Part shown: positions 1 through 64,000 of the stretch, piece after piece
Layout: each line of letters begins with the position of its first letter
How positions within the stretch are numbered: position 1 is the first letter of the stretch
From: Hybos culiciformis
Lineage: Eukaryota; Arthropoda; Insecta; Diptera; Hybotidae
Assembly: GCA_964007475.1 (NCBI GenBank)
Contig: OZ023274.1
Span: 29,045,090-29,109,089 of the forward strand
Direction: 5' to 3'
Length of the DNA: 64,000 nucleotides
The notes under the pieces: generated by a model
What the model saw: only the letters and a program-made list of their open reading frames with translations
Databases searched by the model: none
What the model was told of the DNA's origin: nothing
Made by a program: the position numbers and the translations under genes

Positions 1-2647
1 TACGGGTTGTTTTGGATTTAGCAAATCATTTTCCGCTTTTTTTATGAGTCCTCTTGGAGCTCATCCATTAACATTAGCTGATAAAAAGGGAGCAATGAAT
101 TATGAGCGCATGAATTATGAACTCGGAAAAAGTTTGTATGAGCGGGCAAAATGTCTGTTGACCGCGCGGTCAAATTTCATTTTTTTTATAAATTGAGGCG
201 CGGACAAAATGTCTGTTGACCGCGCGGTCAAATTTCATTTTTTTATAAATTGAGGCGCGGTCAAAATTCATTTTGAAAATGAATTTTGCCCGCACATTTT
301 CCCGCGTTTAAAATTCATTTTCTTTATAATTTGAGTCGTGGCCAAAATGAAAATGAATGAAAATGAATTTTGTCCGCACATTTGGCCGCGATCAAAATTC
401 ATTTTTTTTAAATTGAGTTGCTGCCGGGAACGTGAGTATTATGCAGAAAAGTTATGGAGAAGATACTATTCATTTTAAATGACTTCATACCGCGTCCCAT
501 TCGTTCGCGCGAAGGCCGTCAAGAAAAAAAAAATTTAAAAAAAGTCTCCTAGGCGGTTCGGGGCGATTTTAGCAGAGGCGGTTTTAACGGTGTCGGGGCC
601 CCTGGCGCTGAAAAAAAAATTGGGCTCCGACTCTCTAAATTAAAATAAAATAAAACAATATTAATTAAAATTTAATGAAAAACCTCAAACAAAATCAATT
701 TCATTTAAATATTATTTCTATAAACTAAATTATCAAAAAATAATTAAATTACAAAATTTAAAGAATGGCTCATACATGGTTAGTAAAGCGCGTTGGACTA
801 TGTTGCTTTTTATATGCGCTTGCAGACCCTAATATTTACGCGATATTTGCAGCATTGTCGGATTGACCTCTACATTTATCAATTGGTATATTACACCAAA
901 ATCGGTAACATGATTTGAGACCATAAGATTTTCGCTTTATATTTTGATGAACGCCGAACGCGTATACTGCAGTCATAGGGGAAAAAAACAGTATCTACAT
1001 AAAAACTGAATATGAGAATAATAGGTTTAAAGTTTATTAGTCGTACTGTATTATTCTTTTTTTTAATATTCTTCATTCAGTATATTTTATAGTACGGTAT
1101 TTCCGTATAGTTATGCTACATTTTTTCATTATTAAAAATACATGCCGCCAAATTTTATAATTTTAACAAAATATACAAAGCATTTTACAATCAAAAAACT
1201 TTTTTGAAATTTTGGATCGATTTTCAAAAATAATTTAGCAAATTTTTTGTATTCAAAAATTTGTGATTTTTACTATCAAATGCCATAAATACTTAACTTT
1301 TTCAGATTTTAGTAGATACTGTGTTTTCCACTATGACTGCAGTATAGGAAACATTTTGTAAAATTCACGTTTTCATGGCATTGTGAATAGAATAGAAGCT
1401 ACAATTTTCTATCGCGAGCGCCGTGTGCGACGCCCGTTAGAACCGCCTGTGGATTTTAGGCCTTTTCCAAAAGGATGTTGTTCAAACAACTTTTTTTTAA
1501 AAGTTTCGTACAACTGTCACCTCTAGAAAAATCCAAAGAATTGGGTTGATTTCATTTACCGTTTCAAAAATATAAGATGAAAAGTTCAAATGCGTGAAAA
1601 AGTTATAAATGCAATTTACTCCGAAGTTTTTGGAGATTTTTGGATTTTTTTTTTAAAACATAAGTAATTTAATTAAATTATAATTCTAGAATGTACCGTT
1701 AAGCCCGGGTGTCGTTAAAACAGAATTTAGCAACAGAACAGAATCAGCGACAGAAAAATTTATTCTGCTACTGAAATTCTGGTCAGAATCTCATGAGATT
1801 GCTGCCTTTAAAACAGAAACAGAACGATTTACTTGTCATTACGATTTTAAAAATTATTTTATTATTATTATTTAATTGTTTTCCCCATTTTCCGACAAAA
1901 TAAAACTAGAAAAAACGTAAATAAACAAATACAAAAAAAAATTAAATTAAATTCAATTGACATTCTGGCAACAGAAACAGAAAATAACCTCGTTTGAGGT
2001 TATTCAAATTCTGTGGACAGAATGAATTTTTCTGTCGCTAAATTCTGTTGTAAAATTCTGTCGCACAATAAATTCTGTTCAAATGTATGGGATTCTGTTT
2101 CTGTCGCTAAATTCTGTTTTAACGTGATCCCGGCTTTACCGAGAAAATTGCAAAAAACCGTTTTTTCAAAAACATTTCAGTTACGTTTTTCAATGACATA
2201 TATATCCTGAGTCCCCATGGCCGATAGTACCTCTTGGTGATGACGTCATCGCGAAAGGACAGCCCTCTACTGCGTCCCATTCGCTTCTTTAAAAAAGAAA
2301 ATTGGCCGTACAAAATGTATGAAAAAGCTGTTTTTATTTTCAATACTTGTTAAGTAATATTTTTGATGAAACTATTTCTGCATAATACAGCCGCAAATTT
2401 TGTCGCGGTCAAAATTCATTTTTTTTTCTAAATAGAGTCGCGGCCAAAATTCATTTTGAAAATGAATTTTGTCCGCACATTTTGCCGTGGTCAAAATTAA
2501 TTTTTTTTTTCTAAATTGAGGCGGGGTCAAAATTCATTTTGAAAATTAATTTTGACCGCCAGTCGCAGTCATAATTCATGCGGTCAGAATTCATGGAGTC
2601 GATAAAAAGAGCAGGAAATGGTTTGCGAAAAACAAAACAACCCGTAG
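1..2647. mobile_element. Foldback-type element with long word-iterated inverted ends (left end at or before window edge)
   Basis: The first bases (tacgggttgttttg) reappear inverted at 2633-2646 (caaaacaacccgta), and the match continues inward through poly-T and a shared 'gcatgaattatga' block. The left arm (about 1-450) and right arm (about 2390-2647) are both built from iterations of a word like gcggtcaaaattcatttt, itself partly palindromic (aaaattcattttgaaaatg). Long inverted ends made of tandem short words are the hallmark of Foldback elements. The interior (450-2390) holds no recognisable gene, but a MITE lies at 1696-2141. Whether the element extends left of the window cannot be seen. Confidence 0.7.
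1696..2141. mobile_element. MITE with inverted ends rich in the word cagaattt
   Basis: The left end (ccgttaagcccggg then gtcgttaaaacagaattt) matches the inverted right end (cggtaaagccggga then cacgttaaaacagaattt) over about 32 bp. Both arms repeat words such as aacagaat, gacagaa and gctaaattctg. There is no coding potential. It lies inside the foldback element at 1-2647, so it is a later insertion or an internal module. I did not find a clear target-site duplication. Confidence 0.7.
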
Positions 2648-3009
2648 AAAGAAAAATTAATACACAATTTAAAAGAGCGTAATACCGTTTCTGCACTTGT
2701 CTGCAAAGGTTTATTCCTAAGGTCACCTTAACGAAACCCGTACACACTCTATTTTTTGAAACTTAAAAAAAAAAGATGTGTAAACAAACTCTTTCCATTT
2801 TGTTTATTTTCAAATTTATAGAAAAAAGGCAGAAAAAAGCAAGGAAAAAGCATTAAAGTTGGCAAACTGACATTTTTTGTCTGCAAACTAACTTTTTTAG
2901 TTATTTTTTTTCCTTTTTTTTGTATGAGTAAGGCCTGTTCACAGGTCAGTATACAGGTCAGTTCCGCTCTAAGGTCAGTTTTAAGGTCCAAGTGCAGATA
3001 ATATTGAAA

Positions 3010-3506
3010 TGTTGAGCGTTGTTGATCAAATTTAGTAATTTAGTCCTAAGCTAATTTCAGTGTTGCTAATTTCATTGAAAAATGTAAGATATTTTAAAAA
3101 TAGCTTATTGTTTATAAATTATTTTCTTAATTCGAATAATATTTGTTTTAAGATGGTAATTCTTAAATATGGTAACATAATGAATAACTTTTACGCGGCT
3201 GCTAACCACAACGCCAATGCCTTTTATTTTTGTTTGAAGCTACAGTAGACTTGAGCCAATTTAAATTTACTTAATAATTGGCTCAACCTACTGTACATTC
3301 AAACGAAAATAAAGGGCGTTGCGTTCTGGTTAGCAGCCGCGTAAAGTTACTCATTATGTCGTTTAAGATTGACCATCTTAAAATAAATATTACTCAAATT
3401 AAGATTTTAATTTATATACATGTGTTAAAAGTAAATCAAAAATTTGTGTAAATTCGCAACACTAAACTTATAAATTTACTAAATTTCAACAACAACGCCG
3501 AATATT
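3010..3506. mobile_element. Foldback MITE (about 0.5 kb palindrome)
   Basis: The two halves are reverse complements with modest divergence. For example, 'tttacgcggctgctaacc' near 3190 pairs with 'ggttagcagccgcgtaaa' near 3335, and 'gcgttgttg' at 3016 pairs with 'caacaacgc' near 3489. The centre is near 3262, where 'gagccaattt' meets 'aattggctc'. A transcript would fold into one long hairpin. Open frames here are chance. Confidence 0.8.
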
Positions 3507-3714
3507 CCTAAATTTAAAGGATTTGACTCTTTAAAATCGTTGCGAAATGATATTTATTTTTTAAAGACCTTTAAAAAAATTTGTAATTCTGCATTTTCAA
3601 TAATTTACCTATATTTTTAGATTAATTCATCTAGTAAAATCTTATAAAGAGTACTAACTTTATGGTTTTATATACACACATTTACATATTTTTTTTACTA
3701 TAAATATCTTCTAT

Positions 3715-3900
3715 CTTCTTTTATATATATAAAACTTAAAGTATGTTTGTCTGTCTGCTTATATGTTACCGCTCAATCGATCAAACTTACAACGTGTCTT
3801 TACCTCGGGTCGTGGGTTATTACAGGCTATTTTAAAACCTGTTTGGCGTCCGATTTCATTCAAGTTTTGTACATAAAAAGAGGAAATGATTAAAAACACA
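3715..3900. mobile_element. Possible Helitron-like 5' end
   Basis: The string tatatataaaacttaaagta followed by tgtttgtctgtctgc resembles the 5' ends of some insect Helitron/HelMITE families, which start with TC, a TATATATAAA run and a GTCTGTCTG-like block. No CTRR-ending hairpin was located as a 3' partner and there is no Rep/helicase coding sequence. This is resemblance only. Confidence 0.2.
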
Positions 3901-4247
3901 AATTTGGCTTGGTTTGGAAACCTGTTCATTCGATGAATAAGTAAATATGATAAATTTTTCCCCGTAGATAGTTTTCTCCAAATTAATAAAATAACTGGCT
4001 TTTATAATTCTCTATCAACCTTATAACAAAAATTCCACTTGCAAAAGTAAAATAGTCAGAGTCGTAGCTAGTTTATTAATAAATTACAGTGAATAAAAAA
4101 TACACTGCGAACTTCGTATTCTGCGGTTTATTTCCAACATAATAGGATTTTTCTGCAATATTTAACCGAAAACATGCTAAATTTTTTCAAAAAAAGCTAA
4201 TTTTTCCAAAAAAAAAGAAAATTTTTGTAAAACGGCAAAAAAATTCG

Positions 4248-5012
4248 TCAAATGTCAGATTGTCAAATGTCAGATTGTTAAATGTCCGTTGTCAAATGTC
4301 GGATTGTCAAATGTCGGATTGTCAAATGTCCGTTGGCAAATGTAGAATGTGCAAATGTTCGTTGGCGAATGTAGGATTGGCAAATGTCCGTTGGCAAATG
4401 TAGAATTGGCAAATGTCCGTTGGCAAATGTAGAATTGGCAAATGTCCGTTGGCTAATGTCGGATTGTCAAATGTCCGTTTGGCAAATGTCCGTTGGCAAA
4501 TGTCCGTTGGCAAATGTCAGATTGTCAAATGTAAGATTGTCAAATGTCAGATTGTCAAATGTCATATTGTCAAATGTCAGATTGTCAAATGTCATATTGT
4601 CAAATGTAAGATTGTCAAATGTCACATTGTCAAATGTCAGATTGTCAAATGTCAGATTGTCAAATGTCAGATTGTCAAATGTCAGATTGTCAAATATCAT
4701 ATTGTCAAATGTCAGATTGTCAAATGTCAGATTGTCAAATGTCAGATTGTCAAATGTCAGATTGTCAAATGTCAGATTGTCAAATGTCAGATTGTCAAAT
4801 GTCATATTGTCAAATGTCATATTGTCAAATGTCAGATTGTCAAATGTCAGATTGTCAAATGTCAGATTGTCAAATGTCAGATTGTCAAATGTCAGATTGT
4901 CAAATGTCAGATTGTCAAATGTCAGATTGTCAAATGTCAGATTGTCAAATGTCAGATTGTCAAATGTCCGTGGGCAAATGTCAGATTGGCAAATGTCATT
5001 TGGGCAACTGTC
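4248..5012 (+). repeat. 15-bp satellite array (caaatgtcagattgt)n
   Basis: About 31 consecutive, nearly perfect 15-bp units run from about 4506 to 4970. They are preceded by variant units (tccgttggcaaatg, cggattgtcaaatg) from 4248. Units differ mainly at one site (cag, cat or aag). Because 15 is divisible by three, the array is open in several frames on both strands (for example a 5-residue LSNVR repeat on plus and NLTFD on minus). These are artefacts of the repeat, not a gene. The right border (gggcaactgtccgggaatc, 4993-5011) is also found, inverted, beside satellite units at 45610-45690, so the array belongs to a dispersed element. Confidence 0.9.
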
Positions 5013-5454
5013 CGGGAATCCGAATAACAGTATCAGATTTAAAAGAAATGAATTAACATAAGAGAGTGCGTTAACATTTTTTGAGAGAAAAAGCTTTTTT
5101 TTATTAACAAATGTAAATGTTACAAAAATGAAGGCGGGCGAAGGCGCATTAGATTTGTTGCTCATTATGTTGTTTTTTATTATTGTCATGTTACAAAAAC
5201 ATGAAAAAATTGTGTATACATAATTTCAAAAAATCCTATAGGGAAAAGAATGCGCTGGTTATTAACCAGCCAAGAATAAAACAATTAGAAGAAAAAATGT
5301 ATGCGTAAATAATAAAATCGATGCTTCGGGAATAATTTTGTTACAAGAGACAAAAATATTTTGATTAAAGAATAATACGTTTTTTAACTTATTTAATTTT
5401 TTTTTTTTAAATATAGTTTTTAGGGCGATTACATATATATGTATAAATTTGTAT

Positions 5455-5740
5455 TTAGATATTGCACACCCACTTAAAAATATCACGGCACGCCACTGAT
5501 GCATAGCCATAACATAAAAACACATCCCGGCTCACAAACCAACATATACTAGTAATATCCTAAAATTATGCATTTAATAATCCAAATACATACATATAGT
5601 ATTAATAATGTTCTTTTTCGAACCTCTAACAAAGCTAAATGTTCTAATTTATTAAACCAACACAAACAAACAAACACATCCCAGCTCACAAACCAACACA
5701 TATACTAGTGATATCTTAAATTTATGATTTTAATAATCCA
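5455..5740. repeat. Diverged direct repeat of about 75 bp
   Basis: The block acacatcccggctcacaaa with following 'accaacatatactagtaatatc' at about 5520-5590 recurs at about 5677-5740 with small differences. Between the copies is AT-rich sequence without a gene. This looks like a tandem duplication inside an unidentified repeat. Confidence 0.5.
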
Positions 5741-7559
5741 AGTTGATGTTTAATGCCGGTTTCGGATACAATTTAGTTTAATAATTTTTTTTTTCATGAT
5801 TTTGTTATACGTTCTTATAACATCATTAATTTCGACATTTAATAAGCAAAACTTGTTTGATAAAAATTCTAGTAAGGATCTAATAGTGGCAGAAAAAGAT
5901 CCTTCTTTGGCCGAACCCACTATTATTCCATTATAAAGTTATTTAGGACTTATAACAAAAAAACTGAGACTAAAATGTTACTTGGGAAGCTTTTCCTAGC
6001 ATTTAAACGGTTTTTGTCTATCATCAATTTGATATTTTTATCCATAATATTGCTACTGCAACGTTGTCTTATAAAATGTTTATCAATTGTTAATTAGGGT
6101 ATGATTTTATACAATAGAAAAATATTTTTTTATATGAAGAATAAATACCGATTATTTTGTGTGATTTTTAATCGATTTATTATTTAAAGCAATTTCAATA
6201 TTTTAAAACGTGGTTTTTTTCTTAATATTCTTTTTTATAATAAAATATGTCTTCTGATAATTTAGAAAAAATGGAAATCAAGTAAGTAATTTAACCTTTT
6301 CCAAAAAAATTACGGCAGCCGTCTCCCGTTTTCACATTCAGAAGAGAAATTAAACCTAATTTAAAAAATCTACGAATTAGGCTTTATTTCTCATCGTTAG
6401 GGTTTATAACATGGCAACGAATAAAATTTATTTTTTGGAAAATGTTAGTTTATTTATGTTATGTCACTTTTCGTTTGAAATAAAAGGGACTTAAAATAAA
6501 GAACAAAAACGACTTAAAGTAAATTTATTTCATGTCACTTTTCAATAAAGACATAAGATAAATTTACTTTATGTCGCTTTCATGTGGACATAAAGTAAAT
6601 TTACGTTATGTCCCTTTACCTTAAGACACCGCACCGATTCAGCTATAGCTGAAACATTAGATCACGTGATCTGTCGTACTATTTTGTACGACGTGGAACT
6701 CAAAGTGTTAAATCATATGGGTATAGTAGTATTCCTTTTTGCCCAACTACTACGTAGTCCGTTTTGCCTTTTTTCACTTGTTTTGTTTGGTTTATCGTAT
6801 TTTTTTTTTAGGTTTAATAAACACGTACGAACGTGTTCGTATGAAAGCTAATACATACACAGTCTATAATATACCCAAGAAAAAATAAAACGAATACTAC
6901 TGTAGTTCTATCAGAAAAAACAAAAACACCCAAAAAAAAAAAAAAAACTTACTTTTTTTTGTTTCTATTTTTCTATTTTTTTTCTTCTGTGCTTGCACCG
7001 AGCTTTACAGGTCAAAAATCAAAAATAGACTGAGAGTATTTGATATGATGTCCAAAGAGATAATTAATTGCCTAGGAACGTCACACCAGCGAAAATCCGT
7101 TTTACCCGCCTATGCCGTTTTAGGCCACTTTCCCCTATTTTGAAAAATTCTTATTTAACTAAGAATTCTGAAAACTGAGGTAAATATATAAAGTTTTTTA
7201 TTTATTAAAATAATTTTTTTTGAATTTTAACTTCAAACATTTTTAAAATTTTTTCTTTTTTTGAATTTTAACTTCAAAAAATTTTGAAATTTTTATGTTT
7301 TTTATTTAGGTGTTGCTGTTATTCACAAACAAAATCAAGTGTTATCGCATCAAGTTGAAGGCCCCTTGTAAGTTAGAGTCGCCTGAAAATTGGGCGCTTT
7401 CAGTAATACGAAAAAGAGTCGTCGGCGACTCTAAAAGACGACTTTGGCGAAAGGCGACAGCGTTTTCCATGATAAGGGCTAATATCTTTCGTTTTTCATA
7501 ATTTTTATTTAAAATAAATAAGAAATAACGCAGAAAATCGGGTTTTACGGTAGGTCAAA
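5741..7559. other. Non-genic AT-rich stretch with a small inverted-repeat cluster
   Basis: No gene is supported. At about 6460-6620 the words 'gtcactttt', 'acataaagtaaattta' and 'taaatttactttatgtc' are iterated on both strands, as in the other word-iterated foldbacks of this window. At about 7205-7300 the line 'ttttttgaattttaacttcaaa' occurs twice. Nothing else was recognised. Confidence 0.4.
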
Positions 7560-7830
7560 ATTGTCTCTCTTGTATAGCCTCTCTTGTGCTATAGTGGATC
7601 TTGTATAGCCTCTCTTGTGCTATAGTGGATCTTAAATAATTCTTGATTAATTTTAGTTTGCTGAAACTTCTTTCACACGATGCAGTAGAAACTGGAAGAG
7701 TGAGAAATATTCACAGAGCAATAATAATGTTTGGATAAGACTCAATAAAGCCAAAGTCATGAAGTGCCTGCAAAATTTCAAGTGGAGTTTCAGTTTTAAT
7801 ATTACGTATAAGCGTCGACGCTTCAAATTT
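7560..7830 (-). pseudogene. hAT transposase C-terminal fragment with intact (empty) target site
   Basis: The minus strand reads a stretch resembling the hAT C-terminal dimerisation domain: HDFG, ESYPN, a stop, then IFLTLPV, ASCERSFSKLK and STIAQERL. The DNA aactggaagagtgagaaa at 7689-7706 is uninterrupted, whereas the same site at 17570-24045 contains a 6.45 kb insertion. A 31-bp tandem duplication (ttgtatagcctctcttgtgc...) lies at the left edge, 7568-7630. Confidence 0.7.
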
Positions 7831-7842
7831 GAAGCTTTGAAT

Positions 7843-8142
7843 CTAACATTTTTCGTAACTTTTTTTTTTGCAGTTGCAAGATGGCAGCAACATTAAAGTA
7901 TTTTTTTTAGTTAACCGCGGCTGTACTTCTTTAACTTCTTTTGCTTTTTGATTGACGTTTTCATTAATTGTATTTGCTTTCTTAGTAGACGTAGGAATGG
8001 AGGAGTCAACCTCATCAGATACTTCTTTATCACTCCGTACATCTACTTCGGATGTTGGATAAGATGTTGGGTCCAAAACATCGTCATCACTATCGAAATC
8101 AAAAGAATTTCCCATCGATTGCGCTTGAAACCTAATTTCCAT
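7843..8142 (-). pseudogene. Truncated N-terminal exon of the DNCxxQNKN-type transposon protein
   Basis: The first 97 codons are the same as those of the longer copy at 22784-23458. They start MEIRFQAQSMGNSF, continue with an acidic serine-rich stretch, and reach the CNCKKKSYEK motif. The copy is cut off just after that motif at the 7848 junction, so it cannot give a complete product. Confidence 0.75.
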
Positions 8143-8999
8143 TCAAAAAAAAAATTATTTGCTATTTTGCTTACACTGTAGTTTATATGTGTTCTATTGA
8201 GCTTTACTTGATAAAAAACGTAGCATCTTAACTTACTATGTTTTAGATAAGGTATAATAAATTTAAAAAAATAATTATTACATCTACAAAAACATAGTAA
8301 GTTAAATTCTCCAGATACAATGTTTAAATCTAGTAATACTTACGCTTTTACTAAATCGACCATCATTTTTCCGCGTGATGCCATTATTTTAAATTTTACT
8401 ATAATAAAACTGCACTCGCGCAAATTTAAAAGAAGACTGACTCTCTTGTCTTAGATTTTTGCCGATAAAATCATTGATAACATTTCTAAAGAGCGTGATA
8501 AAAATAAATAAAAGGAGGAGTATAATAGTTTTATGTTTTATGTAAGTATCTTGAATAAAAAACTAAAGTTGCTAAAAAAGTAGTCTCAATTGTGAAAGAA
8601 CAGGAAAAAATATGAAAAAACGGGTGAGAGTGAAAGAAAAAGAAAAAAAACCAGGTTACTTGGTTTAAAAAAAAAATACATAGCAACTTGAGTTACTATG
8701 TTTTGAATTTGGACGGCAGGAGTGAGAAATATTCGCAGATCAATATTAATGTTTGGATAAGACTCAACTAAGCCAAAGTCATGAAGTGCCTGCAAAATTT
8801 CAAGTGGAGTTGCAGTTTTAATATTACGTATAAGCGTTAAATCTCATAGCCAAACTCGTACATATTTAAATCTTTACTATACTTGATGGCTAAATCTGCA
8901 TCCGACTTTTTTAGATCAAAAACGCTGGTTGATTCCAAAAACGAACCAAACAGAAAGGAAAAATCGTTGCAGATAGTTTTCAGTTGCTCATAACGCCAA

Positions 9000-9081
9000 T
9001 TTAATTGATATAATAGAGAAATAGAGATAATTGAGATAATAGAGATAATAGAGATAATAGAGATAATAGAGATAATAGAGT
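9000..9081. repeat. Microsatellite (gagataata)n
   Basis: About seven 9-bp units lie in the non-coding part of the hAT copy. The related copy at 24300 has only one or two units, so the expansion happened after the copies separated. Confidence 0.8.
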
Positions 9082-9473
9082 ATTCCAATTGTACTATGAA
9101 AACTGGCAATAAACTTTTTTTATGCTGCTTTCATTTTAATACGCACACCACAATACGTTTCATTTAATTAACATAAATATATTCGCGCCAATTTGAAAAT
9201 GGAATTGAATATAGAAATTTTCAAATGCGGTACAGTATAAAATTTGGAATTGAATATGAAATAATATCAATGAAATAGAAAAAAATTAAAAATTTACCTG
9301 CCTTAGAAAAATTTTCGGATCACCTATATAAGTGTGAATTATCCCAAGATCCCAATTTTTTTATTTATAAAAATTTTTATTATCGATTAATTTTTTTTGT
9401 TTACTATTTGCAAGGCCCCCCCAGATCCTGGGCCCTGTGCGAGTGCACCTGTTGCACCTGCCTAGTTACACTG

Positions 9474-9926
9474 AGTGGACCACTAATTTTTTTTGAGTAT
9501 TGAAACGTCAAAAACCGAACTCGAATGTCGAATGAAAATGAATTTTTACTCCCTACCTACAGAATTACTTAATAATATCATACAATGCGCCTAAAGAAGT
9601 ACTAACTTCAAAAAAATTAAAACAAACACACAAACCATATTGGTTTTGAAAAAATTCCTCATAATTTTTATCAAGCAATTTAGTCAAAACTTAAGATATA
9701 ATTATCCAATCTTGTCTTGTAATTTACCTAAATGCTTCTTTCTCTCTGTAAAATTTGAAGAAATGCTTCTTTCTCTCTGTAAAATTTGAAGAAATTCTGT
9801 TCTGTTTGAAAGCACTTCGAAGTATTAAATACAGACGGATAATTAGAGATTGATTTCATTATGTACATATTACATAAAATGTCCAAAAAATTTTGGAGCT
9901 AGCTAATAATAATAATTTTAAATTTC
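9474..9926. other. Non-genic stretch with a 33-bp tandem duplication
   Basis: No gene is seen. The block atgcttctttctctctgtaa plus aatttgaagaa occurs twice in a row at about 9731-9796. The remainder is plain AT-rich DNA. Confidence 0.5.
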
Positions 9927-10505
9927 AGCTGGAAAGTTCGTATTTTCGAAACGGCAAAAAACGCAGCGAAATGTCTTGGTTTACTAAAAAAATGTAAACA
10001 ATACTTGAATCTTGAATACCTGGACAAAGTTCAGAGAAGGGCTATTAGATTGATCGATAATCACCAAACCTCCAGCTCATTAACTTCACTCAACCACCGT
10101 CGTAATGTAGGTTCTCTTTCCATTTTTTATAAATACCTTGTTGGAATGGATACGTGTTCCCTGAAAGTAAAGTTCCAACTTCCTCCACTTCAAGTATTTT
10201 CACGCCAAACACGTACCGCTTCAACGTCACACCCATATTTCGTCAAAATTCCCAGATGTGATAGAATGAACTTCGTAAATTCGTTTTCAATTCGCACCTC
10301 GAGAATGTGGAATGCTCTCCCTTCAAAATTGTTCCCTACAGCTGGCGGACGTTTGATTTACGACTTGCGCCGCTTTAAGAAGAGTGTAAATGATTACCTA
10401 CTGACTGTCCCACTTTTTCATCCCGTCTGAACTTCCTGTCCTAATTATCAAATCCATACTTCTTTAAGTATAAAAGGTATCCCACCTAGTGATTTGGTAA
10501 ATTTA
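9927..10505 (+). pseudogene. 3' fragment of a Jockey/CR1-group LINE, same family as 57413-60044
   Basis: The translated sequence matches the last ~180 codons of the long LINE copy: motifs KNAAKCLG, LEYLDKVQRRAIRLI, HRRNVGSLSIFYKYLVGMD and RTSRMWNALP. Relative to that copy, about 30 codons between KQY and LEYLDKV are deleted. After the stop there is a short 3' untranslated tail (ggtatcccacctagtgattt) and an A-rich run, which gives the natural 3' end that the long copy lacks. Confidence 0.85.
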
Positions 10506-11153
10506 ATAAAAAAATAAAAAAAATACTGACAACTCAATACGAAATTGGGAACAAATACGATTTTCAGACGGTTTGCGCCGACGGAAGTAAAAAAAAAACC
10601 ATTTATTTTTCAATTTTTTTTTATTTCCGAATTGAATTGATTCGATTTGACTGTGTAATAAGGGCAATAAAAAAATTCTAGTGACATCTGAAAAAAAAAT
10701 CAAAAATTTTGTGTAAATTTTCATTGAATTTAATTATTTAATAAAATTTCTTTTATTAATAAAATAATAAATTTTTAATTTTTCTATAAATTATCATTTA
10801 TATCAATTGTTATGGGATTTTTAAGCCTACGATATGCTTTAAATGTATTGCGTTGTTTTTTCTCTACTAGACAGCTTTATATTTAAGTTGGTATTGATCT
10901 ATATTAAAAAAAATTAAGATAAACAGTTCCTTGTTCCTTTTTTCGATTATTATTTTCTTTTGTTTTCAACTTGACAATAGGTCACAATAGGTATTTTTTT
11001 TTCCATGAGACTCAAGAAAAACTTTTATTTTTTTTTTCAATTAAAATATTTTGAACTTGCTCATCCAACGTTTTTAAATTATTTTATACGTTTTTAAATT
11101 ATTTTATATGAAAACTTTACTCATATACAACTCAGGTATATGTATACATAACG
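10506..11153. other. No gene recognised; AT-rich
   Basis: The stretch shows only homopolymer-rich sequence and a short tandem repeat (acgtttttaaattattttat twice near 11070-11110). Confidence 0.5.
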
Positions 11154-11530
11154 TGCGGGTAACACTTGCTTAAAAAAAAATCATGATTATGATTTTTTTT
11201 GAATGTAAGTGTGAAATTTTTATGAGTCAAAAATCATACTGGCTTTGATTTTAATCTTGATTTTTTTTCTGGAAATAAATAATTCACATAGATTTTTTAA
11301 AATTTCAACATTCAAATTCAAATCCCGTAATAAGAAACCGTTTTATTATTGTTGTTTGCGCTTTCAAGAGTTTACTTTTTTTTTCAGCAAGTGTAACCCG
11401 CAAGTATCGTGCGGGTTACACTCATTATGATTTTTTTTGAATGTATGGGTGAAATCCCAATCTCAAAAATCATACTGGCTTTGATTTTAATCTTGATTTT
11501 TTTCTGTAAATAAATAATTCACATCAAAGC
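11154..11530. mobile_element. MITE with partial tandem duplication; relative at 26080-26290
   Basis: The ends tgcgggtaacacttgct (11154) and agcaagtgtaacccgca (near 11387) are inverted repeats around a 250-bp body. The first third (tcatactggctttgatttta) is repeated directly at about 11470-11525, with another copy of the cgggttacac end near 11411. The central words 'caaatcccgtaataa' and 'ttgttgtttgcgcttt' recur near 26110-26160, so this is a dispersed family. Confidence 0.6.
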
Positions 11531-11799
11531 CACGTTAATATCAAGCCATGGCTATCATAAAATTAGATGTCAAACAAAGTACCTATCAAAATTTATTCTT
11601 ATTTTCAGAAAGGGTCCCTATAAAAGTATTCATAAAAAATTTTCATGCTTAAACAATCGAAAATAAATAAAAAAAATAAAAAGGAAAAATAATAAATTAC
11701 TTGGTAAAATGATTTATTTTAATACGTTGGGGATCGTTATGTTGTATTTAGTGCTATAGAATTTAGATCACTAAATGGAGTATTATATGCGTCAATAAA

Positions 11800-11882
11800 C
11801 ATGCAATCATTTAGATGCATCTGCGTAAATAATGAAAAAATTTAGATGCATCAGCGTAAATAATGAAATCATTTAGATGTTT
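11800..11882. repeat. Short tandem repeat, about 38 bp, two and a half units
   Basis: The word atttagatgcatctgcgtaa with following 'ataatgaaa' is repeated with small changes. It is not coding. Confidence 0.6.
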
Positions 11883-11984
11883 CGTATTGAATATTACGTA
11901 ATACCTAAACAAACATAATATCTCTCACAATATTTCAATACAGCCAAATACAAAAAAAAAATGAGAAAAAATGAAAAGAAAAAA

Positions 11985-12215
11985 TATTCTCTCTTTGCAA
12001 CTACCTCTCCCCCACGCATTAAAACCGTATATTGGATATGTAAACAAAATTTGTTATACAACTCGTTCTGTATTTACACAAAAATACATTGACACTTGTC
12101 AATTTATATCACTCGACCTTCGGTCTCGTGATATAAGTATTGACTCGTGTCAATGTATTTTTGTGTATACAGAACTCTTAATTAATAACAAATTTAGTTT
12201 ACATATACAATAATC
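11985..12215. mobile_element. Palindromic MITE, second copy (inverted) at about 43347-43505
   Basis: The element is centred near 12118 (cgaccttcggtctcg), with arms 'caaaaatacattgacac' and 'gtcaatgtatttttgtg'. The left half, read in reverse complement, matches 43350-43500: 'gtcaatacttatatcacgag', 'acaacgag', 'caaattt' and the 'gaggtagttgcaa' end. The 80-codon open frame across it is a by-product of the hairpin. Confidence 0.65.
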
Positions 12216-13025
12216 TACTATTAAAGACAAAAAAAAATCATAATATACATATATTAAATTATAGAATTAATAATTTAAAAATTTATTTATTATTTTTTAT
12301 TAACAACAGTAAAGTCTATAATTTCATAAAATTTTTAGGAAATTTATTATTTATTTAATAAAATACATAAAAAATAAATCTACGAAAAACAATTGGTTAA
12401 AAAATTTAGTTTCTTATAAAAAAACTAATTAGATAATAACGTCTGCTGAGAAATGAAACAACGTATGACATTTATACGTCATTATTTGACAATAGCACCA
12501 TTCGATTCCTCGTACTCGATTTTATAAGTACAACTACTTTGCAATATTCTTAATGTTGATTAAGATGTGTTTTTTAGATGAAAATTGTACGCTACTTGAT
12601 ATTTTTTCATACGTTTTTTTTAATTTTCAAATCTTTAAATTCAAATTACTCGAAACCATATATATATTAAACTATATATTCCTAGCTTTCTATGTATTGC
12701 CCGTAAAAAAGCGTAGTCAAAGTTGAACGTGTAAATGTGTGCGTTTTCATGTAATTTTGCTTAGAATTCAAGGGATCGTTATAATAGATTCCTTTTTCGG
12801 ATGTAACAATATTATTAATTAAGTTACATGGCCACCACAGGAAATTATGATAATTACGTATAAAGTAATTTTATTTTAAAAATCAACAGATTTATTATTT
12901 TTACCTGTGAAAATTTAAGTTTATTTGAATTTATTTGAAACTTCTTATATTTTATTAAAAGACTAGTTTTAATACCTCATTTTTTTATCACATTTTAATT
13001 AAACATTTTTATCACATTTTTTTGG

Positions 13026-13490
13026 CGCCGTAACATTTGTCCGCGGGACATTTGTCCGCGATGAAATTTGTATGGAAAACTTCGCGGACAAATGTCATTT
13101 TGCAAAATGTCATTTGTCCGCGATTAATTTTCATCGCGGACAAATGACGCGGCGGACAAAAGACATTTTGATGAGTTTGATGATTTCTAAGTAGGAATTT
13201 GGTTTTCTTTTGAAATAAAACCTTGGTTTCTTAATTTTTATACCTTTTTATTTGAGCGTCTATTTTCAACTGACAAAAGATTAGAAAAAAATATATAATA
13301 GAAGTAGAGCATATGTACAAAAACAATAAAATATTCTATATAACAAAATTGATTATATAAAGAAAATTATGTATGTTTGAAGCACAAATATTAATACGGA
13401 ATCAAATCTAACGCATACTAGGTTAAATGATGTAGAATTTAACACATTTCGAATCGCGGACAAATGTCCCGCGGACAAATGTCCAACCCC
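13026..13490. mobile_element. Foldback MITE iterating the word acatttgtccgcg
   Basis: The left end gtaacatttgtccgcgggac and inverted right end ggttggacatttgtccgcgg match over about 31 bp. Further direct and inverted copies of acatttgtccgcg fill 13030-13170. The middle is AT-rich and non-coding. The word is close to that of the satellite at 4248-5012 (caaatgtccgttgg). Confidence 0.8.
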
Positions 13491-13589
13491 CCATTTTTTC
13501 ATTAAGATAAAATAATTAATTATAAAATGTAAATGACTAAAGTGATTGCTGTAAATTTTGGCACTATTTTTTTTTTTTTTTATTAAAGT

Positions 13590-13830
13590 TACCAAATCGC
13601 TAGGTGGGATACTTTTTATCCTATAAGAAGTATGGATTTGGTAGTGAGGACAGGAATTTTAGACGGGATTAAAAAGTGGGACAGTTAGTAGGTAATCATT
13701 TACACTTTTCTTAAAGCAGCGCAAGTCGTAAATCAAGCGTGCACCAGCTGTCGGGAACAACTTTAATGGGAGAGCATTCCACATTCGCGAGGTGAAATTG
13801 AAAACGAATCTCCGAATCTATTTGGAACTA
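13590..13830 (-). pseudogene. LINE 3' end fragment (minus), same family as 57413-60044
   Basis: Read on the minus strand this holds the last ~60 codons (RTSRMWNALP-like, KLFPTAG, RRFKKSVNDYLL) and the 3' tail atcccacctagcgatttggt. It is strongly 5' truncated, as is typical of target-primed reverse transcription. Confidence 0.8.
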
Positions 13831-14495
13831 TTTGGAACAATATCAATATTTTGCCCATTCAAAATTTTTAGGTTGAACATCCAATGTTTTTTTCCAATTG
13901 AATCAGTCGGAAATCTAAAAAGCTTAATATTGTAATAAAAGTTTTAAGAAAAAAATTATATTACTAGTGAAAACTAATCTGGCTTCCTTTTTTAAAAACC
14001 GATTCACAATCTTTCACAAAACATCGAGGAGCCATTATTAAAAAAAAAAATGAATTATTAAAAAACACAAATGAAATGTAAAATTTTAAAAATTATGTTC
14101 TTGATTTTTTTGAATTTTTAAAACTTATCAAACTTTGTTTATATTTTTCAAATCAAAATACAAATTTAAATCAAAAACGGAAACGGAAACAACTCGAACT
14201 TTAGCAAAAATGTTTTTAAAAATAACATTCACTACCGTTGCCAATATTATTAGGAAAAAATTTAATTTCATAATGGCCCAAGAACGTATGTGACCGGCCT
14301 GTGTTTGTTTTTTTTCTCAGTCATGGTTAGCTATAAAAAAAATGTGAATTGGAAAAACATCTGATTTTCTACTTGTGCTACACTTTTTACATTCAATACA
14401 TAGACAACTAAATATATATAGTTAATATATATATGCTCGAAACTATACTTTTCATTATACGTTGTTTCATTTCTGAGCAGGCGATAATAAACTAG

Positions 14496-15299
14496 GCCTT
14501 AAATAATATGTCTAGAAAAACAATAAAACATGCAAATATATTAAAAGATTAGTTAATTAATTCAGTCTTCTACATAACATAACATTAAATTAGCAGATAA
14601 TAATTGAAGAAGTTAAAAAAGTAAAGGTTTCTATTTCTCATGAAATGTAGATAAAAAAAATAAAAAAGGATAAATTAATCTTTTAAATATGTTTAAAAAT
14701 AAATTTATAAAATACAAATCAATTAAAAAATTATTTAATGTTCAGTTTTCAGCTTTTTTTATAAGAATTTTCGTAAATGGTTGATTTCCTAACAATTTTT
14801 TTTTTGTCAGAATGTTGTTTTGAAGTTTGGATGTTGTCATTATATTGTTTGGATAAATTGTTTAATAAAATATTGGAAAAAACTGAAAAAACATGCTTAA
14901 AAATTTCTTTATAACTTTTTCCACATTCGAAACATGTTTGATCGAAATCTATTACCCCGTCCTACAAAACTTTCTAACGTCAGTTTTATTAAAATCTCTT
15001 TTTGGCACCCGCTTTTTAAAAATTTATTTTTAACTACATCATCATTCATTATTTCACAGAGTATAGCGTTCATATTAAAAAGAATAATAAATGTTTCATC
15101 TGTTCATTTATATTATCTCCTTTAGACAAAATTATCATAGTTTTACAAGTTTTGCATAAGCTTAGGTTTAAAACTGAATGACCGGCATATCCACAAACAT
15201 AAACTATAAAGACCCTTCATCATATTCAAAATTTTGTAAAAATTGTCCTTCCAAAATATGTTTATAATAATCTTCAATATGTATATTACTTTTGTATGT
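14496..15299. other. No gene recognised
   Basis: AT-rich sequence without a supported gene. It could be the 3' flank or 3' untranslated part of the P-element-like pseudogene that begins to its right. Confidence 0.4.
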
Positions 15300-17206
15300 A
15301 TACATTTTTGCAGTTTTCATTTTTGAGTTCTGGTGCATAACTTTTAATTAAATGTTTTAATCTCAGTTTTTTTTCTGATTCGGAAATAATTGCATCCACT
15401 TAATTGTCTTTACCGCCGAAATCTTGCCTCCAGATCGTCGGAAGAAAATTTTCCTGGTAAAAAAAATCAATGTTAAGTACATTAAAAGCTAATTTCGCGA
15501 GATTTATGATAGCTTTCGTGTACACTTCTGCTGATTTGAAAGTGTCTGCAGCTAGCCCTCCATCTGATGAAATTTCTTTCCACGCAAGTAACCACAGAAC
15601 AAACTTCTCCAAAAATTCAATTTGAAAACAGTCTACAAATACAATGGGTAAAAGCCATTGGTTTCTCTTTATTTTACCATTTATTGTAGATTTATTGCTT
15701 ATTATTGAAAACCAATTTTTGAAAATTTCTAAAAAATTTGCCGTTTAAAGCAATTTGTTGACTCGTGTAAAATGTTTAATAAAACTGGAACTTTTTGTCT
15801 TTCAAAATTATTCGGTTCTACGGTTTTTTGATTTAGTTTATAGCCTTTTTAATTGTTTAATTTTTTTCCAAATAATATAATTCTTTTAGGTGATTGAATG
15901 AAGCTACACATATTTTAGAAAAGTTATTGAAGTCAGGATAGTAAAAAATCTTTGTTTTTTTATTTAGCCAATTATTTTTAAAATTTTTTGCAATGTGGAT
16001 AGAGTCATATAATAAATGTATATTATTTTCAGGGAACTTAGGATTTTGAAATTTGAAGCTTTTGTCAGGAGAAAAAATTGAAAACATGTTTTAGTTTGAC
16101 CGCAAATTGTCTGTTACAATTGCAACAACCTCAAAACCTACTTTTTGTACTTCATTAATTACTTTTATGCCTTGAGCACAGCTAATACCGTAAAGCAATT
16201 TTGAGCTACCGTAAAAACCGATTTTCTGCATCATTTCTTAATTAATTTAAATAAGAATTATAAAAAACGCAAGATATTAATTTTATTGATTTTTTGTAAA
16301 AAGAATTTCTTAAAATTATTTCATAATTAATCAGAAAACTGAATTTATTTTTTTTTTGCTCCAGAAAGAATTGACTACGTCACAAATTAATTTTTTTGTT
16401 TCTTTTTCACAGCGTTTCTTTTGCATCGAAATTTGGTTTTGCTGCATTTTTCTGTCACAATCATATTATAAAAAAAACAAAAGCAGTTGTTTGCAGTTGA
16501 TTTTTTTGCAGTTGATTTTTAGCTGTGAACAGGTTTCCGGAACATTCCTTCAAAAATTGCTTTGCGGCATTAGCTGTGCTCAAGGCATTAGGGTATAATC
16601 ATGAAAATTTTTTCCTCTACAGCTATTTATTGGTATTAATTTCACCACTTCCTTCATTGTTCCATAGCAAGAGCTCAGTAGAAAATATAATACAGTTTTC
16701 GCAAAATCAGATTTATTGTCTGCAAACCCTGTTAATTTTCCGGATTTGTAATTAATTTGTGCTTTAATGTAGATCTCGTCTATCTCAATTATTACTTTTT
16801 TTTCCCTTTCAGACAAGTTTTTTGCAAGTTCTAATAGAAAATTATTGTTAGAGTCGACGTTGTCTGGACTAATATTTTTAAACTAAATAATTGATTGAAG
16901 TGTTCGTTTGTGGGGTAAGATTAATATTTTTTGATCTCTGATCAGATTGTAGCAAGTAGGAGATTGGAAGTATAAAAGAAAGGAATTTATTATTGTATTT
17001 TTACTATATTTTTTTTTTCGTAACATTTGTCTAATTTGGTCGTGCATAATATCAACTTCATTATTAAATTCAAAATCTATTTCAGATTTAAGTTCAATAA
17101 CATTTTCTTAATTATTTAGTGCATTTTCTAAATAATAATCAATTTTTTTTTCTTTCAACAAAAATTTTTTCATCACTATTGTAATAATTTAGAATTTTTG
17201 CTAACT
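15300..17206 (-). pseudogene. P-element/THAP9-like transposase, core and C-terminal part (broken)
   Basis: On the minus strand, from right to left, the pieces follow P-element/THAP9 order. A region with LPHKRTLQS (about 16930) is followed by the first catalytic segment EIDEIYIKAQINYKSGKLTG (about 16760) and KTVLYFLL. Next come GCAQGI, then VGFEVVAIVTDN with the second acidic residue (about 16110), then HLLYDSIHIAKNFKNNWLN and FYYPDF (about 15980). An RFG-like region and SEKKLR follow near 15350-15440. Stops and frameshifts separate the pieces and a palindromic segment (16172-16580) interrupts them. The N-terminal THAP part lies at 25200-25700, displaced by the hAT insertion that starts at 17215. 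The gene would have acted on its own element DNA in the nucleus and is now dead. Confidence 0.75.
16172..16580. mobile_element. Repeat insertion with inverted ends; part duplicated at 28977-29178
   Basis: The word ccttgagcacagctaatacc at 16171 is inverted at 16562-16581 (ggcattagctgtgctcaagg), flanking about 350 bases that break the P-like reading frame. About 200 bp of it (16178-16375) are repeated with about 95% identity at 28977-29178. No clear target duplication was found. Confidence 0.5.
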
Positions 17207-17376
17207 GTGACCATCAGCGCCGTAACTAGCTTTTCTAGTGCCCTGTGCAAGATTACATTTTTGGGCCCTAACCTAATTCTAAATTTTTTTTTGGAAAATT
17301 AATTAGAAGAAATAAACATAGTACATAAAATGTTAAGAAATATTTCTTTATTATTATTTTTTTTTTATAAATATTT

Positions 17377-17583
17377 TTATTTGAATTGCACTTTTTTGGC
17401 TTTCATTTCCCGAATTCGTTTATTAACATCGTCATAACTAATATTTTTTACAACGTTATATTCAATAGATTTTATTGAAAAATTGGATAGCCTCTCTTGT
17501 GCTATAGTGGATCTGAAATAATTCTTGATTAATTTTAGTTTGCTAAAACTTCTTTCACACGATGCATTAGAAACTGGAAGAGT
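17377..17583 (-). pseudogene. hAT transposase C-terminal (dimerisation) exon end
   Basis: The minus-strand protein contains the hATC signature: ASCERSFSKLK, LIKNYFRSTIAQERL and SIEYN, then an EMKAKKVQF ending that resembles ZMYM1-like/TTF-type hAT proteins. The frame is open through the preceding LPVSN. Upstream residues are displaced to about 24037-24310 by the 6.45 kb insertion at 17584. The N-terminal BED/catalytic parts are absent, so this is an internally deleted element that would need a helper. Confidence 0.85.
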
Positions 17584-18631
17584 CTCCCGTCCAAATTTAA
17601 AACATAGTAACTTTTTTTTTACAAGTTGAGTAAAATGAGTATGAAGTTCTTTTTTGTTTTTCTTATTTTTCATTAGTCTTTAGAGTGAAAGGGGAACTTT
17701 TTTCGAAAGAACATTAAGTAATCAATGTGAAAATTCATGCTAAAGGAAATTTGGTCACTTATTTCTGAAGAAAATTAAAAAAAAAAAGTTCTATAAATAG
17801 AAGAATTGAAAAAAAAAATCACATCTTACCGTTGAAAACATATCTAAAGATGCTTTTTTTTATAGATGTTTTATATTTTATGTGATAACGAAAATTTCCT
17901 ATATGAAACATCGCAACTTAACTTACAATGCTTTATTTTTGCAATATGTTTTTTTTTTGGTTTTGATTAATCATAGCATAAACTAGCAAGTGGATGATAA
18001 TATCTAATTTTAACAAATAAATGTTATTAAAATATACGTAATTTTTTCCGAAGTCAGATAATATTGTTATTTTAAGTTCTGAAAAGCAAAAACACATAAA
18101 TAAATAAATGTTGTTTTAAAAATGAATAGTATGTAATTTATTTTATTGATTAAATACAAAGATAATAAAGTCAAAATTAATTCAAAAGCTCTAAAAGTAG
18201 TATAAAAATGTTTGGTTATAAAATTTAATGAAAATAAAAATAATTAATTGAATTATAAATTCCTTAAAGTTAGTACTTAGGCTTGAACCTAAGTGTGCTT
18301 ATTGCTTTATCTTTGTTGATGGTAAACTATAATATAAAATTAATAGACAGTAGGCACATATTTTTAGTTTGAAGAAATATCACAAATAAAATCGAATTAT
18401 CTATAGGTACTTTTTATTCAAATATTATTTAATTGCTATTTTTCCTATTTATAATCAATCACATTTTATTCAGTCCTAAATGTTATATAAAAAATTATCC
18501 AAAAATACTTTTTGTTTGAGTAGTTTACTTAATGTAAAAATGTATCACCTAAACTTTTTTAAAGTTAATAATATAAACGAGTTTAAAAATATAAAATATA
18601 TTATATAATATTGATTTAAAATTTAGATTAT

Positions 18632-19265
18632 TTATTCAGCTGCAAATTTAGCAAGATCTTTAGCCTGTTCGTTAGATTTTAAATTTTCCCAAAAGAATCT
18701 TTTTTTGATAGGCATGTGTGGCAATAGCTCACTTTTAATTTTGGCAAGTTTATTAGAATTAACACCAATATCGTTCGAGTTTGGTTGTAGAAGTGTTGCC
18801 TTGAAAGTTTTTTTCAAAAAACTTGCCGGCTGAAAATCTTCGTCAGACAAATAGTTTTTGTAGAACATGTTTTTACTGCCCTTCGGAAACTCTACTTGCC
18901 TAATATCTTCTAAAAAAAGGGATTTTATTTATATCTTCATCGCCTTTTTTTCGAACTTTGCAACCATTTTCAAATTGATGGAAATTTTGAGCCGAAAGTA
19001 AGATCACTTCATTCGATTTATCAGCATTTCGAATAATACTGGCTAAGTCTGATACGTCTAAAATGTTTTGTTGGTTTTTCCACAATGTTCCAATTCTGCC
19101 GTGGATTGAGTCACACTTCATAAAAGAGTGTCCTGGTTCAAAATAATTTACTCTAATTTTTTCTGGACCCCATTCCAAATTTACTAAGGTTGCAAATGTT
19201 GACATCAAAACCCAGTTCTTATTTTGGGCTGAACAGTTATCAGCCAAAAAAATAAAAGTACTCAC
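18632..19265 (-). pseudogene. DNCxxQNKN-type transposon protein, C-terminal part
   Basis: Minus strand. The piece 18900-19265 has TFIFLADNCSAQNKNW, then GHSFMKCDSIHG, which look like the acidic and histidine positions of a nuclease-like core in this family. I recall this region being catalogued as DUF7869, but I could not check. After a one-base frameshift near 18910 the frame continues through VEFPKGSKNMFYKNYL to a C-terminal PIKKRFFWENL block ending at 18632. The N-terminal part lies at 21890-23458, beyond a LINE inserted at about 19266-21900. Confidence 0.7.
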
Positions 19266-21900
19266 ACAGGTATTTGCATTGAGGATTACGTTGTAATAGG
19301 CTGAAGATACATCTTAAATGCAATTGAGTACATAACCTCTCTTCTTGACCCAACGGATGAAGTTATTTTATGTGGCGATTTTAATTTACCAGACATAAAA
19401 TGGACAACACATGATGAAGAACCTTTCCAAGTTGCTGAGAATGTAGTGCATGAAATTGATAGTACTTTTGTAGATACCCTTAATTGCCATTCACTACAAC
19501 AAATTTCAAACGTTACCAATTCAAGACAACTTGACTTAGTATATACATCTGACTGGAATAATGTTCTTCTTCGTGATATTGTAACACCTCTCGTTAACAT
19601 TGATTGTTATCATCCGCCTATTTGCTTCACTATTTGTATAAATTCGTCCCCAGAACCTGACGCAGCTAAAACGTATTGCTATAATTTCAGCAAAGCAAAT
19701 TTCGTAGGTTTGAATGATTTTTTTAGCTCTTATGACTTTTCTACATTATTTAAAAACGATATTATTAGTAAGTTTTATGATATTGTTTATCGAGGTTTTA
19801 AACAGTATGTTCCCGTTACTATTGACAAAGGGTCACGCACAAACCCTATCTGGTTTGATTCGGACTTAAAACGACTTAGAAATAAAAAAAACAAAGCGTG
19901 GAGGACTTATAATAAAACAAAAAATAATAACGACTATGTAGTCTTTGTCAGTATTTTCGAAGAATTTAAAACCACTACTGACCAAAAATATAATGACTAC
20001 TTAATTGACATTTCAACTAAAATTAAAGATGACCCGAAGACATTTTGGAAATTTGTTAATTCTAAAAGAAAATGCGATGAGTTCCCTACCTTTCTTGAAT
20101 ATAATGGACAAAAAAGTAATGACTCGAAAATTATTTCAAATTTTTTCAAAACTCATTTTTCAAGTTCATACTCTAGTTCAACCTTTTCTGTCTGCGAAAC
20201 TGATTTTACCCACATGAATGAGACGGCCCAAGAATTGCCTTTAGATGTTTATTTCGATACTTGTCTTGTACAGAAACATTTAAAAAAACTTAATTCCAAT
20301 TCGAGACCAGGTCCAGATGGAGTGCCAGAGATAATTTTGAAAAATTGTTCTGAGTCTCTTGCTTCACCCATTTCATCTCTCTTTAATCTTTCCCTTACGT
20401 CGAAAGTTTTTCCTTCTTTTTGGAAGACTGCCTTTATAAAGCCTGTCCATAAAAAAGGTCCAAAACAAGATATAAAAAACTACCGTCCTATTGCGAACCT
20501 CTCTCCTATCCTATTTATAATCAATGCACAACGTTTCTTATTCCGAATCAACACGGATTTATGAAAAAGAAATCAACCGTCACTAATCTTGTTGAAACAA
20601 CCTCTTCTATCATAGAATCTATGGAATCCCGATCCCAAACCGACGTTATTTACACCGATCTTAGTAAAGCTTTTGATTTATTGCCCCATGATGTTATCTT
20701 GTTCAAACTTAAAAAGCTAAATTTTCCTGAGTATTTTATCAATTGGGTGGGCTCTTATTTAAAAGGACGAACATACAGAGTTATATTTCGATCATCAGTT
20801 TCATCTGCTTATGAGGCCAACTCTGGAGTACCCCAGGGAAGTCATCTGGGTCCCCTCCTCTTCATTATTTCCATTAATGACGTTAGTTCTATAATACTAA
20901 ATAGTGATGTTCAAATTTATGCAGATGATATGAAGATTTTTAAAATGATTAAATCAATTCATGAAGCAACTCTCCTGCAGGAAGATTTGAATCGTTTTTT
21001 TCGCTGGTGCAAGTCGAACAATCTCTTACTCAATATTGATAAATGTGCTTATATGACTTTTACTCGCAGACATAATCCTATTAATCACGTTTACTCCTTT
21101 AATAATGAAGTACTTAACAATGCTACTTTCTTCAAGGACTTAGGGGTCTGTTTTGACGAGAAATTGTCTTTTACGTCACACTATGATAATATTGTAAATA
21201 AGACTAACTCCATGCTAGGTTTCATAAAAAGGTGGTCCCGCGAATTTAACGACCCGTACATTCTTAAAGCACTCTATACTACTATCGTGCGCCCAAATAT
21301 TGAATATGCCAGCCAAGTGTGGTCACCTTATTACAACATTCACATTGACCGCATTGAATCAATCCAAAAGAAATTTTTAAGATTCGCTCTTCGGCATCTT
21401 CCCTGGTCTGATCCTTTAATTTTACCACCTTACGAGAATAGATTAAAACTGATCAAATTAGTGTCCCTAAAAAAAAGACGAGAAGTAGGCGATGTTATTT
21501 TCGTAACTCAAGTAGTTAACGAAAACATAGGTTCTTCCTACATTCTTCAAAGAATACAATTTCGTTCAGATCATCGTCTTCGCTCTGTTGAGCTTTTTTC
21601 CGTAAAATTCCACAGAACAAATTATGGACAAAATGAACCTATCAACAGAATGCTCACTACAGGAAACAAATACAAACACTTAATTGATTTTTCTGTAACA
21701 AAACAAAACCTCAAACATATTCTTTTAGGTTAGTAATTACATGTATATGTATGTATTTAAGTTAATTATTTTTCAAAAATTTTACTATGTATTTTTCAAA
21801 AATTTTACTATGTATTTTTTTTAGTTTAATTTTAAATTTTTCCAATGTAAAAAGTTTGAGCTAAACTATAAATAAATTAAATAAATTAAATTAGATACTT
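19266..21900 (+). mobile_element. 5'-truncated Jockey/I-group LINE inserted in the transposon gene
   Basis: The plus-strand coding region runs from an endonuclease C-terminus through reverse transcriptase to a C-terminal domain. It ends in an AT-rich 3' tail with an (aaattaaat)-like run at about 21868-21895. It interrupts the minus-strand DNCxxQNKN gene. The 5' border lies between about 19266 and 19290. A clean target duplication was not identified. Confidence 0.75.
19311..21733 (+). pseudogene. LINE ORF2: endonuclease C-terminus plus reverse transcriptase, one frameshift
   Basis: The first frame (to 20564) has VILCGDFNLPDIKW, typical of the endonuclease/exonuclease/phosphatase fold, and SRPGPDGVPEIILKN followed by KNYRPIANLS, the start of the reverse transcriptase. 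The second frame (20561-21733) carries DLSKAFDLLPHDVIL, SGVPQGSHLGPLLF and the active site YADD (QIYADDMKIF). A C-terminal LPPYENRLKLI...RREVGD block of the Jockey/I group follows. The two frames are joined by a shift at about 20515-20561, with a few residues of the conserved LSPI...FE block lost. The endonuclease N-terminus is missing. This copy is dead. Confidence 0.85.
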
Positions 21901-23458
21901 GAGGGGCGTTGCGACCAATTATCCCTTCATACCAAACCAAGCACTGATTTTTCCCTTTATGCATCGCGGCGTATGTCTCATGCATCACTAGCAAACAGCT
22001 AATAAAATAACTATTTTTGGTGGTCATTTTTGGTAGGATTAAAATTTTTTGCATGTCGACAGAAAATACGTTGTGTGTTTCTGGCCAGTTCATTTTGCTG
22101 TCATCTTTATAAGCTCGCCGAGCCTCTCTGTACCGCTTTTTATGTTGTACAAAGTGCTTACAAATATCACAATCGATGGCATCATGTGTACTTAAATTAG
22201 TAATATGAACTTGGTTAGAAATATTTTCTGTAAAAGAAAAAATTTGTAATACAAGTACATATAATAAAGGAGAATACAACAAAAAAATAAAAAATAAAAA
22301 TAAATAAAAAGTTTGTTGTACCTGAAATGAAATCTTTTGAACAGCTTGGTTGATTATCTTGTCCATGGATATTGGTGGGCATACCTTCATTACATGTATC
22401 AACTTTAGTGAAATCTTGTACAAAAATATATAACATGAATTAGTACATTATCGAGAAAATTCAGGAATTTTAATCCTACCTGTAGAAGGGCAACCATTTA
22501 GTTCTTGATCTTTATACTGTTCAGCAGCATCAATGCATTGTCCATCGTATTGCTTTATATGCTGTGAATATTTGGAGCATGTTGGACATTCGTCTTGGGA
22601 TGGTGTCGAAAACCCAATATTTTGTTTTTTGAAACTATTCGACAATTTTCATATGAAATCATTTCATTTTTGTAGACTTTATTATACTCCTTATGTAAAT
22701 ATGTGATGGAAAGCTCAGGGGGAAGATATTTTCAGTTCGGTGAATGCTCTTGATTATAATGAGACACAGCAGGATTAAAACAGTCAATAAATTCTACAAT
22801 ACATCTTCATCTTTAATAATTGCCTCAAGTTTAATTTGTTCAGCTCTTGGATCACCCGTTTGTCCTTAAGATCTACACAACCCAATTTGTTTTTGCTTTT
22901 TAAATGCTGAGTCACAAAACCATCACTTTTACTGCCTAAAGTATGCAGGAACATTATTTTGCAAACTTTTACAGGAGGCTCATTCAAGTTGGAATTAGGT
23001 AAATTATATTCTATTGTTTTATTTCGTTTCAACGGATTATTTGATTTGGTTTTAGTTGAAACTTTGAGCTGTTGTATATACTTGTCTAAAAATAAGCCAC
23101 GCTCAGAAAATGAAAATTTTCTGAATTGGTTCAAAACATCCATTCGACTCAAAGTCAAATTGTATTTTTCGTAACTTTTTTTTTTGCAGTTGCAAGATGG
23201 CAGCAACATTAAAGTATTTTTTTTAGTTAACCGCGGCTGTACTTCTTTAACTTCTTTTGCTTTTTGATTGACGTTTTCATTAATTGTATTTGCTTTCTTA
23301 GTAGACGTAGGAATGGAGGAGTCAACCTCATCAGATACTTCTTTATCACTCCGTACATCTACTTCGGATGTTGGATAAGATGTTGGGTCCAAAACATCGT
23401 CATCACTATCGAAATCAAAAGAATTTCCCATCGATTGCGCTTGAAACCTAATTTCCAT
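21890..23458 (-). pseudogene. DNCxxQNKN-type transposon protein, N-terminal and middle exons
   Basis: On the minus strand the first exon (23458-22784) starts MEIRFQAQSMGNSF, has an acidic Ser/Asp-rich region, CNCKKKSYEK, then VCKIMFLHTLGSK. Past a stop the next segment continues with YLPPELSI. The segment 22645-22448 has IGFSTPSQDECPTCSKY, a Cys pair typical of the family. Two short introns with GT-AG ends (about 22424-22479 and 22226-22320) seem to follow. The segment DCDICKHF...FSVDMQKILILP...CLVWYEG reaches 21890, where the LINE interrupts. Stops and frameshifts make it a pseudogene. The first 97 codons are also found at 7843-8142. Confidence 0.7.
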
Positions 23459-24036
23459 TCAAAAAAAAAATTATTTGCTATTTTGCTTACACTGTAGTTT
23501 ATATGTGTTCTATTGAGCTTTACTTGATAAAAAACGTAGCATCTTAACTTACTATGTTTTAAATAAGGTATAATAAATTTAAAAAAATAATTATTACATC
23601 TACAAAAACATAGTAAGTTAAATTCTCCAGATACAATGTTTAAATCTAGTAATACTTACGCTTTTACTAAATCGACCATCATTTTTCCGCGTGATGCCAT
23701 TATTTTAAATTTTACTATAATAAAACTGCACTCGCGCAAATTTAAAAGAAGACTGACTCTCTTGTCTTAGATTTTTGCCGATAAAATCATTGATAACATT
23801 TCTAAAGAGCGTGATAAAAATAAATAAAAGGAGGAGTATAATAGTTTTATGTTTTATGTAAGTATCTTGAATAAAAAACTAAAGTTGCTAAAAAAGTAGT
23901 CTCAATTGTGAAAGAACAGGAAAAAATATGAAAAAACGGGTGAGAGTGAAAGAAAAAGAAAAAAAACCAGGTTACTTGGTTTAAAAAAAAAATACATAGC
24001 AACTTGAGTTACTATGTTTTGAATTTGGACGGCAGG

Positions 24037-24336
24037 AGTGAGAAATATTCGCAGATCAATATTAATGTTTGGATAAGACTCAACTAAGCCAAAGTCATGA
24101 AGTGCCTGCAAAATTTCAAGTGGAGTTGCAGTTTTAATATTACGTATAAGCGTTAAATCTCATAGCCAAACTCGTACATATTTAAATCTTTACTATACTT
24201 AATGGCTAAATCTGCAGCCGACTTTTTAGATCAAAAATGCTGGTTGATTCCAAAAACGAACCAAACAGAAAGGAAAAATCGTTGCAGATAGTTCTCAGTT
24301 GCTCATAACGCCAATATAATTGAGATAATAGAAATA
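24037..24336 (-). pseudogene. hAT transposase segment upstream of the dimerisation domain
   Basis: The minus strand reads YEQLRTICNDFSFLFGS, then LQALHDFGLVESYPNINIDLRIFL, which in an uninterrupted hAT protein lies immediately before the LPV...ASCERSFSK block now at 17377-17583. It has a frameshift and a stop. Confidence 0.65.
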
Positions 24337-24640
24337 GAGTAAGTACGGGTATTGTGGACCACTGCAACTGTTTTTGAATATATCTATTTTTTTTTTGTCA
24401 ATTTTTTTAACCAAAGATACATATTGAAGCTTTGGTCTTTCTCCTTTACAAAAATTACTTGAAGAGCCAAATATCATGTTATTCAATAATTAGACTTAAA
24501 ATGTGCAAAAAGTTCAAAACGCCAGTTTTAGATAACATGCGGTTAATTTGGACCATAGCGTCGGGTAAAGTAGACTAACTTCAAATTAGTGAATTTTGCT
24601 AGTCATTTTCAAAATACAACACATGCGGTTAATGTGGACC
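24337..24640. mobile_element. Truncated copy of the MITE at 36571-37285
   Basis: It begins gagtaagtacgggtattgtg and follows the full-length copy to ggaccagtg. The second half is missing. It replaces part of the hAT non-coding region: the sister copy at about 9080-9110 lacks it, so this is an insertion. Confidence 0.75.
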
Positions 24641-25199
24641 AGTGCTTTTTATGCTGCTTTCATCACTTTAATAATGCCTAAACGGAAAAAATTTCAAACT
24701 AAAAAACAAACACCACAATACGTTTCATTTCATTCATTAAAAACATAAACATATTCGCGACAATTTGGAATTGAATATAGAAATTTCCAATTGCGGTATA
24801 CTGTATAGTATAAAATTTGGAATTGAATATAAAATAATATCCATGAAATGAAAAATTTGCCTGCATTAGAAAAATTTCACTTATAAGTGTGAATTATTTG
24901 CGAAATCCGAATTTTTTTATTTATAAAAATTTTTATTATCGATGAATTTTTTTTCGTTTACCATTTCCAAGGTTCCCAGATCCTGGGCCCTGTGCGAGTG
25001 CACCTGTTTAGTTACGGCACTGGTGACCATAAACTTAAAAAAGAGGTTGTAGGAAGTACATTTTTTAATTGATCTGCATTTATTCGATTATTTTCTAAAA
25101 ATATTTTTACCTCCATTTTACTACTTATTATAATACTTTAATACTACAATTTAAATTTTTTTTTAATAGTACAAAATATAGTTCACAATTAGTAACTTT

Positions 25200-25700
25200 T
25201 GCTACCCAATTTTTAAATTCAATTTTTCATATCCATCAACTAAATCTTCAAAAGACTCGATTCGGTCTTTCTTTATATTTTTGACAAACAGAACTTGTTC
25301 TCGGGCGTTTTCCCTTAAATTAATCTCTTCAATTCTTTGCTGGGGTGTCTTTCTAGTTTTCGTTTTTTTTTCGTTAGATAACTAGGCAAACCAGGGAAAA
25401 TTTCAGGGATCGCGCCAGGCAACAACTGAACATGTTTTAGTGGAAATTTTTTATTTCCAACTATATTACATGTTTTTATCATTTCATTTAGAAAATGTAA
25501 AATGCAAACGCCTGCGTTTGCAACATTAATTTTCGATTGGCGTGAAATTTTTTGCAGCCAATTTTCCATCAAATGTTTTTCATTTGGAAACTAAAAACAG
25601 CTTCTAAGGTTATTGGTTCCAAAAATTGTTTCATTTAAATTTGTAGTGCAACCAGGAACGCAACACTTTTTCCCCATTTTTTTCTTTTTATTTCTATAAA
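25200..25700 (-). pseudogene. THAP-domain N-terminus of the P-element-like gene
   Basis: The minus strand starts MGKKCCVPGCTTNL (about 25678), a THAP zinc-finger start. After a stop come FPNEKHLMENWLQKISR and GVCILHF, the remaining parts of the C2CH module. LLPGAIPEIFPGLPSYL, a conserved linker in THAP9-like proteins, follows near 25420, and then DRIESFEDLVDGYEKL. Together with 15300-17206 it forms one disrupted gene, separated by the 7.8 kb hAT insertion. The in-frame stop in the THAP module and later frame changes show it is non-functional. Confidence 0.75.
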
Positions 25701-26074
25701 AAATAATCAATTTATTTGCCATATTCCTTTTTTTTTATTCTATAGATTAAGTTCCTGCTTAAAAGTTTACTAATTTTTTTTTTGTCCGATCGAGAATTTT
25801 TTAATGGTTTGAGATTGAATTAAAAATACCAAATTTTGGTACGATGATTTGCAATTCTAGAAATGCCAATTGAAACTAAAACTAATTACTTAAAATATAC
25901 TTACTTAACAATGTCCCAAATAAAATTTAAATAAATAAAAATTAAATTTTTTTTCGTGAACCTTTGATTTTTTTTAATTTTTCTATACAAAAATAAAAAC
26001 AAATCAAGTTTGATAGGTACTTACTAATACAAATACTGTTTTCAACAGCATTGCCGTCTTTAACGTGCCTTGTT

Positions 26075-26300
26075 CACATAGATTTTTAAAATATCAACAT
26101 TCAAATTCAAATCCCGTAATAACAAGCCGCTTTTATGATTGTTGTTTGCGCTTTAAAGAGTTTACTTTTTTCTTTGGCAGCCAAAAATTATTCTTTTGAC
26201 AGAAAAAAATCAACCCTCTGATTTTTTTTAAGCATGATTTTTCATCATGATTATTTCTTGATTTTTTTATTTAGGCTAGGTATGCTGACACAAAAAAAGG
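26075..26300. mobile_element. Diverged relative of the MITE at 11154-11530
   Basis: It shares 'cacatagatttttaaaat', 'caaattcaaatcccgtaata' and 'gattgttgtttgcgcttt' with 11285-11370. No ends were defined. Confidence 0.5.
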
Positions 26301-26612
26301 AGTACGCTGTGAAAAAAAATGAGATTTTTCATATAAAATTTTGCTGTTGAAAAATGTTTCAAAAAATTTTTTTTTTTTTTTTGCATTGTAGTACGCTGAT
26401 AAAAAAAAAAAAATTGTTTACTGGGTGACAAAAAATTTATTTTGCAGCTGCTTTTTTTTCAAATATTTTTCTACCCAGGTAGATAAATGATTGCAAAAAC
26501 TTGACATTACAAAAAAAAAATTTTTGGTTTGTTATGATTTGGGTTTGTATGATTTATGATTGTTTGATTTTGGACTTTTGGTTAGAAAAAAAATAATAAA
26601 AAATTAATAAAA

Positions 26613-26883
26613 ATGGAAAATGAAGAATATCTAAATGAATTTTCTTTTTTAAATTATCCTTCATATCAAGAAAAAGTTGATGATGAAGTTAATGAAGATA
26701 ATGAAGATCCTAAAGATGGAAATATTACCAAAAAAAAAAATTAGCAAGAAAAAAAAAATATTTAAATTTATTAGGAAAAATTAAATTCCGAAAAAAAAAA
26801 AAAATTAGCAGCATTCATTAAGGATGAACCTGCTCTTTGGAAATTAGACTGCAAGGACTACAGTAATTTGTACGCCACTAATA
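26613..26883 (+). pseudogene. Remnant of the Harbinger MADF/Myb-like partner gene
   Basis: A start (MENEEYLNEFSFLNYPSY) leads into an acidic stretch. After poly-A runs with frame changes comes AAFIKDEPALWKLDCKDYSN, which looks like the start of a MADF domain (a P-LW pair followed by a Y). The rest of the domain is lost at the MITE fragment near 26884. In Harbinger elements such a protein helps carry the transposase to the nucleus and the DNA ends. Confidence 0.5.
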
Positions 26884-27010
26884 AGGCATGGCTCGGGCCT
26901 CGTTTCGGAGATAGGGCCCCTAAAGTTTTCATACATTTTTGTATGGGAAATTTTTTTTTTTGCCCGATTGGCCCTATTTTTGGGAAAAGGATAAAGGGGG
27001 TGTCCCAAAA
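26884..27010. mobile_element. MITE fragment related to 41529-41802
   Basis: The sequence gcctcgtttcggagataggg with 'ccctaaagttttcatacatt' closely follows the right half of the palindromic MITE at 41529-41802. Only part is present. It terminates the MADF remnant. Confidence 0.5.
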
Positions 27011-27031
27011 CAAGAGACATTATAATTAATT

Positions 27032-28624
27032 TTAATAAATTTGGTCTTGCCAAGACACTTTTCCTTCATCGGAATTGAAAATTTTTTTTAATTTATCCCG
27101 ATTAAGTTTTCCAGATGCATAATGTCTTCCTTGATAACCATTTAAATTATTATGAAACATGCTGTTGTCATTTAAATTCTTCCTCCATTCCCCCAGAACG
27201 ATTTCTCCATTTGTTGATATGCTATTAGAAACGAAAAACATTGAAATAAATATAAAGAACAAATAGAAACATACTTACTAATCTGCAAAACTTTTTGGGC
27301 AATAAGTGTTTCTACTTTGCTTTAACAAATAATTATGTAGATAACAACAACAAGTTGTAATTTTTTGGGCCCTTTCTGGTCTACATAGCATCATCCTTGC
27401 CAAACAGAACCACCTGTTGAACATAATGTACTTTACGTAAATTCAAGTTATTAAAGTAAATATTTGTTACCTTTTACATAAAATACCAAAAGCATTTTCA
27501 ACGCATCTTCTCGCTCTGCTAATTCGGTAATTGAATATCGTTTGCTCTTTATCCAGTTTCTTACCTTTGTTAGGCTTATATGGTTTTATTAATCTACTAT
27601 GTAGAGGAAAGGCGTCATCACCTAAAAAAAAACCAATAATTCAGTTCTATACATATCTTAACTATTTTCTCTGAAGTAGGAAGAAACCATAATTGCCTAT
27701 GAAAAAATAGTGAAACTCCTCGTTCATAATATAATTGTTTGGTGGAAATGGTAAAAAATCATCCAGCAACTTTGAGCCAAATGAACTTTTAAGAAAAACG
27801 TTTGCATCTCCTTCTGTGCCAAAAGCACCAACGTCGATATAATTAAATCGATAGTGCGCATCAGAAATTCCGAGAAGGACAATACTGTTGTAACCTTTGT
27901 AGTTAAAAAATAAACTACCAGAATTATTCGGTTTTTTTATGTTTACATGTTTTCCATCTACAGCACCTAGTGTATTTGGACAATTCCAGTAATAATTAAA
28001 GTCGTTTGCGGTATTTATTAATTGAGCTGCAGAAAAGGGTGGTATCTCATCTTTTAATTTAACGCATATTGCTTCACATACTAGATCAATTATTTGGCCA
28101 AAATATTGTTTGCTGATTCTATACATTGAAGCAGTATGGCGTTGCAATGTACCACTTGATAAATATCTAAAACAAAATACAAGTATAAATTTAAAAAATT
28201 TACATTTTAATTTAAACAAACTTACTCTAAAACACACGCAAATTTTTCTTTAGCATCTATATAGTCATTTGGACGTCTAGTTTTATCTGATATTAGCATA
28301 CCTTCTATTAAATTAAAAATATCGTCAAAAGTTTCAGGTGTCATATGAAAGTTTTCAATAAATGCTGGTCGATAATTTCTCATATCCTGAAACTAACATA
28401 ATTAATTATAAAAAAAAATTTTAACTCAAATAAATTTCAGGTATTACTGCTGTTCTTCCTGCAACTTTCCGCTTTTTTAAATATAGATTCACTCTAAATT
28501 TAGGTTTTTTCTTGATTTTTTTTATTTTTTGTGTATTTTTAATAGCAGCTAAGGCAGCCAAACAAACAATTTCATCTTCAAAATCATTTTCGGAATTTGA
28601 AGAATCATCATTTATTTTTTCCAT
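27032..28624 (-). CDS. Harbinger transposase (HARBI1-like DDE nuclease), multi-exon, nearly intact
   Basis: The minus-strand exons read in order. An N-terminal basic exon (28624-28421) is followed by [23 protein letters not shown] up to 28227. Then come [34 protein letters not shown] (first catalytic Asp) and [17 protein letters not shown] (second Asp region). GDDAFPLHS and [13 protein letters not shown] (catalytic Glu) follow at 27474-27632. [10 protein letters not shown]...YLHNYLL is at about 27273-27414 and the C-terminus [11 protein letters not shown] ends at 27032. Several short introns have GT-AG ends with consistent phase. The one before GDDAF would need a GC donor, and the junction of the first two exons is unclear. 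It may or may not still be active. Confidence 0.75.
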
Positions 28625-28929
28625 TATTATTTTTTAAAACCGAATATAAAAACTTTATAGGTAACGAAAATGAAAATTCGCTTACACAACAATATTTGTT
28701 TTTATTAATATTTATTTTAATAATTTAATGTATTTTTTATTTATTTTTTATTTATATTAAAATTATTATTTTTTAAAAAATTTATTATTATTTTTTTTTT
28801 TATTCAATAAAATTAATTTTTATTTGTAATAATCAGTTGCTTGTGTCAAATAGTTATCAAAATTTATCAAACATTTTTCAGATATTTTTCAGTGATATTT
28901 TTTGCAAGCATTTTTTTTGACAGCGTACT

Positions 28930-29848
28930 AAGCTTTAACACAAAATTTCACACACACATTCAAAAAAAATCTTGATAACAGCTAATACCGCAAAGCAATT
29001 TAGAGCTACCGTAAAAATCGATTTTCTACGTTATTTCTTAATTAATTTAAATAAGAATTATAAAAAACGCAAGATATTAATTTTATTGATTTTTTGTAAA
29101 AAGAATTTCTTAAAATTATTTCATAATTAATTAGAAAACAGAATTTTTTTTTTCTACTAAAAGAATTTACTACATCAAGCCTGTCCAACGTGTGTGGCTC
29201 TTGAGCCACATGTGGCTCTTTAGATTTTTTTCGTGGCTCCCAACATAAATCTGGATTGACAAGGTTGTGGCTCTTACGAAAAAACGAAATTTCATATAAA
29301 AAAAACGTAAATTACATATTTAGTTAGAAATTGACCACCATGAGAGCAAATAAAAAAAACCATATATTCAAACTAAAGATATTTATATTATTTCCGCTTA
29401 TAATCGACCATTTGAGGGGTATAGAATCAAAACTCGCTATGTGATACCCCTGACAAAAAATGAGTTAGCGATTGATTTTTATTATTTCGGCTGCGCTGAA
29501 CTCAAATATGCAACCAGAATTTTTCAAAACTAATTACAAACCATAGTAAATCTGCTTTGAAATGCGAAGTTGGTTTCAAAACTAGCCATTCATTCTATTC
29601 AGTTAGTATCAAAACTTACCATTTATTGATAGTTGATTAGAAACAAAACTGGCCTTTTTGGAACATTTTATTTTTATTGTTTGAGTAAAAAATATCAAAA
29701 CTATTATTTTTGCGCGGGAAAAGCTTGTATTTATTTTATGAAAAGCAGCTTTTATTCAATTTCAATGTTGATCTCTTCTCAGGAGGGAATAAATTTTCAG
29801 TAGTTTAAAGTGCTTAGTTTAATAAAGGTTTAAAAAAATATTAATAAC
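28930..29848. other. Repeat remnants, no gene
   Basis: 28977-29178 duplicates 16178-16375. At 29180-29270 the sequence cctgtccaacgtgtgtggct followed by cttgagccacatgtggctct resembles one end of an hAT-type repeat (compare CAGCGGTGTCCAAC at 31496). The rest is AT-rich. Confidence 0.5.
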
Positions 29849-30739
29849 ATGGAATCAGTTTGTGATAAAATTAAAACATGTTTCCCTGTCAAAGGTCGAA
29901 AAAAATCAATCAGAACAATAATACTATCCAGCGAATACAAAGCAATTTTAAGTGAATTTGGTAATGTAATTGAACACGGAAATGAAAGTGCAGTAATTTA
30001 TGATTGGAAAACAGCTGCAATGAAAAACTTCAAAACAACCTCATCTTGGCATTTTAAAATTACTGCAATCAAACTTATTGTATTAGAAAAACAATTCGTC
30101 GTACCTTCAAGAAAGTACAATATACTTGTTCGTGGTGAACCAAATTACAGATCCGTTATAAATGTCTTCAAATCATTTTTTAAGAGAGGAAAAGTATGTA
30201 AAGACCTTCAACCCGTTCCAATTCAATGCGCTGGCAGAGTTAAAAGAGAAAAGCTCAAAGATGTTGATAAGCCTTTGAGTAGGCATTTTAGGGATGGCTA
30301 GAGAGGTCTAAACCAGATTCAATATTATAAAAATGTAATTGATGATATAATTGAGTATGAAGAAGAAGAAGGTATACTCTCTAAATAAATTTTGGCTAGA
30401 ATCCCTAGCTTTGATCTAGTTAAACGATTTTTACTGGGAAATTCAATTTTTGAAAATAGTTTTATAGTTTCAGAAGCTAGTTCACGCAAAAATCTAGTTC
30501 TCAAAAGCTAGATTTCTAGGTAAAATTTTACAAATTATTTACCGAACATAGATTCCATTTCAGATCATTAATATTCCAGTTATTTTGGTAAACTAGATTA
30601 CAATATTGAAAATTTAAAACTAGAATATAGTTTTAAAATAGTTTTAGACAAATTTGAAAAATTATTAAAATCTAGTTTCCGCAATTATCATCTATTTCGC
30701 CTTGCTAGATTTCAATTATTGATACCAGATTTTTTTTGA

Positions 30740-30930
30740 TGTCTTCGGGATTTGAACCTGCGTCCTTAGAATTGCAAATAAATAACACACCACAAAGAAA
30801 ATGTGTATACCAAATTTATATTTCCTATTTTATGTACATTTTAAATTTCAATACCGTAGCTGAGTGGTAGTGTTGGCGAATTGCAATGTTAAAGACCCAG
30901 GTTCGAATCCGGAAGAAGGCGTAAGAAATT
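30740..30930. repeat. Double-headed tRNA-like SINE module
   Basis: On plus, 30853-30915 has an A-box-like tagctgagtgg and a B box ggttcgaatcc. On minus, 30745-30765 has another B box (ggatttgaacc read as ggttcaaatcc). The two tRNA-like parts are joined tail to tail by atttatatttcctattttat. The same arrangement occurs inverted at 40205-40370. It lacks proper acceptor pairing, so it is not a tRNA gene. Confidence 0.55.
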
Positions 30931-31128
30931 AAATTAGAATTTAATTACAACAAATCTAATAAAGAAATTGTATTAAATAAAAAAAAATATTACAATAAAT
31001 TTTTTTTTTTTTTTTTTAAAAAAAGTCATTAGATTCTAGTTAAAAAAATGGAAGATCTAGCCCTGGTAGCTAGAATTCCACTAGAAATCTAGTTTCGCAT
31101 TTTAACTAGAATCTAGGTAAATTTTGGA

Positions 31129-32396
31129 AGCTAGATCAATGATGCCAACTTAGGGAATTTTTCCCTAGATCTAGGGATTTTTTTGGCACTTTAGGAATTT
31201 TAGGGAATCTAAAGAATTCTAGGGAATTTTTCTAACAATCTAGGGAAAAATGGCAAAATCTAGGAATTTATTTTCAGTCCAATATTGTTTGAATTCTATT
31301 TAATAATTTAAAACTTTGTTTGCAATCAAAAGTGTCAAGTATTTCTTGAAAAATATTAGTTTAATTTACTGAATATTGGGAACGTTATTTTCAATTTTTA
31401 TACAGTGTCTGGCAAGGTTGATAATAAATTTTGACAATTTGTTTTGTTTTTCCTTTGTTCTGTTGTTTGTTTTTCATTCTTCTATTCGTCTATTCCAGCG
31501 GTGTCCAACAGAAATTTGTTTGTAGCCACAATCGCTATTTTTAAATAATTTCATTCGCCACTTGAAATATGTATTTTATAAAAAAATCATTAATTATTGT
31601 ATCATTGTAAATTAACAAGGTATTATAAAGATAACAAAATATAAAATTTGACAATTTTAGTTTGTTTTTGTTTTTCATTTTCGCATTTGCCACCACAAGT
31701 TCATTAATATAGAATAGTTATTATTTTGTCGCATTTTTTTTTTTTAAATAAATTTCTTGATTTGTTTTTTCTTTTTTGATTGGCAAAAATAGTGTTTTTT
31801 TTTTAATTTGTCTTGGTGCGAAAACTTTATTTAATATAAAAAATATTTCAGTGCTAGATTCGCCACATTCACAAAGTCTATTCGCCACATGTGGCGAGTG
31901 GCGACTGTGTTGGACACCACTGGTCTATTCTGTTCTGTATCTGCTAAATGCTTTTCCTTTTCCTGTTCCGTTTTATTTTAAAAATTGATGATTGATTGAT
32001 TTTGTTTTTGAAAATTTATAGTGTGACTGACTGGTGTCTGTCAATTTGTGAGATTTCTTTGTCATTTGGATTTGGTTGATCGTCAAATAATAATAATTAA
32101 AAATATAATAATAAGAAATAAAAAATATTTTTTTTCTAATTCTGAAAAAAATAAAAATTAATAAGATGAAGTTGTCTATTGATATGTAAGTTTTGTAAAA
32201 TTTTTTAATTCATTTTATTATTTTTGTTTTAATAATTTTTTATTTTATTTTTTTGTAACCAAATGATCTCAAATAAAGTGTTTTTGATTAAAAAAAATTT
32301 TTTTTAGAAATCTTTTAAATCTAGGGAATTCTAGGGAATTTTTTTTACAGATCTAGGGAATCTTTCCAAAGACAAGTTGGCATCACTGAGCTAGAT
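31129..32396. mobile_element. hAT-type MITE (31137-32388), 8-bp duplication AGCTAGAT
   Basis: The ends caatgatgccaactt and, inverted, cagtgatgccaactt are flanked by perfect agctagat at 31129-31136 and 32389-32396. Both arms iterate ctagggaatt-like words (ccctagatctaggga). No coding region. A second MITE (31496-31922) is nested inside. Confidence 0.9.
31488..31930. mobile_element. hAT-type MITE (31496-31922), 8-bp duplication GTCTATTC
   Basis: The ends cagcggtgtccaaca and, inverted, cagtggtgtccaaca are flanked by perfect gtctattc at 31488-31495 and 31923-31930. The interior repeats cgccac/gtggcga words. It is nested in the MITE 31137-32388. Confidence 0.9.
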
Positions 32397-32560
32397 TTCC
32401 AACTAGATCCTAGTTGCTCACAATCTAGTTGCTCAATCTAGTTTTTTTACCCACAATCTAGCCAAAATTTATTTAGAGAGTAGATGATGATGTCTGTGAA
32501 TTAATGGAAGCTGTAAACATAAAGTTTAATTTTTTTTTATATGAAATACATATAACTATT

Positions 32561-34530
32561 TATTTATTTATTTTTATATGATTTGAAGAAACTTATGTTT
32601 ATATTTTTGTTTACGTTTAAAACAAAAAGGTTAATTTTATAAAATGTTTAAAAACGCAAAATCGTTTCAATTCAACATTGAAATCTAAAATATACATCCA
32701 AATTTTTAAAAAAGTAGTTTCAAAACCAGTGATTTTGACATCAGAGAGAATGAAAACTTGCTAAATACGACAGTGCATCATTATATTGAGTACATTATCA
32801 TATGTATACAAATAAGAAAATAATTTTTAATGTACTTTTATGTTAAAATTCATGTTATTAAAATGAAAGAAAAATGGATTCTAGTTTCTTTTGTTTAAAT
32901 TCTAAAATATACAATACTTTGTGGAATATCAGAAGAAGATAATTGATTAATAAAATGATATGCACATAATAATGAGAGAAAATTTATTTTTATGACAAGA
33001 ATAAAAACAAATATTTCTTCGGATAAAAATAAAACACATAATTCATAATTTTATTTATTCAATATTCAATTTAAAATATTTTTCTCTGAAAACTCATTTT
33101 GTGATGGAGAAAAATAATAATTAATTAATATTAAGTGGATAAGAGGCCTCTAGAATGAAACAGTTAAATAGTGTTTTGTAGTTAAAAGATTTCGGGGAAA
33201 ATTGAGCTGCGCAATATTTTCAATTTTCTTTCTAAAGAACCAAAATCTTTCTTTGAATAAGAGGGGTCGCCCAACATTCTGCTGACCACAAAAACATAAA
33301 AGTAAAAATGCAAAAATTAACCTAAAACTGTTTTATTTACCAACCAGCCAGTATTTTTTTTTTAAATATTTTCATAAATTTTCATTAAGTAACTATGCAA
33401 CCGATAATTATTCTGATTGAAAGCGGTGCTGCGGTGCTTCATATATTTCTCTTTTTTTCCATTAAGGAAATATTTTTCAAACATAAAAAAAAGAACAATT
33501 TTGTTCAAATTAAATTTTTTTGTTTTTTCAGAGTTTAAACGTGGTAGATTTCAGGTTGGTGGCCTTTTAATGACTTCATAGTACCAACGGCTCAATTTTT
33601 AGCAATTTAAATTCTGATACGTCTGAAACGGAGAAATTCAATATTTTTTCTAGCTTACAAATTCCTTTTTATCAAAATTAGACAACTTACATGAGATTAA
33701 TCAATGTATGTACGTTAGTTTTAATTCATATAAATTTTTGTTCGACTTTAAAAATTATTATTTGTAAATAATCTACATTATTGCACTTTCTTTGAAATAA
33801 ACCTGTTTGGATAATAAAAGATAATATTACTAAAAAAAAAATAATGCACTCATAAAAGCAACAATTAACAATCATATAATTCATTTTGGATTTATTTGCA
33901 AAAAAAATTATTTAAATTTCTGTCATAAGTTTTTCATTTTTCTTAATTGCTATATAGAAATAAAAAGCCTGTAGGCTTCCCCATTTGTAATTATGATGTA
34001 GAGAAAAATAATATTATACATGTATATAACGTGTTTCATATATACATAACCAGACAGTTTTCATATTTTTACATTTTGTCCAAAATTATAAATTGTTTGC
34101 CATTTAGGGAAACCTTTGATGCAACTTTAATTATTTTTCAAAAGTTTACCTACATTTTCAGGTCTTTTATGAAAAATATGGTTCTAAATAGTGTGAAACG
34201 CACTATAAATATTGATAATGATGCTGTATTTAAATACTGAATACGAACAGTACATTATCAAAGAATAACAGACAGCTTTGCAGAAAATAAATATTTTATT
34301 ATTTTCTGTAATCTTGCAACAATTTTTAAATATATGCGTACAATATTGATTTTTTTTTTTGTGGTTGCAAATGTCCAAATTTGTACAATTTAACTTCTAT
34401 GGAACATATCAAGTGTTAATTTTATAATAATTATTGGCATTCAAGAATTTACACACTTTGAAAATATAATCGTTGTGCATCCACAATTTTTATTTCATAT
34501 TAATTTGTTCCAAATACGCAAAATTAATCT
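32561..34530. other. No gene recognised; 3' flank of the CAP gene
   Basis: AT-rich DNA without a supported gene or clear repeat. Short frames here lack any recognisable motif. Confidence 0.5.
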
Positions 34531-34536
34531 TTTATT
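34531..34536 (-). promoter_or_regulatory. Polyadenylation signal of the CAP gene
   Basis: AATAAA on the minus strand overlaps the last base of the TAA stop codon, giving a very short 3' untranslated region if it is used. Confidence 0.4.
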
Positions 34537-37500
34537 TAACTGAAAAAATTTCTATTGTATCTAGGAATTAAACGTAAAGTTGTAAGAATAATTACTAATA
34601 TTATTAATACCAATACAACAATTGTTCCAAATGACATTGATGCAAAAAATGGATGAACTTGACCTGAATCAGGTGGTTCCGGATAATAATTTTCATATGG
34701 TTCTTCACTTGTGCATAAGTGACTTAAATCAGTATTATCTCTTCCAGTTTGACATTCTGAAGCAGTTGATCCAGTTTTGTAAACTCGCCTTCCAACAACA
34801 ATATTACTGGCATAATTACATACTAGCCGTATCATATTTCTTTTCAATTCTGTGCCCGTAGCAAGGCCAGTTCTAATAAGTGCGCATCCAACGCGATTAT
34901 TTTTTTCAAGAACTATTGTTGCAAACTCATCAAAAGGTCTTCTAAAATTATAAATAGAAAGAATTATCATAGCTTTAAAAATTAACGTGATGGCAAAAAC
35001 ATACTCCAAAAAAATTACCGTAGGCATTAAAACAAATCCATACACTTTACGGATTTGATCGTCATACTTGACGCAACGGAAAAAACCGTAAACTTAGAGT
35101 CTGTTCACTTATTAAACGATTAACAACAAAAAAAAAAAAAACACGAAGCAGTCATAGAACTGCCGACAGAAGTTTATACTTAAAGATTTAAAAACTATGA
35201 ATAACAGTGGCTACAAATGATGGGCTGCTCAGTACAAAATGTAAGTTAAAATAAAAATCAGTCCATCAGTCCAAAAGCAGTCCATTATTTGTAGCCACTG
35301 TTATTTCATAGTTTAAATCTTAAGTATAAACTTCTGTAGGCAGTTCTATGACTGCTTCGTGTGTTTTTTTTTAATTTACGAAATATTTTAACCTACCGCT
35401 TCAAAATCAAAATGGCTTAAAATTCAAAATTACCATTAACATTAGATAAATATTTAAAAGCGTTTAAGAATTTTTTAGAACTATGCGAAATATCACTTGG
35501 CTTGGCTGTACTTTTTTATTTTTTTCCATACAATTTTTATTTAATCCGTCAAATTGATTATTTAATTTTACAACAGATGTCTCTTTATTAATCGGGGAAA
35601 ATAAACAAAAATTATTTATAAAATTGACATTTAGTATTTGAATAAAATTTCCTGTAACCGAATAAAATTTCCCGTATTGTGACTACAATTTAAGTACTTA
35701 TTTTTTCCTGGATAATTGTTTACGATATTATTTTACAAAAAGTTGCTAACTTCTCTACGATAAATTATATGGCCATATGGCTTAGTGGATAGAACACCAG
35801 ACTAATAAGTCTGAAGGTGCCAGGTTCGAACCCAATTATGATTTGTTTTTTTTTTAATATTTGAAATTTTTTTTACATAATAAAATGATTTCTACAAGTA
35901 ATAAGACAAAAATTGTTTTTTTGTTAGTGGGTACTGGTATGACCTAAAAGACGAGGGCGAGCGGGGGTCCCCTTACTCCCCCCCGTCCCAAAAAAATATT
36001 AGAACTGACAGATGGAGAAAATTAATAGTTTTTCTTGTTCCAAATAAATAAAAAAAAAAAAAAAATGAATGGTTTATTAGAATTTTTTTATTATATTTTA
36101 GAAATCCAAAATCATATGGGCTATATGGCTTGGTGGCTAGAAAATCGGACTATAAGAGTGAAGGTGTCAGGTTCGATTCCCCCCAATGAATACATTTTTT
36201 TTTAATTTTTTTGAACATAATAATTTTAATTTTTTTGAACATAATTTTTTATTGGTAGAATATGTAATTTTTTTGCTTGTAATATTGGGCCCTATATATA
36301 CATATATTTGAAATTAAAAAAGTGTACGATAATTATGAATTCCTACCCAAAATTTTTGGTCTGGTAATCTTTATTTCACCAGAGCTACCTATTTTGAAAA
36401 AATTTTATTTGGCATATTTTGAGCCGGGAAAACCTATAATGATAAATTACTTGATCGATATCTATACTATCAATGCCAAAATATACCTATGTTGTTTCTC
36501 AAGGCTTTAATAAAATTATTTGTAACGAGTTTAGTGCGTCCAATATTATAAATTTGTTTTATAGGATATAGAGGAAGTACGGGTATTGTGGACCACTGCA
36601 ACTGTTTTCGAATATATCTCAGTTGTTTTTTGTAAATTTTTTTAACCCAAGATACATATTGAAGCTTGGTCTTTCTCCTTTACAAAAATTAGTTGAAAAG
36701 CCAAATATCTCATGTTATTCAATAATTATAACCTAAAATGCGGAAAAAGTCCAAAACGACAGTTTTAGATAACGTGCGGTTAATTTGGACCATAGCATCG
36801 GGTAAAGTGGACTAGCTTTAAATTAGAGTTTTGCTGGTCATTTTCAAAATACAAAATATGCGGTTAATGTGGACCAGTGTATCACAGTACCGAAATTGGG
36901 TGGTTCACATTACCCGCATTGGTTATCGTCACAAAAAAAAATTTGAAAAATATGAAAAACTTAGACTTAATAATACTTATTTGACTTCTTCCAATGCTGT
37001 TTTTTTTACTCTGTTCAAAAAAATATTAAATTTTAAAATTAAATAATAAATGAACTTTTAAGCCAAAAAATTGTTTTAATTTTTTTTTTACAATTTTTTT
37101 GCCAAATTCAACTATCAAACTAAAACTTTTTTATTGAATGAGTTTTTTATGAGCAAATTTTTTTCTCTTAGTTTTTTAATATTTTGCATTTTTCCACATG
37201 CTCAGATTTGTTACTTGAATTTAAATAGCTGAGAAAATGCACTGGTCCACATAAGCCGACCGGTCCACATTACCCGTAATTACTCTAATGTTTATAACTT
37301 TAGTGGTTACATGATCTCTGTAAAAAAAATAAAACAAAAACATGAAACATGAAATGAAATGTGATCACTTTTCTTACTTATTTTTCTCCCGGGAAATTCG
37401 TACTTTTTTTAGCGTTTATTATCTTATTAACTACAACAGGATTAACAAATGCTTGTTTAAATACATATATACATATAACTGTCTTGTCATAGTAAGTGGT

Positions 37501-40500
37501 AAAACATGTTTGAAAATTAGTTGGGACTTTAGTGATATACCTATTATCCGGTGTCTAAATTTTTTATGAATGATCACAAGATTATGTTAATTCTATTGTG
37601 AAAATAAGATTGCACGAAAAAGCTGTGCATATTGCAGAACGCTGCCCACAATATTGAAAAATAGTTCATTGAACTCGCTATTAAAAAACTGATTTCTGAA
37701 TAGGATAGTTTTTTTTCACAATCAAATTTTTAAAAAGAAATAGCATCTCGATACTTAAATTTATGCATCTGTCAACGTTTCCAATATTTTTTACATCCAT
37801 TTTATAGCAATATTCAATTGCATTAATTCATATATGAAATTATACAGTTTTCAACTAAGTTCTCAAATAAGTTTTTAGCTACATTTTAATTTTATAATAT
37901 GTATTATAAAATTATAAAACACTATTTATTAATTAAAAGTTTTTTCCATTTATATAAATTAAAATAAAAAATCAAAGAGCGCCTAATTTGCAAATTTTTT
38001 TGAACCAAATTTGCTACAATTTTACTTAGCTCTGTGTTTTGCTTCAAAAATAGAATATGTATAAAAAATAATAAATTAGTGGCTGATAAAAACATTTTGG
38101 TTTGTTTAAATATCTCAAAAAAACTAATTATTATGAAAAAAGATTTAAAAACTATGAATAACAGTGGCTACAAATGATGCGCTGCTCAGTACAAAATGTA
38201 AATTAAAATAAAAATCAGTCCATCAGTCCAAAAACAGTCCATTATTTGTAGCCACTGTTATTTCATAGTTTAAATCTTAAGTATAAACTTCTGTAGGCAG
38301 TTCTATGACTGCTTCGTGTGTTTTTTTTCTTTTAATTCATACCATTAAATTTTTTTTTTTAATTTACGAAATATTTTAACCTACCGCTTCAAAATCAAAA
38401 TGGCTTAAAATTCAAAATTACCATTAACATTAGATAAATATTTAAAAGCGTTTTAGAATTTTTTAGAACTATGCGAAATATCACTTGTCTTGGCTGTACT
38501 TTTTTATTTTTTTCCATACAATTTTTATTTAATCCGTCAAATTGATTATTTAATTTTACAACAGATGTCTCTTTATTAATCGGGGAAAATAAACAAAAAA
38601 TATTTATAAAATTGACATTTATAAGCGAGTCACACTACAACTAAAAAGCCACTACTCATGACGGCTTTTTTAAATGCGTTCACACTTGCACTTTTTGGTT
38701 TTTTTTCTCTTTTTTCTCGTTTTGTCATATCTTTTTCCTTTTTTTTTTGGGAATTTTTTTTGTTTTTTTATTCGTTTTTTTTAAAAAATTGCCGCCAACT
38801 TCCTGAAAGTATGCAATTGTTAGTTTATTTTTTTCTCACAGAGCTCATTTGTTATTTGATCCCTGATTTTCTAGTGGCTTTTTGAAAAGCCACTAGCTTT
38901 TTTTTCTTTTTTTTGTATGGAAAAAGCCACGAAATAGCCACAACGATGATAGCTTTTTCAAAAGCCATTAAAAAGCCGAAGTGTGACAGCCTTATTAGTA
39001 TTTGAATAAAATTTCCTGTAACCGAATAAAATTTCCCGTATTGTGACTGCAATTTAAGTACTTTACGATATTATTTTACAAGAAGTTGCTAACTTCTCTA
39101 CGATAAATTATATGGCCATATGGCTTAGTGGATAGAACACCAGACTAATAAGTCTGAAGGTGCCAGGTTCGAACCCAATTATGGTTTGTTTTTTTTTTTA
39201 ATATTTGAAAAATGATGACGGACGATTCTCAGAAAAATGATGACGATTCTCAGAAAAATTCTATATGAAAATGGATTTTTACCCTCTACCAAATTTCTTC
39301 CAACGCCGCTAAAGAAGTATAAACTTCAAAAATCTCCCTTTTCTGTAGAACAAATGTCACAATTTCTAAATTGAGGACGTAATTTTCTGCATTCTGTATA
39401 ATCTGCTAGAATCAACTACTTTTAAAAGAATATTTGGCTGACTGAAATCAAAAACTTTTAACCTGAAAACACAATTGGGGCGACGACGACGGCGACAGCG
39501 ATTTTTCATACAAAAAAGTCGCCTCAATTGTTTCATTCTCATACAAATATATGGCTTTTGACAGTCGCTATCGCTGTCGCCGTCGTTGTCGCCCCAATTG
39601 TGTTTTCACCTGTAATAATACGTGACCGACCGAATTTTCTTACCCATTTGTGCCGCTTTTTTTTTTTCTATACAATTTTAGTTTTTGAATTCACTTAAAA
39701 GTAGACCTACAAATTTAGTTTGTTATGGGAAATTTAAAACTTCCCTTTGAAGAATTTAAAAAAGTAAAATTGAATTTGTGAACGGCTTTAGGACAAAATT
39801 ATTTCATTTTTTTAAATAACAGCAGTAAAATCGTGTCGTTCACAAATTAAAAAACCTGGAATATCAAATCCGATTTTAATTTTTTCAATAATCGCTAATA
39901 AGTGAACAGACTCTTACTAATGCACATTTTCAAAATTAAGAACCGTTTTGTGTAACCTTAACAAACTTCCGTAATGTTGCTATTTTACGCAAGAAAATAT
40001 TCGAATTTTTATTAAATTATTATCATATTAAATTATTAAATATAGTTTTTAGTTTGTAGGATTATTTTTAGTAACATACATAATGAGCATAATTGTAACC
40101 TTTTTTATAAACTAATACTCAATTGTAATAAGCTTTAAAAGGTTGAATTTTGAATTAAAGAATTTTGAAATAAATAAAGTAATTAATTAATTTTAATTTT
40201 ATTTCTTACCCTTTTTTGGGATTCGAACAACGTTGGACTGTACCAGTGCGATCCGCCAACACTATCACTCAACTACGGTATTCAAATTTCAAATATAAAT
40301 AAAATAGAAAATATAAGTTTGGTATACAGATTTGGAATGCTAAGGACAAAGGTTCGAATCCCGAAGAAAAAAAAAAAAAATTTATTTTTTTTTAAGCGAC
40401 ATTACAGAATTTATTCTTTAAGCTTGTGGAAAATGTATCTGTACAATATTTTTAAGGAATAAATATTCCAAATTTACGGATATTTCATATTAAAAATTTA

Positions 40501-42877
40501 TGTTGTTATTAAATAAAACGGAATAGTTTTAACACGGATTTCATTAAAATTTCCCGAAAAATTAAAGGAACCTTCCGTGAATTTAAATAATTTCCGTAAA
40601 GTGTATAATAAGTCAATTGTTGAAATAATGAGAAAATTTAAGAATTACTTAAGATGCTCAAATTTTGCTATATATTGTGAATTGCCGTTTTCGTGCTGGT
40701 CACACCAATACTGAATTCCTCTAAGTGCCCATTGAAAAATTTCTTCATCATCCTTAATTTTTGTGACATAAGTCTCATCCTCATAAATATTTTGCCCAGA
40801 ATTAGTATAATCAGGAAGATTATGACATTTAAAACGTTGTGGCACTTAAAATATAAAAGAATGTTATTTCATAAATTCAATGAAATACATTATGTAAAAT
40901 ATACATATAAATTACAAATTTAAATTTGTCTGCAAACAAGTGTGTTGGGTACATTTGACTCAATATAATTTAACTGTAACAACATTTGACTGTAAATATA
41001 ATTGTTTTTAATTACAATTGATATATATTTCTATACAACTATATTTTTTAAAACTGAAATATTGTCGCCAAATGTATTTAAAGTCAAATGTAGTAAGAGT
41101 CAAATGAAATGCAGTCAAATGAAATACAATCAAATGTACCGCATCCCAAGCATATAGCTTAAAAAATAAAACAATTCTTATTTCAGTTAGTATGAAAATA
41201 AAAATTTTTAAACACATTTTTTTTTCAATAGTGTTGCATTTTAGAGTTTTTAATAACATCTGTAAAGTTGCATTTTTACTCCAATTTAAATTATTTAAAT
41301 AATATTCCAAGTTTATCTGACTGAGCGTACCACATGAATTAACTTCTAATAATGCCATTTGTGCTAATCCTTTATCCCACTCCATTATACCCATTCGAGT
41401 TGCTGGCTTATAGTTCTTAACATTACCACCAGCTATTTCATGTCTAATCTCATTATGTCTTCTCAAAATACTGCCTTGGTATTTTTTGGTCATATTTATA
41501 ATTTTTCCACCTCGACTAAAACAATCGGCTAAGTGCAGTTTATGTGAACCACTCAAAACCAGCTGAAACTTAAAGGAGGGGGGGGGGGGGGTATAGGCGG
41601 TGCCCAAACTTCCAAAACTGAAATCAGTTCTTGGGGCCCCGTTTCGGAGATACGGTCCCCCAAAGTTTTCATACATTTTGTATGGGCAACTTTTTTTTTT
41701 TGCCCGAGAACTGATTTCAGTTTTGGGAGTTTGGGCACCGCCTCTACCCTCCTCCAAGTTTCAGCCGGTTCTGAGTGGTTCACATATACTGCACTTACGC
41801 CTGACAATCTGTAGCCATGTCCTTTAAAAGAAATATAAAAAATTTTCTTAAGTTTATTGAAACATATATGAAAGTAAAGTTATTTCATAATTTACATAGA
41901 AAGCTAGGAATAGTTTAAAATGTATAAGGCTCAAATCAACATATATCTAATTTGTACATTCAACGCTACATTGATTCTCCACCGCTAGATTACGGAAGCT
42001 ATGTGACGACACCACTGTATTAGGACATCAAATCTTTACTGCATGCAGAATGAAGCCAAGGTTAAATAAACCAACAATATTCACATGGAGATCTGACAAA
42101 AATGAAAATAGTAATACAAAATTCAGTTGTCAACGAATTTTGGTATTTTGTTTACATTTTTTTAATTCTCAAATTATTCAACATACTGTTTAACTGTAGA
42201 TTACACATATGTGTCAATAAATAAATTATTTAGAGTGCATTCCCAAACTTAGACCGAGACCCCTTTGTAGGTTTAAAAAAAAAGAACAGCATTCCGAAAT
42301 TTTTTATGGCTCAAAAAATCTTCAGTTGTAAAATAACAGTTGTGAAATCGTGAAAACTAGAAATCCTACAAATTAAAATAATATTTCAGTTCCTAAAATA
42401 TTTGGTAGTATTGGAACGGACCATAATTACTAGAAATATTCCGTACTCGAAATTTTCCAGTAAATAGTCGAAAGCGAACGGAACCCGTCAAACAAAATCA
42501 TCAGAGCACAGTCATTTTATTTATTTATATTTTGCTGTTGAAAAAAACAGTCCTCACAGAATTAATTTGAAAATATTTATATTGGAAATATTTTCGAATA
42601 ATTTAAGAATACAGTACGCACAAAAAAAGTTCTGAATTTTTTTATTAGATGGAACGCGAGACACTCAAAAATTCACATTAAAATTTCATTATACCCAATT
42701 TTCTTCCTCGCATGTAATATGAATTTGACCAAGAGGACACAAGATTTGTTCATCATCGCAAAATTCCTTCGAGCCATGTGGTATTTCATTTTCAACACGA
42801 TTTTCTACTATTTCCAATGATAAATTCAATAATGAACTAAATATAATAGCAAAAACCATAAATTTTAAATAGGTCAT
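34536..42877 (-). CDS. CAP-superfamily (SCP/antigen-5-like) protein with C-terminal membrane anchor, four exons
   Basis: Exons on minus: 42877-42695, about 41528-41331, 40844-40649 and 34941-34536. Exon 1 gives a signal peptide (MTYLKFMVFAIIFSSLLNL) and a Cys-rich start (FCDDEQILC...HITC). Exon 2 has the CAP helix ILRRHNEIRHEIAGG, PATRMGIMEWD and ALLEVNSC. Exon 3 has FKCHNLPDYTNSGQN. Exon 4 has RVGCALIR, LVCNYASNIVVGRRVY and a CxTG tail, then a 20-residue hydrophobic helix and RYNRN. Introns 2 and 3 have GT-AG ends and matching phase. Exon 1 ends in phase 0 while exon 2 as drawn needs phase 1, next to a MITE, so that join is uncertain. The usual HFTQ block is replaced by RPFDEF. About 325 residues. 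It is probably extracellular, membrane-tethered, of unknown function. Confidence 0.75.
35141..35363. repeat. Palindromic repeat
   Basis: The arm cacgaagcagtcatagaact is inverted at the right end (agttctatgactgcttcgtg) and the match continues through 'aataacagtggctacaaat'. A partial copy, with the outer left arm missing, is at 38143-38320. Confidence 0.8.
35181..35862. repeat. Direct repeat, copy A (copy B at 38143-39210)
   Basis: The block from 'gatttaaaaactatgaataa' to the tRNA-like module and its poly-T tail is repeated at 38143-39210 with few differences. Copy B contains the 373-bp insertion at 38622-38994, which copy A lacks. Confidence 0.85.
35767..35840 (+). repeat. tRNA-like module (Ile-like, degenerate)
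   Basis: It has the A box tggcttagtgg and B box ggttcgaaccc with an anticodon-arm-like cagac...gtctg around taataa. The acceptor stem does not pair and the anticodon loop is off by one, so it is a tRNA-derived SINE head or pseudogene. A nearly identical copy is at 39112-39185. Confidence 0.5.
36116..36190 (+). repeat. tRNA-like module, diverged
   Basis: It has the A box tggcttggtgg and B box ggttcgattcc and is related to the module at 35767 (gctatatggctt...gaaggtgtcagg). It lacks good acceptor pairing. Confidence 0.45.
36569..37287. mobile_element. TA-duplicating MITE (36571-37285)
   Basis: The ends gaggaagtacgggtattgtg and, inverted, gagtaattacgggtaatgtg are flanked by TA. Words like tgtggaccagt and gcggttaatgtggacc are iterated inside. 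A truncated copy is at 24337-24640. Confidence 0.8.
38143..39210. repeat. Direct repeat, copy B
   Basis: It matches 35181-35862 apart from the 373-bp MITE. It ends in the second tRNA-like module (39112-39185) and the same poly-T tail. Confidence 0.85.
38619..38997. mobile_element. 373-bp MITE (38622-38994), TTA duplication, with matching empty site
   Basis: The ends taagcgagtcacac and, inverted, taaggctgtcacac are flanked by TTA at 38619-38621 and 38995-38997. Copy A near 35625-35640 reads gacatttagtatttg without the insert. The inside repeats aaaagccactag words. TTA and the end type fit PIF/Harbinger. Confidence 0.9.
39462..39617. mobile_element. 155-bp palindromic MITE
   Basis: The left arm aaaacacaattggggcgacg is matched inverted by cgtcgttgtcgccccaattg and tgtgttttc on the right. 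The arms iterate a gcgacg/gcgaca word. It is GC-rich compared with its surroundings. Confidence 0.8.
40205..40372. repeat. Double-headed tRNA-like SINE module (inverted relative to 30740-30930)
   Basis: On minus it has the A-box-like tagttgagtga and B box gttcgaatcc (40215-40280). On plus a second B box ggttcgaatcc lies at 40350, followed by poly-A. The linking sequence caaatttcaaatataaat corresponds to the linker at 30830-30850 in reverse. Confidence 0.55.
40943..41150. mobile_element. Foldback MITE iterating the word gtcaaatgta, in CAP intron 2
   Basis: The left end ttgggtacatttgactcaat and the inverted right end ttgggatgcggtacatttga match. Inside, words like agtcaaatga and acatttgact occur many times. 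It is similar in plan to the elements at 13026-13490 and 4248-5012. Confidence 0.7.
41529..41804. mobile_element. Palindromic MITE at the 5' edge of CAP exon 2
   Basis: The left arm taagtgcagtttatgtgaac is mirrored by gttcacatatactgcactta on the right, and the match continues through accactcaaaaccagctgaa. The ends fit a TA duplication. Its body has inverted copies of a GC-rich block (ccgtttcggagatacgg) around tttttttttt. The AG of the predicted exon 2 acceptor lies on the border. Confidence 0.7.
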
Positions 42878-43346
42878 TTATTTATTTTTTTCAAAAAGAA
42901 ATGTATAAATGTATATAAAAAATGTTGTATATTTATAAACAATTATAAATAAAATAAAATGAATATTTTTGACAACAATTTCAAGAAGTCAAATTTAAAT
43001 AATAAAAATTAAGTATAAATATGACTTTGTGACAGTGCGACCTGGGGGGAATTATGTAACTTTGTCGTCTTTGTGACATTCGACAATATCAAACACGGCC
43101 AATTTCTATGTGCAATGAAAATTATGCTTCACGTATCTAATCATCATCGTTATTTGGAAAGGTAGCAAAACTCAATCTTGAAAATATAAATAGTTGAAAG
43201 GATAAATAGTTTATAAAGTAAACCTTGATTTATAAAATATTTCTAAAATTTGTAGAGGAAAAGAAAAGAATTATGTACTTTTCTACAATTTTATATATAG
43301 TCAATTGTCGAGAAATAGTAGATTAGAACACATGTTAAGAAAATTT
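42878..43346. other. 5' flank of the CAP gene, no clear promoter element
   Basis: AT-rich sequence upstream of the CAP start codon. Many TATA-like strings exist, so none can be singled out. No other gene is seen. Confidence 0.4.
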
Positions 43347-43505
43347 GTTATTACACGAGTCAATACTTATATCACGAGATTGATGTATATTGACAAGTGT
43401 CTATGTGTTTTTGTGTATATATACAACGAGCTGTATAACAAATTTTATTAACATGTTTTGTATACTGTTTTAATGTGTATGTGAGAGGTAGTTGCAATCA
43501 ATACA
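43347..43505. mobile_element. Second copy of the MITE at 11985-12215 (inverted)
   Basis: The block cacgagtcaatacttatatc with 'gacaagtgtctatg' and 'gagaggtagttgcaa' is the reverse complement of the other copy with moderate divergence. Confidence 0.6.
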
Positions 43506-43956
43506 TTTGCAATGCAAAAAATAAACAAAAGTTCAAAATGAAGAAAGTAAATAAAATTTACTTAATACGGAGAATGTAAATAAAATTTACTTAATTAAAT
43601 AATTACATGTGTATTGGCGCATGTAATAAACCATTTACCCAGCTAAATTTGCGATTGTAAATACAACTTACCGATCGCATGCACATTAAAAATATTTGAT
43701 TCCTTTATCTTAAATTATCTCGAGTTGTATATAAAAATAAAACGACAGCTTTTTTTTTCGTAGACAATTTAAATCTCTAGTAAATGTGGGGAATATATGT
43801 TTTTTTTGATAAAACGTCGATTTTGCTGAAACTTGGGAGGAGGTAGATGCGATGACTGAACCTCGAAATCCAAGAAGATTTTAACCCCGTCCCCCCTTTT
43901 GTGACAATTGTTACATGATTGCACCCCTGTGTATGAATACAAATCCGAGCCGCGTC

Positions 43957-44265
43957 AATTAACCGAAAACACAATTTACCGAAATCACAGTTCACCGAAA
44001 ACACAATTCACCGAAAATAGTATTAAACACAATTCACCGAATACACAATTTACCGAAAACACAATTCACCGAAAACACAATTAACTGAAAATAGTATTAA
44101 ACACAGTTCACCGAAAACACAATTCACCGAAAGCACAATTCACCGAAAATTACAGGCATGTTGAGTTCGGTTTAAAAATCGCCGAAAACACAATTCACCA
44201 AAAAACACAGTTCACCGAAAGCACAATTCACCAAAAATTATAGACAGGTTGAGTTCGATTAAAAA
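43957..44265 (+). repeat. 16-bp tandem array (ttcaccgaaaacacaa)n with higher-order structure
   Basis: About a dozen 16-bp units with the core ttcaccgaaaacacaa are interrupted by a recurring spacer gaaaatagtattaaacac (three times) and a longer spacer tgttgagttcggtttaaaaa (twice). It is not open over its length. Confidence 0.8.
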
Positions 44266-44576
44266 GTCGCGGCAATTTGATAAATTTTTCACGGCATTTG
44301 AGTTGTTCGAAAGTTCTTGTACGAAAAACGCGTTATAAGGAGATCGCGTCACGTTATAAGGTAACAGTTCTAACTTTCAATCCGCGTTATATGGAAATCG
44401 CGTACTAAAAATACCGCGTTGTAGGAGAGTTGACTGTATTTATATATCTACATTAAGCTTCTAATTAATTTCTCAATAATTAAAACCATTTCTGAATGAG
44501 TCAAAATATTAAATATAAATACACATTGTGTACATAACGTGAGCGCTATGAATAAGGACCTACTGATATCTAAACC

Positions 44577-45378
44577 TACACAGAGAGAAATTTGTGTAAT
44601 GAAATCGATTATTGGTTGAAATGATTTTATTTATTTATTTATTTAATTTTTATTATAATATAATTACGATAGAAACTTAAGATAGAGTACTAACTACTAT
44701 GGTTTTTGACCCTATTTAGACTTATTTGGTTGAAATTAAATTTATTAACTGTAATGAAATTCAAAATTAATCGTTTTCATGTTTTCATTACAATCGTGGT
44801 GATTTTTTTTTTAAATTAAAATTATTACTTTGTAATTATTTTCAGAAGTATTTAATGAAAAAAGAACTTAATTGATTTCACAACAATGTAATGAATTTTA
44901 TTAAAATCAAAGTTAAGAAGAAGTTAAATTCTAACTTTTGAAAATGAAACAAATAAAATTTAGAATTTAATAAAATCTATGAAAAAAAATTCTAATAAAT
45001 AAATAAAAATATTAAAATTAAATAAAAAAAATTAAATATTATTTTTTTATGTAAAATTGGTACGGTTTTTTTTATAATATCTACGGTTATTTAATGAATT
45101 TCATTACAGTATAATGAATTTCACTACAGTACTGTATGATGAAATTCATTAAAGCTATGTGGTGAATTTCATTACAATGTAATAATATTCATTAAAAGTG
45201 TGTGAAGCAACTAAAAATTGTTTCATTGCAGTGAAATAAAATTCGTTGTAGTGTAATGATTACATGCAATGAAATTCATTACAGTTTCACAACACTGTGA
45301 TTAACCATAAATGAATTACAAAATTAATGAATTTTATTACAATTTTAATAAATTTCACTACAAATTTCTCTGTGTGTA
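44577..45378. mobile_element. TA-duplicating MITE (44579-45376) iterating gtaatgaaattcatta
   Basis: The ends cacagagagaaatttgtgta and, inverted, cacacagagaaatttgtagt are flanked by TA at 44577-44578 and 45377-45378. The interior repeats words like aatgaaattcatta on both strands. Non-coding. Confidence 0.75.
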
Positions 45379-45604
45379 AGAAAAAAAATTTTCTGTATTG
45401 AATGAAGATCAAGAAATAAAAAAAAAATAACTTAAAAAAATATCTATAACCTTGATCTTGAGCAGTAATTATTTAAAACAAACTAGTCGATAAGAATTAA
45501 TCATGGTGCATAGACATATTTCATATAAATAATTTTTTCCCGAACATTCCACTTTTCCAGGCAGCTTTTTAAATTTTTCTTCCAAACCGAAGCAAACCCA
45601 GTTC

Positions 45605-45690
45605 TTGATTCCCGGACAATTGCCCAAATGACATTTGACAATCTCACATTTGCCCACGGACATTTGCCAATCTGACATTTGACCAGTTTT
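45605..45690 (-). repeat. Short inverted piece of the 15-bp satellite element with its border
   Basis: On minus it reads caaatgtcagattggcaaat followed by tccgtgggcaaatg, then gggcaattgtccgggaatc. This is the same right border as at 4970-5012. Confidence 0.8.
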
Positions 45691-47261
45691 TTGCTTTCAC
45701 TAAACTAATACTCAGCTAAAAAAAAAATTTTTTTTTTTTTTGAAAAAATTTATCTATAAAGCACGCTTTAGACCTCTAGCGAAAACGAAAACGAAAAAAC
45801 ATTTTTTCGCCAATAACTTTTTAAATATAAAAATTTTTATCCGGAAATTTTGTCAGTCGGTAAAAGATAAATTAATTGAAAATTTGCATTATTAAAAAAC
45901 ATATTTTGAATTTACAGAGTAAACATATTTCTATAGTAGAGTAACAAGGAATAACGAAAATTTTTATGCAAAAAAAAAAAATTCACCTCCCTCTTACAGG
46001 GTCCTTTCTGATTCCTTTTACTTAAGTTTTTTTCGCAGTTTTTTTTAAAATCCAAAATTAAGTACTTTTTTAAGAACAAAGTGAGTTCATTTCGTTTTAT
46101 TTTCGACTTAAAACTATTTTCTTATTTATAAAATTTTTGAAAACCGTAGAATTACTTATATTTTACAATTTTTTTAATTTTTTGTAAAGACAAAAAATTA
46201 TCATAGTTCTCTTATAAAATAAATGCATTGTTTACATTTATTTGGCCTTAAGCGCGTCATAGTTTCCCTTAAATACTCAATACTAATAAATAAAAACCAT
46301 ATGATTTTTGTTTTGCTTTAATTTTTCGATTTTAAGGATGTGAGAATTTTTTTTAAAGCTTAAAGCTAATTTGAATTTCAACCGTGATTTAAATGTGAGA
46401 AATTAAAATAATAATTTAAATTAACTTTTACTAATTTTTTGTGAAAAAAATTAAAAAAAAAAAGAAGTGAAAAATGGGGAAAAAAAAATGCATTTATTTC
46501 CGAAGGGTGCAAATCTAAAAATAAAACAATTTTTAAAATACCCAAATCGATTGATCGGTAAGTAAAACGTTGACTAATTTTTTATTTTAGTGAAATTGAT
46601 AATAAATATTATTGTCACCTGCTTTAGCAGCATTTTAGTGATATTTTTATTATCTTCTTTAATTAATTGTTGTCAAATTCTTAAAAATTTACTTATATTT
46701 ATGGTTTCAGAGCCATATTGTGGATAAAATCTGTTTTGTTGGCTATTTATTTAAAAAAAACTCTCAAAATCATCGTTGGTCTTCTGATTTAAGTTCTCAT
46801 TTTGATGAAAATGAAAATGTAAATTAACAGTTCCTCCTCAAAACTTTCGTAATTATATTTAAATATTACAGGATAAGTTTGCTGAAAATTTCGATTTATA
46901 TGTAACAGAAAATAATTTAGTAAGTAAATTAGCTTCCCTTCTTACAAACGTTGAATGTAATTTCAAATGTTGTGAAAATTTCAATAAAATTTATTTAATT
47001 CATCTTTTCATACGTGTGCGCATATATTTCATTTTTAAATTTTTTAATAAAAATGTAAAAATTGGAAAAAAAGAAATAAAATGTTTTCTGTGATGAGTTT
47101 ATAAAATTAAAAGTCTTGTTTTATTTCGTAACTTTTCAAAAAGCAACCATCCCATCCCTGATCATTTTTATTCAACACAATGATAGATTTTGCCACAAAA
47201 TATATTTTGTATGGCAGATACTTTACTTTATAAAATAGGTGTACAATGCCCCAGGAGGCCA
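45691..47261. other. No firm gene
   Basis: AT-rich. Short segments at 46490-46560, 46712-46825 and 46873-46920 could be exons of a small gene (MHLFPKGANLKIKQFLKYP before a GT; HIVDKICFVGYLF after an AG), but no family is recognised. Confidence 0.25.
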
Positions 47262-47484
47262 TTAACCCATTTATGACCACTGTTGCATTTATGCAACACT
47301 CGGATAAGATTTTAAAAAATAACCGCCAAAAAAAATTATAAGTAGGCGATGTGTTTGAAAGAATTTTTTTCAAAGTGCATTTACTAGTAGATAAGAAAGA
47401 AATATTCATTAGTTGGATCCTAACTTCTAACAGTTGTAGTGTGCTTGTGAATTTTTTTTTTTTTTTTTTATAAAAAAATTGAAG

Positions 47485-49217
47485 ATGTCGCGACGTGAAA
47501 GGTAAGTTTGTTTTTTTATTTATTATTTGTATAAACGATTTGGGATTTTTATTCCACAAAATAAAAGTTTTATCTCACTGTTAATAAAGCAAACCGAGAT
47601 TTTCTGGTTTTACCGAAAATTGTCGAGAAAACTTCGAGATAAACAATTGTGTTGCATATATGCAACAGTGTGCCATTCTAATAACTTTTTTTTTTTATTA
47701 TGTTAGATTTCTAACAACTGACGAAGCTTATGAATACTTCATGTCAATAGCATCAGATGACGAAGAGATTACAGAGGTGAAGGAGATGTTCATTGAGCCC
47801 CCCCCTTCGAATGTTATAAATTCTGACGAAGATTCCGCTGAAGAAGAATTTTTCGATGACGAAGTAGTGGTAATGTTGGCAAATGAAAGTAACAATTATG
47901 TCATTTATTGTGGGAAACCAAATCCAAATATTACAACGCAGGAAATTCGTGTCTTTTTGGGAATTCTAATAATTACTGAACAGTCCTTCAAAACGCGAAT
48001 ATTGGTCTAATGACGATGATCTTAACAATAAATTGATTTCAAACGCAATGAGACGGAATCGTTTTGAGCTGATATTCAGGTACTTACATTTTATTGATAA
48101 CGCCAAACAAGATTTAACCGATTCCATTTGGAAGCTACGCCCACTCACCGATGCTTTAAAAAAACGTTTTATAAAAAACTTTCATCCAGAACAAAATCTG
48201 GCGTATGACGAATCGATGGTACAATATTACGGACCTCATGGCTGCAAACAGTTGATAAGAGGTAAGCCAATCCGTTTTGGTTACAAAATGTGGTGTTTGA
48301 ATACACCTCTTGAGTACTTGATAAAATTTGAGATGTATCAAGGTAACAATCCGCGCTTGACATTAGACTACGCATCGAAATACGGAAAGAATATAGCACC
48401 ACTATTTGGCATGATCGACGCTTTCAATTCAAAAATAAAACACCTTCCTTTTTGTTTCTTCTTTGATAACTTATTTACTTCACCAAGAGCTTTGATGGGG
48501 CTTCAGGAGCGAAATTATCATGGAACTGGCACAATTAGACAAAATATTATCCCCAAATCTTGTCCTTTGCCTGACAAAAAAATATTACAGAAACATGAAC
48601 GTGGTACTGTTGTGAGCTGCAAAATGAATGGGAGTAGCATTAAAATCACCAAATGGGTTGATAATTCAGTTGTCTCAGTAGCTTCAACTTTATTTGGCAA
48701 ACATCCTCTCGGTAAAGCACAGCGATACTCGAGTGCAGAACGTAAATATATTTCTATTACTCGTCCAGCAGCTGTAGAAAAATACAATGGAAGTATGGGC
48801 GGAACAGACAGAATGGACCAGAATGTCAACACGTACAGAATTGGAGCTCGTGGTAAAAAATGGTGGTATTCCAAATTTACTTGGTTGGTAGATGTGTAAA
48901 TACAAAATGCCTGGATTTTACATAGACATGGAGGAAAATCTCTCGCACAATTGGAGTTTCGTAAGAGCATTGCTAAATTTTATTGCAAAACATTAGGAAC
49001 TGTGCAGCCTTCTCAAGGATATCGTAGGCCTAAGAATGAAATTGAAAATTCAGCTCGTGACGACAATGTTGGCAGAAAATAAAAGACGACGATGTGCAGG
49101 ACTCAATTGTACTTCTATAGTGAAAACCATGTGCGATAAATGCAACGTGGGCTTGTACATCGACTGCAATTTAAGATATCATTTGTGCAAATATAGATTT
49201 CTTATTGTTTTTTCTTG
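47485..49217 (+). pseudogene. piggyBac transposase (PGBD-like), two lesions
   Basis: A 17-base first exon (MSRRE, 47485-47501) is spliced over a GT-AG intron to 47707 in consistent phase, giving MSRRERFLTTDEAYEYF. An acidic N-terminal region follows, then FLGILII. A frameshift lies near 47970, then REYWSNDDDL, RYLHFIDN, NLAYDESMVQYYG (first Asp), CFFFDNLFTS (second Asp), GKPIRFGYKMW and SMGGTDRMDQN (third Asp). A stop at 48897 (after FTWLVD) precedes the C-terminal WILHRH segment. A Cys-rich finger RRRCAGLNC...CDKCNVGLYIDC ends near 49190. All catalytic residues are visible, but the frameshift and stop should inactivate it. Confidence 0.85.
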
Positions 49218-50069
49218 AAGTGAAACTTCTTTAGAGGCATTGTGATTGAGAGTGAAAAAAATGTAAGTGTCAAAAACAGAACAATTATTGTCAAAAAATA
49301 AAACAAAATTCAAACGATTATTGTCAAAATTCAAACGATTATTGTCAAAAAAAAAGGCAAAAAAAAAAAGAAAAAGAAAAAATTTATGTGTCAGCTGATG
49401 ATAAAACCGACAGCCGCTGGCAACTTAATGAAGCTTATCAGCGCAATAACCTACTCTATATTAGCTCAGAATTAAAGTCGAAAATACTATTTTTTTTTTT
49501 CGATTGAAAGGGAAATATAATTTATTTTAAATTATTGAATAACAAATATTTCATTTATTAATTATTAGTGCTAATTTTCAAAAAGTTTTTGGAATACAAA
49601 TATGTATTCTGAATAAAAATGTTCCAATGCACCTATTTTGTAGATAATTTATTTATGATATTAATTTTTCTTAGTGTAATTTGTAGTTTGTTGGTGTAAT
49701 TTATTTTTGACATTAAATTACACTAATAAAATGCAGGAGGAATATTTTTTTACAATTCTTTTTCAGAAGAAGTACTAATAAACATGAAATTTTTCAGGCA
49801 TATTTGCAAAAGTTATTTTAGGTTAAACTTTTCGGGCAACAAAAAGAAAACATGATTTAAGCCACGCTGCTGTTTTTTCATACATTATTGTCGCGAATAA
49901 CCGGAATTGTGTTTACAGCTTAAAATATAGTAGAAATCATCTGCAATCAGTGTTGCCATAAATCTAGCCATTTTGAAATAATTTTATGCTTAAAATTTTG
50001 AAATAATTTTATGCTTAAATTTTGAGCTTAAAAAGTATTTTAGAATTTTTAAATGCTTTTATCTCTAAT

Positions 50070-50475
50070 ATGGTGTTCGCATTAGGAGAATATTTGTGGA
50101 ATATGCTGTTTTCCGGAATATTTCAGGAAAATTTACTGGATTTTTCATATAAAAATATATTCCGGAATATGTATATTCCACTTTCATATTCTAGTTTGTC
50201 AGAGTTAAAATTCTATATTTATAGTTACTTTCACTCACTTTTTGAAATTTTGTTATAGTTGGCAACAATTTTTTTTGTCAAATTCGAGTCAAAATGAAAA
50301 AAAAAAAACAAAATGAAATTGATAAAAAGTGAGATAAAAAGTCAAAATTTTCAAAAACAAATTTCTAAATTTTTGTATACATCATTAAATTCCACTTCTC
50401 ATCAAATTTTGTAATGCGAACGGTAATTTGTTTTCCGGAATATAAGTGGAATTTAAATTAGAATGCGAACAAGGT
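50070..50475. mobile_element. MITE-like palindrome inside the piggyBac element
   Basis: The ends tgttcgcattaggagaatat and, inverted, tgttcgcattctaatttaaa enclose repeated ttccggaatat words on both strands. Non-coding. Borders are approximate. Confidence 0.5.
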
Positions 50476-51126
50476 ATAAGCAGTCGCTGGGTTTTAATTT
50501 TTTCTAAGCCGCCGAATTCCCCAAAACAAGTAATTTTAAGTCGACTGACCGCAGCATTCGAAGGGCAAAAATCAACTAGTCGCCGTCGAAAAAATCGATC
50601 GGCGTCATATCTTATATGCACTTGGCCATTTTAAATATTTATTTAGCCTTCCCAGAAAATACTACTTGCCATGAAGTTTCACTTCTTCCGTGTGTCCCGA
50701 GACTCACATATTTTTTAATTTTTAAATGTTTTCTTTTTTTTATTAATTCCACATATTATTTTCTTTATTACTTTCTAAAATTTTATGTTTTGTAAAGAAA
50801 ATATTTCTTATGTTTGTTATTTTTATATTTTATTATTTTGTTATTATTTTATTTTTCCGAATGGAAAATTAAAGAAAAGAATTTGTTTATAATTTTCAAT
50901 ATTTTATTAATAAAAAAAATATATGTTTTCAGAAATAAAAGAAATTTTAATTTTTTAGCTGAAATAAAGAAGAACTGGGTTCAGCCCACTGTTGCATATA
51001 TGCAACGGCACTTTTTAGATCCAGCGGGATAGGTACAGTTAATTTCCTATATGAGCGTAAACAAGCCACTAAACCAAATTTCAACTCTCTACTCCTTCTA
51101 ATTCGCTGTGGGCATTAATGGGTTAA

Positions 51127-52953
51127 TATTGAAAAATGTTTATAGGTATACAATGGAATTTATTAAATATGTTTAATTTTCATTTCGTTTATATTAAAAA
51201 TATTTCGCGACGAAATAGGAACGAACTAAACTAACCGCATTTCGTCGGAAGCAAGGATAATATATATGACTACGTCAGGATAGGCAACTGCCATACATCT
51301 GACAATATAAAAACGTGACCATTGCTGTATGCAAAAAAATTTTTTTTTGGTTTACAAAATTAAGGGCTAGTCTGAGTAAATTGCCTCATAGACACTATCA
51401 GGCTGGTATCTATTTTTAATCTTTCGGTCTTAGGATTTTGGATTACTGTTTCTTTTCTGCCTTGAGGAGAATGGTCGATTCTATTTTTATTATGTCTTTC
51501 TAGATTTTGAATTTTTATTCTTTTTATTCTTTCTCTAATTTTATCTATTTTCAACGCGGTTATTTAGAAAGTTATTGGTCAAACTTTTGTGGTAGAATGT
51601 ATGGAATTATCATTGTTGGGGTGAGCTGAAATAGTGGACTGTATTTTGTTTGGTTGAAATGAATCCACCTCCGGTCAGAATTATTCCTTTGATTCTTTAT
51701 TTCTTCGTTTTATTAAATTATTTCTTCTTGAACTTTACTAATTAAAATTTTGGGTTTTGGTTGCAAAACCCTTGACTCCTTTTTTTTCACAACAAAAAAA
51801 TATATAAAAAAACATACCCCTTTTTTTTTGCTTGCGACTTAAAAATTCCGAAGTTGACTAACGAAGATTACCAAAAAACTGAACACTCGTTCTTAGTTGC
51901 GCGCGATTCAGGGTTGTCACTTTACTGTAATTACAGCAGATCTACTGCATTTAATCTGCTTTTACTACGTCACTGTAAAGAGACGAAATCTACTGCAAAA
52001 GTTCATTTTAAAATTTATAGTACTTTTTTTGCAGCAAATTTTATACAGCGGCAATAAAATGTCAACATTTTATTATTATTAGCTGGTTAATCACAAAAAT
52101 AGTTTTATACTTCTGTGATATCTGTCTATTGGTAATGGCAGTTTTTTATTGTTCAGAACAATACAATTTTTAAAGTTTTTCTTATCAAGTCAAGTACAGT
52201 ACAAGTTATCATTGTTTTACAGTACAAGTTATCACTGTTTTAATTATTAAAGAATTGAAAAGATATGGTGCAGATAAATATGAACCGCCCTATGAATTGA
52301 TAAAATATTTTCATTTATATAAATTTGTCGATGGAAATTGGAAAATATACAAAATATTATATACTATAAATTATGAATATTTTAAAATTTATATAATACA
52401 AAATATATTATATAATATAAAATATATATAATGTAAAATATATGTATATAAAATAAAATATAAATGTATAATATAAAATATATGAAGTATGTACAATATA
52501 AAAAATATTAGTCTAAGAGCCCGTGAACCCCAGACCTTCGTTATTTTATAAAAGCTGAAAGTTTGTCAGCGCATGCTTCCAACACAGGTAAGAACGATGT
52601 GCCATTATGAAGTTTGGGTTACCGTGGCTTTGGTAGGTAAACAGTACTAAAGATGTGTAAAATGCCGATCTAAATTCGTCAAATAATAAAGTGTGATTTT
52701 TTGGTATCACCTTCAGGATATTATTAAAAATCATGTCTTTCATTGCCAGACACTTAACATAGTGGCAACCCCTTGCCAGACACCCTTAATGTTCATGAAA
52801 TTATAATTCTACTTACGTTAAACGCTGATTTTTATATATAATACTTGGGTAATAATTAGATGATGTTTCCTCATTAGCCAGACATTTTTGATAGTTCCAA
52901 CCCCTTGCCAGACAAGCATATAGGGTCCGTTGGAGTCAGCGCGAGGCAGTACA
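51127..52953. other. No gene; several short repeats
   Basis: It contains a tandem pair cagtacaagttatcattgtt (52190-52240) and an AT-rich run of tataaaatata words (52340-52500). The phrase aaccccttgccagacac (52768) recurs as aaccccttgccagacaagc (52898). No coding signal is recognised. Confidence 0.45.
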
Positions 52954-53020
52954 TCAGGGTTGGACTGGCCCACCGGGACACCGGGACATTTCCCGGTGGG
53001 CTGGTAATATTTGGGCAGAT
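52954..53020. mobile_element. Isolated hAT-like terminus
   Basis: The sequence cagggttggactggcccacc, then gggacaccgggacatttccc and ggtgggc, has the CAGGGTTGGAC start of some hAT families and an internal GC-rich palindrome. No matching end was found in the window. Confidence 0.4.
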
Positions 53021-53566
53021 AAATTAAAACTTTTTATTACTAATTATTTAAGATACAATGGAATCTGATTTAAATATATTTTGATTGGAAATGATAATAA
53101 CTTCGAAAGTACGGTACTTACCTGGGGATTATACTAGACAGTAAAACTGTCTTGACGAAGACAGTGTTTATGTGTGTTGGTGAATTTTTATTACTTTATT
53201 TATTTTAAATTCACTGTCTTCTCTGCTGTCCGGATTTAAATCTGGACAACAGAGAAGACAGTGACAAAGACAGTACAGTCGGGAAAAAATTAAAAAACAA
53301 AGAAAACTTATGATTTCTAATAAAAAAACTTAAATAAATGCCGTATTTTTTTTTTCCTGTACTAATAAAAAAACAAACGTCAAAAAAATCAAAAGGAAAA
53401 ATTCATAAATTTCAAGGATATAAAAAAATTTAATAAAAATCCCTAAATAAAAAAAATTTAAATTTTTAAAAGTGTTTCGTCGTGCGGCTAAATTTTTGTA
53501 AGTTTATCTTGAATTTACCTAGGATAAAAATAAAACTGTTAAAAAAAAACTTTTTTTTAGGTTCAA

Positions 53567-55634
53567 ATGGCTGATTTGAAACTGTCTAGTGAACAGATCG
53601 TACAATTAATTCGGTTATATCGGGAGAATGAATGCCTTTGGGACATTCAGTCTTCAGTTTACAAAAGGCACGACTTAAAAATGGCAGCTTTGGAAAAAAT
53701 TTCACGTACCATGGGGATTTCCATAGAACAAATCAAGAAAAAGTTCAAGAGCTTGAGGGGCACATATTTGCTTGAAATGAAAAAAATTTCTAAAAGCAAA
53801 AAGTCCGGTACAGGCACCGAAAATTTGTACCGCTCTAAATTATTTTGGCTTCCTGAAATGGATTTTTTGAAAAATTCAATAACAACACGTCAATCATGTC
53901 ATAATATGATAGAAACAAACGTAAGTATTGGAAAATATTATTTTTATTTTATTTTATTATTTAAAATCATAATTTCTTTTAAGTCTATGCAAAAGTTTAC
54001 ATAATAATTGCTTCACATTACTACATGAATATCAATTGCATGGGCTTTAACTACCTAAAATAAAATTAAAAAATTGTTATTCAAATATAAATTTGTTTTT
54101 TATATAATACAAAATTTTACTTACATTCCAATTTTTTTCCATTGGAAATCCACATTACCTTCACCTATCATATAGTTTGCTAATAAATTTTGAATAACAT
54201 TTCCTCGTCTGTAGCCGCTTCCAGTGTATTGTATTTCAATTGGGGTAATCGTTTTAGGCAGCACTTCAGGCTCCAAATCATCGGCAACATTTGTTACATG
54301 ATTTAACGATAAAACTGCAGTTATTTTATTTTCAATTTTGTAATTATGTAAAACACAGCACGCTTTAATAATTTTATCTACCGTATCCAACTTAACCTCA
54401 ATAGGTCTGTGGAAAATACGGAAACTGCTTGCGAGTCTACCGAAGGCACATTCAACCGTCATTCGTGCTCTACACAATCGGTAGTTGAAAATTTTTTTTG
54501 ATGGTGATAAATTTTCACATCTGGAATACGGTTTCATCATATGTTCGTCCAGTTGAAATGCATCATCGCCAACAAAAAAATATGGGATTTCCGCGCTATT
54601 GCCTGGCAGAGGTGTTGACATTGGAAAATTCATAGCACCACTTTTTATTTGATTATATAAATAAGAATTTTTGAAAATGGTGCTATCACTTGCCCTTCCA
54701 TTCGATCCCACATCGATAAATAAAAATTTACAATATGCATCCACTACCGCAAGCATAATAATGCTGTGAAATCCCTTATAATTATAAAAATTTGACCCTT
54801 CGTTTGGCGGAGCTATGATTCTAAAGTGCTTGCCATCAATCGCCCCAAGAGTATGTGGGAAATTCCAAATATTCAAAAAATTATTGGAAACATTAATCCA
54901 TTCTTCTGTTGTTGATGGTACCTTAAAGTAAAATATTGTTAGTTAATAAAAAAGTAGTTATTAAAAATATGTGTAGGTATATAAAACTTTTAAATATTTT
55001 TTTAAAATTATTATCAAATTTTTATTTGTAGGAAGACTCTCAAGAAAATTTAGAACATAATTCAAGATCAAGAAGTCTAGATTTGTCAGGAACTTGTTAT
55101 GCCGATATCGAAGATCAGAGTAATGTTTTAAAAGAAATTTCGAATGATCAAAATGTAATTTCAAGTAAAAAAAGAAAAATTATTAAAAGTGGTGGTGAAT
55201 TCGACGTTAATGAAGCAATTGACAAAGTGATAAATTTATCAAAAGAAGATGAATATGATTTATTCGGAAAAAACATTGCAATAAATATTAGAAAAATTAG
55301 CAAATCAAGTGAATTAGAAGCGGAGGAAATCATGCAATCCATAAGTCAGCTTGTTTTCAACAAATTGAGAAAAACTTTGGAAAAAAAAAGTTCTCGGCCA
55401 GCAACATCAACATCATCATTCAAATTTCCAGAGGATACGACCTCCACATTCCGATCTACACCTAATTTTGTGATTTCTCCACCACCTTTTCATGAATATT
55501 CAAACATTAGTTTTGGGTCGGAATGGACAGAAATTTCTGATCCTTCTGACACTAGAACTTCTACTACTAGAAACACCATTTTGGAAGAAGCAATAGTAAA
55601 TGCTGAAATATCAGATGATGAAAATGATTTATAA
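53567..55634 (+). CDS. MADF-domain protein of the Harbinger element, two exons
   Basis: Exon 1 (53567-53920, 118 codons) ends at GTAAGT. Exon 2 (55032-55634) starts after TTTGTAG in phase 0, giving about 318 residues. The N-terminal MADF domain is visible as LIRLYRENECLWDIQS, KMAALEKISRTMG and IKKKFKSLRGTYLLEMKK (about residues 12-75), with YRSKLFWLPEM after it. The C-terminal part has a basic KKRKIIK stretch and a BESS-like helix region (DLFGKNIAINIRKI). In Harbinger elements the MADF/Myb-like partner binds transposon ends and brings the transposase into the nucleus. The 1.1 kb intron contains the catalytic exon of the opposite-strand transposase. Confidence 0.85.
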
Positions 55635-56096
55635 TTATTTTTAAAAATTTGTTATAAAATTTTATTAGAATAAACTTTGCTAAAATTTGAAAAAATGTTA
55701 GATGCTTACTTTTAGATACTCAGGTTGTAAAGCTTCATATATTGCTTGCAATACTTCAGGAACAAACAAAGATATTGTGCTTCTAGAAATTCTGGACAAA
55801 ATTTCTAGTGATCTATATGAATCTCCAGAAGCTAAGAATCTTAATGTGACTGCTAATTTGACTCTAGCACTAATTGCAAGCCTCATTTTTGTATTTATTT
55901 TTTCAATTTTAGAGTTCACCTAAAATGAATATTATTACAAAAAAAAATTCTAAATTATATATCTTTTGAAATTAAGTTTACTTACTTTTAATAAAAGACT
56001 TTCAAATTGTACAGGTGACAATCGAACAAAATTTTGATACTGTTGATTCTCACCCCAAATCAAATCTTTTAGAAGAGTGTCCTCAACATCGTACAT
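54121..56096 (-). CDS. Harbinger transposase (HARBI1-like DDE nuclease), three exons
   Basis: Minus strand exons: 56096-55986 (from MYDVEDTL; the true start may be further upstream), 55919-55710 and 54921-54121, all phase 0 with GT-AG introns, giving at least 373 residues. Exon 2 has LAVTLRFLASGDSYRSLEI and ISRSTISLFVPEV, the helix-turn-helix region. Exon 3 has HTLGAIDGKH (first Asp, residue 136), FIDVGSNGRASDSTIF (second Asp region, 177-186), FFVGDDAF (226) and CRARMTVECAFGRL (Glu, 264). The triad is present and the length fits the family. Its 0.8 kb intron between exons 2 and 3 contains the whole second exon of the MADF gene. Confidence 0.85.
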
Positions 56097-56629
56097 GGGA
56101 CGTTTAATTAAAAAAGGATAATCCACATAGTTCTACATTTTCTTTTTTTTTTAATAGTAACATCGGTTATTTTTTTAATGATCAAAATTTTAGTTATAGC
56201 CAGTTTTTGAGATTCTGAAATGGACATGATTTTTCTTCTTTTCTTTTAATTTATAAATCCACTTTTCAACTGTTTTCAATTAAATAAAAAATTCCGAAAT
56301 CTTTATAAAACTTCAATTCAAATCAATTTTTTTTATTTCCAAGATATTTCGATTTAAATTTTTTTTATTTTGTCACTTATATAAATAAAACTACATTACA
56401 AAGTTTTTTAAAATCTTCGAAACCGTTAAAAAATTCTTCAAAAATTTTAAATGTAGGGAAAAAAAACGTAATATGGCAGCACTAATAAATCTTCTGATAA
56501 AAAAAATCTGGACAGTTAAAAAGACACCCAACTCACTGTCTTGTTTTTTTTTCTTACAAACACATACACAAAACAAACACAAAGATCCACTGTCCGGACA
56601 GTTTACTGTCTAATGTAATCTGGGGGTTA

Positions 56630-57412
56630 GTTCTAAACAATCAAACTTTGAAAATGCTGTAAACAGGAAAGTTATATTCAGAAAAATATGTTAATTAAAA
56701 AAGAAAACAGGGTAAAAAAAATATTTGTTAATTGATTCCATGAGATTCTAAGTCTCTCTAGTCCTCTTTTGTGCTAAAATATATGAAATGTATGAGATTT
56801 CCGTGGCCTACAACTCATTTGACTTAGATTTAAATAATTTAAATATTGTTTTCAATTCCAAAATTTTAGTTTATAATCGTCATGTTTGGAAAGAAAATTG
56901 AATATAGATTATTTATTCAAATAGTGTTATTAAAATTTAAAGTTCAAAACCCATATTGGAAATCAATTAAAAAAGATTTCATAAAAATTTATATTTGAAT
57001 AGTGTTAGTTGAGTTCGCAGAAACTTTAAAATTAAAAGCAACATTTATGATATCAGAAAATTTAGAAATTTGTTTAGGAGTTATTGTAACTTGATTGACA
57101 GCTAAAGAATATATCTTTCCATTAGAGTGAATATAGACGGATGGGTTCATGATTTACAAATACGTAATTTAATTTATTCCCAATATTCCAATTTAATTAA
57201 CAATAAATCTTAAAATTTTTCGTTCAGTTCCTATATTTTTTTTTATATATTATTATCAAAATTATAACGGTACAAGGACGTTTTTTTTGATTTTTTAAGT
57301 TATAAGTTGATTGAAGCAGTAATTGACTGCTTAAAAAATATTTTCTGAAATAAGATTTTTTAATAATTTAGTTTTAATTTTAGATAATAAAACAACCATT
57401 TTTGCTTCCTTT
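56630..57412. other. No gene recognised
   Basis: AT-rich intergenic DNA between the Harbinger element and the LINE. No repeat structure was identified. Confidence 0.5.
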
Positions 57413-60044
57413 ACAGAAGCCCGCAACTGACTGGCAGTGATCACGTTGTCGAGTTTGACTTGCTGTCGGATCAAATAAATCAGATTCTGGCGAAAAACCC
57501 AGAGTCTGAAATTTTGGTTTTCGGTGATTTTAATGTACACAACGTATCATGGCTTAGTCATTCAAATCGCAACAGTCCCGAAGGCAGATATGTAGAGTTT
57601 TTTTCAAGTCTTAATAATCTAATTCAAATTATTTCTGAACCCACCCACATTCCAGATATAATCCATCAGGGTCATCATCTCTTGGATCTGTTTCTGACAT
57701 CGAATCCAGATAATTATAACGCTTCAATTAGTTCCCCCCTTGGAAACTCCGATCATTGTCTCGTTAGCACGTCCTTTTCTCTTGATGGTGGAGCGGGTTT
57801 ATCTAGGGCTCCTGGAAGACTGGTATGGACCTATTCCCAAGCTGATTGGGATGGGCTTGGTAGTTTTCTTGGACGAATGGATCTCTCTCGTTGCTTCTTG
57901 GAGAAGGATGTTGACCTTTGCACGGCTGTCATTACCGAAAGTATTCTGCTAGGAATGAAACTTTTCATTCCTCATAAAATAGTGCAAAATAAAACGAATA
58001 CTAAAAATCCGTGGTTCAATGACACCTGTGTAAGGGCCATAGCAGATAGGGATAATGCTTTTCGTGAGTATAAACATAACAATTCTTTAAGTTCACTGAA
58101 GCACTGGCGCGAAGTCAGGAACAGATGTAGTAGAATTTGTCGCCAACAGAAGGTTTTGTATACCCAGAGGAAGCGACAAGAAATATTAAACCTTCCTAAA
58201 AATAGCAGAAGCTTTTGGAGCTTCGCTAAAAGTGTAAAACAAAACTTTTGTTCGCCTTCATCTTTTCCTCCCCTTGTAGGTGGTGACCGGATCATATCAG
58301 ATTCGGTTGGGAAGGCTAATTTGTTTGCTAAACTTTTTAGTCAAAACTCAACACTCGCAGCTTCAGCTCAAGTTCCACCTGTTTTGCTAACTGTAAACTC
58401 TTCTTTTGGAAGAGTTTACTTTAGGCAACGTGTTGTTTTGAAAGCTCTAAAAAATCTGAATGTGAAAAAGTCAACTGGCCCCGATGGTATTCCGGCTGTG
58501 GTCCTTAAACATAATGCCTCCGTTCTAGCTAAACCTCTGCGCAACCTTTTCTATCTTTCATATTCACTTGGCATTTACCCCACCAAGTGGAAAGTTGTGC
58601 ATGTTCAGCCTATTCCAAAAAAAGGCGATAAATGCGATCCCTCAAACTACAGGCCTATTGCGCTTACTTCTATTCTCTCCAAAGTAATGGAATCTCTCAT
58701 TAATAATAAAGTTAAAAAATACCTTGAAAGCAATAAACTGCTAAGTGACCAGCAATATGGTTTTCGCTCGAATAGATCGACTGGTGATCTAATGATATAT
58801 TTGTCCGACAAGCTCAACACCAGTCTTTACAACTCCGGTGAGGCTTGTGTTGTTGCTTTGGATATAGCTAAGGCTTTTGATCGAGTGTGGCACTCGGCCC
58901 TGATTTATAAAGTGAAATCAATGGGTCTTGGATCAGCCTTTGTCGATTGGATCAACAATTTTTTGTCTGGACGTTCTATTCGTGCTGTTGTGGATGGGTA
59001 CCAGTCACAAATTTTCAATATCAACTCCGGTGTACCCCAAGGGTGCGTTCTCTCACCAACCCTCTTTCTAATTTTCATAAATGATCTTCTGCAATCTACT
59101 CTAAACCCCATCCACAGCTTCGCCGATGACAGTAATTTGGTAGCAAGCTACGATTTTATTAATAGAAAATCAGCATCCTCAAATGCTGTTACTACGAAAC
59201 GAAATTTCTTGCAAAGTAGCATAAATCACGACCTTTCAAAAATTGCACAATGGGGTCTTCTCAACAGAGTTCAGTTCAACGCATCCAAAACCCAATGCTG
59301 CCTAATTTCTAGAAAGCTGTCAACTTTCGATCCCCAATTTTCCTTTCAAGGAGAAAGTATTGTCAAATCTGGAAGCCTTAACATTTTAGGTTCGAAAATA
59401 ACTTGCGATTTAAGCTGGAAAATTCATATTTTCGAAATGGCAAAAAACGCAGCGAAATGTCTTGGTTTTCTTAAAAGATGTAAACAATACTTTTCCCCCT
59501 CTGATCTCTTAAACATTTATAAATCCTACATACGACAGAAATTAGAATTTAATTCACATATATGGGCTGGTGCTCCAAAAACCCACCTTGAGTACCTGGA
59601 CAAAGTTCAGAGAAGGGCTATTAGATTGATAAACAATCACCAAACCACCAGCTCATTAACATCACTCAATCACCGTCGCAATGTAGGTTCACTTTCCATT
59701 TTTTATAAATACCTTGTTGGAATGGATACGTGTCCCCTGGAAGTAAAAGCCCTACTTCCTTCACTTCAAGTATTTTCACGTCAAACACGTACCGCCACAA
59801 CGTCACACCCATATTCCGTCAAAATTCCCATATGTGATAGAACGAGCTTCGGAGATTCGTTTTCAATTCGCACCTCGAGAATGTGGAATGCTCTCCCATT
59901 AAAGTTGTTCCCGACAGCTGGTGGACGCTTAATCTACGACTTGCGCCGTTTTAAGAAAAGTGTAAATGATTACCTACTAACTGTCCCACTTTTTAATCCC
60001 GTCTAAATTTCCTGTCCTCATTACCAAATCCATACTTCTTTAGT
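57413..60044 (+). mobile_element. 5'-truncated Jockey/CR1-group LINE, long open copy
   Basis: The coding region starts abruptly inside the endonuclease domain at about 57413 and is open to the stop at 60006. The 3' end stops at atccatacttcttta, about 50 bases short of the tail seen in the copies at 10440-10500 and 13590-13640. Short fragments of the same family lie at 9927-10505 (plus) and 13590-13830 (minus). Confidence 0.85.
57460..60006 (+). CDS. LINE ORF2 protein, partial: endonuclease C-terminus and reverse transcriptase (848 codons from first Met)
   Basis: The frame begins in the endonuclease domain (EILVFGDFNVHNVSWL, then LDLFLTSNP and SDHCLVS with the catalytic SDH). A linker and KSTGPDGIPAVVLKH lead to NYRPIALTSILSKVME, QYGFRSNRST, VVALDIAKAFDRVWH (first Asp motif) and SGVPQGCVLSPTLFLIF. 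The active site reads FADD (HSFADDSNLV) instead of the more common YADD. The C-terminal domain has KVQRRAIRLI, HRRNVGSLSIFYKYLVGMD and RTSRMWNALP. The missing N-terminal endonuclease half and ORF1 mean it cannot move alone. The long uninterrupted frame suggests recent insertion. Confidence 0.9.
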   Translation: MLSDQINQILAKNPESEILVFGDFNVHNVSWLSHSNRNSPEGRYVEFFSSLNNLIQIISEPTHIPDIIHQGHHLLDLFLTSNPDNYNASISSPLGNSDHCLVSTSFSLDGGAGLSRAPGRLVWTYSQADWDGLGSFLGRMDLSRCFLEKDVDLCTAVITESILLGMKLFIPHKIVQNKTNTKNPWFNDTCVRAIADRDNAFREYKHNNSLSSLKHWREVRNRCSRICRQQKVLYTQRKRQEILNLPKNSRSFWSFAKSVKQNFCSPSSFPPLVGGDRIISDSVGKANLFAKLFSQNSTLAASAQVPPVLLTVNSSFGRVYFRQRVVLKALKNLNVKKSTGPDGIPAVVLKHNASVLAKPLRNLFYLSYSLGIYPTKWKVVHVQPIPKKGDKCDPSNYRPIALTSILSKVMESLINNKVKKYLESNKLLSDQQYGFRSNRSTGDLMIYLSDKLNTSLYNSGEACVVALDIAKAFDRVWHSALIYKVKSMGLGSAFVDWINNFLSGRSIRAVVDGYQSQIFNINSGVPQGCVLSPTLFLIFINDLLQSTLNPIHSFADDSNLVASYDFINRKSASSNAVTTKRNFLQSSINHDLSKIAQWGLLNRVQFNASKTQCCLISRKLSTFDPQFSFQGESIVKSGSLNILGSKITCDLSWKIHIFEMAKNAAKCLGFLKRCKQYFSPSDLLNIYKSYIRQKLEFNSHIWAGAPKTHLEYLDKVQRRAIRLINNHQTTSSLTSLNHRRNVGSLSIFYKYLVGMDTCPLEVKALLPSLQVFSRQTRTATTSHPYSVKIPICDRTSFGDSFSIRTSRMWNALPLKLFPTAGGRLIYDLRRFKKSVNDYLLTVPLFNPV

Positions 60045-60059
60045 GAAAGATTAATTTTT

Positions 60060-60125
60060 TCTTGTTCAAATATTCTCAATTGTTCATTGGTGGATTGTTC
60101 ATTGGTGGATTGTTCATTGGTGGAT
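60060..60125. repeat. 17-bp tandem repeat, three units
   Basis: ttgttcattggtggattg-type units are repeated three times next to the integrase fragment. Confidence 0.75.
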
Positions 60126-60600
60126 GTCTGAATTTCCTGTGAGAGATCGTGGTGAAGTGAAATGGATTTCTATGTTGTCAGCTCTACAAAGTTCTTTTAT
60201 GTTTAAATTATCAAATTCGTTATCGAAAATTAATTTTTGCGGTTTTCCAAAAAGTGAAAATATAAATTTTAAGGAACTAAGAATTGTGATACTATTTCTG
60301 TCAGTTAATTTAGAGGACATGTTTTGTAAATTTGTCTATTGTGGTTAAAAATAACGATTTAAAGCAATAAAAAAGATACCATGTATAATATGGTTGGGTG
60401 ATTCAGGTGTTTCTGAAAGTTCGAATTTAATTTTATTTGGGTGTCTATCATACTTCGCTAAGTTACATGTTTCGCAGTGATTTATGTATTTTTGTAATAA
60501 TTGTTTTAAATTTAGGTAATAATTATCATTCTTCAGTTCTAAAAAGTTTTCGTCTATATGGTTAGTTTTTTTATGGATAGTTTTGTAGCGACAGAAAATA
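60090..60600 (-). pseudogene. Ty3/gypsy-type integrase fragment
   Basis: Minus strand. A zinc-binding region with a CETCNLAK Cys pair (about 60470) is followed, after a stop and a frame change, by a core-domain segment with KLIFDNEFDN and SPRSLTGNSDIHQ, a signature of gypsy-like and errantivirus integrases. Both ends are cut. This is an old, dead copy, and its strand is opposite to the gag-pol remnant to its right. Confidence 0.65.
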
Positions 60601-60854
60601 CTTGTTGGAATCTCCTTGTTAGAAAATATTCAAATACATTTATCAAATATTCTTTTTTAATATTTTATATCAAGTATGATTTTAGTTGTAAATTTTGTGG
60701 TATAAATAGAAGGGAATTTTATTATTAAAATTCAGATTATATTCAGAAGCTTATAGCTTCACATAAAAAAGAATATTTTATGATAATTTAAATATAGTTT
60801 TTCAATACGAGCTATATAATTGTTGACCCCGATTAGCAATCAACAGCAATACCG

Positions 60855-62695
60855 ATGAATCAGGATCAAGGAACATCAACAACAATATCAATGAATCGTG
60901 TTCAAGTTCGAATACCTCCTTTTTGGAAGGCTAATCCAGCCTTGTGGTTCAAACAAATTGAATCACAATTTGTGAATGCAGGTATTACAGCTGAAGAAAC
61001 AAAATACCATTCCGTGGTGGGAGCAATGGAAAGCGATGTTCTTACTCACGTTAGTGACATCATTCTTCAACCTCCTGGGACACATACATATGAGGCACTT
61101 AAAAAACGACTGGTAGAGCAATTTTCTGACTCTGAATAAAAAAAAAAGATGAAACAGCTTTTGGGTGATGTTAACATAGGTGATAGGAAGCCATCCGAAT
61201 TGTTAAGAAGAATGCGAGAATTATCGTCGGGAAAGATTGATGACAACCTGTTAAAAAGTTTATGGCTTCAGCGTTTGCCTAAACAAATCCAAATTATTCT
61301 AGCTATGAGCATAGATTAAGAATACAGAAAGATGGGAAGCTTCATACGACATTATTTTTGGTATTTTTATGTGAATGTGTGTGTTAGTAAAACAAAATAA
61401 AATTCGTGATAATTATCAATATATGAAAAGAATTTTATTTAGTTTTACTAACACCTTCACATAAAAATACCAAAAAAGACTGAAAAAATGTTGTATGAAG
61501 CTTCCAATCTTTCTGTATTCTTAATCTATGCTATGAGTGAAGAAGAATTAAACAAATTAACTCTTTTAGCTGACAAGATTCTGGAAGTAGTAGATGTTTC
61601 AGAAGTTTGTCAAATCAAAACAGAGGAAGATTATGAGGCCAAAATTATGAAGAATGTAACTGATAAATTTTCTGAGTTTAAGTTCCAAATCGATTAAATT
61701 AAAAATGAACTTAAAACATCCTTCAAGACATCAATCAAGAGATCAGAATTCAACCAGGTTTCGGAGTGGATCAAGAGGACAAAGTAGAACTTATTCTGAA
61801 AATATGAATTATTGTTGGTATCACAGGAGATTTGGTAAAAATTCAACAAAATGCAGATCTCCATGCTCATTCGTTAATTCGGAAAATTAAAAAACCAGTC
61901 AATGCAGGCGACGTTTGTTGATACTGGTTTAAAAATAAGTCGTCTTTAAATAACAGATAAGTATAGTAATAAAAAATATTTAGTAGATACTGGAGCTGAT
62001 GTTTCTGTGTTATCACCTCTACCACAAGAACGATTTCGAACCTGTTCATTCTGTCTATTTGCTGCGAATGGTTCTAAGATTAACATTTGGTAAGAAGCTA
62101 GTTTCACTTAACCTTGGTGCTGATTTTTTGGCAAAGTTTGGCTTTCTGGTTGATTTGAAAAATAATTGCATTATAGATAATTGGACTTCAATGAAAGCAA
62201 TTGGACAAATTTATTTTAGCAAAACGGCGAGTATTATAACTATTTTGGGCAACACAATTTATCACCAACTGCTTTCACAATTTCCAAGAATTACAAATCT
62301 GTTAACGAGTACGACTAGAGTTAAGCATAGTGTAACACATATTATTGAAACTAATGGACCTCCGATTTTCGCAAAACCAAGAAGATTATCAACAGAAAAA
62401 TTTAGAGCGGCTAAAACGAATTTGAGTTCATGATGCAGCAAGGTATTTGCCGTCCGTCGAAAGGCTCTTGGGCGAGTCCGTTGCATATGGTACCCAAAAA
62501 AATGGTGATTTGCGTCCTTGCGGGGATTATCGACGTTTAAATTCAATAACAATTCCTGATCGCTATCCAATTCCTCACATAGAAGATTTTACACAAAATC
62601 TAGAGCGAAAACAATTTTTTAGTACAATAGACTTGCTTCGAACCTATTATCAAATTCCGATGGCTACAAGAGATATTCAAACAAAATATGTGTGA
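60855..62695 (+). pseudogene. Ty3/gypsy gag-protease-RT remnant
   Basis: The gag-like start (60855-61137) contains PPFWKANPALWFKQIE, a common matrix/capsid pattern of insect gypsy elements. After a stop, gag goes on to about 61310, where a MITE is inserted, then from 61532. The gag end has a CWYH...KC...C motif (about 61810). A protease-like LVDTGADVSVL is at about 61985. The reverse transcriptase starts with GSWASPLHMVPKK, DLRPCGDYRRLN and FFSTIDL, ending abruptly at 62695 before the YxDD motif. Stops and frame changes occur throughout. No long terminal repeats were found. Confidence 0.75.
61301..61539. mobile_element. Palindromic MITE in gag, 7-8-bp duplication
   Basis: The arms catagattaagaatacagaa and, inverted, catagattaagaatacagaa are mirror images around about 61420. 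The flanking sequence (g)ctatgag is present on each side (61301-61308 and 61532-61538). It interrupts the gag frame. Confidence 0.75.
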
Positions 62696-62699
62696 GCCT

Positions 62700-64000
62700 C
62701 ATCCTCATAAGCTCACGAAAGAAGTTTAACTTCTTTATTTACTTGCAAATATTTATTTGGCTACGGACTCTGACTGATTTACTTTTGTAAGTGGAAGAGG
62801 GTCTAAATTTTTTCTTACGAAATTTGTGTGTAATCATTTATTCTTTTTTACGTACCAAATTTGAATGAAATCGGACGAACTTTAGAAGTCGCTGGGTAGG
62901 ATGAATCAATTTTTTGTTACAAAATTTATGTGTTTAATCGTTTCCTCTTTTTATTTACCAAATTTGAATATAATCACACGAACTTTAGAAGTCCGCCCTA
63001 GGGAATGCAAAAACGGTTTTTCGGATTCCGGAAATGCGAATGTTTTTAATTTCAAAAAATTCGGAATTCAAAATGCTAAATTCCGAATTTTTCGAATTTG
63101 GAAGAACTTTTACGGGCGGGAATTTTGACCAATTGTGTATTTTTTTTTTTATTATTCAGGTATAAATAGGGTTGCCAGATGAGTTAAGTCAAAAAAGAGT
63201 ACATTTTTAAAAAAAATCCGAAAAAAGAGAACATTCGGGTAAAAAAAAAGAGATCAAAAAAAGACCAAGAAATATAATTTAGTATTTATTCAGTTTTTTT
63301 TATACATTAATAAAATAAACTTCAGTGATGCACATAAAAAATGAAGTAATTCATCTTCACCTGTACAAAGCTTAATTCAAAAAGTTTTCAAAAAGTTTCA
63401 AACTTTAATTATTTATTGCAAAATTTCATAGAAATTATACATTATATTATTAGTACATACAATTAACAAAATTAAATTTATTAAACAAAAATTATTTCAA
63501 TAAAATTTCTCTGAGCTAGAACCGTTACATAACTCATAAGTCATAAACCAATTCATTTTAATTTGTTTACAAGTAAATTTTGAACTTTAATTATTTATTG
63601 GGAAGTTTCATAGAAATTATATATTAAATTATAAATCCAATAAAACCTATAGACTTATAAAAAAAACAATTTCCTAAACAAAAATTATTGAACGAAATCA
63701 TATTTGCCTGAGCTAGAAACTGTATTTGGGTAATTCTCCGCAAATAGAACAATTTCACTTCACAAAAAAAACAAATCTAAAAATAATTTATTTAAGTTTA
63801 TTGTTTATGAAATTAGTTGAAATTGATATATTTCTTACGTTTCCGAAAAGGTACACACTTAATTTTATCGCGAAATGTGTTTTTTATCCATTTTAAAAAT
63901 TGAAAAATACAGGGGAATGACTCGTTAAACAGTGAAAGGACTTTTTCGTGCAAGGTACTACCACAGGGTACTGAAATATTACTTTTGAACCATTATTTCT
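62700..64000. other. Unassigned repeat-like DNA
   Basis: The phrase accaaatttgaatgaaatcg with 'acgaactttagaagtc' occurs twice (62855-62895, 62957-62993). A block of about 140 bases (aactttaattatttattg... gagctagaa) is repeated directly at about 63400 and 63585. The phrase gggttgccagatgag (63170) resembles some transposon ends. No gene is seen. Confidence 0.4.

Follow-up and report, generated by a model that had tools for sequence, protein, structure and literature searches.

The element and its two genes

The window analysed here is a stretch of 64,000 nucleotides from the genome of Hybos culiciformis (342 Mb in 509 contigs). At 53118-56629 it contains a PIF/Harbinger element that carries a transposase gene and a MADF gene on opposite strands. 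The features are listed below with coordinates in the window, strand (a dot where none applies) and basis.

53118..56629, strand (.): PIF/Harbinger element with target duplications (TTA on both sides, imperfect inverted ends)
53118..53120, strand (.): left target-site duplication TTA (read in the DNA)
53137..53274, strand (.): left cluster of six GACAGT/ACTGTC motifs (motif count against shuffles)
53567..53920, strand (+): MADF exon 1 with the whole MADF domain (splicing, Pfam; conserved in families B, C and D)
53921..55031, strand (+): MADF intron, 1111 bases, GT-AG, phase 0, hosting transposase exon 3 (predicted splice)
54121..54921, strand (-): transposase exon 3, including the stop codon and most of the DDE domain (splicing, Pfam, alignment)
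54922..55709, strand (-): transposase intron 2, 788 bases, GT-AG, phase 0, hosting MADF exon 2 (predicted splice)
55032..55634, strand (+): MADF exon 2, 200 codons and stop, C-terminal region (open frame, shared motif)
55710..55919, strand (-): transposase exon 2 (splicing, alignment)
55920..55985, strand (-): transposase intron 1, 66 bases (predicted splice)
55986..56096, strand (-): transposase exon 1 as first drawn; 56096 is an internal Met and not the true start (alignment)
56120..56227, strand (-): actual N-terminus of the transposase, in a different frame from exon 1 in the window copy (copies compared)
56511..56610, strand (.): right cluster of five GACAGT/ACTGTC motifs (motif count against shuffles)
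56627..56629, strand (.): right target-site duplication TTA (read in the DNA)

When the DNA was read and spliced, the five exons matched exactly, in coordinates and in order on opposite strands of one element, those given in a preliminary description, and all three introns were GT-AG and in phase (each phase 0), as stated there. Transposase exon 3 lies wholly in the MADF intron and MADF exon 2 wholly in a transposase intron, again as described. Each gene thus has an exon in its partner's intron without overlap of coding exons, an arrangement referred to below as a reciprocal interlock. The target duplications and inverted ends, reported as preserved, were both seen, the ends being imperfect. 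Membership of the PIF/Harbinger superfamily is indicated by a DDE_Tnp_4-type transposase (PF13359; residues 135-300 of the 373 as drawn, 128.1 bits against a cut-off of 24.8), a second gene with a Myb/SANT/MADF domain (PF10545; residues 14-101 of the 318-residue MADF product, 62.2 bits against a cut-off of 22) and inverted ends with a 3-base duplication, which is TTA in the window copy and TAA in each of three further near-full-length copies (98-99% identity). GC content is 31-35% in the coding exons and 13-17% in the spacers inside the gene pair. The 200-codon frame of MADF exon 2 is longer than the longest in 2000 dinucleotide shuffles of the transposase intron (131 codons), and the opposite-strand frame in the MADF intron, with 273 codons, exceeds the longest of 2000 such shuffles (147).

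GACAGT/ACTGTC occurs 12 times in the element, with 11 of the 12 in the end regions (shuffled mean 0.68, maximum 4, 500 shuffles). By analogy with the zebrafish element Harbinger3_DR, for which it is reported that both proteins are needed and that the Myb-like protein binds a subterminal 9-base motif (PMC9710019), these repeats are probably binding sites, still putative, of the MADF protein. The same source gives the need for both proteins in transposition for rice as well as zebrafish elements. A 54-base near-palindrome (53211-53264; 31-base arms, 94%) stands beside the left end and has GACAGT/ACTGTC in both arms.

The MADF product had no relative in protein searches at E up to 0.001 or up to 10, so that the comparisons given below for this gene rest on the Hybos genome and Pfam. 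MADF exon 2 contains a D-E-x-D-x-F-G-type motif common to families A-G (family A being that of the window copy). Its frame cannot start alone because the first Met is codon 101. The frame of exon 1 reads on for 27 codons into the intron, which would allow a short MADF protein that still has the whole domain. In families A-D, AATAAA/ATTAAA signals lie in sense orientation inside the MADF intron.

For the transposase, 1588 homologues were found at E <= 0.001; the best 120 of the 1588 were listed and 19 were aligned with the query. Among the matches listed, relatives bear the names HARBI1 or ALP1-like. Those from Aedes (P0001), Calliphora (P0002), Lucilia (P0004) and Diorhabda (P0008) cross both predicted junctions uninterrupted (LLLK/VNSK and EYLK/VPST, slash at the junction). 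Four open frames of contigs (P0012, P0016, P0017, P0021) have their start between 2 and about 20 residues ahead of the exon 3 boundary, and an isoform (P0011) joins residues preceding exon 2 to those of exon 3. At the exon 2-3 site, P0009 has 20 extra residues, starting with V and ending FSQ, as would result from reading through a phase-0 GT..CAG intron of 60 bases; the 21-residue insert of P0003 at this site does not start as a GT intron would. No relative turned up in viral contigs; the genome contigs searched gave one distant match, a betaproteobacterial MAG contig (L001, JAHZIU010000197.1) that encodes a Harbinger-like transposase (39% identity) and is probably eukaryotic contamination.

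In several relatives about 40-50 residues precede the start as first drawn. A match to this N-terminus lies upstream in another frame, at 56120-56227, and is in frame in the copies on contigs C172 and C1. One base near 56118 is missing from the window copy and present in the three other near-identical copies; the break may be an assembly error beside a T run. The statement that both products look complete was therefore not upheld for the transposase, whose N-terminus is upstream of the assumed ATG, behind the one-base frame break, and the window copy lacks the two intact genes of an autonomous element. An intron between the N-terminus and exon 1 was considered and rejected, since the frames adjoin without room for one and are continuous in two copies. 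A donor-like GTAAGT at the transposase stop in families A and B was read as a stop, since C and D are without it.

Of the four near-full-length copies of family A, the one on C172 is the only one open in all exons. The one-base break in the C441 copy is a different one, within an A run, and this copy has short deletions in transposase exon 3 and MADF exon 2 as well; the C1 copy is without the MADF start. An older copy lies in three pieces at C1:80.80-80.85 Mb. Among the recent copies, 8 of 9 variable codons in MADF exon 2 and 6 of 8 in transposase exon 3 are nonsynonymous. The left end has 32 further genomic matches, most of them adjoining a right-end match, as the pairing in a miniature (MITE-like) family would give, which suggests such a family; with 40 of 622 candidates scored, all copy counts are lower bounds. 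The MITE-like sequences comprise the first ~256 bases (53118-53373) and the last ~147 bases (56483-56629) of the element, about 90-96% and 79-92% identical, and several of them stand adjacent at C2:1,823,637-1,824,889.

Interlocked families in the same genome

The preliminary description had proposed a search for other copies and for conservation of the interlock, and the layout indeed recurred, both in the further copies and in families that have diverged. The exon order of A is shared by family B (C14), by family C (C51 and C2:58.37 Mb) and by family D (C2:60.27 Mb; near-identical duplicate, flanks included, at C2:60.22 Mb); MADF exon 2 of family C was found as an open frame at the expected place and not via tblastn. 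Identity to A in B, C and D is 80, 66 and 68% for transposase exon 3 and 50, 27 and 33% for MADF exon 2. Donor and acceptor sites are kept in all four families, family C having a GC-AG intron: in both of its loci (L012, L011) GC instead of GT stands at the donor of transposase exon 2, that is, in the intron hosting MADF exon 2. In family B, MADF exon 1 and transposase exon 2 are each interrupted by a stop, and exon 2 also contains an insert.

Most A-D pairs are at or close to saturation at synonymous sites. dN/dS was 0.06-0.11 for transposase exon 3 (4 of 6 pairs with estimable dS), 0.43-0.54 for MADF exon 2 (5 of 6) and 0.18 for MADF exon 1 (1 of 6). By this codon comparison, the exons of both genes were shown to be under purifying selection. 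The spacers gave no convincing alignment, and their lengths differ:

MADF exon 1 to transposase exon 3: 200, 361, 509 and 196 bases in A, B, C and D
Transposase exon 3 to MADF exon 2: 110, 130, 42 and 62 bases
MADF exon 2 to transposase exon 2: 75, 287, 352 and 346 bases

What is conserved is the exons and their order, not the spacer sequence; spacers that vary in length and do not align are expected if constraint falls on exons and order alone.

These data bear on the reading that MADF exon 2 is optional or unused, the working protein ending in the intron and the 200-codon frame being a relic or part of another product. As this reading would have it, exon 1 contains the entire MADF domain in A-D and its frame can continue into the intron, but the exon 2 frame is open and conserved with the dN/dS given above, has no early Met, keeps its acceptor sites and shares its motif across A-G, and in family II (below) the MADF domain itself requires exon 2. 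We regard such a dispensable second exon as improbable.

For a wider survey, a protein search of the genome gave at least 130 matches, and 110 of 533 candidates were scored. The loci inspected were high-ranking matches with some more distant ones, chosen by score and thus not random. Among 17 transposase families, the interlock was full in 11, half in 1, absent in 4 and undecided in 1. The full order occurs at the window's transposase intron site in A, B, C, D, E (L021), F (L022), J (L034) and K (L037), and at another transposase site in II (L025-L027), III (L028, L033) and IV (L030). In E transposase exon 1 falls outside the stretch fetched, and in K the MADF exon 2 acceptor was not pinned. 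In G (L024) no more than transposase exon 3 and MADF exon 2 was seen, the two standing back to back. H (L023), V (L029), VI (L031, L035) and VII (L032) are not interlocked, V, VI and VII being plain convergent families of the same genome. The undecided case is L036, where no MADF frame was recognisable at the locus.

The usual Harbinger layout had been described as two separate genes, with element 1 of the window (26301-28929) as the example. That holds in part: plain convergent families exist, and element 1 is, as far as readable, of the plain convergent group VI, like L031 and L035, but 11 of the 17 inspected families are interlocked. The MADF frame of element 1 stops near 26890 and is followed by unrelated sequence; its joined frame pieces formed a very long branch in one tree and were dropped.

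In nine of the 11 interlocked families (A, C, D, F, II, III, IV, J and K) inverted ends enclose the exons seen; for B and E no such ends were found within the stretch fetched. TAA or TTA duplications were readable in A, C, II, IV, J and K. Two overlapping insertions, named in the preliminary description as a case that would overturn it, or a chance arrangement of frames, had almost no probability in our assessment: a single pair of inverted ends surrounds the exons in those nine families, the order is conserved in diverged families and the frames far exceed those of shuffles. This explanation was refuted by the order conserved within single elements. Judged from the DNA, the interlock is a real architecture and not peculiar to the window copy.

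In the version present in II-IV, the transposase intron is in phase 2, within the R codon preceding Y/F/H-LAT, and the MADF intron splits the MADF domain. In one copy of II (L026), MADF exon 1 alone scored 27.6 bits (profile 1-36) and exons 1 and 2 joined 41.0 bits (1-62), with no MADF match for exon 2 alone. In III the exon 1-2 frame remained unmatched at visible splice sites, and MADF exon 1 of IV is interrupted by a stop; we regard III and IV as damaged copies in which the exon order is unchanged.

History of the layout

The groups were named once the layouts had been seen and before the trees were made. The last tree places H with A-F (99/95) and G, without resolution, near them; J and K fall elsewhere, and II-IV are separate (100/95). 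A single clade for all interlocked rows was rejected (p-AU 2e-9 with 10 rows, 2.5e-38 with 12 rows). II-IV look like a separate origin because both genes have other introns.

MADF exon 2 of J and K matched the A-G profile at 15.9 and 13.6 bits (0 of 1000 shuffles each), so there may have been a single ancient interlock at that site, followed by losses. Against the C-terminus of V, 18 of 1000 shuffles scored as high, and 2 of 1000 with an enlarged profile; by profiles and shuffles, no homology of MADF exon 2 to the C-termini of V, VI, VII, II, III or IV was shown. With a single old interlock in place of repeated gain, A-G, J and K would have retained it, and V, VI, VII and P0009-like elements would have lost it. 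The common transposase site and phase of A-F, J and K, together with the two profile matches, argue for it; A-G, J and K nevertheless lie apart on the tree with non-interlocked rows between them, some branches being weak, and inclusion of II-IV in the same event needs intron moves in both genes. We give this history a little under an even chance. It concerns descent only and is compatible with the explanation of the layout preferred below.

V, whose MADF gene is plain convergent, has a 67-base intron, readable as phase 0, at the transposase site of the window element and could model the state before the interlock or after its loss. In H (L023, G000:C67:53000-58500), transposase exons 2 and 3 are fused at the exact junction (3042-3043) with intron 1 kept, and no MADF exon 2 match was found in the 5.5 kb fetched. 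In H, then, the intron that contains MADF exon 2 in the interlocked families would have been removed precisely, in a copy that also carries frame breaks. Losses of this exactness are usually attributed to a spliced RNA copy; if it came about in this way, the fusion would be indirect evidence for the exon 2-3 splice. The homologues and family II likewise lend the predicted splice patterns indirect support.

As a conjecture, the interlock arose by duplication and loss. A plain convergent arrangement like that of V, with MADF exons 1 and 2 followed by transposase exons 3 and 2 (M1 M2 / T3 T2), would have undergone tandem duplication of the M2-T3 pair to M2 T3 M2 T3; loss of the outer copies, one of four ways to lose one copy each, would leave T3 M2, the interlock. 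The layout would then tend to persist, undone only by another rearrangement or by precise intron loss. No intermediate was seen among the families inspected.

Expression and comparison with known arrangements

The explanation we consider probable, by a modest preponderance, is that of a PIF/Harbinger transposon whose transposase and MADF genes overrun each other convergently, the layout acting as a structural ratchet with interference as a by-product. Each gene would be transcribed from its own element end, and splicing would remove the partner's antisense exon along with the intron, so that the mature coding sequences would have no complementary stretch in common. The MADF protein would bind the motifs near the ends and help the transposase to act there. 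Coupling, if any, would act on transcription or nuclear RNA, and any transcriptional interference would be a by-product of the layout. Counting against this explanation are the possible short MADF protein, the sense AATAAA/ATTAAA signals in the MADF intron, the mostly nonsynonymous differences among recent family A copies and the shuffle result for the C-terminus of V. Because the coding exons do not overlap, an antisense effect, if any, is limited to pre-mRNA and untranslated ends. It was too strong to claim that neither gene can be deleted cleanly: each inner exon is wholly inside the partner's intron, and either could go without harm to the partner's coding sequence.

A selected coupling was weighed in its place. 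Convergent interlocked transcription would make each gene limit its partner, through polymerase collision, nuclear double-stranded RNA or small RNAs, with transposition kept low or balanced, and the layout would be kept and recurrent for that reason. Its presence in at least four separate places of the tree (A-G; J; K; II-IV), with different introns of both genes in the second version, is in line with this, yet the A-D spacers do not align, coding exons do not overlap and plain convergent V, VI and VII coexist in the genome. We hold such coupling to be unlikely; equally doubtful is the fuller proposal that the interlock arose more than once and was kept by expression coupling as a built-in limiter of transposition from layout alone. 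Under the preferred structural ratchet, a convergent pair was hooked together and stayed hooked while synonymous sites saturated.

Within a known superfamily, the interlocked architecture is conserved in near relatives and occurs in several separate groups. Animal PIF/Harbinger elements (Harbinger3_DR; insect PIF with MADF) have the same DDE transposase with a Myb/MADF gene, 3-base duplications and inverted ends; in the literature consulted (among it PMC9710019), their genes are described side by side with no mention of reciprocal exons in introns, unlike the interlocked Hybos element. Non-nested intron/exon overlaps of cellular genes, 160 of which are given for human (Makalowska et al. 2007, PMC2151771, Table 1), are similar in that exons of one gene lie in introns of the other without exon-exon overlap. 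They involve host genes and are mostly unconserved between lineages, whereas the Harbinger interlock is mobile and kept across diverged families. In Drosophila, 2mit lies on the other strand within a timeless2 intron, and the likeness to this opposite-strand gene within an intron ends with its nesting, which is one-way (PMC3786989) and reciprocal in the Harbinger element. In the open-licence literature, no description of an interlocked Harbinger or other transposon was recognised; some Repbase records may hold such exon joins without comment.

Found in many diverged relatives of the same genome, the interlock is a lasting two-gene arrangement and no peculiarity of a single copy. One genome contains interlocked, plain convergent and un-hooked (intron-lost) forms side by side, so that the origin, persistence and possible cost of interlocked genes can be tested by comparison and experiment. 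Where annotation handles the two strands separately, the second Harbinger gene may be split or overlooked.
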